This document shows positions 1 to 64,000 of a DNA stretch of 64,000 nucleotides, in pieces (positions within the stretch are counted from its first letter, which is position 1; each line of letters starts with the position of its first letter). Position numbers and translations under genes: made by a program. The stretch covers positions 1,240,001-1,304,000 of the forward strand of contig JAGTJL010000004.1 of the NCBI GenBank assembly GCA_020746875.1, in the 5' to 3' direction. Below the pieces are notes generated by a model that worked only from the letters and a program-made list of their open reading frames with translations, was not told where the DNA came from and made no database searches. This DNA comes from Rhexocercosporidium sp. MPI-PUGE-AT-0058. Its lineage: Eukaryota; Ascomycota; Leotiomycetes; Helotiales.

Positions 1-265
1 TGCCATGTCAGAACTCTGCAAACGAGAATTGATAGGATGGTGACTTGAAAATACAAGGTCGTTTGTATGTTTGTTTGTTTCCACGGGTAACGGCATATAG
101 CGGTGACCATCTAATCCTCGATTCGATTTCGAACTCGAACTTGATGTTATCCTTCCCTCACTTCAGTGTCTTGTACCGCTTTCTTTCATGCCCTCCTTTA
201 AAGACAAACGTCTTTTAACTCACACGCAATCAAGCACAGAAACATTCCCCTTGACCTCACTCGCA

Positions 266-1779
266 ATGGATGTTTTCCACTCCATAGACCCAGAAACAGG
301 ATCCCTAATCCTGCAACTCCAAATTGAAGACAGCAAGGCGCTTTCTCCTCCTGCGAAGGCAAAGGGAAAGGCATCGAAGGCGTCCTCTACGACACCCAGG
401 TAGCGCTCCAGCTCTACACGGAAGAACTGCAACGCAATGCAACGATCATCTCTGATCGACACATGACACAAAGTCTCGTTCGAGCATGCCAGACGGATGG
501 GAGTGTGCTCGCCTTGTCGTTCGAGCAGGAGCAGCGGGAGGCTCGTGATTGGTAGATTGCTTTGAGACTTGGTAGTGTGGATGTTCCTCTTGCTCTTACC
601 GAGGGTGGTGCTTCAGATGAGGAAGAGGAGTTGGATGATGAAGTTCTAGAGAAGTTGAACGCGCTGTACATCTGTGCCGCTGACGAGGACTCGGACTCGC
701 ACTTAGAAGATGAAAATGGAGATGAAGATGATTCGAAGGCATTGGTGCCGTATCACTCAACATCTAGCCTAAGTGAGTCTCCCATCCGCTCTACTCCCAC
801 ACAGCATCACTTACACCACTCATTAGATGCAGAATCCTCCAGATGGGCAGCATCAAGGATCTTCAAAGGTCCAACGAACCGACACTGCACCGCCTGCCGC
901 GAGACTTTCCCTATCAGCAAACTAAGCCGCGTCCCATGCACACACGAATACTGCCGCGACTGTCTTCAAGATCTCTTCCACGCCTCCATAACAGACGACA
1001 CGCTCTTCCCACCCCTCTGCTGTCGCCAACCCATCACACCTACCACCAGCATCCGGATCTACCTAACGGCCTTCCTCGTCCAGCAATACGAAGCTAAGAA
1101 GATCGAATTCGATACCCCGGACCGCACCTACTGCTCCGACCCTCTCTGCTCGTCCTTCATTAGGACGGAGTTCATTGTCGAGGAAGGAGGGACTTGTCAG
1201 GTGTGTCAGGTCATTACTTGTACGATCTGCATGGTGGTGATTGTCCCGATGACGAGGCATTGCAGTTGGTGCTCGAGACCGCGAGGGAGAACGAGTGGCA
1301 GCGATGCTACAATTGTCATCGTTTAGTAGAGTTAGATACGGGGTGCAATCATATGACGTTCTACCCACATACCCACATACCCAGCCGCCTAGTTCTGATC
1401 GCCTCCTTGGGTACATGCTGACTTTGCAATTAGCTGTACCTGCCACGCGCAATTCTGCTACAAGTGCGGCGAGCGCTGGAAGACATGCCGCTGCGCGCAG
1501 TGGGACGAGCACAGATTGTACGCCCGCGCCGAAATAGTCGTCGCTCGCCAGCCGGCTGTCCAGCAGCATCTACAACAGGCTCCTGAGCAGCGACTAGCAC
1601 GCTTCGCTGCCGTCGTGCAGGACCTCCTCGATCGGCATGGATGCGATCACGGCTCGTGGCGCTGGGTTCGCGGTCCGCACGAGTGCGAGGAGTGTCGGCA
1701 TGACTTGCCGGATTATATCTTTGAGTGTCGGCAGTGTCATATTCGGGCTTGTAATAGGTGTAGGAGGAATAGGCTTTGA
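266..1779 (+). pseudogene. RBR-type (RING1-IBR-RING2) E3 ubiquitin ligase, broken
   Basis: The reading frame encodes a RING-between-RING ligase, a family that passes ubiquitin through a RING2 cysteine. RING1 (about 883-1040) shows CTAC, PCTHEYCRDC and CCRQPI. The IBR follows (about 1110-1230; YCSDPLC, CQVC). RING2 (about 1300-1500) shows RCYNC, ELDTGCNHMT and then, after a likely intron (about 1352-1432), CTCHAQFCYKCG. Three lesions are seen. The start frame (ATG 266) must shift near 345-355 to reach the conserved segment beginning DTQVALQLYTEEL. An in-frame TAG sits at 553-555, inside a segment that reads on as IALRLG and probably replaces CAG. A second frame change near 1230 joins the IBR to HGGDCPDDEALQ. 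Codons stay well conserved around the lesions, so decay looks recent, or the sequence has errors. A functional protein is unlikely as read. Confidence 0.75.
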
Positions 1780-2635
1780 GTCTTGCCCCGTCGTCACTCT
1801 TCTAGTCTGGATATTGTATCGATGATGGCTGGTTGGAGTGGAGTGGAGTGGAGTGGAGTTCTGCTTTTGTTGTTGTTTTTTTCCGGGGGGGGGGGAGGTT
1901 CGCTTATTTTTTTGTGGTTCTTGTAGCAGAATTAAGAAGGCTGTAATGTAGTTCCTGGGTTGGTCTGGCCCAGTGGGAAAGAGCGCAAGCCAATAACGTA
2001 AATTCAGCCAAAGGGTGCTGCCCCTTTGAAGGGGATAAGGCACGTGGGGTCAAATAAACTCTCCTTTTTGGTGTTTTCTTTGCCGTTTCCGTTTTGCTAA
2101 ACTCACTTCAGATTTACTTGATTTTATGCTTGAGAGGCCGCGATTTCACCCTTCTTTCACCTCTTAGCCCAAATAGCATATGGACTGAGGTTAGTTTGAA
2201 CAACGATTATGGATGAATGGGGCCATAGGAGGCTGTGCTTTCTAAAGAGTACCCAGCTATTGCATCTTGCTTGAGAGCCTTTGCTAAACTTTCTTTTCCT
2301 GAAACCTCGACTTTTCGTTAGGGATGTTTCTTGTCACTTTCGTCAGGTTCACTTTAATGAAGCCTGCCGAAGCCTGCCTTGTCTAGTCAAAGAAGTTGCA
2401 TTTTACGTGCCTTATTGATGTAATATAAGTGCTGGAACGTAATGCAGACTTAAATTATACATTGCTAAAGATATTTCCTACATCCAGTTTGCGCCTTGGC
2501 TTGTGGCCACATGCCACGCAGACCAGTCATTGAACTACCTTGCACACTCGCAGAGGCAGTCCCATTCATTCATTCATTCATTCATTAAATCATTATGTCG
2601 TATCCGAATACCCATCATATCATTAACTGGCCATG
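1780..2635. other. Intergenic; short tandem repeats
   Basis: No gene seen. It holds a GGAGT tandem (about 1834-1858), a G run (about 1885-1895) and a CATT tandem (about 2564-2586). It separates the broken RBR gene from the 3' end of the methyltransferase. Confidence 0.6.
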
Positions 2636-3990
2636 TCATGAAGCTGAGCCCGAGCCTCTCGACGTCTTAGGCTTCCGTCCCCAGACAACGTATACCTTGA
2701 GATATGCATGTACATGTCTGTCCGAGATAGATCTACGCACATTCACGAGATACACCTGTCCATCTGTCAGTCATGGATGCTTGGTGGGGCGGGATCGCTT
2801 GTTACGTACCTCAATCTCAGTCATGTTCCAACCAAACATCCTAGAGAATGGTGCCACTGTGAACGCACCGAGTCCGTCGAGCAAATTTGCTTCTGACATC
2901 TTTCCCAAGGCTTTTGCGTGTTTATCTTTCGTCCATGGGTTGATGGGCATTCGGAATATCTTTTCTTGCACATCGACGAAGCCGGCTTCTTCGTACCACC
3001 GTTTCAATTTGTGGGCTATCCGAACTGGTCGATTTGCCATGGCTGTGGTGAAAGACTGTCAGTCCTCTTGAATTCAATTGACATAAAGCTGCTCCATATC
3101 GAGCATTTGGGAACGATCTACTTACTAGTTGCTTGATCGTAGTATTTTGTCCATTCAAGGAAGGGCCAATCATCTGGCATCGTGTTATCATCACAGAAGG
3201 GAGTCGGTAGAATTTCCTGGCTCTCCATATAACCACCCGGCTTGGTGTAGTAGAAGCTCCTGCGGATTATGTCTCGAAAACTTTCAAATGACCCTAGGAG
3301 CACGCGAGTGTGGATGTAGTCGAAAGACGCCGGCTCAACCGCCCAATCTTCTTCGCTCGCATCATCGATGAAGAAATGCACGTTCTCTGGGACAGTCTCG
3401 GGCTGGATCGGTGAGAGATCTGTTCCATGGAACTGAGCGTTGGGAAATTCTTCATCTGCCATTTCGATAGCCCATATTCCGGTTCCAGTTCCAATGTCTA
3501 GAATGCGCTGAGGTTTTGTGAGAGGCGCAAAGTGATTCCGTCCCTTGAAGGCATGTTTGAGCATGGCATGTTGTTTGTTGAGCCGGTCTGTTTCTGTCTC
3601 GTCATTCGGGTACAGATATGCTAATTCTTGTAAGTATCGAATACCATAAAAGAGGCTAGACACATACATCCTGCTCTGTATCCATGATATGTCCTCCCGT
3701 TCTCTTCTTGAAAAGCGTATACAGTGCTGTCAACAGATTGTGACGCACTGCTCGGATTATCAGCACGTGGCTCAGTACGATCCAAACACGACAGATGAAA
3801 CTTTGTGCAACTTTCGTCTCCGGACCGCTGGGAACTCACTCATCTGGACTCGAGCAATTCGTTGGCGACTGATCGAGATACAATGTTAGAACTTCCCTGC
3901 CTGGGAAATAATACAAGCACTCACATCTGCTAGCATAGGTGTATGAGGACTTGCTTCGGGCGAGTGATGGAGACTGCTACTGCCTGACAT
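2636..3990 (-). CDS. SAM-dependent methyltransferase, LaeA/TAM-like
   Basis: Six exons (3990-3925, 3868-3840, 3747-3668, 3620-3126, 3042-2810, 2755-2636) join to 341 codons, giving a 340-residue protein. The class I methyltransferase core is in exon 4: LDIGTGTGIWAIEMAD binds SAM, then GTDLSPIQP (motif II) and DYIHTRVLLGSF and KPGGYMESQE (post-motifs). The leader YHGYRAG...PNDETETDRL and the tail WGRKP are typical of the large fungal family that includes LaeA and many secondary-metabolite enzymes. No substrate can be named and no biosynthetic cluster is nearby. The ATG at 3990 is chosen because it alone puts all five introns in frame. All introns are short with GT-AG ends. It is on its own, with 1.9 kb of empty DNA upstream. 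Confidence 0.85.
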
Positions 3991-5878
3991 TTTCGGATCG
4001 TAGAAGCACCAGAAAGTTGTAAAGGGAAGTTCCTCAACACTCTTTCGAGATTTCCCCCAATTTATCTTACGATTCCCGCCCGCACACCGCTCCTAGATTA
4101 AAAGGCTCTGCATGAATGTTCAAGGGGGGCGGGCAGCAAATAAAGAATGGAGGATAAAGAATTCCGACAGGCTGGGTCAGCAGGAGCAGGTATGTTGCGC
4201 AATACGACGGCTCCTTTTTAAGGTGCGGTAGGCCCGAGCCTCTGCACTGGGAATGGCGGAACACACGAAAAATCCAGCAGCTTGGATATGCTTCTGCACC
4301 CGGGCCGCTGGGGTCTTGGGATATCACTACTCGCCCGAGGAACGAATCATCTTCATGAACAGCAGCGCTAGGTATGCAGCAGCCCTTCAGCCCTTACTGA
4401 AATGTATGCGGGTGAGGGATCAGGGTGGTGTTGGCTGTGTGTCGTTTGGGGCCTCATTGGTCCCCGAGTTCCAGGGCTCTCGACCCGCCAGCGGGGCAGC
4501 TGCAGGCGGATGAACTGTCGTGGAACTCGAGATGGGGCTTCTAGTGGCCAGACCACGAGAAGATAATCATATCTCAAGTTTGGAAGGTGGTCAAGGCCCG
4601 CCGCCCATGATTAATTAATTCATCCATCCCTTCTCCTTCACTAGGGGCTGCTGCATGACCACGGATGCTTTTGCTCCCAGCTTGCAAGTTTGTCCGACTG
4701 GAAAGAAGTGATATCAGGGTTGCCTCCTCGCCACCACACGTGGAGGTAGGTGAAAGCGATCGGTGGGCAGCCAGAATTGCCAGTGAGCAAGAAGTTGACT
4801 ATCATCTGTCTGTCTATCTGTTTCTCTGTGACAGGTCGAAATGATCGTTCTTGTCGGGAGAGTGGCCTCGATGTACTTCACACTTGGACCTGGCGTAGGT
4901 GGGATGTTTTCCCCTCATTGGGTCCAGCTGATCCGAGGAGTTGAGTTATTTTCCACCGTCTGACCAACTAAGGCCTGCCATGCCCTCGTGCAGAAGGGCG
5001 CTCGGATAGATGCAGCTTGTCAGCTTAGAGAATGATTATCGTGAGAGTCCTGCATGCAACCTCGAAGTGCGTGGATCGAGGAGATCGCTTCCTATTTCCA
5101 GTTCGGCGGCAAATCGCTCATCAATGCCGAGTGACATCTCGGGGCCGATGGCTGAGTCGAGTTTCTGTTGCAGGTGAGCTACGACTCTTTCGGCAGACCG
5201 AAAACGCCTTGGTAAACATGTTCCGGGTCGAGGAGTTATGGAGACGAACAAGGCGGATGATGATTGAGTGATGTGTGGTTTTTTTTTTGGGTAGAAGCTG
5301 GGCTGGCCGCTTCGTACATGGCCTGAGCGGATGCTGGCAACGCTAAGGGTTTTCCGGCTTACCAGGGTACGTACCCATGAACAGAGTTTCCCGAGCCGCG
5401 TCCCAATCACTTGTGAGGAACGAAGTCACATATACCTTAATAATTATAATAATGGCTTCGATGCTCGGAAAGGATATCATGGCTTTGACTTGTTTACATT
5501 TGCACTTCATTGCCACGGCTGCTTGCCTTACCCGAGGTTACTGCGATTACCCCTGTAAGTTCTCGCTTAGGGATCTTTTACATAATTACATACGCCTTCG
5601 AACTCGAGGAAGGAGTTTGCGATCGAGATGCAGCACTGATACACATACCATCGTCAAATACGTATACTAAATTCGGAGAGAGAGGCACGCTTAGTGGTGT
5701 ATAAGAATATAAAAAGTGGTCCCCTAGGTCGTCTGTAATTTTCGAGGTGACTCACAAGGTCTCCATTCTACTATTTCAGAGGTACCAGTATAAATTTGTT
5801 GTTGGCTGTGGCATTTCTACCGGCAAATTTCGGGACCCAATTTAAAGCCAAAACTCCTATCCGAGATACTTAATCACT
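3991..5878. other. Intergenic, no gene seen
   Basis: Only short overlapping open frames without family features or plausible splice structure. It serves as the upstream region of both flanking divergent genes. Confidence 0.6.
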
Positions 5879-7461
5879 ATGTCCTTCTCAGTCTCCTCAT
5901 CCTACACGAAGCTTCAGGCTATCGTAGACTCAACCTCAAATGACGCTCTTCCCTCTCCGTCAAATCTGGCAACGGCAGAGAACAGCCTGCCTTCATCCGT
6001 TCCTATTGCTGGCCTCGGCGAAGCAGCAACCGAAATTCATCTCTTAAAGGACCTCACTCCTGGATTCAACGGCCCCAAGACATCATCAAACTATTATGGC
6101 TTTGTTACCGGAGGCGTCTTTCCCATCGCAGAAGTCGCTGACAACATTGTCACTGCCTTTGATCAAAATGTACAAGTTCATTTATCAGATCAGAGTGTTG
6201 CAACTGCAGTAGAGGACAGAGCTCTCAGTATGCTTGTTGAGCTGCTAAACCTCGGAGCTGGGTGGAATGGGAAGACATTCACCACCGGTGCAACTGGTGC
6301 CAATATCATGGGGTTGGCATGTGGTCGAGAAGCTGTTGTTGATGCCCGCCTGAAGGCGTTAGGTGTGAGTGGTGGAGTTGGGGAACTTGGACTTTTAGGA
6401 GCATGTCTGAAGGCTGGAATCACAGAGATTCAAGTTTTGACAACCATGGGACACAGTTCGTTGTACAAAGCTGCCAGTGTTGTCGGGCTTGGAAGGGCAT
6501 CAGTGAAAGACATTGCAACTAGTAAGGATGAGCCATGGAAAATGGATGTTGATGCTCTCGAACGAGGGTTGGAGAGTGCTAAAGAAGGCGTAGTGAGCAT
6601 CGTTGCGTTGAGTATGGGAGAAGTGAATACCGGCAGGTTTGCCACTGATGGACTGGATATGATGAAAAAGATCCGAGATATTTGTGACCGGTATGGTGCC
6701 TGGTTGCATATTGATGGAGGCAAGTCAAGTTTCAATTCCTCCCGAACTAGAATTTCCAGAACTGATTCTCCAAAAGCTTTCGGCCTATTTGCACGATGTC
6801 TACCACCCACAGCCGAGTTCACCACCCTGATAAATTCTGCATCTGGAATCGAACTTGCCGATTCTATCTGCGGCGATGGACATAAAATGCTCAACGTGGT
6901 TCGTAATAACCCCCCTATTCGTGAACACTGCTAAGTGCTTAGCCTTACGACTGTGGTTTCTTCCTCACACGCTCAAGCACCATCCTCTCCTCGATTTTCC
7001 AGAACCCAAACGCCGCATACCTCTCCGCTGGAAAATCGTCCATTCCATCGCCGCTCAACAATGGTCTGGAGAATTCACGCCGCTTCCGAGCTCTACCAGT
7101 CTACGCTGTCCTCCTAGCTTACGGCCGAGATGGTCTCACAGAAATGTTCGCCAGGCAAGTACGCCTGGCCAGAGGAATTTCGAAATTCCTGTCCGAGTCC
7201 ATGGATTTTGAGCTTTTGGCTACACGTCCAAGTCAAAGTGGAGAATTTGATAATGTCCATATCATTGTTATCTTCAGAGCTAAGAATGAAGATATCAATG
7301 CGGAACTGGTCAAGAGAATCAATGCTACGAGAAAGATGTATGTCTCTGGTACGAAGTGGGATGGGAGGCCCGCTTGTAGGATCGCATTGAGTACTTGGAA
7401 AGTCGATGTAGAGAGAGATCTGGAACTTGTAAAACGAATTCTTGAAGATTCTTCAAAATGA
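5879..7461 (+). CDS. PLP-dependent group II decarboxylase
   Basis: Three exons (5879-6719, 6777-6898, 6943-7461) give 493 residues, the usual size for aromatic-amino-acid/glutamate-type decarboxylases. Visible motifs: TTGATGANIMGL (PLP phosphate contact), HIDGAFGLFAR after splicing (the Asp that pairs with the pyridine nitrogen), and GDGHKMLNVPYDCG, where Lys should form the Schiff base. The first intron is a 57-nt GC-AG intron (6720-6776, GCAAGT...AAAAG); it is needed to restore the family sequence DGAFG. It has no in-frame stop, so unspliced message reads through with 19 extra residues. The second intron (6899-6942) is 44 nt. Substrate cannot be told from sequence; amino-acid decarboxylation is known for the family. 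No signal peptide is seen, so it is probably cytosolic. Confidence 0.88.
6720..6776 (+). other. GC-AG intron of the decarboxylase gene
   Basis: The donor is GCAAGT, the common non-canonical class. Splicing joins GATGGAG to CTTTCGG and so rebuilds the invariant DGAFG. It is 57 nt and stop-free, hence invisible to simple frame calling. Confidence 0.8.
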
Positions 7462-7752
7462 ATCTCTACATAGCGCTACATTCAGTGGAACTGCAAGGCC
7501 AACTGGAAACTTTTGAGTGGCTGATGAGTCACATGATTTTTCAGCTCCAACGGGATGTCGCACAAGGCTATGGTTTCCATCTCGATATCTTCATTCTTTC
7601 TTCTTCCTTCTCACAAATAAGCACCCCAAGACGGTGCCAGAGATAACCACGCGTTGTTAATAGTCAACGCGAGCATCACTACTCCCCGATCCTCTACTGT
7701 CTCGCCCATCAGCGATTCTCTCTGAGCTCCTCAGGTTGACACGACAAGCATC

Positions 7753-9883
7753 ATGAGCTTTGGCTTTGGAGTGGGCGACTTCCTCGCGGTCGGAAAACTT
7801 GCGTGGGCCGTATATAAATCCTGCAAAGATGCCCCTGAGAGTTTCAACAACATCTCAGTGGAAGTTCTGTCTTTGCATGCTGTTTTGAAAGAAGTGGAGG
7901 AGGCTCTCGCGGATGAGCCCTTGACGGTGTCAAAACAGCGCAGCCTTGCGACTATTGGGAATGGCTGTCAAACTGTTCTCAATGACTTGCAAGCTCTTGT
8001 CGTCAAATATGAAAGCCTAGGTGTGTATTTTCTCGCCCAAAAAGCCTCCCTGAACTGGTATTCGGGATTGGATTCTTTGTTCTGGTCCTAGAACATTGGG
8101 ATTCGTATATGCTAACTCGTTGACTAGGATCTCAGAGCCGACGGACATGGGATCGAATGAGATGGGGATCGAATGATATCGCTGAGCTGAGAGCGAGGCT
8201 CACTTCCAACACGATGCTTTTGACGGCTTTCTTAATGTATGTTTGATGTATCTCTTGCAGCTACCCATAACTGATCAACGTGATAGGACTTCACAAGTGG
8301 TAGTGGAGCGGAAACTAAACAAGCTTGTTTTAGAGTTCCAAGAGGGCAAGCATGAGGGCTCAGTCATTACCGTCGCGACGGTCGAATCACTGGCTCCAGA
8401 CGAAAAGGACACTTGGAGGGCAATACGCAAAGAGCTTGAGGATATCGGGATTTCGGTTTTGGCGTTCGATGCCAACAGACCTTTTATTATGGATTGGTTC
8501 CAGACAGCAATTCGATCTGGGGCATTCGAAGAGCAAGGTGTGGACTCTGATCGCGAATCCTTGTCCTTCGAAGATGTTGTAGCAACGAGGATAGGTCCCC
8601 TGCAGAGTCAGGGGCATCAGATTTCAGATCGTCGACTATTGATGCCTCCAAGTCCCTACGTCAACACGCGAGACCAGGTTTCGGAAGTTCCAGAAACTAG
8701 AGAGAGAAACATTAACGACGAACAGATAGTGGACGACCCAAACAAAAAATACAGTAATAGCTCTCAAGCATTAACTGCCCCGGCATCCCCTTGGAAGCTG
8801 GCCGATTCAGGAAGAACGGATCCTGGGCACATTCCACGCAATGTACACCCCCCGCGCATCACAAAACTCATGGCACGAGTTCTTGGCTACGACGCTGCAT
8901 TCTCGAGAGCATGTGAGAATGGTGATTTAGAACAAGCAAAGAAATTCCTGCTCAAAGGCGCGGACATAAATTCGACTCGTCACATTACAACAGCTCTCGG
9001 GTTCGCAGCATCAAGAGGCAACATCCCTCTAGCCTCTTGGCTTTTGGATTCAGGTGCAGATATCAATCTTTACGACAAAACTTTGATGTCGCCACTTCTC
9101 CTAAGTATCCGTAAGCTAGACTGGAACCAGCCTATCCCCATGACAGAAATGCTCTTGCGAAGAGGTGCAAAAGTCAATAACAGACTGTGGTTGGGAATAA
9201 AAAATCCTCTCTACCAAGCAGCCTCGCTGGGAAACACAAAAGCGATTGTTCTCCTTCTTGAATATGGAGCGAGGTGGTCAAGGGAGAAAACTTACTCGCC
9301 GCTGATACAGGCCATCAGGGTTCAAAAGGAAGACATTGTTCAGATTCTTCTTGAGCACATGTCGAACTTGGGGGATGTTACGCAAGGTGACGAAGAATTC
9401 CAGAGCGCTTTTGAAGACTGCGTTAGACGAAGCTCCAGCAGATGTTTAAAAATCTTCCTGGAGTATGGAGCCGACGTAAACTTTATGCCCTTGCTCGGTT
9501 GCTCGGTCCTTGTTGCGGCTATTGAAGCAGGCCGATATGAAAATGCAAAGATCCTTCTCGAAAGAGGCGCAAAAGTCGACTGGGAAACTGACTCCCATTT
9601 CATCACAAAATTCTTATCAGATGATGATACATCTCCCGAAGACGTTGAATTAGTTGGGAAGCGGCTAGATCTTTCTTTGAATGATGCCATTGGTCTCACG
9701 CCCCTAGACTGGGCCATGCAACACCGACACTTCGAGATTGCTCAGCAGTTCTTAGACTTGGGTGCGAAGTCAAACGTCATGTTCTGGAGAGGTGGTGGCT
9801 CTAAACATTCTACAGCAACAAATTATATTACCAGCGAGGTTGTTACAGGCTATGAGAAGTTCGACTCGATACAGCAGAAATGA
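7753..9883 (+). CDS. Ankyrin-repeat protein with STAND-type fungal N-terminal domain
   Basis: Exons 7753-8020, 8128-8236 and 8287-9883 give 657 residues. The N-terminus (GVGDFLAVGKLAWAVYKSC..., about residues 1-110) matches the helical domain found at the start of many fungal NLR/STAND proteins. Residues about 215-530 hold degenerate ankyrin repeats (for example ALGFAASRGNIPLASWLLDSGADIN and LTPLDWAMQHRHFEIAQQFLDLGA). No NACHT or NB-ARC motif lies between them; the linker (about 160-210) is Pro/Ser-rich. It is therefore an NLR-like domain set without the ATPase. Such proteins are linked to non-self recognition in fungi, but a function here is inference. Intron 1 has a GCTAAC branch site. The gene follows the decarboxylase by 290 bp on the same strand. 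Confidence 0.82.
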
Positions 9884-10516
9884 TCACGTCTTTCTTGCTC
9901 TACTGGAAACACGAAACCTGGACTCCAGTTGAGGAATGAATTTTCATGCCAGCGCGAGTGTGGGTCTGTCTCCTTACCTGGCTAGTTAAACTTAGGGATA
10001 GACTTCTGAGAGGACCGAAAAGTTCATGGAGAACTTATGGGAATTCGGTCTATGGATATGAAAAAGACCTATTTCACAGTCAGGGCTGCTCACCGTTTGG
10101 TTGTCATCGGAAGGGGATTTCTTATTCTTTGCTTATAATGATCATGTTATCAGCATGAGCATGGCATATCTACCGTGGCTGTCGATATTTTCGGATATCT
10201 AGGGGTAGCAGTGCTGAATCTTCACTTTACGAGCCTGGACTTAGCATATGTTCGCTGATAGCAGGGGCTATTAGAGCTTCAGCACGGGGGCCTCTCAGGT
10301 CTACGCTATGGGTCACGTTCGATTCCCGGGACTGACTCACCAAGCAATTTCACATGGAACGAACTTCTAGTTAAGATGTCTCGTCTTCTTTAAAATTAGC
10401 AACTAGTAACTATCAACTAGCTATTATTCAGATGGGCGGATACTCGTTTTCCCTCCACACAAGAACGCCTGACTCCACACCTCCGATCCATCCACCAGAA
10501 TCAGCAACATTCCCAC
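9884..10516. other. Intergenic between convergent genes
   Basis: No gene seen. A B-box-like string (GTTCGATTCC, about 10317-10326) has no matching tRNA stems. Confidence 0.6.
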
Positions 10517-13500
10517 TTACGAAGATCCAATAAGCTCGAACTCTCCAACTGTAGCACCATCTCCGTCTTCCTCCCAGCATCCCTCGATCACCAAACGGGC
10601 ATAATTACCAGTCCATTGACCGCCTACGACACTGAACGTCGTGACGTTACCTTGAACGGGCAGAACCTCATCGGTACTATTCGCAGCAGCGGCGGCGTCG
10701 AATGGCTTATCAGGCTCGATACCATTGATCATGATCTCAACCTCGTTCGCGGTATTAGCAATGCCATCTGTGGAATTGCCGAGGTAGACGACAGCTGATC
10801 TCGCTGGACGGAGGCCCCAATTGAAATGGATGTTTGAGATGAGCTGTGGAGCTATGGAGGTCATGTTGACTGTGATGGATGCAGTCTCATTGTTGATTGG
10901 TTGCCATCTGGTCGCTGTGGCGCCATCGATTGCAGCAAATGGGAATTGTCCTTGAGCGTACTTGGTGTCGGATGTCACGGGGAGACATTGGTTGATGTTG
11001 CCCCCACTTGTTACTTTTTGCCAGTACAGACGGTTGGGGACGGTGATGGTCTGGTTGATGGCAAGCGTATAGTTTGTGTTGGGGCTCTCGGAGTCCTGAG
11101 CTGCAACTACAACGCCCACGGTTGTGTTGGCGGAGATGTCAACAACCTTTACCGAGGGGTCGGTAGCTAAGCGAGTTAGGTTCGTGTGGGTACTGTTCAT
11201 GGTGGCTGTGAAAGTTGCGCCGGCATAGTAGAACGTGCGGACCTTGACGTATGGGATCTGAGGAGGAAGTGATGGATCGATATATAACTGTGGCTGAGTT
11301 GTTCGGATCCCAAGATACCCAAATGGGATGACTTGGTTGGCACCTCCGTGGCCTGTGAGGAAGGGGAAGGCCGGCTTGGTGTTACCGTTTGTGTCGGGGT
11401 CGTCGTTTACCTGCTCGGAGAACTGATACCATGGAGCCCGCAAATATGGCTCGAAGCCATTCTGGGTGTAGGTGTAGGCGGAGCAACCAGACGGCGACAA
11501 CTCATTTGCATTAATTGCAAAGATGGAGTATGTCATTGCTGGTCCGTCGGGACTTTGACGGTTGGCATACTGCAATCTGTTAGTCACAGCAGATATTTTA
11601 GACTGGATGAAAACTCACGTAGTCCAAGTCAAGCAACTTCTGTGTATCAGTGTAATTTCTGCTGTACACTAGCGGATAATTGATCAGGACAATATCCGCT
11701 TGCTTCACGGCTGCACTGTTGTTCATCGTCGAGTATTCAAGGGTGATCATCGAGTCTGCGACGGGGTATGCAACGTTATCAGCTTGAACCTTCCACGTCT
11801 CGTTAATCGGATCGCCATGCTCGAATCGCAACTCATTGGCATGTCTCAACACTTCTGATGAAGAAGCAAGAGTGAATGCTCCATTATCAATATTGTTGGC
11901 GTATTCGTCTGGGTCCGTCATATTGTAGATATCGAACTTCTGTGTTGTCTCGTTTAACTTGAGCAGCTCCGATACCGACGTAGCAACGCTCTCAATGATC
12001 TGCTTGGGGCCATTGTTGAACCAAGTCTCGTTCTTGGTGATATTATACTCTTGGATGAGATTAAATGCGATGTCATGGTTCAGATGGTACTGGTAATCGA
12101 CGCAAGGTCCCGTACCAGTGCAATTACCATATCTGCCAGTGGTCCACGAGTAGAGAGCAGATCCGTTGGGGAAATTGTTGAAAGCAGCATTCGCTACAGC
12201 TTGAGCGTACTGTTTGATCCTCAAATTACTGATCTGCTTGCTCCAGCCTGGGAACGCAATATTCAAACCGGCGGCCATCCAATAATCTGCATCCCAGAAG
12301 CGAAGGCCAGCATAGGAGTCTGACACCAAACCGCCTACTGAAATACTCTCATCATTAAGTCCGCTTCCGTCTGGTTGAAGTGCTTGGAGGAGGTAATAGG
12401 CATTTGCGACGGATGCAATCTGGAGAAGCTTGATGTCTGGGTTATCTGGCAATTGACCAGTGACTGGATCGGTAAAATTGTCAATGGAGTCTTCCGTCAT
12501 GATCTTGCCCCATGCATCAGCATGTTCAAGTACAAGCGTATCCCATCCATCTTCCTGAGCCAACTTCTGGCTCGCTCGAGCAGTTCCTTCGGCATCAGCA
12601 AACTTGTCATTTGATGCAATGCCGACGTATTTGTAGAAAGTGGCAGGTTCTCCGGCCTTGAGGCTGATATTGAAGGTCTGGCCCATGGTAGTCTCATTAG
12701 TGCCAACAAAGCACCCGTCCGCTACAGCTCTTGAAGCTAGATCCGTGTATCCGTTTGAGAAATTGGCTCCGCTGACGATCCATGCTGTGACGTTTGAAAG
12801 TCCATTGGGGTGGACTGAGGTATAGACAATCTGGCTATCATCGTCCAGACCCTTCGAATTCAGATATGATCGCACAGCACTTCTGCCATCCAACAAATCG
12901 GTCACAGTACCACTAATATCAGCAGAAGGGATAATGGTTGCCTTTACTGCAAGGACATTGGGTCTTTCTCTGCTGTAGATTGCCGAGTAGGAAACATTGA
13001 AAGAAGCGCCGCAGGATTCTGGAGTCCAGGTATAAGCCCATTTGGCAACACCCGTCTTGAAGGAAAGCTTCGAGGAGAAGTTGGAGATCGTCTTGTTGCT
13101 GACGTTGGCATCCAAAAAATCGTCCCCGAATTTGTACACGATGGCAGAGGCATGAGGGATTCCAGCAATGAAAGATTCCCAACCGTATTGGTTCAGCCAT
13201 GGATAGTTGGTACCAGTCGCATTGTCCTGTAGATCAAAAAATCCGGCGACTGTTGCGAAAGATATCCTGGTGCTATATAGAGGCCATCCATTTGATGGTT
13301 GGGTACCGCTCGCATCTGTCTGGTTCACATCGACCTCGAAGAATGGGCCGGCAGCCGCAAGTGATGCTCCAGTATATCTATATTCAATTAGCTTAATTTC
13401 CCAAGCAATCGAGACTGGACACCAACCCATTGGAAAGGGACAATCGAGATTGGAATTGACCAGGAATAAATGTGTTTGCAGTCAATGACCAGTCGCTTTG

Positions 13501-13614
13501 GTCCCAATCCGAGATTCCACTTGAGGGTGAGAAATCAGTAACTGCGGAAACACCAGAGACCAAAATCACTGCAAGTGAGGCTGCTGCCTCACAGATCTTC
13601 TTGAAATTTAGCAT
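10517..13614 (-). CDS. Secreted acid trehalase, glycoside hydrolase family 65
   Basis: Exons 13614-13427, 13377-11619 and 11569-10517 give 999 residues, typical for Ath1/Atc1-type acid trehalases, which split external or vacuolar trehalose into two glucoses. The N-terminus (MLNFKKICEAAASLAVILVSGVSA) is a clear signal peptide. GH65 features: GGLVSDSYAGLRFWDADYWM in the (alpha/alpha)6 barrel and MTDPDEYANNIDNGAFT, with the predicted catalytic acid Glu in DPDEYAN. The C-terminal part (about residues 780-999) resembles the discoidin/F5-8C-like beta domain seen in fungal homologues (AIDGATATRW, NIHFNWG). N-x-S/T glycosylation sites are very frequent, as expected for an exported enzyme. Both introns are 49 nt. 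The gene is isolated, with 1.5 kb upstream. Confidence 0.9.
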
Positions 13615-15182
13615 TATTCTACAGATTGTGGAATGATGAATTAGAGGAAGTGTGCGAGGAAATCAAAGGACCTTTAATAATTTCTAGTTAGCTCGGGCCG
13701 AAAGCCACTAATCCATCTCCATCCCATCGTAGGCAGCTTCCCCGCCATTGGAAGAAAAAAAGATCTATGGTCGTGGAGCTTGGATGACGCAGGACTTCCA
13801 AGGATTATTTTCTGGGGTTGGCAGGGTTGGCTTAAACCTGTCCGCCTTCTTGCAGGTCACTTGTGAGGCTAATGACCTAGTCGATCAGCTACAGCTGTCA
13901 CTTATTGGCCCATCTGTTCCAAGTTCAGGAACGTTTGTTCCCAGCTTCCCATGAACGATGAACATGACAATTGCTTGCCCTTGTCAAAGCTGTCAGGATG
14001 TGCAAAAGAGGCAATGGATGGGAATCGAAACCGCGAAGAGCTGCCCATCACAAGTGGGAGCTTTAGAGCCAGAATCAGGCAAAAACTGGACAAACAGCTC
14101 TCTTGCATGGCCGAAGAAAGCGACATACAGGAGGATTCATGCTTGCATCTTGTATTGCCCCGCACGCAGCGGGGAAAGCAAGCCTCATCCCATCCTCTCC
14201 GCCCTTTGTAAGCCATGCCCACGCCATCCCGCCTTTCGTGGATGCAGAGCTTCTCGGCCCTTCTTGAAGAACAATTCTCTGGTTGGCCGATCGCCGGCTT
14301 GGAAGCTATGATGGGAAGCCGCTGCCGAAGTACGGGATGTTAATAGAGAGTAGGCAGCTTGGTGGGAAGGCATGACCTGATGGTTTCTCATAATGATGAC
14401 CTGGAGTGGGGCAAAGCTGGGGCGAGGATCGTCACTCAGCGTCCAGACCTTGGGTTTTAATGGGGCCAGCTAAGAATCCGGGTTTCTAAGACAAAGTCAC
14501 GGGGATGTTGTCACGCTTCTTTTGCACGTGTAGCCTTTGTACTTAAGTAGACACAAGTTCTCGCTAGAAGCTGATATTTTGGATGCACTATTCTGACCTC
14601 AATTCATGCAATTCCAGTGGTGCCTGAAAAAGACTTGTACATGTGCTAGTGGTATCGTTCCACTACCCACTCAGGCAAGTGGCTAGTCGTAGAACCGCCC
14701 ATGGTGGCTGTATCAAAACAGCTTCTAAGAATTTGAAGATATTGCCGTTTTGAGTTGGAGACAAAGCAATATCCTTCTACTGAGTAATGGTTCAGCTAGC
14801 GCCCACTTGCTTTCTCCTCCACCAAAGTGTCTCCAAACCATCTCTAGTGTATCCGTTTCCTCATGTTCAGCATGTCGGAGAGCTAGGAAACAGTCACTGG
14901 CGTATTGGTTTCACAAGCAGTTTTCTTGGCTTTTTCCACATTTCGAATATATATCACTTTTGCTCCAGGAATGAAGGATTTCTAGATTTTGAATTATCCA
15001 TCCCCACTTTGATGACCGGAGCACAGGCTAATTTAGCGCTTATCATATTCAGCATCTACTTAGTAACAAAACCTTTCAGATGACATGCAATGAAAAGAGA
15101 TATGTTTTGCTATACTGGTATAGACTCATAGACTTCACCTATAAGTTTGCCTGTCATCTTGATTTTCTTCCCCATTGTAAAG
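13615..15182. other. Intergenic, divergent upstream region
   Basis: No supported gene. It lies between the starts of the acid trehalase and cupin genes. Open frames here (for example 13951-14311) lack family features. Confidence 0.6.
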
Positions 15183-15836
15183 ATGTCCGCACTCAAGCCA
15201 TCCTTCCCACCTTCCACCTCCCCATCCCCACCAAAAGAAGAGTCACTCTCCCTCAAATCCCTCATCAAAGCACTCAACCTCATCCCTCATATTGAAGGCG
15301 GCTACTACGCAGAAACCGACCGCGCAAAAGAGAACATCCCATCACCATTCGCCTCAAAAATATCATCTACAACAACCGGCCTCGTCCCTGGCCGACCTGG
15401 TTTCGACCCCTCCCTCCGCTCGCTCTCCACTACTATCTTCTACCTCTTGACACCCTCAGGCCCACAAGGCGGTTTCCATCGGAATGCATCTAGAACGGTG
15501 CATACCCTCCATCGGGGACGTGGTCGGTATGTCATCATCCATGCTGATGAGGAGGGTAAAGAGAAGAGAGTAGAGAGTTTCGTTGTGGGTCATGATGTTG
15601 AGAAGGGAGAGAAGCTGCAGTGGATTGTGGACGGAGGAAAGTTTAAAGCTAGCTATCTACTGCCGGATGAGGAGGGTGGGAGTGAGAGTCGGGGGCTGCT
15701 GATTAGCGAGACTGTGGTACCAGGCTTTGAGTTTGTGGATCATGATTTTTTGGCGCCGGAGGGATTGGTAGATCTTCTGGGGGAGAAGAAGGCGGGGGAA
15801 CTGAGCTGGTTGTTAAGTCCACTGGGAAAGAAGTGA
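15183..15836 (+). CDS. DUF985 cupin-fold protein
   Basis: A single exon of 217 residues. It carries the DUF985/Cupin_5 pattern: LIKALNLIPHIEGGYYAET at the start, STTIFYLLTP then GGFHRN in the first cupin motif, and SETVVPGFEFVDHDFLAP near the end. Yeast YML079w is a member; its structure is a cupin barrel but its ligand is unsettled. The upstream in-frame ATG at 15147 adds only a hydrophobic 12-residue leader not typical of the family. The ATG at 15183, with the MSALKPSF start, is therefore preferred. The head is Pro/Ser-rich and probably disordered. No intron is seen. Confidence 0.8.
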   Translation: MSALKPSFPPSTSPSPPKEESLSLKSLIKALNLIPHIEGGYYAETDRAKENIPSPFASKISSTTTGLVPGRPGFDPSLRSLSTTIFYLLTPSGPQGGFHRNASRTVHTLHRGRGRYVIIHADEEGKEKRVESFVVGHDVEKGEKLQWIVDGGKFKASYLLPDEEGGSESRGLLISETVVPGFEFVDHDFLAPEGLVDLLGEKKAGELSWLLSPLGKK

Positions 15837-16014
15837 TGTTTTGACATGTCTTCAGATTACTCGAGTAACAACAACCTCGGGACAGCTGATCTCTTCTACT
15901 TAGAACGCAGTTGAACATAGATTCGTATATTAAATGAAAATACTAGATCGAACAAGACCGAACTCTCGTCAAACGTTCCACGAATTCAAGCACCTCCCGT
16001 TGCTGACCAAATCA

Positions 16015-18496
16015 TCAGTTGTTACCTGGACGGAGATACCCATGCCTCTGCGCCTCGACCAATGCCTCTTCATAAGTGGCAATCTCCTGACTTATTGCAT
16101 CTCTTTCAATCGTCCTCTCCTCATTCTCGCTAGCGATCGTTGCAAGCCAGTCTGGGTCATCCTCTGCCTTGTTGATCACATATGTAGGCGTGAACATCCT
16201 CAAGGGGCTTTTGCTACCCAGAAGATGACGTTCAACGACTTGCATTCCAACATTGTCAACGAATCTCGTCACTACAATTTGAAAATAGTTAGCAATCAAG
16301 TCTGTGGTATTTATCGAGGGGCACGGGATAGAGCTCTTGGGACCGTCTAGCAACTCAGCTTTACTTACTTGCAATATCATAGTAAGTTCTAAGGCGACAA
16401 TGAATCTCCAAGACAGCATTCACGTCCCCATTGCGAGCAAGCCACACCGTGACCTGATTCTCCCGTTCCCTTTCAGAAATGGTTGCAGCTCGGTCTGGGG
16501 TCAGCGATACCAGGTCTCTAGCCATATTTGTGATGTACTTGTTGTACATCGACCCACGAAGCGACATGTACCTTGGAGACAAGGTCCACCTCTGCCAGAC
16601 ATCTTCCGCAATTTTTGCCAGCTCCTCATGGGCGAGCTGAGACGTATCTTCAAGAGCCCTTGCGAGCCACTCCGTGCTTTTGCGCTGAAGATCAGCGTCC
16701 GGAGTTGCTTGCTGTATCAGAACACTTATTGACGTTTGTAAGTGGTTGACTATGTTATCTACACAAGATGTAGCTGTAGGTAACCAGTTATCGGTTTCTG
16801 AAGCCCACAAAACCCTGGGGACGTGCGGATTGACTTCATCAGCGAACTCCAGGCCACGGTTCTCCCGGCTTACGGACTCAATGTGGTGCAGCGATGCATC
16901 CTGAAGGATCGAATGTCGCCACAGATTCTCATTCAAAGAAGTCAGGATGTTGCTTGGGAGTTCGGGGAGAGAATCTTCATATGCCCATTGCATATCCCTA
17001 TAGAACTCATCAAGTGACTCTCGAACATTCATTCGAACCCTGGCCGAGCTATCATCTGATAGATGGTGGTACTGGCCATCCAAAGCATCCGTTGAAAGCT
17101 TCGTGAAGGAAGATGCTAGCGCAATCATACAATCTCGCTGCTCTCTTTGGGAAGTACGAGGCTGTCCCAGCTGGGAAAGACGAGTCTTGCAACTCTCAAG
17201 CTGTGTTCTGATCTCGGGAATGAGAAGCGGTATGGTCCTGGCGATCTGAGCATTGTGCATTCCAGTTAATGCACTTCTCAAATTGCTGATGCCGAGCTTG
17301 GTCGGTTGGTTGAGCTCTCTCCAAACTCCGTGCGCAAAGAACTCTCGTTCGACTCGGTCTCGTTCTTCGTTTGTGGTGTCGCTCTCGCTTGGGAGGCGGT
17401 TTCGCAAGCCGTACCACCCCCGAGACAGGAAGTGTCGGGTTGCTAACCGGCGATCATTCTTGATGGCATCCAAGATCTAGCTGTATGAGAATTCGATATC
17501 TTATGTCTGACATGAGCGCGAAACGTACCCAATGATCAGCACCCTCTTGCCTCCTGTCACATTTGTTGATCACGCCAATGACTCGTGTCTCCCTATCTGG
17601 GACATTCCTTATGATCTGGAACACTTCTTGAGTGTCAGGGTCCAATGGAACGGCGATAGCCCTGTACTGAACATGAACAAGCGATCAAATGGAACAAGGC
17701 TTGAGTGAGTACTCACAGAATAGTGCTTCTAGGATTCACGATATATCTGTTGACAAGGGTACGTGCTTTTTCCGATGACGGATGGGAGCCTACACAAAGT
17801 TAGGGCCAAAGTATTCTGCTAACGACACACTGTTTACTCACGACTAACAAGTCCAGGAAGATCAACTATAGTAAGATTGATCTGCGTGGGCGTGTTGACG
17901 GTAATATGTAGCGTTGTGTCTGTCAACTCCTGAATGTTGATTTGAGGTCCAAGAATTTGATGACTAGCCTAACGAACAACGTCAAATGTCAGATACATCT
18001 TTGTGATGAGCTGGGCAAGGAGTGATTTTACCCTTGTAAGCATGTTCGCGAATTGCGTCTTGAACTCTGGCGAGCCGAAGGCAGCGTTGAATTCCGAGAC
18101 ATCGAGAGATTCAGACTGTCGAGTATCTGGTCTCTTGATCCGCACTGCTATGGACTCCGGTCCTGGAGATCTGCGAAGAGACACTTCGGTCGCAAATCGG
18201 GTGCAGAGGTTTTCGTTCACGGGGAATGGAAGCTGTGTGATTGCTTGAAGGACGGAGCTTTTGCCTGAGTTTTGATCGCCGACTACCACAAGCTATTTAA
18301 CGTTATTAGCAAAGTCTTCTGATTAATGTTGGACTCAAAGTGATTGGAATCGACTCACTTGAGGTAAGTCCATGTAACTAGCTACACCGATTGCATGAAG
18401 CCGTTCGATGAATTGGAGCTTGTTCACAGTGTCTTGGTCACCTAGACCAACACCTGCTTCGTTCGTCTCTTCTTCGGGAGGAATATGGTCACCCAT
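16015..18496 (-). CDS. Dynamin-like large GTPase (fungal Mx-like)
   Basis: Seven exons (18496-18359, 18292-18032, 17968-17842, 17789-17717, 17661-17529, 17476-16369, 16271-16015) give 698 residues. The GTPase domain shows the P-loop GDQNSGKSS at residues 50-58, switch II DLPGLV, and INKCD in place of the TKLD base-specificity motif. The stalk and GTPase-effector region follow. No PH domain, proline-rich tail or membrane segment is seen, so it fits the vacuolar-sorting/Mx branch common in many copies in Pezizomycotina. In such proteins GTP hydrolysis drives membrane remodelling or binding of assemblies; the target here is unknown. P-loop and switch residues are intact, so it should be active. 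The last intron (16368-16272) has a GCTAAC branch site. Confidence 0.85.
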
Positions 18497-20113
18497 TCTG
18501 GAAGAGGTTTAGTGTGAAGTCACACCTGGAGCTGGTAGTCTACGGACTCGGGATATCTGTTTGGAGTGTGGTAGATCGGTCCTGGATGGAGATTGGAAGC
18601 TGTTCGGGGATAGATTTGGCACAAAGTAAGACACTTTAAAGACAGAGAGACATGACAGCTACTTAAACACGGCTGCATAAGCAGCACTGCCATTCAGCAA
18701 GGCAGATTGAAACGGTCAGAATGCCTACATCCCGTGCAATAGAAACGCGCTCCCTGGAGCTTCAGGGGCATGTGATGTGGCATTGCCAGGCGGATGCGTA
18801 GACGTGACCCGACTTCTGACCTCGCAGGAAAACATGACTCTCAGCTACCTACACTATCAATCTGCCTGCTTGATCAGCCTATCTCAGCATTGGTGGATGG
18901 GCCACGGCCGCCTCGACATAGGTAGTTGAACAGGTCAGGTAATGTCCACGCAAGACAAGCAAACCAACTTTGAGAAATTTGGAGTCACTACTTGAGAGTA
19001 TATAAGCAGTCGCAGTAAAAAAGATCAGGTTACAATTCCGCCTTATGAGCTACTTCTACAATCGTAGGATCTTCTTGATAAACTGCGTCACCAAGACAGA
19101 GTTTTAGACATCAATGGTATGAAAACCGCCCAAAAGTGTATTTTCTGAGTTCCAATAGGTCCAGAATGGCGTGTTGTATAGCGCTACACCTGCCTATGAA
19201 TTCTAAGTGATGTGATGTTGTAGCTGCGCAATCGAAAGTACGAATAGTATTATTAAACCCTGTGTTTACTGATTCGAAACAGTGGCTTAACAAGATACCG
19301 GCTAGTTGGCTTTCCGCTTCAAATATGTGCTACTCAGAATAGCAACAGAAGTTCTCTACGAATTTAATTGAACTGATTCGCTGAATTTTTGTGTCAAATT
19401 GGGCCTGTACCGGTCAAGCTCGAGGTCGAGGTTGAGGTCGCTGTCAAGCAAGCTGGAACACCAACACTCGCTAATTTTAAACGAGGGGGTTGCAATCCCT
19501 GAATGCTAAAAATAGAAGCCTCAACTCTTTGAAGAACTCTTGGTCCGCCTCCAGGTCCGAATCTTGGGCATGGAAAATCCCATCTTCACAAAATGAGAAC
19601 CTTGAGGTGGACAAGCGATTTTTTGGGTGGGGAAAGTGCTGTTGCAAGCACTTCCAGGCACCGCGGCTAGAATGACATGAATTCAGTTCAACACCTGTGG
19701 AAAATATCGGTCCTGTTTATGTACATCGTTAGCAAATATGTCGAGCCACCATTTGTAAGTCTAAGCTCGTTGAGGAACTGGATCTTGAAATTTTGTCAGT
19801 TCAGGAAAGTTAAAAGTCGTCCCGTGCTCGAATTACGCCGAGTAAGTACCATTCGAACACTTACCAGACATACTGAGCCAAACTCCAGATTGAAGTGCTT
19901 GCAAAGAATGGAGACGAGGACTCTCTGTAGCGGTGACGGTGCTGGATGTCCAATGCGTAATTTTCAAGTTATAAATCAGGAAGAAAGGCCATAAAGCAGG
20001 CAGAAAAACTTCGTTATCATACGGAACATGCTATTCCACTTTCCCGTTTTTCAAATCACACCCTCCATCAATTCTGTACAAGAAGAACAACAACCTCACG
20101 CAATCATGTGACC
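18497..20113. other. Intergenic, possibly decayed sequence
   Basis: No supported gene. A low-complexity tract built on TCGAGGT/TTGAGGT lies at about 19407-19445. A frame from about 19470 to 19993 is interrupted by TGA, TGA and TAG, and might be an old gene remnant, but no family is recognised. Confidence 0.4.
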
Positions 20114-20789
20114 CTAATCTAGCCTGGTCCACCAAAGTTCTCCCCTATTTCTCGAATCTCGTTGCGATGCAATGAGCAGTGTCTTTCCATCATCGAAAAG
20201 CGTGTAATTGCGGATATGACTTGCCCCGGCCATTGAAGGGACATTGGCGACTGTTAGAGGGCCGTGGATGACTTGGCCGTGGGTTGGTGTCGCTGGGATG
20301 GCGCTGCTGATCTGAAGGGGTCCTGCGTAGCCGATGCTGTGTCTGCCGACGAGTGCCCACTGTGTTAGATTAGTATTGTTATCTTAGGTCCAAAAACTTA
20401 AAACTCAAGTAGTCTGACGAGACCTTATCCTTTAAGGCAACCCAACCGAAAGATATGAGACATTCGGGAAATGGGATGGTAATCTATACATACATCGGCA
20501 TCTGTTTGACCATCTCTGAATGGAAAAGTCAAGTTTGCAGGTCTATCCTCAGGGTCCGTTGATGTAATGGCGACGGACATAAATCCGGACTTGCTATAAG
20601 TCAAGATTCCAACTGGAGCGGAACCATAAACCGCATCTGGTACTGGGACTTCATCAAGCCATCTATTTGACGGCGATTATGTCAGTACCGAGGAACAAGA
20701 CGGAGATATGAATATTGAAATACACACGCAGAGGTATTCAGGAGTGAGTATGTCCCGGCCAAGATCGCGAGAATTTGTGTAGGCTGCAT
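20114..20789 (-). CDS. Small lipocalin-like domain protein
   Basis: Exons 20789-20728, 20662-20494 and 20359-20114 give 158 residues. The pattern is that of the fungal lipocalin-like domain: ILAILAGTYSLLNTS at the start, GILTYSKSGFMSVAITSTDP, then WALVGRHSIGYAGPLQISS and a closing ELWWTRLD. Members are small beta-barrel proteins, often next to oxidoreductases, with no agreed substrate. The first 20 residues are hydrophobic, but in the family they belong to the barrel, so export is doubtful. Introns are 65 and 134 nt. Each exon is short, so the gene is easily missed. The start at 20789 keeps all three exons in frame. Confidence 0.7.
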
Positions 20790-22558
20790 TTTGGTTTGCG
20801 TGAAGGGAAAATTGACTTAAAGATGGTTGGAGGAGGAAGATTGTGTTTTTGAGCCCTAAATATTGAACCTGGGACATAGCTTCCTTAAAAAATAACAGTC
20901 TGAGGGGTAATTTGTCATCGGGGACACAGGTAATCAAAGCTTGGAGTCTTCTCCCAAGTCTTATGGACGAGGGCCTGGCTGTCCCCATGCGCACATCCAT
21001 TCGGCGCCTTGAGACGGAGTGTGTTCTTGGAAAATATGTGGTTCAATCCGGCATGAAGGGAAAAACGCAATCTCAAGATCTCCAAGCAACTCTAATAGAA
21101 ACAGTCAGACCACACAGATCCCCGGATATGGATTTTGAGGCGGGTGGTGTTGGCTAAGGGAACAGGCCTGAGTGAGCAAGCGAGTCCATATCGGACTCCA
21201 CTCCCGACTTGACAGGACTCGGCCCGTGGTAGTGTGGCCCTCGATGCGGGCATGCATGCAACTATACTCATGGGAGGGACTTGAAAGTCTCCCTTGATCA
21301 AGATAACCTCTTTACGTGAAATACCTAACAATACAATCAAGAGAAGAACATAATCGGTGTTCGATTGCAACTCTAACGTCCAAGTTGTGATGTAAACTCG
21401 GACAGAACACCGACTTGGCCAAAATAATCTAGAATCTAAGTTGAACTCAATCTCTCCCAACCCTGCACGCAATTAAGGTTAACCTACGGGATTTCTCTGG
21501 GCACCGGGGTGGCGGGGTTGCTCCGTCTCTAAATATTCGACCCTGCCTCTGAGATAGCTAAGCGAGGCCGGCCCTGGTTGAAAAGGGTCGTTTCGCCGAC
21601 AGACCTGATGATTGAAAGGGGCAGGTGGACAAACGCTTTGGAAGTGCCTTGAGAAATGGCGATGGGGTTCCCTAATTTCTTTAATTCCTTTGATTCGATT
21701 TTAGAGGCTCGATTGTTATATTGTCTGTTGAGCTTCAAAGTCAAACTAAAGGGGACGATGGGGAAGAAAGCGAGGGGAGAAGAGGGGCAATATACCAAGA
21801 GCTGTAGGTTCTACTTGGCAAGATATAATCATTATCAACGTTGGACTGCGGAGGAAAGCGGTGTGGGGTACTCCGTATATGTCTAGAACGAATCAAGGGA
21901 CCATGTTTGTGGACCTCGTCGAATAATCCAGGACATCGCCGCGCCGCTCGGCGTCAAATTATTCCCGGCTCTACCTTGGTAATGCCACGATGATGAGTTC
22001 GGAATTCGAAAAGGGCCAGAGCTCCGAGAATTGGCACCCGGGGGAACGGATAAGCACTTGAACAGGAAGGTTGTTTGCTCTCCTTTCTTGGTAAGTCGTC
22101 ACACCGTGGGTCTGTAGGTTGGTTTCGGTTTGGCTCTACAAATGATGATAATAGGCCAAAGAAATTGACCGGAGAGAGGTACCAGACGTAGTAAGCGTCC
22201 CAAAGATGGTAGAAAACAAATCTAAATAGCGAGTATTAGCGTGAAATTTTGACATTGAACATTTTATTCATTACACAGAAGATTGCACCAGCAACTTCTT
22301 TCTACCGGCCACCTATGAATCCGGTGGCCATCCCTCCTGTTCAAAACGCCAACTATCCATGCCAAACCAAACGTGCCCCATTTTCAAGCCTGACCTGCGA
22401 GAAATCCTCGGACCCTTCCGTTGTCCATATTCCCCCCTAAGTATTAAAGCCAAAGAAATCCACCCTCGAGAAAATCGCAGTCTATAGGAAATGAAATGCA
22501 GAAGTTGTACTGTACACAAACATTAATGACATACCGTCATCAATCATTCGACCAGAAA
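20790..22558. other. Intergenic, no gene seen
   Basis: Upstream of the lipocalin-like gene and downstream of the C2 protein gene. No frame with family features or convincing splice sites was found. Confidence 0.55.
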
Positions 22559-25500
22559 TTAATAGCCACGACGTCTGGCGCGGCCATGTCCTAGATCAAT
22601 GCTCTTCATCTCTTCTAATAAAGCCCAAGCATCACCACCGCCTGCTTGAGGTGGCTGTGGTCCATTCATCCCCATCGGCACTTTTGCAGGTATAGGTGGG
22701 GGCCCCGCACCACCTCTATATCCAGGACTGCCTCCATAGCTAGGAGCGTAGTTCTCATTGGAATGGAATTCAGTGGAATGGGACCTTGGAAGACTCCTCT
22801 GGGCATAGGCGTTGTCCTGGTATGGAGTGATAGGAGCTAACGGACTCGAATTCTGTACTGGGTGTGCCGACATTCGATTTGCCTTCTTTTGGAGACGATT
22901 GCGGCCAGTTGGTGGTACTGGATCATGTGGCGGAGTGTTGTTCATGTAGACAGGAGATGAAGTCGCCATTGAATGAGGCCTTCCAGCTTGTTTCAATGGT
23001 CGACGACCCGTGACAGATACTGGCTGTGGACCGCTCGGTGGTGGTCTGTAGTTTCGATCTGGAAGTTGCGAAGCGTACTTCGGGCCCTTTGATTCCAGAA
23101 GAGGTGCATAGTTTGACTCGGGGATATGATCGCTCGGATCGATCTCTCGTCCATCATGTGTAATGATTTTCGCATCGGGATCAATGATCTTGGTGTCGTA
23201 TGCCGCACTTAGCGATGGAGTAGAAGCGGAGCCAGTGAGACTTGGGTTGAGAGCGTTGTAGGAGTCCGGCCCGAAGGGTATGCCAGAAAGTCTTCTCGTG
23301 TCATCAGAAGGTCGTGGTGAAGGACTAACAGACTTCCGCATAGGTGTTCGAGGATCAGGGGAAATGGCCCTGGGTTTGACAACAGGCACGGCTGCAGTGG
23401 AGAATCGACTTTGACGATCATCGTAAGTAGCAGCGGCCGGCACGAAAGCGGCTTCATTCTCGTGGTAGGATAGAAGCTTGGGCTTATTCTGTTGATACTG
23501 GGGTGAATTTTGGTATCTACCTCGTGCTGAGTTCCCAGCACCTTGGCTGTAGCTCGCCCGCTTCTCATCATAGATCCTCTCCGAAATTTCTTGTGCAATC
23601 ATAGGATCCATGCCAGGAACCAAGGTTGCTGGCACTGGTGGAAGTGCATAATTGGACATTCCTATTTGATCTTCAGAGTGTCCACGAGGTCGCTGGTAAC
23701 CAGATGAGCCACCCATTTGGTCTTCCGACTGCCCTCTTGGCCGCTGGTAAATTGGAGATCCTCCCATCTGATCCTCACTTTGACGTCTGTGGTGATCCTG
23801 TTGCTGCTGCATCGAGTTGTAAGATGTCCGCGGTGCGACAGACATGTCTGCTTGCGATCGATCTCGGAATGAATTTTGAGAATTGTTCGTCGCATATCCC
23901 ATGGAGCTACTCGAATACTGATGAGTGGGAGTGGGCACATTCGACATGCTATTACGTCCAGATGCAGCACTTCCTCGACCACTCAAGTTGAGAGGCGCTG
24001 GAGAAGGGACCTGATCGTACCGTCTTTCATCGTGTTGTGACACTCGCGATCCTTTTCTCAACCCGGAATAGCTTCCACCGGGCGACGGGGGTGCATCTTC
24101 TACAGTGGGTTGCATTGACCCATAATCCCCATTGTATCTTGAATCATAAGATTGATGGCGAGGAGGGGACTGTTGATAGGCACCATTTTCCGAGCGTCGG
24201 AATTGCTCCTGGGTTTTTTCCGGACTGTAGGCCTGGTATGAGTTGCTATGGGAGTTAGATGGCATGGAGTGATGATGAGCCTCATGTGTTGGTGTACCAT
24301 ACGGATTTGGGGACCGATTCTCCTGAGAAAAGCCGTAGCTTCCTTGGGATTCCAAAGGATGAGGGCCGGCATGACTGCTCCCAGTTCTGGTTCTGTGAGC
24401 TGGCGGAGGGGGAGGCGGTCCACCAGGGCTTGGAGGAGAGCCAAATTCGTCCTGTTGAGGGAGTTCATAAGGACTTAGTTGTTGTCGAGGGTTGTACAGA
24501 TCTCGAGGATCCGTGCTCTCTTCATCCCCTCGGTAATGGTCTGCTGAATTACTGTGGGAGTAGTCGCTCCTAGCTGATGGATCATACATCTCATATCGAT
24601 CATTCTGCATTGGCTGAGATGGGGAGGTAGCGGTGAAATTTCCTAGCGATTGTCCGTACCCGTTCATGTTTGTGATTGATCCATCATCGTATCCCTGGGA
24701 TGGGGAGAAGTTTACTGGTGCTGTGGCATATTCCATAGTTTGCAGAGGTGACTGATTTGGTATATAGCTGGGGGACTGGTAGCCTCGTTGGGGTGTTTGG
24801 ACGTGCTCTGGAATTGCTGTTGGTGGGGTCTGGTATCCTCGTGGGGGTGTTTGGATATGGTCCGGAATGCCTCCTGGTGTATTTTGGTACCCCCTTGGAG
24901 GAAGTTGCCCATGATCTGGGGCTATAGTGGGCGATGGTGGATAACCTCGTGGTGGAGTCTGAACATGGTCTGGGGCTGTGATAGGTGAGGCTGGTGCCCC
25001 AGTAACAGGATCAGATGGCAGAGGTCGTCTCTTTACTGCGGCTTTTGGCTGTCTTGGTCCCTTCAAAGAGTCCCTACTTCCGTCATCCACAACATTCGTG
25101 GCAGCTTGTCTTACTTTCTCCGGCTTTTCTTGTTTAGGTCGCGAGTCGTAGTATGTAATCTCGATTCTGATTTCGCCTGCGTATTTGCCCTTGCAACTCA
25201 AATTGTGCCACAAATCATTCTGACCCCCGCCTGGGACGACTACCTCCTTCAGGTCGACCCATGTCTCCCCAATCAAGTCCGTCTTCTTGTCGTCGTTGAA
25301 AACTGATACCTTTAATTGGTAGTAATCGGGGGAGTCGTGGACGGTATATCGAAGCTCTTGGTCCCTGTAGAAACATTAGCACTGCAACAGCCTCAGCGCG
25401 AATTGACTTACCATCGTGGCGTCTGTCCACCTCTGCGGTCGGTGTCTGTCTTCTTTGCTTCCTTTCCCAGCCTGGCGGCACAATATGGGTCCTGCTTGCC

Positions 25501-25644
25501 AATTGTCTTGCGGTTGGGCAGATTCTTCGCACGATCAACAATGAGGACGAGGGTTCCAATTTCAGGACCATCGACGGTCATATCGGAGAAGATGCCAGCT
25601 GTGTGGGCGCCGTTGAGGCCATTGAGCTTCGTTTTGCTCGCCAT
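22559..25644 (-). CDS. C2-domain, proline/glutamine-rich protein (Inn1/Fic1-like)
   Basis: Exons 25644-25412 and 25364-22559 give 1,012 residues. An N-terminal C2 domain (about residues 25-150) shows GTLVLIVDRAKNLPNRK, KQDPYCAARLG, and after the intron WDQELRYTVHDS and LIGETWVDLKEVV. The remainder is low complexity, rich in Pro, Ser, Gln, Tyr, with near-repeats such as PDHVQTPPRGYPPSP, PDHGQLPPRGYQ and PDHIQTPPRGYQ (about residues 210-280) and PxxP runs that suit SH3 binding. This layout is that of yeast Inn1 and fission-yeast Fic1, which link the actomyosin ring to septum formation through SH3 proteins. Role at the division site is inference from architecture. The intron (25411-25365) is 47 nt. 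Confidence 0.8.
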
Positions 25645-26826
25645 GGTGGGTGGTTGTTAAAATGAATGATGTTGTTACGAGGCAGAAGGGCTCGGATGAC
25701 GTTCCAGTTTGTTTTGGCTCGTGTGTTTACGAGGCTGACTGCGCGAGGCTCTACAGCATTCCGAGAATAACCAAATGAATGAATATTATCTGCGCATCAC
25801 CAATGCATGAAGAAGCTGTGTGAAGGTGGAGAAAATGCGAAGAAGAGGTCCAGATGCAGATGCAGAAGGCAGAGTTGCGGGATGGAAGTTGCGTGCAGTG
25901 CATTGGCTGGAGAGACAAATCACGATGGCGAAGTTGCTGGTGGCTGGGGATTTTCGCGTCGGGAAGAACGCCAACTCTAGGTCCCCATCAAAGAAAACAA
26001 CTCCAAATGCGTTCCACTTTCTTTCCAAGTTTACTTCCAAACGCATTTCTTTTTATTAATTATTCACGGATCATTGGCTAACGTAGGTGATTGAATGCTG
26101 CAAACATCCATTATTCTTGCCGTGGTCCGCATCTTCCCTCCGTTGCTATGCGGTCGTCATCAACAGGGGTTTCAGCCTTGGCAATTCTATAAATGTCCGG
26201 TGCGAACCACATCATCCCTGGAGCAGATCATGGGAAATTATTTGAGGCTGGCGTTCTTTTGCTCAGTACGAGGCAGGTCTCTCGTCCTCAGCAACAAATA
26301 AGTATTACCAAACGAGTCCATGATGCAGGTACCTCTGTTGATGTCAACAGTGCACTCCGTAACGGCCACATACGATTACAACGTTAAGGAAGCTATAGCC
26401 TCTTGTCGCTCAAGCTTATTCTTACAAAGCCAACTCCTTTGACATTTTGGAGGTACGCGGCCCCAAAAGCTTCTTGTGATAGTTCCTTGGCTGTTTGGTT
26501 GCCTGAGCCGTTCTGCCTTCTTGTGTGCAGCAAACTTATGGATACTTGCACGAACCGGTCAATCAGAATGGGTTGTATGCAGGATTTGAGTTGACTGTGC
26601 CTCCATTAACAGTTCGAATGATCCTTACTGAGCTGAAGAGGGGAAGTCTCTGCGTCAGGATCTGAAACGAACTGGAGGGAAACGACCGTTCTGATTGGAT
26701 CATCTATTTAATCCTTTGACCTCGATATCTTCATTACATCACATCACAAATTTCAAGTCTTAGAATTGCTGCTAGTTTTGGCCACCCCCCTCCTGCTTTC
26801 TATCCATGTTGTTTATTTCAATCATC
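25645..26826. other. Intergenic, no gene seen
   Basis: Upstream region of the C2 gene and downstream flank of the hydrolase. No coding pattern is supported. Confidence 0.55.
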
Positions 26827-28157
26827 TCAAAGACCGTGCTTCTTCAAGTAGTCCAGCATGACCGTATATGCTCCAGTTGCATTATAACCTGGAAAGAATC
26901 AATTTTCTGCATTTATCAGCGAGCAAGAAAGAAGCACATACTAAAGTTGATTCCATGGCCAACAGCAGGATGAACAACAGCTTGAAAGTCCGTTGCATTT
27001 GGAAAGTATGAATCAAGTGGCGCAAGTATTCCAGTACAGTTTCCATCGCAAAAAGCGGCATCAAACTCCCCCGCGATGACCTATACGTAGTCAGTAAGAT
27101 ATGAACTCGTCAGCCAGGGTATACCTACCATTAGAGGCTTTGAAAACATAGGGGCTTTCTGTGGGAGCGCTCTAAATGTGAGCAATTCGATGGATGCCAC
27201 AGGCTGCTTGAGATCTTCATTGTAGCGAGCAATTTTCTTGCTATAACTGTCACCGTGGAAGAATGTGGCAGTATTGCCATAGATATCTACACCAGTGACG
27301 TAATTGTTGTCTCTGCCAGGCCATTTACCAGGTGCTTGCAATTCTGCGATGCGGAATCCCCATTCTTTGAGGAAGGACCCTGAAGTCTCACCGTAGGATA
27401 AACCGGTGAGTATCACACCATCTGAAAGGCCAGGTGTAGTCGCAATGAGTCCATTGGACAATTGCGATCCGTACGAGTGTCCTATGTGGACGAGCTTGGA
27501 AGGTCTCCCGAAAGCACTAGTGTAATTTCCGTTTCGGACGAGAGACGTCAATTGTTGCAGAATAGCGAGTTGAGTAGTGGATTGAGGTACATCATAGCCG
27601 GAGACCCTATCGATATTAGCCAATGTGTGTGAATATTATCTGTTGATATTTCTCACTTGGAAGATTTGCCTGTGCCAAGTCGATCATAGGAGAATACGGA
27701 ATAGCCTCGAGATATTGCGAAGTCAACAAAACTGTAATTTGCAGCCTCTACTCCAGAATCCCAATATCTGCCAAACGGTTCAGCTATTTATCTTACAAGT
27801 CTGCACTAGTACATACCTTCGATCATATCCAAGGCCATGGGAAGCAAGCAGGAGCGTCTTCTCCTTTCGCGTGCTCTTGCAGGGACTGCAGATCGTCGCC
27901 CCGATGCTGTAGGCTGCTGTGACATTTTTTGCACCAGAGAATGGGACAAGAGATGATCTGCTTCCAAGAGTGGTAAAGAATTGAACGACATCGAAGTTAT
28001 CTTTGAAGCGAGGATAGCTCGCGATGAATACTTGGGATGTGACATTGACGGGAATCGTATATTCCTGGCAAGTACGAGTATCTATATCCGAGCAAGTGCT
28101 ATGAGAGAGCACGCCAGAGAAAAGTATTGTGATGGAGGAGATCAATGACAACTTCAT
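26827..28157 (-). CDS. Secreted alpha/beta hydrolase
   Basis: Five exons (28157-27817, 27767-27657, 27606-27129, 27080-26942, 26888-26827) join to 376 residues. The start MKLSLISSITILFSGVLS is a signal peptide; the upstream in-frame ATG at 28238 would hide it, so 28157 is preferred. The fold is alpha/beta hydrolase: LLLASHGLGYDRRYWD near the oxyanion strand, SYDRLGTGKS, the nucleophile elbow GHSYGS, a likely acid in AGEFDAAFCDGNC, and the base His in HPAVGHGINF. Several N-glycosylation sites are present. An esterase- or lipase-like activity outside the cell is likely, with unknown substrate. Intron 4 splits the region after the catalytic His. Confidence 0.82.
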
Positions 28158-29929
28158 GATGTACGATATATATATATATTTTGAAAACAAACAGTAGCTG
28201 GCCCAAGAGAAAGGGTGGATGTGGCTATTTAAGCTCATTTCAAGTTAAGCTTTATATTAAATTTGAAAGAAGCCCCCCCGAATTGATTACTCTCATTATA
28301 TGTCAATATATCACTGTATCATGAGATGTACATCTCGGATCTCGCATTGATCTAAGTTAAGGCAGTAGTTGTCCCAATTCAGCTTAGAACATAAGACTGA
28401 CCAGGTCGGTTCCTCGGGTCAGTGGGCCTTGTCATCGTAGAAGCTGCAAGTACCTGCAACAATAATGTACGATGTGATTACGATGCAGCGAATCGACTAA
28501 TGCCATCGAGCTGGCAATAGATAATGATTACTCCATGCTGTTTTACGCGTCACTGCAGCATCACCCATTGGCAATGGCCCCCAACCGATAATCGCTATCC
28601 TTTACTCTTGGTTCTTGGTCACCATAAGCGCAGAAAGCCTGCAGAATCTTGCAAGCACTGCGTTGGGCTCGCTTGCTGAACTTGAATCCAATGAATCTTG
28701 TTTCTGATCACTACACGGACGATGCCAATGGCCAATAAGGAAGATAGATAGAGGTTGAGATCTCCCCTGTTTGTAAGTTAGATCGGACATGAATCACCAA
28801 TGCTCTTTCGAAGAAGTTTGTCGTGTTTGACTTTGGTTCCTTCCTCTCCAGTGATTGAAATTTGCAGAATGTTATAACAGAATAAATACCCACATTCTCC
28901 TGCTCGGCGAGCAAAAAAGTTACGCGATATACACAATGTTGCACCCCACGATAAATCTGCTGGAGCTAGGCGCTGTTTTTGTTCGGGCAGCAGAAGCGAA
29001 CGGAAAGGAGCAGATCTAACCAAAACTTTCCCATGCGGGTTATTGATGACTTGATAATGCAGCTCGTTGCTTTCGAATCATTGAGACGCAGTCGCAATTA
29101 AAGAACGATTGCGCAGATCTGGGATTTTGAAGTACTTGGCAAGTCAATCAATGTCTCTTTGTACTGAACCGAGATTGTGATTTGTCATTTACCTAGACAC
29201 AGAGTTGTTGACTTCTAGTCATGCCTTGATGTCTTACCTTGCTTCTCGTACTGTTGTACGCTATTTGCCCCTCTATAACATCTGGCATCTAGTCCGTTTT
29301 GCTGAAAACGGTAGTTCTGAAATCTCGAATGCACTTTCTACAGTCGTATCACGAAACGGCCCGAACATATCTGACGACGGAGAAAGATCTATCAGCGAGC
29401 AGCGAGGCTGTGCAATATTCCAGGCACCAGGAAAAAGAAGACTTGATATTGGGTCAAATCACTCGTTTAGACAGAGGTATGGCAGGCTGGGCTCCAATAA
29501 GGCTGATGATGGCTTAGATTCCGAAGAAATAACGCGTGGATATTAGGTGATTAATGTTTTTGTGCGAGTTCTGCGACCCAGTCTTGTGGAAAGTATTACT
29601 CGGTTGCTCGTCCGATTTATGCTTAAGTCTGTCATCGTGCAGGTATTTGTCACCCCAGGCCGCTTCTTTCTGGGGCAGTGCCTTTTGTTGTCAGCCCCGC
29701 CATTCTGTGAATTGCTTCAGCTGAGCAGCGGCACAAGCAGGGAGACATTTAATGAGCCCAATTCTTTGAGTTCATATACTTCAATATTTTCTCATCAACA
29801 ATTGTAACTCGAAGATCGAATTACTGCTTCTCTTGATCTATAGTAGACTCGGAAATTTGATTGTTTTCCAGATCATTGATTATACCATCTTAAAGTACAC
29901 TTGCACTCCAAATTCATCGTGAAGCGTAG
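28158..29929. other. Intergenic, no gene seen
   Basis: A divergent upstream region shared by the hydrolase and the Zn2Cys6 regulator. A short TATATA run lies just upstream of the hydrolase start (about 28166-28180). Open frames such as 29205-29546 show no family features. Confidence 0.55.
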
Positions 29930-31207
29930 ATGTTACCACTTCCATGGGAGACATCTGGGGAACAGCGAACCCAACGACCACACAGAAAAAGTCGACTTGG
30001 ATGCAAAGTGTGTAAAGCACGAAAGATTAAGGTCAGTAATCGACAGCTGCGACTCTTGATACTCTAGCGACTAACCATCAGTTAGTGTGATGAGAAACGT
30101 CCTGGTCCATGTGGACCATGTATCAAAAGATTCCCAAACCCGGAAGAAGAGTGCGAGTTCGAAGTTCTCTCTCCGCCATTAGCCCGCACACCTTCATCAG
30201 CCGTATCGCCTGCCTCAATAACCGACTCAATCAACGGCACGCATTCCTCGCGAGCCATGGAATTGAGACTGTTCCACCATTACTCAACCACCACCTGTCA
30301 CACAATGTCTCTGTGCGAAGAAGAAGCCGGGAGAGAGATGTGGGTTGTGGCCGTCCCAAAGATTGCCTTCGAGCACCCTTACGTCTACTCCGCAGTTTTG
30401 GCAATCGCAGCTCTTCATCTCCTAAGCGACAATCCTAACGACGTCTCCTTGCAAACCGCCACTTACCAATATATCGACGAATCGTTATCTGGCTACAGAA
30501 ACGAGTTGGTCAGTATAACCAGCGAGAATGCACTCGCAGTCTTCACGGCATCCATCCTGCTCGGCATCAACGCGAGACTCAGATACAGATGTCTAGGGAG
30601 CAATCCGCCACCCTACACACTACCACTTAATTACCTGCATCTGCAATTGGGCATCAAGGAGATCTACTTTGAGACCGACCAATTCATCAAGGATACTAGC
30701 GTCAGGAATTATATTGATTTGCGACCTGATCTGAGACCTAAAGCGGTTGTCAAGAATTCTGAAATGTTCCCTTTGAATGTGAACCGTAACGGTTTCGAAT
30801 TTCCGCACGATGCTCTGCTAATATCTTGGGATTCACTCTCGATATCTTCAGAGAGGGTTCCCATATACTCTGCCGCTTTGAAATACCTACTGGGGCTCAA
30901 AGACAGTATCGGATTTCACGAGGAGATACGCTGGATTCAACGCCGCCTCGCTTGGCTCGTCCATGGTGTCCCACGGGAGTTTGTTGGCTATTTAGAGGAA
31001 GGCGATCCGCTGGCTATTGTTATCCTGGCAAGATTCTTCGCTCTGCTCAAATATGTTGATGAGCCTTGGTGGATCTCGGGGACAGCTGAATTTGAGGTTC
31101 GAGGAATGGCAAATTTGGTTGGAGACGAATGGAGTTGGGCGATGGAGTGGCCGCTTCAGGTTTTGGATGTCGCTGTGAGAGTCGGGCTGGAGAATAGGGA
31201 TTTGTGA
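29930..31207 (+). CDS. Zn2Cys6 fungal transcription factor
   Basis: Exons 29930-30031 and 30086-31207 give 407 residues. The binuclear zinc cluster is split by the intron: CKVCKARKIKC on one side, then DEKRPGPCGPC, giving the six cysteines with CX2CX6CX6CX2C-type spacing. The basic stretch RPHRKSRLG precedes it. The rest matches the fungal-specific C6 family with the Fungal_trans_2 middle region (FHHYSTTTCHTMSL, HPYVYSAVLAIAALHLL). It should bind DNA in the nucleus; target genes are not evident. The intron (54 nt) carries an ACTAAC branch site, and reading across it would lose the zinc cluster. Confidence 0.88.
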
Positions 31208-31998
31208 AGATTGGTCTCTTCAAGTCTTTCGGATGACATGTCGTGGCTAAGAAGTGGGAGATTATTATGTAAGATACTGTAAGAACTGATGTCAGATTGG
31301 TAATATTTGTTTCCTCGAACGCATGCACAACATAGAGAGACCTAAAATAGATGTACGCAGTAATGATAATAAATTGGACAAGTATTTTAATATACTAGAG
31401 CCTGTTTCTTCAAGAAATTCATGTACCAAGTGAATGTACACCTGAGTTTTTAAACAGCCTATCGAGTGCAAGATGAAGTGGCCGATTAAGGCGACATGCC
31501 ACTTTGCGACAAATACGCATTTATTATAGCAACTTTAGAGAAGACAATAAATTTTTTTCTTATAAAAGTATAGACTGCCTATTTCTGTATTATCTACAAA
31601 GGCAAATTTCCCTTAGAGAGTTGTGCATCGAGACGTGATGCGCTGGACATGTCGACTTTGGTGTTCTGCAGGTGCCTCATTCGGCCATTTTATCTTGCAC
31701 TCGATAGACAGCATAAGCAAATGGCACTCCCCTTCAGCTGCATGCACAGTGTTTACAAGCCAAAGATGTGGCGGCCGTTACCTGCCATCTCTGTGGGATC
31801 ATGTGCGATCTCAATTACCCGAGCCCAAAGAAAACAAATCGCATAAAAAAAGGGGGAGTAAACTCGGTTCTGCCACAGTAGTGAGGTCACATGTCCGTTT
31901 GCCAAGCCATCGGGCCGACGAATCCGTCGCTTCAAGGTTCAAACATGACAGTTTCAACTCCCTCTCATAACCATCACTTACTCACCACCACACACATA
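31208..31998. other. Intergenic, AT-rich, no gene seen
   Basis: A/T-rich tract at about 31330-31600, then the promoter region of the membrane-protein gene. No feature recognised. Confidence 0.55.
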
Positions 31999-32684
31999 AT
32001 GTCGGACAAACCAGCTCCTCCTCCTACAGATGCTGACCATATCGTCCGCTACATATTCGCTTTCATTCTCGTAGGCGTAGCGTGGGGCTTCACAACACCC
32101 TTCATCAGAAAAGCCGCACGCACTCACTCACCCCCTGCGCATCCAATTCTCGACTCCCCAGCCGTAAAGAACAGCTGGGTCAAGTCTAAACTCTACGGAG
32201 CGTTCTTTGGAGTAGTGGATCTCTTGAGGAACCCAAGGTATGCGATACCGTTGGTGATCAACTTGACGGGAAGCATTTGGTTCTTCCTGCTAATTGGGAA
32301 GGCTGGTAAGTTTGACTCGCCTATTTATTGTCCTAGTTTTGCTTTAGTTCGTCATGCTTGCGATTGGTTGTAGGTTCGATAGATGGGTTTTCATTGGAGA
32401 GTTGTTTAGTGTATGGCGGTTGACAGCTGGGCTGAGGAGGAAGCTTCGAGGCTTGAGCTAATGGGGTGCTAGAACTGAGCTTGACAGTTCCGATTACCAA
32501 CTCGCTGGCTTTCCTCTTCACTGTTTTGGGCGACTGGTATGTCGACAGAAAGGTCATTAGCCGAGGTAACGTCATTTGTCCCAAGAATTCATCGCTATTA
32601 GCTAACTTGTTTCGAGATACGTGGCTTGGGATGGCTCTGTCTCTTGCAGGAATAGGGCTCTGTGTCCAGAGCAAGACGAAGTGA
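31999..32684 (+). CDS. TMEM234-family small membrane protein
   Basis: Exons 31999-32305, 32473-32565 and 32617-32684 give 155 residues with about four membrane segments: YIFAFILVGVAWGFTTPFI, YAIPLVINLTGSIWFFLLIG, VPITNSLAFLFTVLGDWYV and WLGMALSLAGIGLCVQ. The GVAWGFTTPFIRKA start, the NLTGSIWF segment and the PITNSLAFLFT segment are characteristic of the TMEM234 (C1orf91, formerly UPF0546) group, related to the drug/metabolite transporter fold. The cellular role is unknown in fungi. Intron 2 (32566-32616, 51 nt) has no stop and keeps the frame, so it could be misread as coding. The upstream in-frame codons before 31999 are not conserved-looking. Confidence 0.85.
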
Positions 32685-33089
32685 AAGCTTGAAGAAAGTA
32701 CATTGTATAATAGAAAATATTTTTCTTTTGGGTATCGAACTCGTGTGCTCTATGAAACCTCAAGACACTATGCGTCTCTATCAAGCTGTCTTTGTCTTTC
32801 AAAAAATAAAGGGAAAAAAAAAACAATGCGCCTGGCAATGCTCTATCTACTGCCAAAAGAAATTGCTGGTATCCTGCACCGCGAAAGAATGTAAGCGCCT
32901 TCCCAATGCCCGTTGTTTTGAACCCATAAATGCTGCGCTTGCGCGATATCCGTTTGCTCCGTAGAAATGCAGTTATTAGTGACTCCTTTGCCCTTGCCCA
33001 TGTCCTTTTCTTTGTCCGTTCTTCGGCTGTTCCTTTGCCCATTGCCACATCTCTCATGATCCATTGACACATCGAAGTGAAGTCGTTGT
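32685..33089. other. Intergenic between convergent genes
   Basis: It holds an A run (about 32809-32824) and no coding pattern. Confidence 0.55.
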
Positions 33090-34164
33090 CTAGCGCCTGG
33101 CTCTGACCCATCTCTGGACGTGTCGTAGACTTGGATCTTCGAGTGTCCAGCGACCCATCTGGTAGTCTGACGATCGCATGTCGGAATAAATTGAGTCGTC
33201 TGTGATGGCTGCAAGTTCCTATTTACCTCGAGTTAGCTTCTACTCCATTCATACATTCCTTGAAGTGGTATCAAGCCGCCCTAGGTGAAGAACCGAGAAA
33301 TACACGGCACTTTCAATTGACTTTTGAAGCTTGAAGAGTGCTTGCCAAGGGTGCCTTGATACCCTGTAGGATTTGATCACCACCAGTGCGAGTTGGTCAA
33401 GGTCTCATGTTGACGGAAGCAGGTCTTTCGTGCCAAGATTGCCCATGACCGAGGAATAAGGTGGGTAAAGGCCGGGCGGGCAACTTACAACTCGTAATTG
33501 CGCATCACACGCTGCCAATTGCTCGGTATGGCCAGTGTGTGGACGCTCTCCTTGGAGGACTTGATCCCGCCACCCAATCCAGCGTTGAGCAGCGCCCTGT
33601 CTGAGATAAATCTTCTGCGCCTCGTGCCGACGGGAGTATGCGTCAAGCATAACCCTGCGATAATCAGCAAAAGTTCGTCGATTAAGTTTTCCCTGAGCTT
33701 ACTGCTGAAGTTCCGCCTTTGCCTGTTCTTCTGGGCCACCTCGCACTCTAGGAACTCGAGTCTCTGCCGCACAGTTCAAGATGTGTTGGCCATCAATTGA
33801 GAGCTGCCTTAATGCAGCCCAACCTTCTGTGTCTGGGAAAAGTCAGCAATTGCTACATCAAGTATATTCTGGAAATGGTAAATCCATGTATCCCATAATT
33901 CTTGGGACATTGAGAAAAGAAGTCATGATTCACCCAGTACGTACAGTAGTCATCTTGATTTTCAGGATCGACAGGTGCAGCTGCAATATAATATTGAAGA
34001 GTTCGAAAGTCTGACAGTAGATCTGCTACCCGAGCAGTTCTCTGATCGTTTACTATTGCAGATATTAGCCATGAAACTAGTTATATTCTCCCAAGACAGA
34101 GAGATAAAGAGGGGAAGAAGGTACGAGAAAGAAAGTAATGTCCGAACTCACATCCGTCCGCCAT
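33090..34164 (-). CDS. Unrecognised 189-residue protein, five exons
   Basis: I infer this gene from splice sites. Exons 34164-34152, 34076-33945, 33832-33703, 33654-33489 and 33218-33090 join in one frame of exactly 190 codons with no stop, each intron having GT-AG ends. The product begins MADGFSWLISAIVNDQRTAR, is helical in character, rich in Gln, Ala and Arg (EEQAKAELQQ, YSRRHEAQKIYLRQ), and ends RHVQRWVRARR. No signal peptide, membrane segment or known domain is seen. Introns are 75, 112, 48 and 270 nt. No exon is long enough to be called alone, so gene finders could miss it. Function unknown. Confidence 0.65.
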
Positions 34165-35399
34165 TTCGAAAGAGAGTGATTAGATATGTAAGAGATGGAC
34201 ACTGCGGGGAAAGAGGCAATATGAATACTAGGAAGCGAATGAAGTAGATGTGGAAAAGTGGAAAGCTAGTTTGCCGTTGAGATGTCTGAGACGACGGGAA
34301 GAGTTGGCCTCGCGGAGATATATGAGAAAACGCAGGAACAGAGTATCGTGCATCTTGCTCGCAGACTCATCCCTATCGGAACTTTCTTGTTGCTAGCTAT
34401 CCACAATTGTTCAGCCATCACCAGTGTGCCATCTAATCGATTGGAGCCGCTGTTATGAACTGCTGGAGAAGCCCCACGCAATGGGGGCTATTTTCAACTC
34501 GACACTTGCGAGCTCAAAGCTACAGAGAACCCTACCGAGCTGTAACTAAAAGGTGCACTTTCATCTTGTGCTGCATGACGGAGGTGGTTGCAACAAGAAT
34601 TGGGGATTGAGAGGGGGTCGAGGAGAGGCTCTACTACTCCTTCTGGCAGGGCGCCAAGCGCATGGGTTTCGCTTCAGGAGTTCAGCGTGGAAAACACCCA
34701 GTGAGATGGTTCTCCAGCAGCCACAATAGCCTAATGCGTACATCCAGCGTGGCCAGCCAGCGCAGACTGGAGCCAATAACACTGCGTACGGGCCTGGCTG
34801 CGACCGCTAATCTGCCCTGCGGAACCCTCGCTTGTGGGCTCGAGAGGCAGCTGAGCTGCACGGCCGTCGAATCAGGCATAGCAGCATTGAGCTGCGCCAT
34901 ACAAGGTTCGAATCGTTGCGTCTTTCTGCTCTCCTGGCAACCGCGTGGCTGCAGGAGCCATCTCTTCTGTCTCCTCCCTGGCAGCCAGCCGTGGCCTGGG
35001 CAGTGTCGTCAATACTTGCTTCTCTCGCGGTTCTGGCGCTACTCTTGCGCACTGTATGGTTTGCCTTCCTGCGGTAAGGCTGCATCTCCTGCATCCGGTC
35101 AGAATGAATCACTGCATGTTCACTTCAGGTCAAGCCACATTGAAGGCTGTGTCCAAGGTCCATCCCAAGAATATGCCACCAATGAAAGACGGACGTTTGA
35201 CTTCTGGTTTCCCCAAATGCGATTGAGACTAATGACACAGGATAGAAGAGATGTGGCTTTACGCCAGTCCCTCTCGGTTCTAATACACGGTATCTATTGC
35301 AGTTGAAAGTAGCAAAGAGACTTTTTGGAAACCAGCGGACTGTCGGTGACGCCGAACGCTAAGTTGCTTTCCTGGATATCATCATCATCATGTCGAGAC
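34165..35399. other. Intergenic, no supported gene
   Basis: Two open frames on the plus strand (34282-34458, 58 codons; 34662-35306, 214 codons) lack family features. The longer one has a composition unlike neighbouring genes (rich in Cys, Ser, Arg, Gln). Confidence 0.45.
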
Positions 35400-36480
35400 T
35401 CAATCTTTCTCTGCGATTGCTTGCAATCGCTCGTCAATCTCCTCTTCGGTCAGAGCTCTAAATCCCGGGTCGGTACCTTCCTTCCCATCCTGTCTAGGTC
35501 CACCCACGATACCGATCTCCAATTCACCCTTCTTGAAATCCACGCTGAGGACCGTGCTTAAGGTAGTAATAGCAAGCTCCACAACTTCCTCCCAGCTGCC
35601 CTCTGCACAATCCTTGTTCTTGAGCTTCTTCTCCAGATGATTGAACGCCTCTTGCTGCTTGGGACCTGACGCCGTGCCCTTGTAGCCGGTATAGTATCCC
35701 GCCGGATCGCACTTGTACAGTTGTGGGCCAAACTCGGAATCCAATGAGATCAAGGTCGTAGCAACGCCATACGGACGCATGTAAGCCTGTATCTCTGTAA
35801 GTCAAAGAGTCCGATAGAGTGCTGAGCGGACCGATTAAGTCAGCTTACCCTCTGAGTATAAACCTGGCTGATGTTTGCAATACGCTTAGCTAAGGCATCG
35901 CAAGGCATCTCGTATCCGAACTTATATCTGAACTCAGCAGCCTCACCAATAGCTCGCTGGACAGAGGCTCTGGCGTCGGCGATGGATCCGGTCATGACAC
36001 AGCCCACTGAGGGTGAGAGTTGGAAGATGTGAGAGACGGATGATGGGTCGATGAGTTTGTCCTAATACCAGCCAACACATTAACATTGATCCGGAAATAG
36101 AACTGTAATCGTGTGTCCTTACCGGAACCTTCTTCTGTGACAGGACAACTGCACAATCCTTTCCTCTTACACCAATCGACATGATGTTCGCGGCAGTGAT
36201 AGCTTTGAAAGCATATTCTATCCTCATCACATCAGCATGACTCTTCTAATGTGACGCTGAATGCTAGATTCGAAGGGAGCTTAAGTAGGGAGGAAGCTGA
36301 ACAGAAGGTGGTCGTCGTTGCTAATCGAGGAACGGGGGGTATGCATACCGACTTGGTACAATCTTCCCTGGTCGGAGAAGATCGTGATGTGTCTATCGTA
36401 ACCTGCACTGCCTATATGCCATGTCTTGTAAGCTGTTGTCCTTCGAAACAGCTGCGAGCTGGAGTCAACATACCCGACAT
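35400..36480 (-). CDS. SCL1: 20S proteasome subunit alpha1 (PSMA6/Scl1)
   Basis: Five exons (36480-36474, 36411-36349, 36217-36123, 36061-35849, 35786-35400) give 254 residues, the usual alpha-subunit length. The alpha-subunit signature [10 protein letters not shown]...GRLYQVEYAFKAI is rebuilt only by splicing a 7-nt first exon (ATGTCGG). The segment [23 protein letters not shown], then [12 protein letters not shown] and [10 protein letters not shown], match the alpha1 subunit rather than its paralogues. It forms part of the outer ring of the 20S core, controlling the gate; it has no catalytic threonine. The gene diverges from the WKF-domain gene with 580 bp between starts. The tiny first exon is a common source of mis-annotation. 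Confidence 0.92.
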
Positions 36481-37060
36481 CTTGATCGGTCGCGAATAAG
36501 AAGGCTTGTGGTGTGGTTGGGGAGCTTCACTGTCTTTTGGGCCGCCTGTGAGAACTGGTAGTAGTTGTGCGGAGTTGTTGACGTTGATGTAGATGGAATG
36601 AAGGCCTAGAGGTTGAGCTCTCAAACAGCTGGAGCTTCCATCGACGCGCGAGCTTGCCTGCCTGCCTCGCGAACGGTCACGTGGAAGGCACCCCGTGTGA
36701 GATGCCCAGTTCACCTCAAAAAGCGGCGCTGTCAGGGGTCTCAAGATCATTGAGCAGAACTCCATGGACAATGAATGGCACTTTCAACAATTACAAAAGT
36801 ACAATAAAAAGATAGAACAGTATCTCATCGATAAATGAACGACTTTCTCATCATTCGTTCAATTGCATTAAAATATATGTTCCTCCAGTAAGGTACATCC
36901 TCAAGTGAAGTCTGGTTTAGAGGGTCTGGCCGAGTGCCGCTTTGTGGACCCGCAAGGAGGATGATAACCGATAAGAGTGTTTTATTTTTTCTGCTGCCAC
37001 CCTGCATTGGCTTAAGAACACAAAGTCTCGCATTGCTGAAGCCATTCGTGGGCCTTAATC
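36481..37060. promoter_or_regulatory. Divergent promoter region, proteasome alpha1 / WKF protein
   Basis: Both flanking genes start outward from this 580-bp gap. No further gene or clear motif was identified in it. Confidence 0.45.
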
Positions 37061-38323
37061 ATGCCATCTGCCACGCACATTCCCGCCTGGAGACGATTGG
37101 GTCTCAAGTTGAAATCCGCACAAGACTCTCCATCTGCTGGATCCCCCACAACGCATGGAGACGAGACAAGCAAGAGAAAGAGAACCCCCACCGAAGATAG
37201 CACACCCTCGAAGAAGGCGAAGAAGAACTCTAAACTTCTTGTTGAATCTTCTCAAGAACCAATCACCCCTCAACTTCTGCGGAAGAAGTCCGTCACATTC
37301 ACACCTGAGACGAAGCATGAAGACGGCGATAGCATAAAGCAACTATTCAATTCCTGGAAAGCAGAACAGCAAGCACAAGATCCTACCTTCGAATTCGGCA
37401 ATTCAAATCCAGCCTTCGAAACTCCGGAGCCACCGAAAGTCAAAGTCGAGATAGACCCAAAGCTCGACGAAAAGGAACGAAGACTCAAGAGAGTCAAGCC
37501 AACACCGGAGAAAGGCACCAAAGCAAAAGCAAAGAAACCCACGAAGATTGTCAAACCTTCCATACCCTCTTCACGACCCTTCCTTCAGTACCTCAGGCAA
37601 TACTGCGAATCTCGAGACACTTGGAAGTTCAATAAGAATCACCAAAACCACCTTCTAAAACACGCCTTCAACGTTGAAGTGGTTCCCTCAGACCACGTCC
37701 ATTTTCTCTACGAATACGTCAAGGGAATCGAAGGGGGAGTACGGACAAGATTACGGGACACTGCAATCGAAAACAAGGTCAAGGACAGGGAAGCACGCCA
37801 AGCAGGGTTTCCAGAGAATATGGTTCACCCAGACAAGAGGCAAAGGGAGTACGATGTGGCTATGGACGAGTATGTTGCAACAATGACGGCAGCCAATGCA
37901 CCAGAGGAGATAGGCTACGAGGAGGGTGTTCTGCTTGGGCTTTCAGACAAGGCAATGGAAGGAAGGGTTGCAAAGAGGATGAGAACGGAAAAGATACTTG
38001 CGATTTTGGCATCAACACCAGAACGAAGTGGGACAACACCGGCAAAGGTCAATGGGGATGGGGAGACTCAGAAAGCGCTGCAGGCGAAGGATGAGGTTCC
38101 GCAGAAAGTTGCGAGGAAGAGAAAACAGCGGACGGTCATTACGATTGATGACTCGGATTCTAGTGACGAGAGCAGCGATTCGGATAGCAGCTCGGACGAT
38201 TCTACTGCTCAGAATGATCAGGAGGATGATTCTTCTTCAAGTTCTTCCAGTTCATCTTCGGATTCTGATTCGGGAGAGGAGGATAGCGATTCCGAGGATA
38301 GCGAGGACAGTGACAGTGATTAG
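37061..38323 (+). CDS. WKF-domain nuclear protein (C7orf50-like)
   Basis: A single-exon gene of 420 residues. The WKF domain (about residues 168-240) reads PFLQYLRQYCESRDTWKFNK...LLKHAFN, as in human C7orf50 and its fungal relatives, which are nucleolar and tied to ribosome production. The N-terminal half is basic with clusters such as SKRKRTPTE and SKKAKKNSK that suit nuclear import. The C-terminus is a long acidic Ser/Asp/Glu tail (from about residue 365), with a SSSSSSSSSSDSDSGEE stretch typical of nucleolar proteins and of CK2 targets. The role in ribosome assembly is inference from the family. Confidence 0.8.
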   Translation: MPSATHIPAWRRLGLKLKSAQDSPSAGSPTTHGDETSKRKRTPTEDSTPSKKAKKNSKLLVESSQEPITPQLLRKKSVTFTPETKHEDGDSIKQLFNSWKAEQQAQDPTFEFGNSNPAFETPEPPKVKVEIDPKLDEKERRLKRVKPTPEKGTKAKAKKPTKIVKPSIPSSRPFLQYLRQYCESRDTWKFNKNHQNHLLKHAFNVEVVPSDHVHFLYEYVKGIEGGVRTRLRDTAIENKVKDREARQAGFPENMVHPDKRQREYDVAMDEYVATMTAANAPEEIGYEEGVLLGLSDKAMEGRVAKRMRTEKILAILASTPERSGTTPAKVNGDGETQKALQAKDEVPQKVARKRKQRTVITIDDSDSSDESSDSDSSSDDSTAQNDQEDDSSSSSSSSSSDSDSGEEDSDSEDSEDSDSD

Positions 38324-38979
38324 CTGTTTGAATGTCACCAATTTAAAGGTGGACTTGGATAGCATCAGTTCTCGGGGGTAGCTATCACACTCGTGGGACT
38401 TACGAGTGCTCGGTGATTGCTAAGAAATGCCAGGAGGCTAGAGAGACGAATTCATGACTCTAAAATACCCATTGCAAGAGAGGATATCGATATTAAATCA
38501 AATAACCTTCCAAACGCATCTCACGATCTTTCCAAACCAATGAGAAGTGAAAGGAGCAAGATCCGATATCTCGACTTCTTATCACAAGTGTGCCTCGTGA
38601 ACAAACTCGCATATGCGTCTCAAGCCTTAACTGACGTAGGCGCATATTAAAAGCCCCTACAGCCAATGAATCAACACTCCCATCCCCATCTCACAATCCC
38701 ATCTTGAATATCCCGCAGCTCCCCACACACAATAAAACTGGTTAAAGTGTCCTTTTCGATCCCGCTACAGCTCTTTTGCATAGCTATTTCCTTTGACCGC
38801 GATTTGCGCCTACAGGGTTTGTTGCGATCAGCGTTCAAAGCACCATTCTAGGCAGCGAGACTCAACCCCTCCTTGCAACAAGAACCCAGCCTCCCCTCTC
38901 CCACAACCTCCTCTCGTCTTGCAGAATCTTCAGGTTTGGGAAACATATACGGGCTTAGCTGGGGAGGATACAGGTCACG
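38324..38979. other. Intergenic, no gene seen
   Basis: Upstream of the SUR7-like gene. An open frame at 38417-38650 has no family features. Confidence 0.5.
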
Positions 38980-39671
38980 ATGACGAGAAATTTAATCTAT
39001 ATCACCGGGCTCATAGCATTTGTTGCAGGTAGGATTGAACGACTCACTCCATTAATGTACGCATCACTGACTGCACCTAGCCACTGCTATGACTTTTGCT
39101 GCGATTTTCATACCAGACTGGGTTACTTACGCGGTCGATTCTCCCTCAGGCGGACATTATACGAAGACGATAGGCTTGCATCGAAGCTGTTCCTCGACGA
39201 GTAATACCTGTATACATTTCCCACAGAAGGAGGATTGCCATGGCAGCGACAGGTACTTCTGTTCGATGTGGCGGTCAGTGGGCTTCCTGATGTCGTTTGC
39301 GGCTGTCTTGGAATTGGGTACGATCGTTGCGTATGTGATAATTATTGGGGGTGGGAAACAAAAGAGGGAGACTGGATGGAAGGTGCTGGGCTTCATGTTG
39401 ATGCTTGTGGGGATTGTTCAATGTGCTGGTATGGCTATTGTGGTAAGTGACTCTTGATTTTCTGCTTGGATTCTGCTAATGTGATTAGGCCTACCTTTTT
39501 GATAATGATGATCGCTTCTTCGTCGGTTGGAAGTTGGACAAATCTTGGATCCTCTGTACCGTCAGCTGGAGCATTGCGGTGGTTAGCGCAGCATTGATCT
39601 CTCTTTCGGCATTTGTTTTCCCTTCAGAAGGAGGATATGAGCTTATTCCCAGTGAGCGATTTGGTCATTAG
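38980..39671 (+). CDS. Four-TM SUR7/claudin-like membrane protein
   Basis: Exons 38980-39028, 39081-39442 and 39489-39671 give 197 residues. Four membrane segments are seen: LIYITGLIAFVAATAMTFAA near the start, VGFLMSFAAVLELGTIVAYV, KVLGFMLMLVGIVQCAGMAIV and LCTVSWSIAVVSAALISLSAF. The first extracellular loop is large and holds paired cysteines (HRSCSSTSNTCIHF, DCHGSDRYFC), the layout of claudin-like and SUR7/PalI family proteins of the fungal plasma membrane. The exact relation within that superfamily is unclear. The C-terminus is short. Introns are 52 and 46 nt. Confidence 0.78.
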
Positions 39672-41232
39672 CGATATCAAAGAGTGCATTTCGGAGGCTG
39701 GGTCCACTTGGGCGTGAGCAGGCTGGTGGTTAGTACTTGCGGTTTTAATTGCAAAGCATTGGGACGGCTGTATGAATCATTACGTATACGGCTTTCTGAA
39801 CGCATAAATTAATGAAATTTCAAATCAAGGGCTTTGGATAGACTTCATTGCATTACCACAAGAGTGTTTTCCTGTTTTTACTTGGATTTACGGAAACGCT
39901 CTCGGGCGATGGTAGGTATCTGGGGAACCTGTCCTTTTCTTTCTGAATGTCTCGGAATTCTTCACGAGGTATGTCTTATCCTCCCCCTAAAGCATTCCAA
40001 ATATATAAATTGCTAACTACCTTTCACTTACAGTTTGAAGATTCTGAAATACGCAAGAACAAGGCTAGCGCTCCATATACTCGTGCTGGAGGAGATGGTC
40101 AAATAGTGGACCCCTGCCATGAAAAAAAGAGATGTTACAGATGTGTCACGACTACGGGCTATAACGTCGAGCCACAGGCCCTCAAAAGAGGGCACCATAC
40201 GGACTTGCTGTTACTGCAGTATTAAGTCAAGGCGTCCATTCTACAACACCCGTTCTGCAGACGAGTTATATTTAGGTACTCAATTGATGGTTTGAAGTCT
40301 TGGGCCCTTTTCCCTTCTCTGGAATCCAATGGAAAGAATTGAAGAGACTTTAGCTTCTAAATTTTTATAATAAAAGAGGCGTGCGAGTTTTGCAATCAGT
40401 GATCTACAGGTCATCTTCTAATTCTGTTGCGTAGTTTTACGATATGGAACCTATCACCACGAGTAATGTGCTTCGCAAAACATCATTTATTTCAAATCTA
40501 AGCTCTGAAAGAGGACTAGACATGTTGGATCCTTCAAAATCCGTTCAAACAACTTCTCATCACAGTCACATCTCAATTTTGCGACTAAATTCGCGGCATT
40601 CACTAAGTATGCTCCACCACAATACGAATGCCGTCTCGAGATCCTGTCCTTAAAGTACAAAGTGGGATCTAGCTTACGCCTGGCACTCCCACCACACCAG
40701 TCAGCTGATACAGTACCTTATAGTGCCCTCTAGAATTTCTATCAAGCCTTAACCTACGCCAGAAATTTTACATAATTCCCCGTTCTACCGCAGTCAGCTT
40801 GTGCCCTCCAAACATATCTTGATGAGGTATTGAGCAGACGCTTAAGCGAGAAGAGCGTGAAGGTAAACAATGCCCAAAACGTTCTATCAGAGACCCCGAT
40901 TCCACAAGTTTACACAACTCACACATCTTCACCTCTCTGTCCTAGTAAAATCTGGAGCGACCACGAAATGGCCCATGGGGACGGCGAGCCGGACATCCTT
41001 GGCAAAAGACGTGGAGACGTATGCTGGTAGTCAACTTCACAAGCTAGTGTTGGCGTGTCGGTGACGGATCTGTAGTTCTCGCAGATCTCGTTCTCGTTCT
41101 CGATCTCTGAATCAGGCTCGAAGTTGAAGTTGGGGTTGAGGTGTCGATCAGGATCAAGGTCAAGTTCAAGGTTAGAATCGAAATCAATTTCAAGATGACT
41201 AAGAATTCTTCCAGGGCTGGCACTGGCCCTCG
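39672..41232. other. Gene-poor flank of the decayed island
   Basis: No gene supported. A low-complexity tract of CTCGTTCT, TCGAAGTTG and TCAAGGTCAAG units lies at about 41080-41200, similar in style to that at 19407-19445. Confidence 0.45.
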
Positions 41233-41516
41233 TGCCAGTTGTTGTGCCGGGTTGTGAGCTACAGTCCCCCCCCCCCCCCCCCCCCGTTTATTCGGTGGAG
41301 ACCTTTTTCTCAGCTGCTTTTACGGTGGCAAAGTTACTTCCCCTCACGGTTGCTCTGTCAACATACCAAATCGATTTCCGTACATTCCTTATCTAATTAT
41401 AAGGCAGCTTGAAATCTGCCCCTTTTGCGTTTAAGTGATAGGCAAAAGGTCTCCACCATATAACGTTGGGACGGGGGGGGGGGACTGTAGCTCACAACCC
41501 GGCACAACAACTGGCA
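41233..41516. repeat. 284-bp imperfect inverted repeat with C20/G11 runs
   Basis: The left outer arm 41233-41265 (TGCCAGTTGTTGTGCCGGGT to TACAGT) is the exact reverse complement of 41484-41516. Each is followed inward by a homopolymer: C20 at 41266-41285 and G11 at 41473-41483. A second inner pair, GGTGGAGACCTTTT (41295-41308) and AAAAGGTCTCCACC (41444-41457), is also exact. Spacers between the pairs differ in length (8 and 15 nt). The loop is about 135 bp. It resembles a fold-back element or a local inverted duplication; no flanking target duplication was recognised. Confidence 0.85.
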
Positions 41517-43445
41517 ATCTGCAGGCAACCGGCTTTTCAGCTGGCACTTCACAAGGTTCAAGCCAGTTTAGTGACGGGTCCGGATCTTCTCCGTTACCCA
41601 TCCGTTCCGATGTCGTTTCGAATGGGGGTACAATCAGCTTATCAACAGGCAATCTAATACCACATAATCTCAAGCTGCTGAAAGTAACCAGTCAAGTCAA
41701 CAGACTCAACTCCCAGCTGGGACATCTTTGTATCCTTCCCAGCTTAGAAACTGGACCTTCGGTGGTTTGCAAGGAAATAATGCTTCTGTAGCCAATCAAG
41801 CAGGTGCCTCTCAGGCCGGTACATCGGAGGCTGGCAGTGTAGCCCACGGAAGTAGGCTTCAAGTAACTACTCCTCAGGAATCCAATCACGAAGGTGCATG
41901 TTTAGCAAATCCTATCCGTATCAGTGATGCTCAAGGAAGTAACTCCGCTTTGTCTAGCTATGAATGCCGACTGCTATAATTTTTACAAGATGGCTCATCT
42001 CCAGCGACCGCTATTTCGATAGAACATCAAAATGTAGATCCAGGACCAGATCAATCTCTTGCCGGCGGTGCTTCGCGAGCGAATGTCTCTCAGGATAATA
42101 CCAATGCCAGGCGTGATCTGAACCGACGCTGAAAGTACAACAAGAAAATGCCGAGGAAATCATCGAGATACCACCCCCAAGAGAGAATTCAAATGACTAC
42201 ATCGAGGCTTACCGCCCCAAACGTGTTTTACGACTGGCTACTCGTTAAGAATTAGATGAGTTAATGGACGGTGAAGATAAGAGTTGTTTTATTTGTACAG
42301 AAGATTTTGGACTTCCGCCATCTGAGTTCCCGGTCTTTCTCTCCGGCTGCGGCCATGCAATAGGACGACGATGTATGGAAAGGATTGTGAAAGAAAATGG
42401 CAGGACAGCTGCTTGTCCTACCTGAAGAGACCTTCTGCTAGAGATGTGGAGAAATATACTACAGTAGTAAGGAAGACTCACTTTCAATAAGCAACTTCGT
42501 CCGCACCCAAATGATCTAGTTCAGGAGTATCGAACCATCGGTGTCCTTACGCCTGCGAGTCGAGGGGACATCGGTCCGGATTTGCCACTTTGTCCAATAT
42601 GCAGCGTCCAAATGGCTATGGAAATTCACCGGGGCATCGTTGAGATGCCAGTCACTCTTCCACGTAGTCATCACGTTGGAAGGATTGCATCGAAGACAAG
42701 ATATGTGAAAATCGCTACGGGGTCCGTTGCCCTCGGTGTTCGAGAAGTCTTTCTTATATGGCCTAAAGACTACGGATTACACGCCAACACCGTCAACAAT
42801 CAAGTGGCAGAACCTCATGTCACTCCTGGAACACGAATAATAAAAGAATTTATAGGATGTTTCGCGTATGGTAACGGACATCAACTACTTCTCAAAAGCT
42901 CAGCACCTGGTAATCATGGTTTGTGGGCGATGGATCTTGAAGCTCAGTCATTACAGCCTGGCGTGATGGCTCATTACGGCAGAGTTGACGTCCCTGGTAA
43001 TATACTCGATCTCGAGGGCTGGGAATTTGAAAACCTGATATTAGATGGGTTCGCATCGGTCAAGGAAAATCCACTTTCTTATACCAAAGTTGCATTGAGA
43101 AGGCCGGGATGTGAATTGACTAAATGGTACGAGAGAACGCAATGCGAAGCAAAATACGGCATTGGCTTTATTCGAGATCGCCAAATTGCTCATCGCGTTC
43201 GGTTAGGAATCACAAACGAAGCATCCTCTGTGCGGACCCCGAGAAGGAACCCGAGACCAACTCCAAGTAGAGATACTCCAGCGAGACAACAGCCGGCAAG
43301 GAGGAGAAATGATCGTTTAGCTGGTATTAATGTTCGCGCATGTCAACAACAAGGCGGCGGCTAGGCACAAGACAACGGAATAGTGGTAGTAGATGTCCAA
43401 GACCTTTTACGAGAATTGGCAGGGCTTCTAGCTCGGGTTGGCTAA
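41517..43445 (+). pseudogene. RING-finger protein gene, decayed
   Basis: The stretch 42129-43364 keeps one frame with protein-like content but carries TAA (42246), TGA (42423) and TAG-TAA (42465-42470). The RING reads CFICTEDFG...SGCGHAIGRRCMERIV...ACPT then stop where the last zinc-binding Cys should be. A long C-terminal part (from about 42530) starts with CPICSVQM and runs to a basic RRNPRPTPSRD tail without stops until 43362. Upstream (about 41435-42128) a Ser/Gly/Gln-rich leader is spread over two or three frames, with another stop at 41977-41979 and a frameshift near 42130. TAA and TAG stops fit C-to-T changes of Gln codons. The gene family is not recognised beyond the RING. Confidence 0.7.
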
Positions 43446-43898
43446 AATGGAGGAGGATGAAGCGAGGAACTGTTAGGATTATTTAGATTTCATTGTTTTC
43501 TTTTAGACTACTAAGCTTTGTACAAAATATGAAGGAAATTCTGTACTTTAAATTTTGCTGTCTAGCTTGTTGGGTACCTCCCATGCTAATGTTTACTGTA
43601 TTGAACTCAGCGTCATAAGGAGAAAGAGCTATAGTTATTTTTGCCGTATTAAATCCATCCATGAGTGGTTAATTTGCTTCAATAATGGTCTGGAAATGCA
43701 ATCTCTCGCTACGTAATGGGGCCCCTATGAGGCTTCAGGACAACGACTTTTAAGACGACAGTCAAAGGCAAGCATGGCTTTGTAAGAAAAAGCACCGGAG
43801 CTTAATGGTTTTATCTTGGTACCTTTTCGTCATTCTTCCTACATGACTACTCTGACAATAATCAGCTGCTGTCCCAATAACAAGTCGACAGCAACTGT
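43446..43898. other. Spacer between two pseudogenes
   Basis: No feature seen. Confidence 0.45.
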
Positions 43899-44720
43899 TT
43901 GGTCATCACGGAAAGGCCGGCAGCAGAACACATGACCGATACTACAGGTCATCACACTTCACCATCGACGTTGGAAATATTTATCGTGGCGAACCATTGC
44001 GTGACAAATCATCAATCAGTCCTTAACATAGTTTCAAAGAGAGATCTATACACCCCTTCAAAACTAACACCATCTCACCGCCATGAACTCTATGAGAAAG
44101 ACATAGAAATCCAACGATTAGTTCAGGTTGTGGGAGAACTCAAAGCGGCAGGCCGCTCATACTTGGAGGAATCGAGACTTCTGAAGACGAGAAAGTCACA
44201 AGTGGATGCGCGTGGAATTCTGAATCTGCGACAAGCTTTCTTTGAAGTCAGTCCTCGCTTGCATGATGTAGCTCCAGCTAGGACATTGCCGGAAGATGAT
44301 CAGTGCATTGGAATCCATCGGATTAAGTTCTACCTAGGAGCGGAAAAGGTTCAACAGCCCACTTAGAAGCTTACTACCCCAGCACCAGAGACTACATGTC
44401 GAACGGTGTTTGACATAGCGGACCACGATCCTACATTCCAAAGCACTATTGCAGAAATCAAAGTGCTTCAATAGCATGGAATGGATTACGACATAAAGAC
44501 AATCAGTCTCTCCCATCGCAAGCAGTACATATGACGCATGTTCGAGTCTCGCGACATTCAATTGTGAGACATACCACTGCAAAAGTTCATCCAGCAGCTC
44601 TGTCCAAAGAGTAGTGACACCGCTAACTACCTTGATGCGCTACAAGCGGCGGTGGAGTTTTGCCTTAGAAGCGATCTTTTCAAGTATATCAGAGAAGTTC
44701 CGTGGCCTGAGCATAGATGA
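43899..44720 (+). pseudogene. Unknown protein gene disabled by in-frame stops only
   Basis: One frame reads as protein for about 270 codons, with stops at 44364 (TAG), 44472 (TAG), 44532 (TGA), 44565 (TGA) and 44718 (TGA). No frameshift is needed. Between stops the sequence is rich in ordinary coding residues, for example ELYEKDIEIQRLVQVVGEL (coiled-coil-like), TVFDIADHDPTFQSTIAEIK and NYLDALQAAVEFCLRSDLFK. Each stop is one C-to-T change from CAG or CGA (the last also from TGG by G-to-A). This pattern suggests transition-type decay such as repeat-induced point mutation. No family was recognised, and the true start is unknown. Confidence 0.6.
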
Positions 44721-45699
44721 GCACATAAATGAGGATAGTCGATAAAGTTCATTGGGCGCGGTGAAGCAAGAAGACGATGAGCTCGCTCTGTCATGTTGTC
44801 AAGGGGTTTCCGTAGGAGGTCCTGTGGTTGCGGTAGGAGGAGGATATGGATAGCATGGCGATGTAGCCGCAGGGAGTTTTGTTTGGGGAGGGGGGAGGGT
44901 TTGTGATTGGTGGGTTTCGAGCTTACAGACTAGTACGCCGATGAGGGTGTCTGTTGAGAGATTAAGGGTCTGTAGATTCAATAGGTCAGAAATGTGCCAT
45001 TCCATTGCATTCAACTCAGAACAAAATAAAATTTCGCCACAGATGCTGCAAGTACAAATACATAGTCTGCCAGACCGGCTGTTTATTCGATGCCGAATTG
45101 ATCATCCGGAGTCAGACTTCCGGCGACTCCTACTCATCTAGCTCAGCTCGGATCCAGTGAGCTTGGAGGCAGCTAGTCAAATTGAGTTAGCTGTAGTCAT
45201 GCAGGTCCTCCTACTGTGTGCAGAATGCTTGATTCCCCCTCTCATTGGGATGTGTGAACTTGCTCCAAGTAAAAGGAGGGGCATTGGCGATGATGGCATC
45301 TACCCCTGCTGCTAGTACTTTAAATTGCGTACAGTCTCTCAGTTCACTGCATACTTGCTATCAAACTTTATCAATCGAGGATCCTTGTAGAAATATCCGT
45401 TTTCAAGCTTCCCTGTTCATCCCTTTACCTCTGGCTCTCCCGCCGTTTCAATGGAGCTAGAACAAATGAAAATGCACTCTAGTAAACCTTATCTGAAGGA
45501 ATGTTGGCCCTTTTCATCACATAACCAAAAAGGGGAGGCCAATATATAATGGGGGGCCGGCGCTGATTTCCAGCTGGTAACCTATTCTTTCCCATTGTCG
45601 TCGCGTGTTGTCTGGATGACTTTGGGGTGAGTATGGCCTCTTTTGAGTTTCTTCTCAAAAATGTGATACATTGGAATTCCATTGCCGACAATCAAAGAC
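44721..45699. other. Decayed or non-coding DNA
   Basis: No gene supported. A minus-strand frame at 44799-45014 is Pro/Thr-rich at its end, without family features. Confidence 0.4.
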
Positions 45700-46297
45700 A
45701 GCACAAGTATTCCACGCAAGCCAAGTTGCCTATTGGTAAATCATAGACCAAGCCGATTTGTTGATATCCGATCTTTGCTAGACCTTCATCGTTGTAGTAT
45801 AGAGCAGCGGTCTCTGTTCATTGGAGTAGACGAACAGTTTTCTTGGGTCTTCCAACTGAATTCCATCCAAGCTCACAACAGCATCGTGAATATTTAGAAT
45901 AATCTGAGAGTTCCGGAAATGAACCTCGCACGAATTTGCTCGTAATCATAACCTTGAAGAGATGCAAAGAATACATCTTTCAAGTGACGACAATCACCGG
46001 TCCAATCAGGAATCACAAGCGTGATATATGCGGAAGGATTTTGATACAACTATACGAGATTGATCTTAGCTAGAGTAGGATGTGAAATGGGAAGGGCTTG
46101 GATGAATTCGATTGGCAGCTGCAAACCACAACTCATCTTTAAATATCATGCCTCGCGGACTTCTCTTGTGTTGTAGTAAGATTGAAGTTCATATCTTCAC
46201 CGACAAAAGCACGAGCGAGATGTGCCCTAGCCCATGGACTTAGCGATGTTGCAATGGCATTCCCAATATCTTTTGGTACAGTTACTTGCTTCGTCAT
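45700..46297 (-). pseudogene. Decayed gene of unknown family, minus strand
   Basis: From an ATG at 46297 the minus strand reads MTKQVTVPKDIGNAIATSLS and on for about 50 codons to a TAA. A shifted frame then continues with protein-like content (QLPIEFIQALPISHP, YITLVIPDWTGDCRHLKDVF, QGYDYEQIRARFISGTLRLF), with a TAG in the middle and a TAA at the end. Further fragments (EDPRKLFVYSNEQRPLLYY) follow in another frame towards 45720. At least one frameshift and several stops mark it as a relic. No family recognised. Confidence 0.5.
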
Positions 46298-47096
46298 TTT
46301 GCTTGGTTAAGGGGTAAATCAGAACCCGAGCTATGCTGTGGACCTACATATGTAGATTTTAGTGGAGCGAACTTTCAAAGTCCGTTCGCTGTATCCCGTA
46401 ATTTTACTTTTGAGTCAATCCTAAAAGGCAAGAGTAGTGACTTTGAGAATCCGGAAACGATTTCCTTGTTAGGATTGGTGGGAACATTTGAAGCTCTGAA
46501 GCTCGAGATTCATTGGTGTTTACCCTTCCGCCTTGTTGTACAGTTTTGGTTGGGCAGCTTACCGAGGCTCGTTAAGCACCGAGGGGTGCTAGCTCACTGA
46601 CCGTACTAGTACACCACTGTTATTTACAATACAAACCTTTAGGAGTACCCCTTTCACGGTCCAAGCGAAACACAAATATTTTAACAGATACGCCTTAAAG
46701 TTTGCGTATTATATTTCTTACAGTAAAGGTTCAATATTCAGGAAAATTCTCAAAACCTCAAAGGCTGTCTATTTAAGATAAAAACCCACTTTTTGGTGCG
46801 CCTCATCTTCAGGCGCATCTTTGCCAGAAGGTGGTCTGCGCCTACAAGAGCAGAAGGCTAGGGCGAGCATCACGGACAGAAGAGCAGTTTTACGTCAACC
46901 AAAGGTAAAAAAAAAGTTGAATAAAGGGAGGACTTCTCTTGTAGTTCCTGATACGGAAATGCAATTAGTGGAGTTATCACTACTGGCCGTGGCAATATCA
47001 TTAGATCCACGAATCACACCTGTTAAAAGATTTCAAACGCGGAGAAAATCTTGACTCTTTCATTTACCAAAATAAGGTAAAAATTGCTTCACAGAC
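46298..47096. other. Non-coding flank of the tRNA gene
   Basis: No gene supported; short open frames (46286-46600, 46821-47054) have no recognisable features. Confidence 0.45.
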
Positions 47097-47253
47097 GTCC
47101 GTTTGGCCGAGTGGTCTAAGGCGATGGTTTTAAGAAAAGCGCAAGCTTGAAAAACACCATTATCATTACGATGCGTGAGGTAAGATAATTATTGTACCTG
47201 AAAATGCCATGAACTTGTACTAACATTGAGAAGTTCGAACCTCACAGCGGACA
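47097..47253 (+). tRNA. tRNA-Leu(UAA) with a normal intron plus a spliceosomal-type insert
   Basis: Acceptor GTCCGTT (47097-47103) pairs with AGCGGAC (47246-47252; one G-U), followed by discriminator A 47253. The D-stem is GCC/GGC with A-box TGGCCGAGTGG. Anticodon stem ATGGT (47124-47128) pairs with ACCAT (47156-47160), and anticodon TAA is at 47131-47133. A 20-nt intron follows position 37 (47135-47154), the standard place. The variable arm (47161-47174) has ATC/GAT. The T-stem GTGAG (47175-47179) pairs perfectly with CTCAC (47241-47245), but its loop TTCGAAC (47234-47240) is separated from the 5' half of the stem by 54 nt. Without both inserts the RNA is 83 nt, normal for Leu. T runs at 47264-47267 and 47270-47273 suit Pol III termination. 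Confidence 0.88.
47180..47233 (+). other. 54-nt spliceosomal-type intron inside the tRNA gene
   Basis: It begins GTAAGA, holds a perfect TACTAAC at 47218-47224 and ends AAG at 47233, ten bases after the branch A. It interrupts the gene exactly between positions 53 and 54. Its exit leaves a perfect T-arm; no other nearby GT/AG pair does. Its last bases plus the T-loop (AGTTCGAACC) keep an approximate B-box. An earlier GAG at 47230 is an alternative but would leave three extra bases. Confidence 0.75.
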
Positions 47254-47626
47254 AAAGCTTTCATTTTGCTTTTGCTTCGCTTTATTGCCCTCTCTGCCTA
47301 AAGTGGGTGGCCGATAATCGCTGGCAAGCATCGGCTCAATCAAGTAGACAGAAATACAGCCAATCTTCGCTGCATAAAAGAGTCTCAAATCACAATTTGC
47401 TTACTATGATATTGTCTAGTGAATGAATAGACCTTTTTCTAGTCCCCCATTTGAAATTTCAAGAACGGAAGCTTTGATACACTAATATATTTGATATTAC
47501 AATGGTTATATTCTTCTCGCCTTGATTGCTCTAAAAGCAGCCAACTCTTATCAGCGAGGGGCAACACCGATAAGCATCTTCATATTTGAACCCCTCCCCT
47601 CCATTCAATCATCCTCAACATTCAAA
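47254..47626. other. Intergenic, tRNA terminator and promoter of next gene
   Basis: T runs directly after the tRNA, then no feature up to the dioxygenase start. Confidence 0.5.
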
Positions 47627-48617
47627 ATGGCACCCTCACGCTCCTCTCCAGAACCCCCCTCAGCAGCCCAAGGCCTCACAAAAGACCAACTTGCAGCCTT
47701 CGAACGCGATGGCTACCTCATCATCCCTGACGCCCTCTCCCCCTCCAAGGTCTCCGAGCTCCTCACAGAAACCCATTCCCTGCTTGACAACTTCTCCCTC
47801 TCCGAACATCCCATGACGAAGTTCTCAACAGGAGAAAAGAGCGATCACGTAGGAGATGACTACTTCCTCAGCAGTGGTGATAAGATTCGGTTCTTCTTCG
47901 AAGAAGGTAGACTTCTAATTCCTAATTCCCACTTCCCCAGATAGACCTCACTAACAAACTCCAGATGCTTTCGACCCAGCCGGCAACCTTACCAAACCCA
48001 AAGCCCTCGCCATAAACAAGATAGGTCATTACCTACACGCCCTCTCCCCACCATTCGCATCCCTCCTCTCCCCCTCCTCCACCCACTCCCCGTCACTCAT
48101 CGCGCGATCCCTCGGTTTCCGCAAGCCGCAGTGCCTACAGAGCATGATCATCTGCAAGCAACCCGAGATAGGCGGCGCCGTGCCCCCGCATCAAGACAGC
48201 ACATTCCTGTACACGAACCCGCCAAGCGCGGTGGGGTTCTGGTACGCGCTGGAAGATGCGACGGTTGAGAATGGGTGTTTGAGTTTCTTACCAGGGAGTC
48301 ATAGGAGTGCGGAGGTGGCGCAGAGGTTTGTGAGGAGGGCAGATGGGAAGGGGACGGAGTTTGTGGATAATGAGGGAGCGAGATTCCCGGTTGGTGGGGA
48401 GTTTGGGGGAGAGGACAGGGGACGGGAGTATGTGCTGGGAGAGGTTAAGGCTGGGTCGCTGGTGCTGATTCATGGGAATTTGTTGCATAAGAGTGAGAAG
48501 AATGTTAGTAAGAAGGGGAGGATCATATACACTTTCCATGTTATCGAAGGAGAAGGTGCCGTCTATGATGAGAGGAATTGGTTACAGCCTCCAAAGGAAG
48601 GCTTCACGAATTTATAA
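47627..48617 (+). CDS. Phytanoyl-CoA dioxygenase (PhyH)-family protein
   Basis: Exons 47627-47906 and 47965-48617 give 310 residues. It matches the PHYHD1-type PhyH family of Fe(II)/2-oxoglutarate oxygenases. LTKDQLAAFERDGYLIIPDAL opens the fold. The HxD metal pair is in PPHQDSTFLYT, and the distal His is in VLIHGNLLHKSEKNVS, followed by the Arg of KKGRIIYTFH that would hold 2-oxoglutarate. SMIICKQPEIGGAVPPHQD and ALEDATVENGCLSFLPGSH are conserved blocks. The active site appears complete. No peroxisomal SKL-type end is seen (it ends EGFTNL). The substrate is unknown. An in-frame codon run upstream to 47522 is non-conserved. Confidence 0.88.
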
Positions 48618-48772
48618 TGGAAGCGTGCTCTGGGGTTGTTCATAATGCTTAATGAATATTGACCCAGTGGATCACCTCCCACGGTAATGTGCATCATACA
48701 AATAACAAACGATCATGCCACAATGCATGAGTAGCTTTTGAGACTCTAGCCTGGAAGTTGCAATCCAACACC

Positions 48773-51700
48773 TCATCCTCTAGCATATGGGTGGAAGCCT
48801 CTGTTGCCGCCCCTACCACCGCCTCGATAGTTCGCGCCAGGCTTACCGGCATTCTTTGGACCAGTTGGCGCATTTGCTGGAGGAGCACTTTGAGGCCCGG
48901 TCTGAGGAGGAACCGAGCCCCTATTGCTTCCACCACGACTACCTTGAAATCCCCCACGAGCTCCCCCCCCACTAGGAACATTTGGTTGAGGAACATCATC
49001 ATACATTCCCTCCCATGATGTAGGTCCACCGCCCATGCCTTGACCGTATCCTCCACCCTGTCCGTATTGACCTTGCTCACGTCCACCACCTCGTCGCATT
49101 TGTTGTTGCTCATACTTCTGCTGCTCGAACATTTGCTGTTCATAGGCATTGTATCCTGGCGTGCCGATTCGTCCACCTGGGTTGCTTCCTCCACCAGTAG
49201 CATAGTTGTTCCCCATACCTGCACCACCGCCCATACCTGCTCCTCCCATGCCAGCTCCTCCACCCATCCCTGCAGCACCCATATTCTGCATTTGCATTTG
49301 TTGCATTTGCTGCATCTGTTGCATCATAGCTGGGTTCATGCCTTGCATACCAGCCATCCCAGCACTAGGACTTTGAGGGCTTTGACTACGGTTGCCTTGC
49401 TGCATTTGTTGTTGCATGGCTTGCATCTGTTGCACTTGCATCATCATGGCTGGGTTCATTCCACCCGCCATAGGCATACCTCGTCCACCTCCCATAGCCA
49501 TTTGCTGTTGCATCATAGCGAAGTATTGTTGCATGCGTTGCCAGTACTGAGCCATGACCTGAGGGGTCATACCACCTGGGGCCATTTGATTGCCACCACC
49601 TTGCTGAACTTGGTTGGAGTTTTGGTTCTCATTCTCGCCTCCTTTTCGAAATCGTCCTCCTCGACCACTGCGATCTTCTTCCTCTCTCATGTTGCCGCGG
49701 GGTTGGGCCTTCTTGACCTCGATTGGCTTGCCGAGAATCTCGAGTGGTGAGTCTAAGCAGGCTTCAACTGCGGCCTCGCTATCGAATGTGACGAATCCGA
49801 AGCCTCGTGGTCTGCCGGTGTCCTTGTCCATCATAAGGGTGGCATCAACGACTCGGCCGAACTGCATGAAGTACTCTTTGAAGTCTTGTTCGGTTGCCTC
49901 CTGGCTGACACCACCGACGAAGATCTTGCTGGTACGTTCCTGCTCGTCTCGGGGAATTGCCCTTTTTGGGTCGATCTTGCAATAGGCGCGTGAGCTTTTG
50001 TCTCTGGTAGGGGGAAGATTTTTGGAAGGGTATTGACGTAAAGAATTGGAGGGAGTTTGGAAATCGGGTCTTACGATTTTGCCATCGAGATAATGTTCCT
50101 TCACCATCACAATGTTAACAGTACGGGCATCTTTGAAGGTCAAAAAGCCGAAGCCTCTTGAACGACCTGAAGCGCCATCTCTCATCACAGTACACTCCAG
50201 AACCTCACCAAACTGAGAGAAGTACTCTTTCAGTGATTCTAAGATCTCAAGTCAGAAAACTTACAGGGGTGAGAACGCCGTGGCGGTAACTCACGATCGG
50301 TCGTCTCCCAGTTCAAACCACCAATGAACATCTTCCTGCAAAATCATGACTGGTTAGCGAATGAACTAACAACAGTAACAAGAACAATAAAATGTCTGCT
50401 ATGAAGAGAAACCCAGGGTTGGCGGAAATTGGAACGTCGTTTCGTTGTCTCGGATCCCTTGGTTTGGAACATGGGGAATGCTTCGCTTGAGGAGGTGGCT
50501 AGCCATGGGAAGAATTTCAACACTTTCAGGTCGTTTGGCTCGTAATGTGAAGGTACAAGGTCGTTGATGAATGCGCGGAATGACAGAATACGCAGGGAGA
50601 GTCGAAGAACATCCATCCGTTTTGTGGGCAGAGCTTCCGTAGCGTCTCACACACCCTGAATATCTTTGCCATCCCATGCCACTGCGAATCCGGGAGAGGT
50701 AGTCATGCAATGAAGAATGACACTGCAAGATATCCAAGAACAATCGTGTCTTTTGCTATCGTGATGCTAGGTACTGGCGTCGAACGCTATGCGCTGCCTT
50801 CTGCTCTAGCCTATCTGTGGCCTCCTCTGATGCTCTATGAAGATTATCTCGACAATAGGCTATGTAGTAGGCTTGACTATGGCCGCTGTTGATGTCGATT
50901 GCATGAGTCGATATCAGTTTCCTTGCAATCCTCTCAAGATGCCTGTGCATATCCCTCTGAAGCTGTCCAAGTCTTGATTCCATTGTCATTGTGCGGCAAC
51001 TCAGTGCTTCATGGCATCCATCCAACTACCCAGCATTTTCAACGATTGAGAGTTGTCCGACACTCCAACGACATATATCGCTCCCTCACACCTAGTCCCT
51101 CCCAGATCATCTGGTCATTCCTATGCACTGCGATAACCAAACCCCTTCCTTCTTTCATCCATCAGGACAACAGAACACATTCCAAGGTCATGCATTCAAG
51201 CCAATGTGCATCATATCCAATGATGTTGTGTCGGTAAGTGGTAGCAAATAAGTTCCGATAGCGCAGGAGGACTATCTGGAAAGAGCCACATATGTACCAA
51301 AGTCAAGCACCACGCACTTCTTCGCACGAGGTAAAAAGAAAATCGATAATATCTTACCCGTCTTCCTTAATTCCAGGTCCATGGGCTTCATGGGTGACTG
51401 GAGCATCGTAATTATTGCCATTGTTTTGGCCCAGGTTGAAGTCAATCTCATCATCCATGTCTTGATCTCCACCATTGTAAGCCTCCTCGCCACCTTGGCC
51501 GTTCTGCTCGGTAAGTTCATGCGATTCTTCGACCTTCACCTCCTCTTGTACAGGTTCGGTCTTCAATTCAACTTCTTGAGCAGCCGGCTTCGGCGCAACG
51601 ACATCATCTGCGTACCTAGAGATGGTATTAGTACATTAGTTAGGCTAAGAATGGGGAGTAGAATGTGGTTGGTAGATATGACTTGTGTGATTGATAGGAT

Positions 51701-51827
51701 GGGCGCGAAGATGAAAGCTGCTGCTTGTTGCACAGGACCTGTTGTTGGAGAGCTAGGCAGTACCACATCTAGGGTTTACTTACAGATCGGCGAAGAGATC
51801 CTCCTCAAAGTTGTCAGGTTCTGCCAT
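48773..51827 (-). CDS. HRP1: Hrp1/Nab4-type two-RRM mRNA-binding protein
   Basis: Five exons (51827-51784, 51615-51358, 50335-50295, 50238-50075, 49975-48773) give 569 residues. RRM1 shows KMFIGGLNWET (RNP2) and SRGFGFLTF (RNP1); RRM2 shows KIFVGGVSQEAT and PRGFGFVTF, joined by the linker IDPKRAIPRDEQERTS. The C-terminus is rich in Met, Gln and Gly, with MQQ runs and RGG motifs and a basic PY-like end (HPYARG). The acidic N-terminus is in exons 1-2. Yeast Hrp1 is the cleavage factor IB subunit that binds UA-rich RNA and shuttles between nucleus and cytoplasm. Intron 2 is 1,022 nt, very long for this genome. Intron 4 (99 nt, within RRM1) is stop-free and in frame. Confidence 0.92.
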
Positions 51828-52286
51828 CTTGGCGGGGCGGTTGCTTCAACAGTCTGCTAGATTATTAGTGAAGAAGAGTCGCGTGTGTAAGTTGTGACGT
51901 GGGTGCCTCCTGAGGAGAGGGCTGTAGAAATGAGCAGAGTTGTTATCCGCGTGCGGCGAGAATCAGAAAGTTGCCTAGGTACAGGTAGAATAGAAGGAGA
52001 AAGGGAGTGTCAAAAGGCCGTGGCCAAGTTCTGCAATCGGAGAGAAGGAAGGGTGGAGTTGAGTGTGATGGTGGTGATGGTGAAAAGGAGACCACACCAG
52101 AGCCTTGATGTTGCGGGTTGACAAGAGTGGCGCTAAAAAACCCGCGCCAAGCTGATTCGAGGACGGCTGATGGGACTGGCGGCTCAGCCTACGCCGATGA
52201 AGCAACGAACTTGGAGCTTTCTAAGCTTCAGGAATGAAGCATACAACCAAGGTCTCCGGGTCTTGCCAATATGTTTTCTTCTTCAA
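51828..52286. promoter_or_regulatory. Divergent promoter region, Hrp1 / Gyp1
   Basis: The two genes start outward from this 460-bp gap. An ATG at 52271, out of frame with the preferred Gyp1 start, lies at its right edge. Confidence 0.45.
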
Positions 52287-54448
52287 ATGGCAGTAAGAAA
52301 CCGGTGCAGCAGGTTAGTCTAATTCCGCAAAATTTAATAGGAGACGAGGCTGATCGTACATTGAAGGAGATGGTTCAAGTTGGTCAGTTCAAATCCCCCA
52401 CCAAAGAATCCCGAAGCAAATGCATTGCGACTCTTCCCAATTATGACTCTGGACACAAGCTGACATGTCTCATATTTCATAGAAAGATCCGAGTATGTTA
52501 CGATTTCTTATTACAACTTTCCTGCCTTGAATCCACGTACGACAGCACATGGAGAGCGGGGTACATGGTGGGCTAAATGGAAACTGTTCGCTGACTTGGA
52601 ATGCTAGATCCTCCTCCCCATTCTGGCGGACTCGGACTGCAGAAGGACGACGCGATCCATCTCCTAAGAAGCAATCTGCGCGGGAGCCAGGTCTGGTTGT
52701 TGGTGCCTCATACTCGCATGCGGACATGATGAGATTCGACAACCTGTAAGGGTTTCAAACATCTGTTGGGAAAACAGCTATTCACATTGGCCACAGATCT
52801 CTATCCGCAAATTCGACGCGCCCACGGACACCCCCATCTTCTTCGTCACATAAGTCCCGGAGCGATACCCCTCCCCTTCATCGTGGATCATCTGGTCTAA
52901 CGTCCCCGCCACCAAGAAGAAACTATACAGACTTCTTGTCAAACACGAACAACGATTGGAACGCAGACGAAGAAGCGGATGAATATGACGACTATGGGTA
53001 CGACAATGATGACGGGGACGACTTTGGACTACCCAGTATATCTAGTATGAAGCGGAAGACCAAGAAGGGCCCAGAACAGACTAGCTCTGACAATGGAGGG
53101 AATCTATCGCAATTTGGCCACGGCCTGCAGGGAGGCTTTGGTGGATTTGGGACCAGAAGGCTTTCGAACAGTGCCGATATTGCCATTGAGCGCCCAACAC
53201 CAAGCTATCCAGTTGCAAAGAAGACCGAGGGAAAGATCCTACGACCACAGTACAAGGAAATCCTTAGAGACCCTGCCAACTCTCTGCATCTTATCAACCA
53301 TCCACCTGTACCAACGAATGCAACGCCAAAGGAAGTAGATGTGCATTCGGCCCGTATAACGAGGATCAACAAGTTCAAAAAGATCCTTCAAGCAACTTCA
53401 ATTAATTTGACGGAACTCAGAGCTGCAGCTTGGTCTGGTGTTCCCGAAGAAGTGCGGGCAATGACATGGCAGCTGTTACTCGGCTATCTCCCGACCAGCA
53501 GCGAACGTCGCGTAGGAACACTGGAGCGCAAGAGGAAAGAATACCTAGACGGCGTGAGGCAGGCATTTGAGAGAGGCGGAAATAGTTCTGGGCAGTCGGG
53601 CAAAATAAGGGGTCTAGACGAAGCAATCTGGCATCAGATTAGCATTGACGTGCCTCGAACAAACCCTCACTTGGAGCTTTACAGTTACGAAGCGACCCAG
53701 CGATCCTTGGAGAGAATCCTGTATGTTTGGGCAGTGCGACATCCAGCAAGCGGCTACGTCCAAGGCATCAATGATCTTGTCACACCTTTCTGGCAGGTCT
53801 TCCTCGCAAGTTACATTACGGATTCAGATGTTGAAAGCGGAATGGACCCAGGACAACTTCCAAAGACCGTACTAGATGCCGTAGAGGCAGACACGTTTTG
53901 GTGTATTACCAAGCTCTTGGATGGCATCCAGGATAACTACATTTTTGCGCAGCCTGGCATTCAACGACAAGTTGCGGCACTCCATGACTTGACGGCTAGG
54001 ATAGATGAGCCTCTAGCGAAACATTTGGAGCAAGAGAGCGTTGAATTCATTCAGTTTAGTTTCAGGTGGATGAACTGCCTCCTCATGAGAGAGATTAGCG
54101 TTAGAAACACCATCAGGATGTGGGACACGTACATGGTATGTTTACTTCGTCCCTGTTGCATGGTACAGAAACTAATAAGTAGGGAAGGCTGAAGAGCAAG
54201 GGTTCTCCGAATTTCATCTCTACGTGTGCGTGGCATTTCTGGTCAAATGGTCAGATAAACTGAGAAAGATGGACTTCCAAGAAGTTATGATGTTTCTCCA
54301 AGCGCTGCCGACTAGAGACTGGACCGAGAAGGATATTGAACTTCTCCTGAGCGAAGCGTTCATCTGGCAGTCACTGTTCAAGGGCTCGACTTCTCATCTG
54401 AAAGGCGGCTCAAGCACAACGCCGTCAAATGCCGCTCCTCGAGGGTGA
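52287..54448 (+). CDS. GYP1: TBC-domain RabGAP, Gyp1-like
   Basis: Exons 52287-52312, 52608-52745, 52797-54135 and 54188-54448 give 587 residues. The TBC domain (about residues 235-540) shows WSGVPEEVRAMTWQLLLGYLP, the arginine-finger motif as IDVPRTNPHL, and the glutamine finger YVQGINDLVTPF, then WCITKLLDGIQDNYIF and RWMNCLLMREI. These fit Gyp1, the GAP for Ypt1 at the Golgi. The N-terminus is disordered and Ser/Pro-rich. The start is uncertain: the ATG at 52271 gives an attractive MFSSSNGSKKPVQQ but is out of frame with exon 2 unless other splicing is used, while the ATG at 52287 fits exactly. Either 52271 is an upstream ORF or an indel has occurred. Confidence 0.85.
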
Positions 54449-55055
54449 GCAGCAGGCAAGGCAGAACAGACTAGCAGGGTCTCAGCAACCAAAACCTTGA
54501 TTTGACATCCAACAAACCGGATATGGACTGAAGCAGTTCCAGTTAGCTGCGAGGGTAGGCTTCCCGCTACCAGCCCCCAGCTCCCTCAGCTACCATGGTG
54601 CTATGGGTGATGCCAGTACATAAAGTGGGAGAACTATGGGCCATCAAAGACAGGTCTCAAATGCCGAGCCAAGATATGGGAACAGGCATTTAGAAACCGA
54701 TTGGAAGCACTCGAGTCAGACAGTTGCTACTTTAATAAGGCTCGTGCTGCCGGCAAATTTGACCTCGATGTAGTATAACATATGCTTGAAACATCAAGTC
54801 ACAATGAAAGCACAATCAAGCAGAAGAGTTAACAGTGCAATGAGACCTTTCGAAAAATGCATTTGAATTGTGTATGATTGTGTTACAAGCACCAGGATAT
54901 CCGATTCCATGTGCAAAGAAAGCCAGCATATGGGGTTATATGCAACCTTGGTATCCTGTGTCAAACGCCATCCCATTTCCCATTTGCAACCCCCCATTCC
55001 ATAATCTTATCAAGACAAACCATCCAGCCCAATCATAAAAAAGAAACCTACCTCC
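54449..55055. other. Intergenic between convergent genes
   Basis: 3' flanks of the Gyp1 and NASP-like genes; nothing else seen. Confidence 0.5.
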
Positions 55056-56651
55056 CTACGCGCCAAGCTCAGCATCAGCAACCTCCTCAACCTTAGCCTT
55101 CTTGCTGTCGCTCTCTGCACCATCATCCTCTGCCTTGCGCTTTCCATTCGTCCCGTTGGTAGTCGTAGTCGAAGTCGAAGTCGAAGGCGCATCAGCCTCT
55201 GCAGGCTTGTTCTTCTTGCGAACGAGGCTAGAGAGGTCAGTTGCTGTCTTCTTCGCCTCCTCGATTCTAGCAGCTGCTTCGGCTGGAGATTCGCCTAAAG
55301 TAGCTCCGAGGATGCCACCAGTGTTGTTTACTCCTGCGAGACTGGCTGGTCCGTACAAGGCTTCCTTGACGTCGACCGCTGGTCCCTTCAACTCCGAAAG
55401 CTGATACGTATTAGCACTACCCTAGAATGGTCATTTAAACAGTGTGAATAACTTACTCTCGCTTCCATATCCGCAACGATTTCCTTGACCTCTGCAATCT
55501 GCGATCGCGTGACTTCATTGTCATCAGGGGAAGACGTCTCAGCAAGCTCAACCTCCTTGTTCGCCAACTTGAGCTTAGTGCTCTTGATGGCCAGCTCTAA
55601 CTCTTTGATAGCCTCATCTCTCATGCCTTGGTCGAGATGCGATTCGGACTCGGTGGTTGGCTCTTCGCCTTCTTCATCCTTGGTTCTTGTGATTGAAGCG
55701 AATTCCAAGGCGAGAGAGAGTTTGAAATGAGCTTCGGCAATGATCTCGGACTCTTCAGGGTACATTCCTTGCTTGTAGCCCAGGGCAGCTCTGAAATCGG
55801 TAACTGCGCTAGGGAATCTGGGAGGAGTTAATTATACCCAAATGTGTCAATTTAACGGCACAACATACCTCTCGTTCTCAAGCGAAATCTCAGCCAGGAG
55901 ATCATGAATGTCTGCCAGTCTCTCATTGATATGTCTCGTCATCGGAGAATCACCAACACCTTTTCCCTTGTTGTCACCCTCCTCTGGCTGCTCCAACTTC
56001 TTTGTGAATAGAACCCGCGACAGATCCAGAACCTCGAATGCCACAGCAAGATCATCTTCCTCTTCCTCCTCGCCTTCGCCTTCGCCCTCCTCTGCCTGTA
56101 CATATATTAGCTTGTGAAATAACAGCCTGGCGTTTTGTACTTACATCCTCCGCATCGTCGTCCGAATCCTCAAAATTCTCATCACCAGTAAACTGAAATA
56201 ATGGTTTCTTTGCCTCGACAGCTCCCTCCGCGCTACCATTCTGACCAGCGACAATGGCAACACCCTCCTCAGTAATCTTCTCATCCTCCGTCTTCGTGGC
56301 CTTGGGCGCCTCAACCTTCTTCGCCGTCTTCGCAGTTCCACTCGGTTTCTTCTTCTCACCTCCAGCCTTGCCTCCTAGAACATCGCTCTTGCTCTGGCCG
56401 ACCTTGAAGAGCGAGCGACCGTAGAGGAACAGGATATCCGCATTGTCAGGGGACATCTCGCCATTGAGCTCAGCTTGCAGCTCTGCAGCCCGCGCATACA
56501 GTTCCGCAGCCTCCTCGAAGTTCTTATGCGCATATTTTGCCGTTCCCTTCGCGCAGAGATCTGCGAGGGATACCTTGACGTTGTTGAAGATTTCCATCGC
56601 GGCGGAGGATTCCTCTGAGATGGTAGTTGGCGGCTCTATTGGTTCTGCCAT
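55056..56651 (-). CDS. NASP/Hif1/Sim3-type histone chaperone (SHNi-TPR)
   Basis: Four exons (56651-56145, 56095-55869, 55817-55457, 55400-55056) give 479 residues. TPR units are seen at the start (AKGTAKYAHKNFEEAAELYARAAEL, DILFLYGRSLF) and later (DIHDLLAEISLENERFPSAVTDFRAAL, AEAHFKLSLALEF). An acidic stretch (EEGEGEGEEEEEDD) interrupts the second TPR, the hallmark of the SHNi-TPR family. The C-terminus is basic with GKRKAEDD...SKKAKVEE, a nuclear import signal. These chaperones bind H3-H4 and help Hat1 or centromeric H3 deposition (Sim3). The gene diverges from the polymerase epsilon subunit gene across 275 bp with two ACGCGT boxes. Confidence 0.88.
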
Positions 56652-56926
56652 TGTTGATTATTGGTTTCTGGGAAGGAGTGTGTTTCGAGATTCGTAGATA
56701 CTTGAAGTCGAATCGATTCGAATTAAGGATGATGATTAACGTACGCGTAGTGACGTGACGTCGTGAATTGGTGAATTGAAGAAGGTTGATTGTTGCGTCA
56801 GGTGAGAGTGGTCTGCTTCGCGAGAAATCAACCTCTTTACGCGTAGCAGGTGCAGGTGTCCAGAGCGCGTCTCCCCATCCCCACCAACCTCGAAGACTTC
56901 AAGAATTTTTCGACTTAACAACAAAC
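56652..56926. promoter_or_regulatory. Divergent promoter with two MCB (ACGCGT) boxes
   Basis: ACGCGT occurs at 56743-56748 and 56839-56844 in the 275 bp between the NASP-like and DPB2 starts. ACGCGT is the MluI cell-cycle box bound by MBF (Swi6-Mbp1) in yeasts, driving G1/S genes. Both products act in S phase, which supports a real role, though binding is not shown. Confidence 0.65.
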
Positions 56927-59367
56927 ATGTCTCGACCAAATCATATGAAAGCTGCTCCGATATTTAAGCAGCCTGCCACACCTGCACCATCAAATCCCAT
57001 TCCTTCTTCATCTCCAGCTTTTGGGACGCCGGCGCATCCCATCAGACCGTTCAATGTCGCGCCCCCAGCTGCAAAAGCCAGTATCCTCCCAGTGATCCTC
57101 CCTCCTGCCACTCTACGACCTTTGGCCTTTCGAACCTTTACAAAGAAGCACAGTCTGACATTGACTTCCTCGGCGCTGCAAGTTCTAGCTTCATTTATTG
57201 GCAGACATTGCGGGACAGAATGGCGAGAAGAGGGGTTAGCAGAGCGCGTGCTGGAGGAAGTTGCGAAGAGCTGGAAAAATCGAAATGGCGGGGTTATTGT
57301 TGATGGTGAAGGCGCTGACTTAAAGGATATACTGAAGAATCTGGAAGGGAGCATGGTAGGGGGAAGGGTAGTTGCAGCGAGGGAATTGAGCAGGCAAAAC
57401 AGTCTTGTTCTGGGGTCTTCACAGAATGGAGAGGTCTCACATACGAGGCTCGGTATCAGGCCGAGTTTGTTGAGCAGAGAGGATAGTCAATCGAGCCTGG
57501 GGATGTCCAGTCTGGATGTGCAGGACGAGGAAGACGACGAAGGTTTACGGGATCCTCGAAAATGGCTGAAAGTGGTGGATGCATTCGAACAACCGAGACT
57601 GGTGTATAATGTTGGCAAGAAACACTTCGACAGGTGTGTACCCAACTTCTGCTACTCGAGTAATATATTAATCTCCCTCTTAGAGATTCCTCAAAACCTT
57701 CGCTCCTACCTCAGGCGTCACATAAAACACAAGTTTTCCGTAACAGATATAACTTGATTCACCAACGACTTCTCAGAAACGAATCTTTCCAGACGCCAAC
57801 TTTTGATACTTCAAAATCCTCTCTTAAGCGATCCTCGTCCAGCTTAGCGACGACTCAGCAAGCCTACAAACTGACGCCAATTGCGAATCTCTTGGGACGA
57901 AGTGGCACCAGTCACATGCTTTTAGGACTCCTGACTATCTCCCCAACCGGAACATTAGCCATCAATGACTTGACTGGAAGCATTGCTCTAGATCTTACTC
58001 ATGCCAAACCAATTCCAGAAGATGGAGCTTGGTTCGCACCTGGTATGATCGTCCTCGTCGACGGGACGTATGAAGAGGATGATCACAATGTCGGCGGGGG
58101 ACTTGGTGGTGTTGGTGGCGTTGGAGGAACTATCGGCGGGAAGTTCATTGGTTTCTTTATTGGTGGACCTCCTTGCGAGAGGAGGAAAGTGACTCTGGGG
58201 CTGACCGGAGCTGATGGCGAGGGTGGCTTGACAGCCGGCGGTGGCTTTGGATGGGTAGACTTTCTAGGTGTTGGCAGTGAGCGTGCTGTTGGATCTAAGA
58301 TGAGGAAACTGGAGCAGAGGCTTATCCGCCCTTCTTCCGTAGAAGAGGCTCTAGGGGGTCGAGGACGAATGATCATCATCGGGGAGGTGAATTTGGACCA
58401 ACCACTAACCCTGCAAGCGTTAAAGAAGCTCCTGGGACTATACGCAGCAGAGCCAGAAGAAGACACACCCATGACCTTCGTACTCATGGGTAACTTCGTG
58501 CAGCACGCAGTCATGGCGCGAGGGGGCAGCGGCGGCAGTATTGAATACAAAGAGTATTTCGACAGCCTAGCCCAAACTCTCTCAGACTACCCGACTCTCC
58601 TCCAGTCCGCAACGTTCATCTTCGTCCCCGGCGACAACGACGGCTGGGCTTCGTCCTTCTCAGCTGGAGCCGCGACGCCTCTTCCCAGGAAAGGCGTACC
58701 CGACATGTTTACCTCGCGTATCAAGCGAGCTTTCGCAACAGCCAACTCAGAAGCCGAGAAAGAACGTGGCAAGAAGACAGACGGCGAGGCGATCTGGACG
58801 AGTAATCCTTCTCGTCTATCACTCTTCGGACCAACTCACGAGATCATCCTGCTGAGAGATAACATGACTGGTCGTCTAAGGCGAACAGCCATCAAATTTT
58901 CCTCTTCAACTACAGCAGACGAGGACGAGGAGATGGACTTGCCTAGCACGCCTCCCCCAGCAACAACAACAACGACAACCAAACCAGCCGCAGAAATGGA
59001 AATCGACACCGAAATCGAAGCAGCAACATCCCACGTCCCACAGCCCGCTGAAGATGACACCGTATCAAGCGACTTACACGCCGCGAGGAAACTTGTCAAG
59101 ACGATCCTCGACCAGGGGTATCTCGCTCCATTCGGTATGGGAATCCGGCCCGTATTATGGGATTACGCGAGTTCGCTACAAGTCTATCCGTTGCCTACTG
59201 CGATGGTTTTGGCGGATACGGAAGCGCCGGCGTTCTGTATCACTTATGAGGGATGTCATGTTATGAATCCGGGGAGTATTATTGCGCCGGGACGGAGAGG
59301 TGTGGCGAAGTGGGTGGAGTATGATATTAGGAATAAGGTTGGGAAGGTTAGGGAAGCGATGTTTTGA
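56927..59367 (+). CDS. DPB2: DNA polymerase epsilon subunit B (Dpb2)
   Basis: Exons 56927-57633 and 57747-59367 give 775 residues, normal for fungal Dpb2. The conserved blocks are LTPIANLLGRSG (OB fold), the calcineurin-like phosphoesterase part with IIIGEVNLDQPLTLQALKKL, FVLMGNFVQ, TFIFVPGDNDG and NPSRLSLFGPTHEI, and the ending CHVMNPGSI. As in other B subunits the phosphoesterase metal ligands are degenerate, so it is structural. It anchors the leading-strand polymerase to CMG helicase. The N-terminal helical part (residues about 60-150) is followed by a flexible Ser-rich linker. A glycine run (GGGLGGVGGVGGT) and a Thr run are lineage-specific inserts. Intron 57634-57746 is 113 nt. Confidence 0.92.
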
Positions 59368-59550
59368 TTTTGAGATTTTGTCATGGAATGGAATGAGGCG
59401 TCTGGGCTGGGCTAGGGACTGGATAATGGGTATCGAATTGCATTGCAAAGGGGGCTGTTACTCATGATATATACAGTGACTGAAAAATCTCAAACCACCC
59501 TATTGTACACTCTCGCTGTGACCTAAACCTTGTTGCTGCGCCAATTAAGA

Positions 59551-62500
59551 CTACGTTAACTTGAACAAATTCTCATCCATGACACCAAACAAGTCCTCAA
59601 TGTCCCTCTGCACCCGCTTAAGCTCCTCACTAAGCTGGCCCGTAACGAGGATGAAAGCGTAGATCATCTCATAATCCTCGTCCTTCACAAGAGGGTTATT
59701 AGGATCCTCTTCCGCGCTCGCTACATTCTTCCTGTAATGGAAGATCTTAGCGAGCAATCTGTCCCGTGCATTCGAAGTATTCGGCAAGGCGTCGCTGAGT
59801 GGGAATTCGAGTTTCAGCGAACTAGCAAGAACTGTTGAATGCTGATTAGCAGAGCTCAGCTTTAATGTGGAATAGGCACGACCTACCTTGGAATAAATGA
59901 CTGATTCTAGCGCACAGCTGTGCTCTCTCATCGGCCGTGTACTTGAGGAGGATGGTCTCTCCTTCACTTGCAGTCAAGTCTTTCTGAATGACTACATTCA
60001 TCGCGTGGAAGGCGTCGAGCATTTTATTTGTCGAATCAATGATCCGTTCATACGCCTTGGCGGGGAATGGCCCTCTCAATTCGAACTCGCTGGCAGCTGC
60101 ACTGCGTAGGTTATCCAATCGGAGGACTGCTCAAGTGTTAGCACGAATGTTTCCAATAGGGGACAGTTACTAACGGTACTGCTGAAGTGCGAACTCTTCG
60201 TTCAAATCCATGTATTGGTTTTGAGACTCGCCTTCCAAAACAGTCGATAGAGGATCCCGCTTCCAGATCAGGCCCATACGGAGCCATAGCAACGAGAGAC
60301 CATCCTTGAACTTGTTACGCGCAGAGATTGGCCATATCATTCTCGTGATAATGAGTCCCCACACACAACCTGCTATCACAGCGACGACTCTGTGCAGCGC
60401 AATCTCAGTGATGATTGGTACGACACCTCCTTCGTCATCATCGTCATCTCCATCTCGGATGGACAAACTGTAGGCATACAGACAAGACAAGTTGTAAGTA
60501 AGCATGATGAAACGTCCGAATGGTCCTTGTCCCTTGACAAGAATGATGTAGAAGCACGGCAAGCTAACCATCCATCCACAAAATGCAAGTCCAAAAGGAT
60601 TACCCTGGGTAATACTCCAGAGGAAACAAGCTATTGCCGCTCCAATGAATGTTCCAATGAATCTACTCCACCCTGTAGTGTTCGAGGCTCCAATGGTCAT
60701 AGCACACACCAACATGTAAGAGAGAAGTCCCCATTCTCCTCTCCACTGCGAATTGGGTGTTAGTGTATGGAACTGTTGTTTGTGAGTCTTTCAGGAAAGG
60801 AAACCTACGTGCTGGTAGAAAGGCCTTGTCAATGGAATAAAGGCGAACATAGCATACAACGAAGCTCCGAATCCAACTTTGACAGCAAACCGGACTACCA
60901 ATTTGTAAGCCACGAGAATGCTAGCATCTGAGGGGACGACCTACCATCATCTCTAGAAAGAACCAATATGACGTTCAATATTTTCCGGTACAGACTCCAC
61001 CTCTTGTCATTTGCAGGAGCCTGCCACTGTCGTGTTTCCCGCCTTTCGAGAACAAGATCGGGGAGATCTTTTGGAAGCATTGGTTCCTGCGGTTGCTGTA
61101 TCAGTCTTTCCTCCTCCTCAGGTACGCCATTGAGACCATCGGCGGCTTGAGAATTCGACTTTCTCCAAAATCGTATCCACTTCCATGATCTTAGATTATC
61201 CTTTCCCGTCCATTCCTTAAGATCTTCAAGGATTGACAGAAACGTTTGCATTTCTTCCGCGAAGGTCTGAAGAGAGAAACTGAAATGTCCACAACTGGCT
61301 GCAACTTCTTCAAAGTCTGCTTCGATACTCTCCGGTCTTTCCCGGTCTAATTCTTTGCTTTTGTAGAGTTCTTTCAGAGCATCGGCTCGAGCACCGCTGT
61401 AAAGTTTTCTATGCCAGCATTAGTGGGGAACCAGGAAACGACAACAAAATCCTAGAATGACAGCGGTAACTTACAATGCCTCAGTGAGACTGCTTTTGAA
61501 ATGGTCATTAATTTTGATCTCGTATTTTGGTCCTTCCCCGAATGGCAGTTCTTGCAGAATCTGGGATAGCGTGTATGCCAGAGACTTCATAGAAGGACCC
61601 AGATGCAGAATGAAGCGAGAAAATATCTCCGAGGGCGTCCGTACTGTTGGCATCGTGGAACTGCTGTAGCTCATGGTACTTGCTTGCCGTTCGAAGTGGT
61701 TTGGAAGTTCATCGTCACGATCTTCTGCGCCGCTACCCTCTTCCGATGCTTCTTCGATCGCAGTCAACACAGCGAATCGGTCTTGCCTACTATTATTCTT
61801 TGGAGACACTAATCCTTCGATCTGAGGAGAATATCGAGAGGAAAGCGGAGTTCCGTTTCCAAAAGTTGAGCTCTCCCTCAAAAGAGAGAATTGGGTCAAT
61901 GCAGCACTTCTCAGGCCGCCGATTGACTGTGCCAGCCGCTGCATACATGTCACAAGACTCACTTGCAATTTGTATTCTTCCTCAGTTCCAAGGAGATAGT
62001 GCTCGAATTTAGCCTCCTTCAGGTTAGTTTTGAGCTTCGTGAACACTGCTTTATGTTTATTTTGAGCCTTGACGAAGGTCGTAGATCTCAGATCTGTTTC
62101 GGAGCCACTGAGAAAGCCTCGAGTAATCAAGGTAAGCATGTCTCCAAAGGAATCTGTGACGTTGATCATGGTTTCTCGTAGCTCTGTACGTGCTGAAATC
62201 GGCCAGAGAAGCAGACTGACGACAGATGTTGATGCCATGCCCATTAGAATCATTTTCATGACCTGGACAATTTTGTCGTTGGAAAACACTCCAACTTGGA
62301 TAGCATTTTCCTTCGTTATCACTACCTTTTGTTAGCAAGACACATACTGTCAGAGCCTTGGCAGCACATACCTGTAATAATAGCCAATGATGCAAGACTG
62401 CAGCTGACACTGACCAAGGGTGCATTATATCTCTGCTTGACCCAGCCGACGAAGCCTAAGCCCCCTCCGATGAACACAATAAGTACCATAATATAGCCCT

Positions 62501-63246
62501 AGATCATGATAGAATTAGCAATCGATACTGACATGTTTACTATTTACGAGATTATACCATACGCATTCTCAGAGATTTAGGAACTTGAGTCTACCCAACA
62601 CTTACAAGTTCAATCATGCCCAGTTGCGACTCAAAGAATACCGAAGTAGCCATACTAGAAACCGAGACAAAGACCGCATAGAAGAAAGCCCCTAGTCCAA
62701 GTATTATAGCCTCCTGCATCGACCCCTGAGATCTACTCGGGTGGAAGTAAACCGTAATAGTGCAGACCAAATGTTTCGAGTCCTGGTGTCCCAGAAAATT
62801 CGCAATGAACGGCAAGAACGTCGCCATGCTCCCCAACAGATACGCCAGCGAGCTCTTAAGAATCCCCTTCGCAGCAGGCGTTTGTAGCCATCCCCAGAGC
62901 TCCCAGCCAGCTTCTACGGTGTTGTCTACGGCCGTCCGAAAGGTTCCTGCTTGAGAGTACGTCCGTCGTAGAGGCAGGATCGAGGTCCCGGAGTTGGTGC
63001 GGACTGGGCCATCGAAGTTCGAGGGGTTGCGGAGGGTTATTTGGCGGCGTACGCGCTCGCCTGTGCCGGGTAGGATGAATGTTCCATTTCTGAGCTTCTG
63101 TGCAGGAGGGAGAAGTTAGCTCTACGTGACGATTGTTGGAAGTTGGAGTCGAGGGCAGATGAAAGCTGGCTTACACCTCGCTTTGAGCGCGAGAATCTGC
63201 GGTTCGATGGCGGCGCAGGGCCATCTGAAGCCGATGGAGAGCTCAT
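59551..63246 (-). CDS. FUSC/DUF2421 multi-pass membrane protein (Bre4-like)
   Basis: About nine exons, of which 63246-63175, 63097-62606, 62498-62372, 62321-61475 and the last, to 59551, were placed by splice sites; total about 1,060 residues. Two hydrophobic blocks are seen. The first (SLAYLLGSMATFLPFIANFLG, AIILGLGAFFYAVFVSVSSMA, IMVLIVFIGGGLGFVGW) is the ArAE_2_N part. The second (FGASLYAMFAFIPLTRPFYQH, WSRFIGTFIGAAIACFLWSI, RVVAVIAGCVWGLIITRMIWP) is FUSC_2, followed by the DUF2421 C-terminus. Long cytosolic loops lie between them. The family includes the yeast brefeldin-A sensitivity protein Bre4 and aromatic-acid exporters; the substrate here is unknown. The ATG at 63246 rather than 63339 matches a short Ser/Pro-rich head. 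Confidence 0.85.
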
Positions 63247-63634
63247 AGTGGTCCTTTCATGATCCGAGTCGCGGTAGCTGCAGAAGCTGGAAAGTGGGAA
63301 GGGAAGTGAAGGTTGTGTCGATATTGACTTTGAGCTCAACTGGGTAGGGCGGCGGCTGGATCGAAGCTACCCCGGATTCGAGCGGCTTTCCCGTTGCAGG
63401 GGACATCCATGTGTGTGTGGGACTCGAAAGGCATGTTGAGCACATGGCATTTTTAGGCGTGTCAGTCGATCCTTACCCATATCTACTTTAGGTATCACAA
63501 TTAAAGGTGTGCAAGTAATCTGTCTTACCTGTTCAATTGTGTCACTTTATTTAAGCCGGAATTTTGCTTAGATGTGATGAGTACAGTACATCGTAATGCA
63601 TAAGGTGTTTTGGTCTATCCTCCAATTCCTCCCT
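63247..63634. other. Intergenic, no gene seen
   Basis: Between the Aip1 stop and the FUSC gene start; same-strand neighbours. Only promoter-like sequence is expected. Confidence 0.5.
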
Positions 63635-64000
63635 CTACTCTACACCTGCCACAGTCCAGATCTTCAAGGCTGCATCTCCACCAGTACTAGCAATCTTCTT
63701 CCCACCATCAACCCACGAGACACCATTCACACCATCCTTGTGTGCATTGGCAGCCTTCACTCTCTTTCCCGGTGCCGCGAGACTCCAAACGAAAACATTG
63801 GTATCTAAACCACCGCTTACAGCATGCGTTCCCGCAGCATTCCATGCAATACAAGTGACTCTTGCAGTATGAGCAGACCATCGATCTGTTTTGACGTCCC
63901 AAGAACTAGTCTCGTAAACAACGATCTTCCCTGATGAGTTTCCAACAGCGAGTAGAGATCCGTCTGGCGAGAATTCCAATGCTGTGATCTGTGCCGTTGA
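63635..64000 (-). CDS. AIP1: Actin-interacting protein 1 (Aip1/WDR1), C-terminal part
   Basis: The gene runs off the window edge; only the last 121 residues are seen. Three WD40 blades are visible: ITALEFSPDGSLLAVGNSSG, ARVTCIAWNAAGTHAVSGGL followed by DTNVFVWSL, and NAHKDGVNGVSWVDGGKKI ending DAALKIWTVAGVE. The DTNVFVWS and KAANAHKDGVN segments are those of the last blades of Aip1, which works with cofilin to take apart actin filaments. No intron is seen in this part. Assignment to Aip1 rather than another WD40 protein is fairly secure from these motifs. Confidence 0.85.
   Translation of the reverse strand, partial: STAQITALEFSPDGSLLAVGNSSGKIVVYETSSWDVKTDRWSAHTARVTCIAWNAAGTHAVSGGLDTNVFVWSLAAPGKRVKAANAHKDGVNGVSWVDGGKKIASTGGDAALKIWTVAGVE

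Follow-up and report, generated by a model that had tools for sequence, protein, structure and literature searches.

Spliceosomal-type introns in the tRNA-Leu(UAA) gene and further tRNA genes of Rhexocercosporidium sp. MPI-PUGE-AT-0058

Introduction

In the textbook view, nuclear tRNA introns are processed by an endonuclease and a ligase dedicated to them, and spliceosomal introns are regarded as a feature of Pol II genes, with rare exceptions such as U6 and the rRNA of lichen fungi. In Rhexocercosporidium sp. MPI-PUGE-AT-0058, a tRNA-Leu(UAA) gene lying in the 64,000-nt stretch of DNA analysed here (the window) carries a usual anticodon-loop intron and also a 54-nt insert in the T-arm that looks like an mRNA intron. 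The question raised by this locus is whether the spliceosome processes the tRNA or whether an intron-like element has silenced the copy. The analysis described below led us to conclude, with high confidence, that the insert represents a spliceosomal intron of the U2 (GT-AG) type and that it interrupts a functional Pol III gene, one of at least 17 tRNA genes with such introns. GT-AG introns would be taken out of these genes by the spliceosome, and anticodon-loop introns by TSEN. Spliceosomal-type introns in tRNA genes form a real class, unreported as far as was found: no report of them came up in searches of an open-access library, a body that leaves most subscription papers and all preprints outside.

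Structure of the tRNA-Leu(UAA) gene

The gene occupies positions 47097-47253, and like all its parts described here it lies on the forward strand. Direct reading, recomputation and ARAGORN bore out the preliminary description of this locus as a tRNA-Leu(UAA) gene with inserts of 20 and 54 nt. Exon 1 (47097-47134) covers tRNA positions 1-37 with the anticodon TAA and contains the internal A box TGGCCGAGTGG (47104-47114), located by sequence and pattern. It is followed by a canonical 20-nt intron 3' of position 37 (47135-47154), placed by ARAGORN in a register ambiguous by 1 nt. Exon 2 (47155-47179, positions 38-53) holds the long variable arm and the 5' half of the T stem, and exon 3 (47234-47253) corresponds to positions 54-73. 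Between them, at 53|54, lies the 54-nt spliceosomal-type intron (47180-47233), which reads GTAAGA...TACTAAC...AAG and has no TTTT run. These three motifs had been described correctly, and only their spacing needs to be amended: the branch-site heptamer TACTAAC (47218-47224) ends 9 nt before the intron end, and it is the putative branch A (47223) that lies 10 nt from it. The internal B box AGTTCGAACCT (47232-47242), identified in the box test, is unbroken in the DNA because the final AG of the 54-nt intron replaces the AG of the exon.

Upstream, an AATAAG element (47071-47076) was found 26 nt 5' of the tRNA start through the RATAAS counts given below. Downstream, two TTTT runs (47264-47267 and 47270-47273) are the first and second candidate Pol III terminators, and the first downstream T run is a T4 in several other tRNA genes too. 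A TTTT also occurs in the anticodon region of the gene (GGTTTTAAG); its length equals that of the terminator, which counts against the preferred reading.

Excision of both introns gave an 83-nt tRNA-Leu(UAA), and recomputation found its acceptor, anticodon and T stems full, confirming what had been claimed for the latter two. ARAGORN reported 0 tRNA genes on the full gene. Excision of the 54 nt made it call Leu(taa) with a 20-nt intron, and after excision of both introns the call was again Leu(taa). Rfam gave nothing at this gene, either at the gathering score or when E values up to 1 were allowed. The insertion point of the 54-nt intron is ambiguous among three registers, only one of which has GT-AG ends. 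The chance of GTAAG, TACTAAC and AG arising in any of the three registers at a fixed insertion point was calculated analytically as about 2.5e-7; the recurrence of such inserts in 16 other tRNA genes is a stronger check than this figure.

Interrupted tRNA genes in the genome

At least 19 GT-AG introns outside the canonical site, in at least 17 tRNA genes, were counted in the 62.7-Mb genome from a biased and incomplete sample of 76 tRNA-like genes (47 + window + 25 + 3). The 47 came from an Rfam tRNA search of the genome, in which 63 of 2658 candidates were scored and at least 47 tRNAs obtained; all 47 were read by eye and three also by deletion scan. Three of them were interrupted outside the anticodon loop. 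Locus L045, an Arg(UCG) gene, has a 59-nt insert in the variable loop (GTAAGT...TTCTAAT...TAG) and was misnamed Ser(CGA) by ARAGORN until this insert was excised. The other two, the Ile(AAU) genes L033 and L043, have acceptor-stem introns at 5|6 and 6|7, respectively.

Patterns combining a B box with a terminator gave 80, 152 and 67 matches, the set of 152 being covered only among the matches listed. From these, 39 stretches were picked by eye, and 25 were counted as tRNA genes and 14 were not. Among the matches listed, 11 of the 25 had an insert outside the anticodon loop, a number that includes L106, which was left out of the count of interrupted genes. Introns were found in the D-loop of Leu(UAG) L100, Leu(CAG) L108 and Glu(CUC) L122, at 9|10 in Leu(CAA) L107 and Ala(CGC) L120, at 10|11 in Gln(UUG) L111, and at 6|7 in Ile(AAU) L133. 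The two Glu(UUC) genes are interrupted at 6|7 (L102) and 52|53 (L105), and Ser(GCU) L132 has two introns, at 7|8 and about 28|29. The tRNA positions given for the introns, and for L108, L120 and L132 the isotypes as well, were determined in part or entirely by eye.

A genome-wide pattern for introns near a B box (GTAHG..CTAAY..GTTCGANNC) showed no enrichment, with 36 matches against 38 for the backward control; the window gene and L045 were among the loci recovered. Of nine stretches chosen by eye from this pattern, three are tRNA genes. Two of these encode Asn(GUU) (L141 and L146) and are interrupted at 53|54, exactly where the window gene is; the third, Ser(GCU) L139, has one intron at 7|8 and another at about 43|44. 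The other six gave no tRNA from any GT-AG deletion. Altogether the intron positions range from the acceptor stem to the T-arm, and a gene may hold up to two mRNA-type introns, often beside a canonical TSEN-type intron.

Some tRNA-like loci were set apart from this count. The Gln(CUG)-like locus L106 (G000:C6:975218-975663) has a D-arm insert that starts with GTAAGT and includes CTAAC, with a TTTT inside and a mismatch in the T stem. The insert has no AG at its structural end and was excluded from the 19; the locus is perhaps a decayed copy. L037, L114 and L131 are tRNA-like with inserts of about 70 nt at or near the anticodon loop, lack clear GT-AG features and were likewise uncounted. L099 and L110 are truncated tRNA-Gly-like copies with a common upstream stretch, one of them AT-shifted, and perhaps represent a tRNA-derived repeat.

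Products of intron excision

The alternative that survives best holds that intron-like insertions have silenced the interrupted genes and made them pseudogenes, while intact copies elsewhere supply the tRNAs. We consider this improbable. Ile-AAU, Glu-CUC and Gln do have copies without GT-AG introns, L106 looks decayed, and the genome contains a U6 fragment (L053, described below), all of which would fit silencing. However, the comparison of spliced genes with intronless paralogues speaks against it. Glu(CUC) L122 after splicing is identical to the intronless L121, L123 and L125 (72/72), and Ile L043 is identical to L003 (75/75). Ile L033 and L133 match L003 in 74 of 75 columns; the remaining column is a terminal base that the call did not include. 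Gln L111 matches L116 and L030 at 69/72, and Leu(CAA) L107 is only 78% alike to L046. The two Asn genes, L141 and L146, share 79 of 80 exon and canonical-intron letters when the outermost bases of the acceptor are disregarded, but identity between their 53|54 introns is 57%, not above the pairwise mean of 56.8%. Therefore the tRNA has been conserved and the intron has not. The GT-AG ends, kept in all 19 introns, also argue against decay.

The exactness of excision was further examined by a deletion scan of 43 loci, in which all 40-80-nt deletions were made, giving about 5000 products per locus. The GT-AG excision was the top product in L033, L043, L102, L107, L111 and L133; L033 was called a tRNA even unspliced, with a score (110.3) below that of its spliced form. 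Other deletions outscored it in L045, L100, L105, L120 and L122, there was a tie in L108, and L132 needs two deletions. For the window gene, one deletion altering the anticodon scored slightly higher (107.7) than the GT-AG excision (107.0). Eleven of the 14 uncounted B-box stretches gave no tRNA under any deletion and L110, L113 and L115 gave some, L113 even by a GT-AG deletion (100.7), though it was not counted as a gene. After excision, ARAGORN named the expected isotype in 15 of the 17 interrupted genes, calling L108 SeC and L132 Ala.

Copy number of tRNA-Leu(UAA) and other essential tRNAs

Silencing would also require intact genes elsewhere, and in the searches made neither Leu(UAA) nor Glu(UUC) turned up as an intact gene. 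BLAST of the genome with the window gene and with its mature form returned this locus alone and no other Leu(UAA). The same search returned none of the other Leu tRNAs of the genome either and is therefore not very sensitive. A variable-arm pattern matched only the window locus over the genome. A pattern of A box and anticodon, TGGCCGAGN{8,36}TTTAAG, gave 15 matches (backward control 11), of which only the window gene had a tRNA form by eye.

One locus leaves a different reading. For L046 (G000:C12:1399197-1399716), ARAGORN named Leu(taa) when the intron position was free in the loop, and Leu(caa) with the same score of 110.3 when the intron was placed at 37/38. The intron is 26-28 nt long and the isotype hangs on its placement, being UAA if the intron precedes the anticodon, in which case L046 would be an intact second copy and a point for the pseudogene explanation. 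The anticodon context of L046 matches that of Leu(CAA) L107, and the locus is read here as Leu(CAA). The window gene may be the sole copy of tRNA-Leu(UAA), subject to this alternative reading and to the limited sensitivity of the searches.

UUA can be decoded only by a UAA anticodon, and TTA codons are used: 26 of 4266 codons in eight window ORFs, which are partly cut by introns. GAA codons require tRNA Glu(UUC). A Glu(UUC) pattern, of a form that would miss a gene interrupted between D-arm and anticodon, found two genes, both of them interrupted (backward control 1 match). In the Asn(GUU) family, both genes seen (L141, L146) are interrupted at 53|54, and no intact Asn gene occurred among the tRNA genes examined, a set obtained without an Asn-specific pattern. 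Genes with mRNA-type introns are probably the only source of the essential tRNAs Leu(UAA) and Glu(UUC), and perhaps of Asn(GUU) too, in which case a second, spliceosome-dependent tRNA splicing pathway would operate genome-wide and tRNA supply, and through it the decoding of UUA and GAA, would depend directly on the spliceosome. Between the two options first offered for this locus, processing by the spliceosome is now much favoured over a silenced copy, given that no other Leu(UAA) surfaced in the searches made, that UUA is used, and that 16 further tRNA genes bear GT-AG introns and turn into ordinary tRNAs once these are excised.

Promoter elements of the interrupted genes

The motif RATAAS was present within 65 nt upstream of 13 of the 17 interrupted and 31 of the 44 uninterrupted tRNA genes, as compared with 4.3% of random 65-mers from the window; for three genes the count covers only 41-44 nt of upstream sequence. 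Its retention by the interrupted genes is a further point against silencing. In L108 the element lies at -31. Six genes (L033, L043, L102, L132, L133 and L139) have exons of 5-7 nt, and the upstream element kept 5' of exon 1 supports such short first exons as real.

The A box had lost at most one consensus letter in all 17 interrupted genes. The B box was unchanged in 15 and had one letter less in both Asn genes. This state is what would be expected of live Pol III genes, though random insertion mostly passes too: it would spare the boxes with a probability of about 0.90 per intron, for a product of 0.20, so that sparing of the boxes was not significant as a signal of selection.

Intron signals and the splicing machinery

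Another alternative treats the inserts as non-canonical tRNA introns that the tRNA splicing endonuclease removes, in the style of archaea, nucleomorphs or Cyanidioschyzon, and their GT-AG ends as incidental. This was judged highly improbable. All 19 introns begin with GT and end with AG, and these boundaries agree with RNA structure or with paralogues. A branch-site-like motif (YTRAY, 22 to 7 nt before the intron end) is present in 18, the exception being L105 with TACTAAG; neither feature is needed by TSEN. Fifteen start with GTAAG, and 18 end with YAG. In contrast, of 50 canonical 37/38 introns placed by ARAGORN in the same genome, none had exact GT...AG ends; GT and AG lay no more than 4 nt from the ends in three, and YTRAY was present in six.

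The standard bulge-helix-bulge register has a 4-bp central helix between two 3-nt bulges. In this register the helix was complete in none of the 19 introns, and the window gene has two of the four pairs; a 4-bp helix was obtained in 3 of the 19 when the register was allowed to shift by one, which favours the endonuclease to that extent. The window insert lies at 53|54 and not at the canonical 37/38, a site already filled by the 20-nt intron. Its identity as a TSEN-type, bulge-helix-bulge intron was rejected on both position and central helix, even though 53/54 is among the non-canonical sites of archaea and T-arm introns occur in nucleomorphs (PMC4090602).

Two mRNA introns in the window share the signals of the inserts. 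A Gyp1-like TBC protein gene has a 52-nt intron (54136-54187, forward strand; GTATGT...ACTAAT...AAG) whose excision restores the TBC domain, with one stretch aligning across the junction with TBC1D22B (6d0s). An RRM-protein gene has a 99-nt intron (49976-50074, reverse strand; GTAAGA...AAG), placed by protein continuity only, with the same end letters as the window tRNA intron. We take this gene to be Hrp1-like, and genes that are presumably Gyp1-, Hrp1- and Dpb2-like fit a fungal source. The tRNA introns are 50-66 nt long, against 52 and 99 nt in these two protein genes, the only two compared. The 3' site of the window tRNA intron, AAG, with a GAG ending 3 nt earlier, is weaker than the YAG of the other 18. 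Both protein-gene introns end in AAG, and such a 3' end is therefore probably used in mRNAs here. By their GT-AG ends, a 5' site near GTAAGT, a branch site and their length, the inserts look like U2-type spliceosomal introns.

TTTT is present in none of the 19 introns. Two sets of statistics were left unused as evidence. A shuffling test of TTTT avoidance on 15 introns gave P = 0.054, and in the window enrichment was weak for CTAAC with GTANGW (16 against 6.3 expected) and for TACTAAC (2 against 1.0). Two other identities were rejected. An introner-like mobile family does not agree with a mean pairwise identity of 56.8% and a maximum of 67.2% among 20 introns (two from U6), nor with the single BLAST match of the window gene in the genome. 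Group I and II introns are at least about 200 nt long; the insert has 54 nt, and no self-splicing intron was matched by Rfam in the window at the gathering score.

It is barely credible that the introns are spliceosomal but that Pol II makes the spliced RNA, or that this RNA has some other role, with Leu(UAA) coming from an undetected gene. The incomplete tRNA census would allow this; against it, both internal boxes, the upstream element and the T-run terminators resemble those of other tRNA genes, and the searches made gave no other Leu(UAA).

Proposed processing pathway and its significance

As read from the sequence, the anatomy of these genes strongly implies that their GT-AG introns are removed by the spliceosome. 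For the window gene, Pol III would start upstream of exon 1, directed by the AATAAG element, and would use the A and B boxes, which are left essentially unbroken. The resulting pre-tRNA would carry two kinds of intron. The spliceosome would excise the GT-AG intron, joining position 53 to 54 so that the T-arm can form, and TSEN and tRNA ligase would afterwards take out the 20-nt anticodon-loop intron. TSEN reads the mature tRNA body.

If this is true, the spliceosome should be able to process short, highly structured and uncapped Pol III transcripts and to use exons as short as 5-7 nt, and translation capacity would be tied to spliceosome activity. Intron gain would also be documented naturally within this one genome, since near-identical paralogues differ in having a site occupied or empty, such as Glu-CUC L122 against L121 and L123-L125, or Ile L033, L043 and L133 against L003. 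Standard tRNA finders miss or misname such genes, so similar cases may hide in other genomes; in tRNAscan-SE 2.0, non-canonical introns are handled in the archaeal mode (PMC8450103).

Known systems and U6-like genes

The canonical TSEN intron is represented in the window gene itself, 20 nt long and 3' of position 37, and the inserts described here differ from it in position, length and ends. Like the inserts, certain tRNA introns in archaea, nucleomorphs and C. merolae are non-canonical and lie outside 37/38; the sites include 53/54 in archaea and, for nucleomorphs, the T-arm (PMC4090602). Those of archaea and C. merolae differ from the inserts in having bulge-helix-bulge motifs and being cut by the splicing endonuclease, and those of the Guillardia nucleomorph are 3-24 nt long with an unknown mode of splicing (PMC4090602). 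The string "spliceosom" does not occur in the main text of that paper.

Short spliceosomal introns have been reported in the rDNA of lichen fungi, where they are removed by the host, and also in yeast (PMC8527467); the word tRNA is absent from the main text of that paper. They share with the inserts their small size, their spliceosomal nature and their location in a non-coding, non-Pol II gene, and differ in interrupting Pol I rRNA rather than tRNA. A further close system is U6, in which a spliceosomal GT-AG intron likewise interrupts a Pol III gene. Such mRNA-type introns occur in U6 of fungi other than fission yeast too. That of fission yeast (S. pombe) is mentioned in PMC10484740. The difference is that a tRNA is interrupted here, not a spliceosomal RNA near the catalytic centre; moreover, the tRNA introns occur in many genes and positions and coexist with a canonical intron in one gene.

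The genome also contains a U6-like locus, L052 (G000:C1:767328-767482), with two spliceosomal-type introns. The first (GTAAGT...TACTAAC...CCAG) was read as 50 nt long, between exons TTTGGT|CAATTTG, and the second has GTAAGT...GCTAAC...CACAG; this reading follows an assumed U6 consensus. L052 scored 39.8 bits in Rfam, under the U6 cut-off of 44. With two such introns in this locus, the splicing of Pol III transcripts appears likely in this fungus apart from the tRNAs. RNase P RNA was found at one locus, in which no GT-AG intron was obvious by eye. A divergent, intronless U6-like locus, L051 (G000:C12:3467522-3467630), keeps ACAGAGA and scored 66.1 bits, more than L052. A third locus, L053 (G000:C1:868279-868333), is a U6 3' fragment corresponding to the part downstream of the second intron site, and its 5' part is apparently absent.
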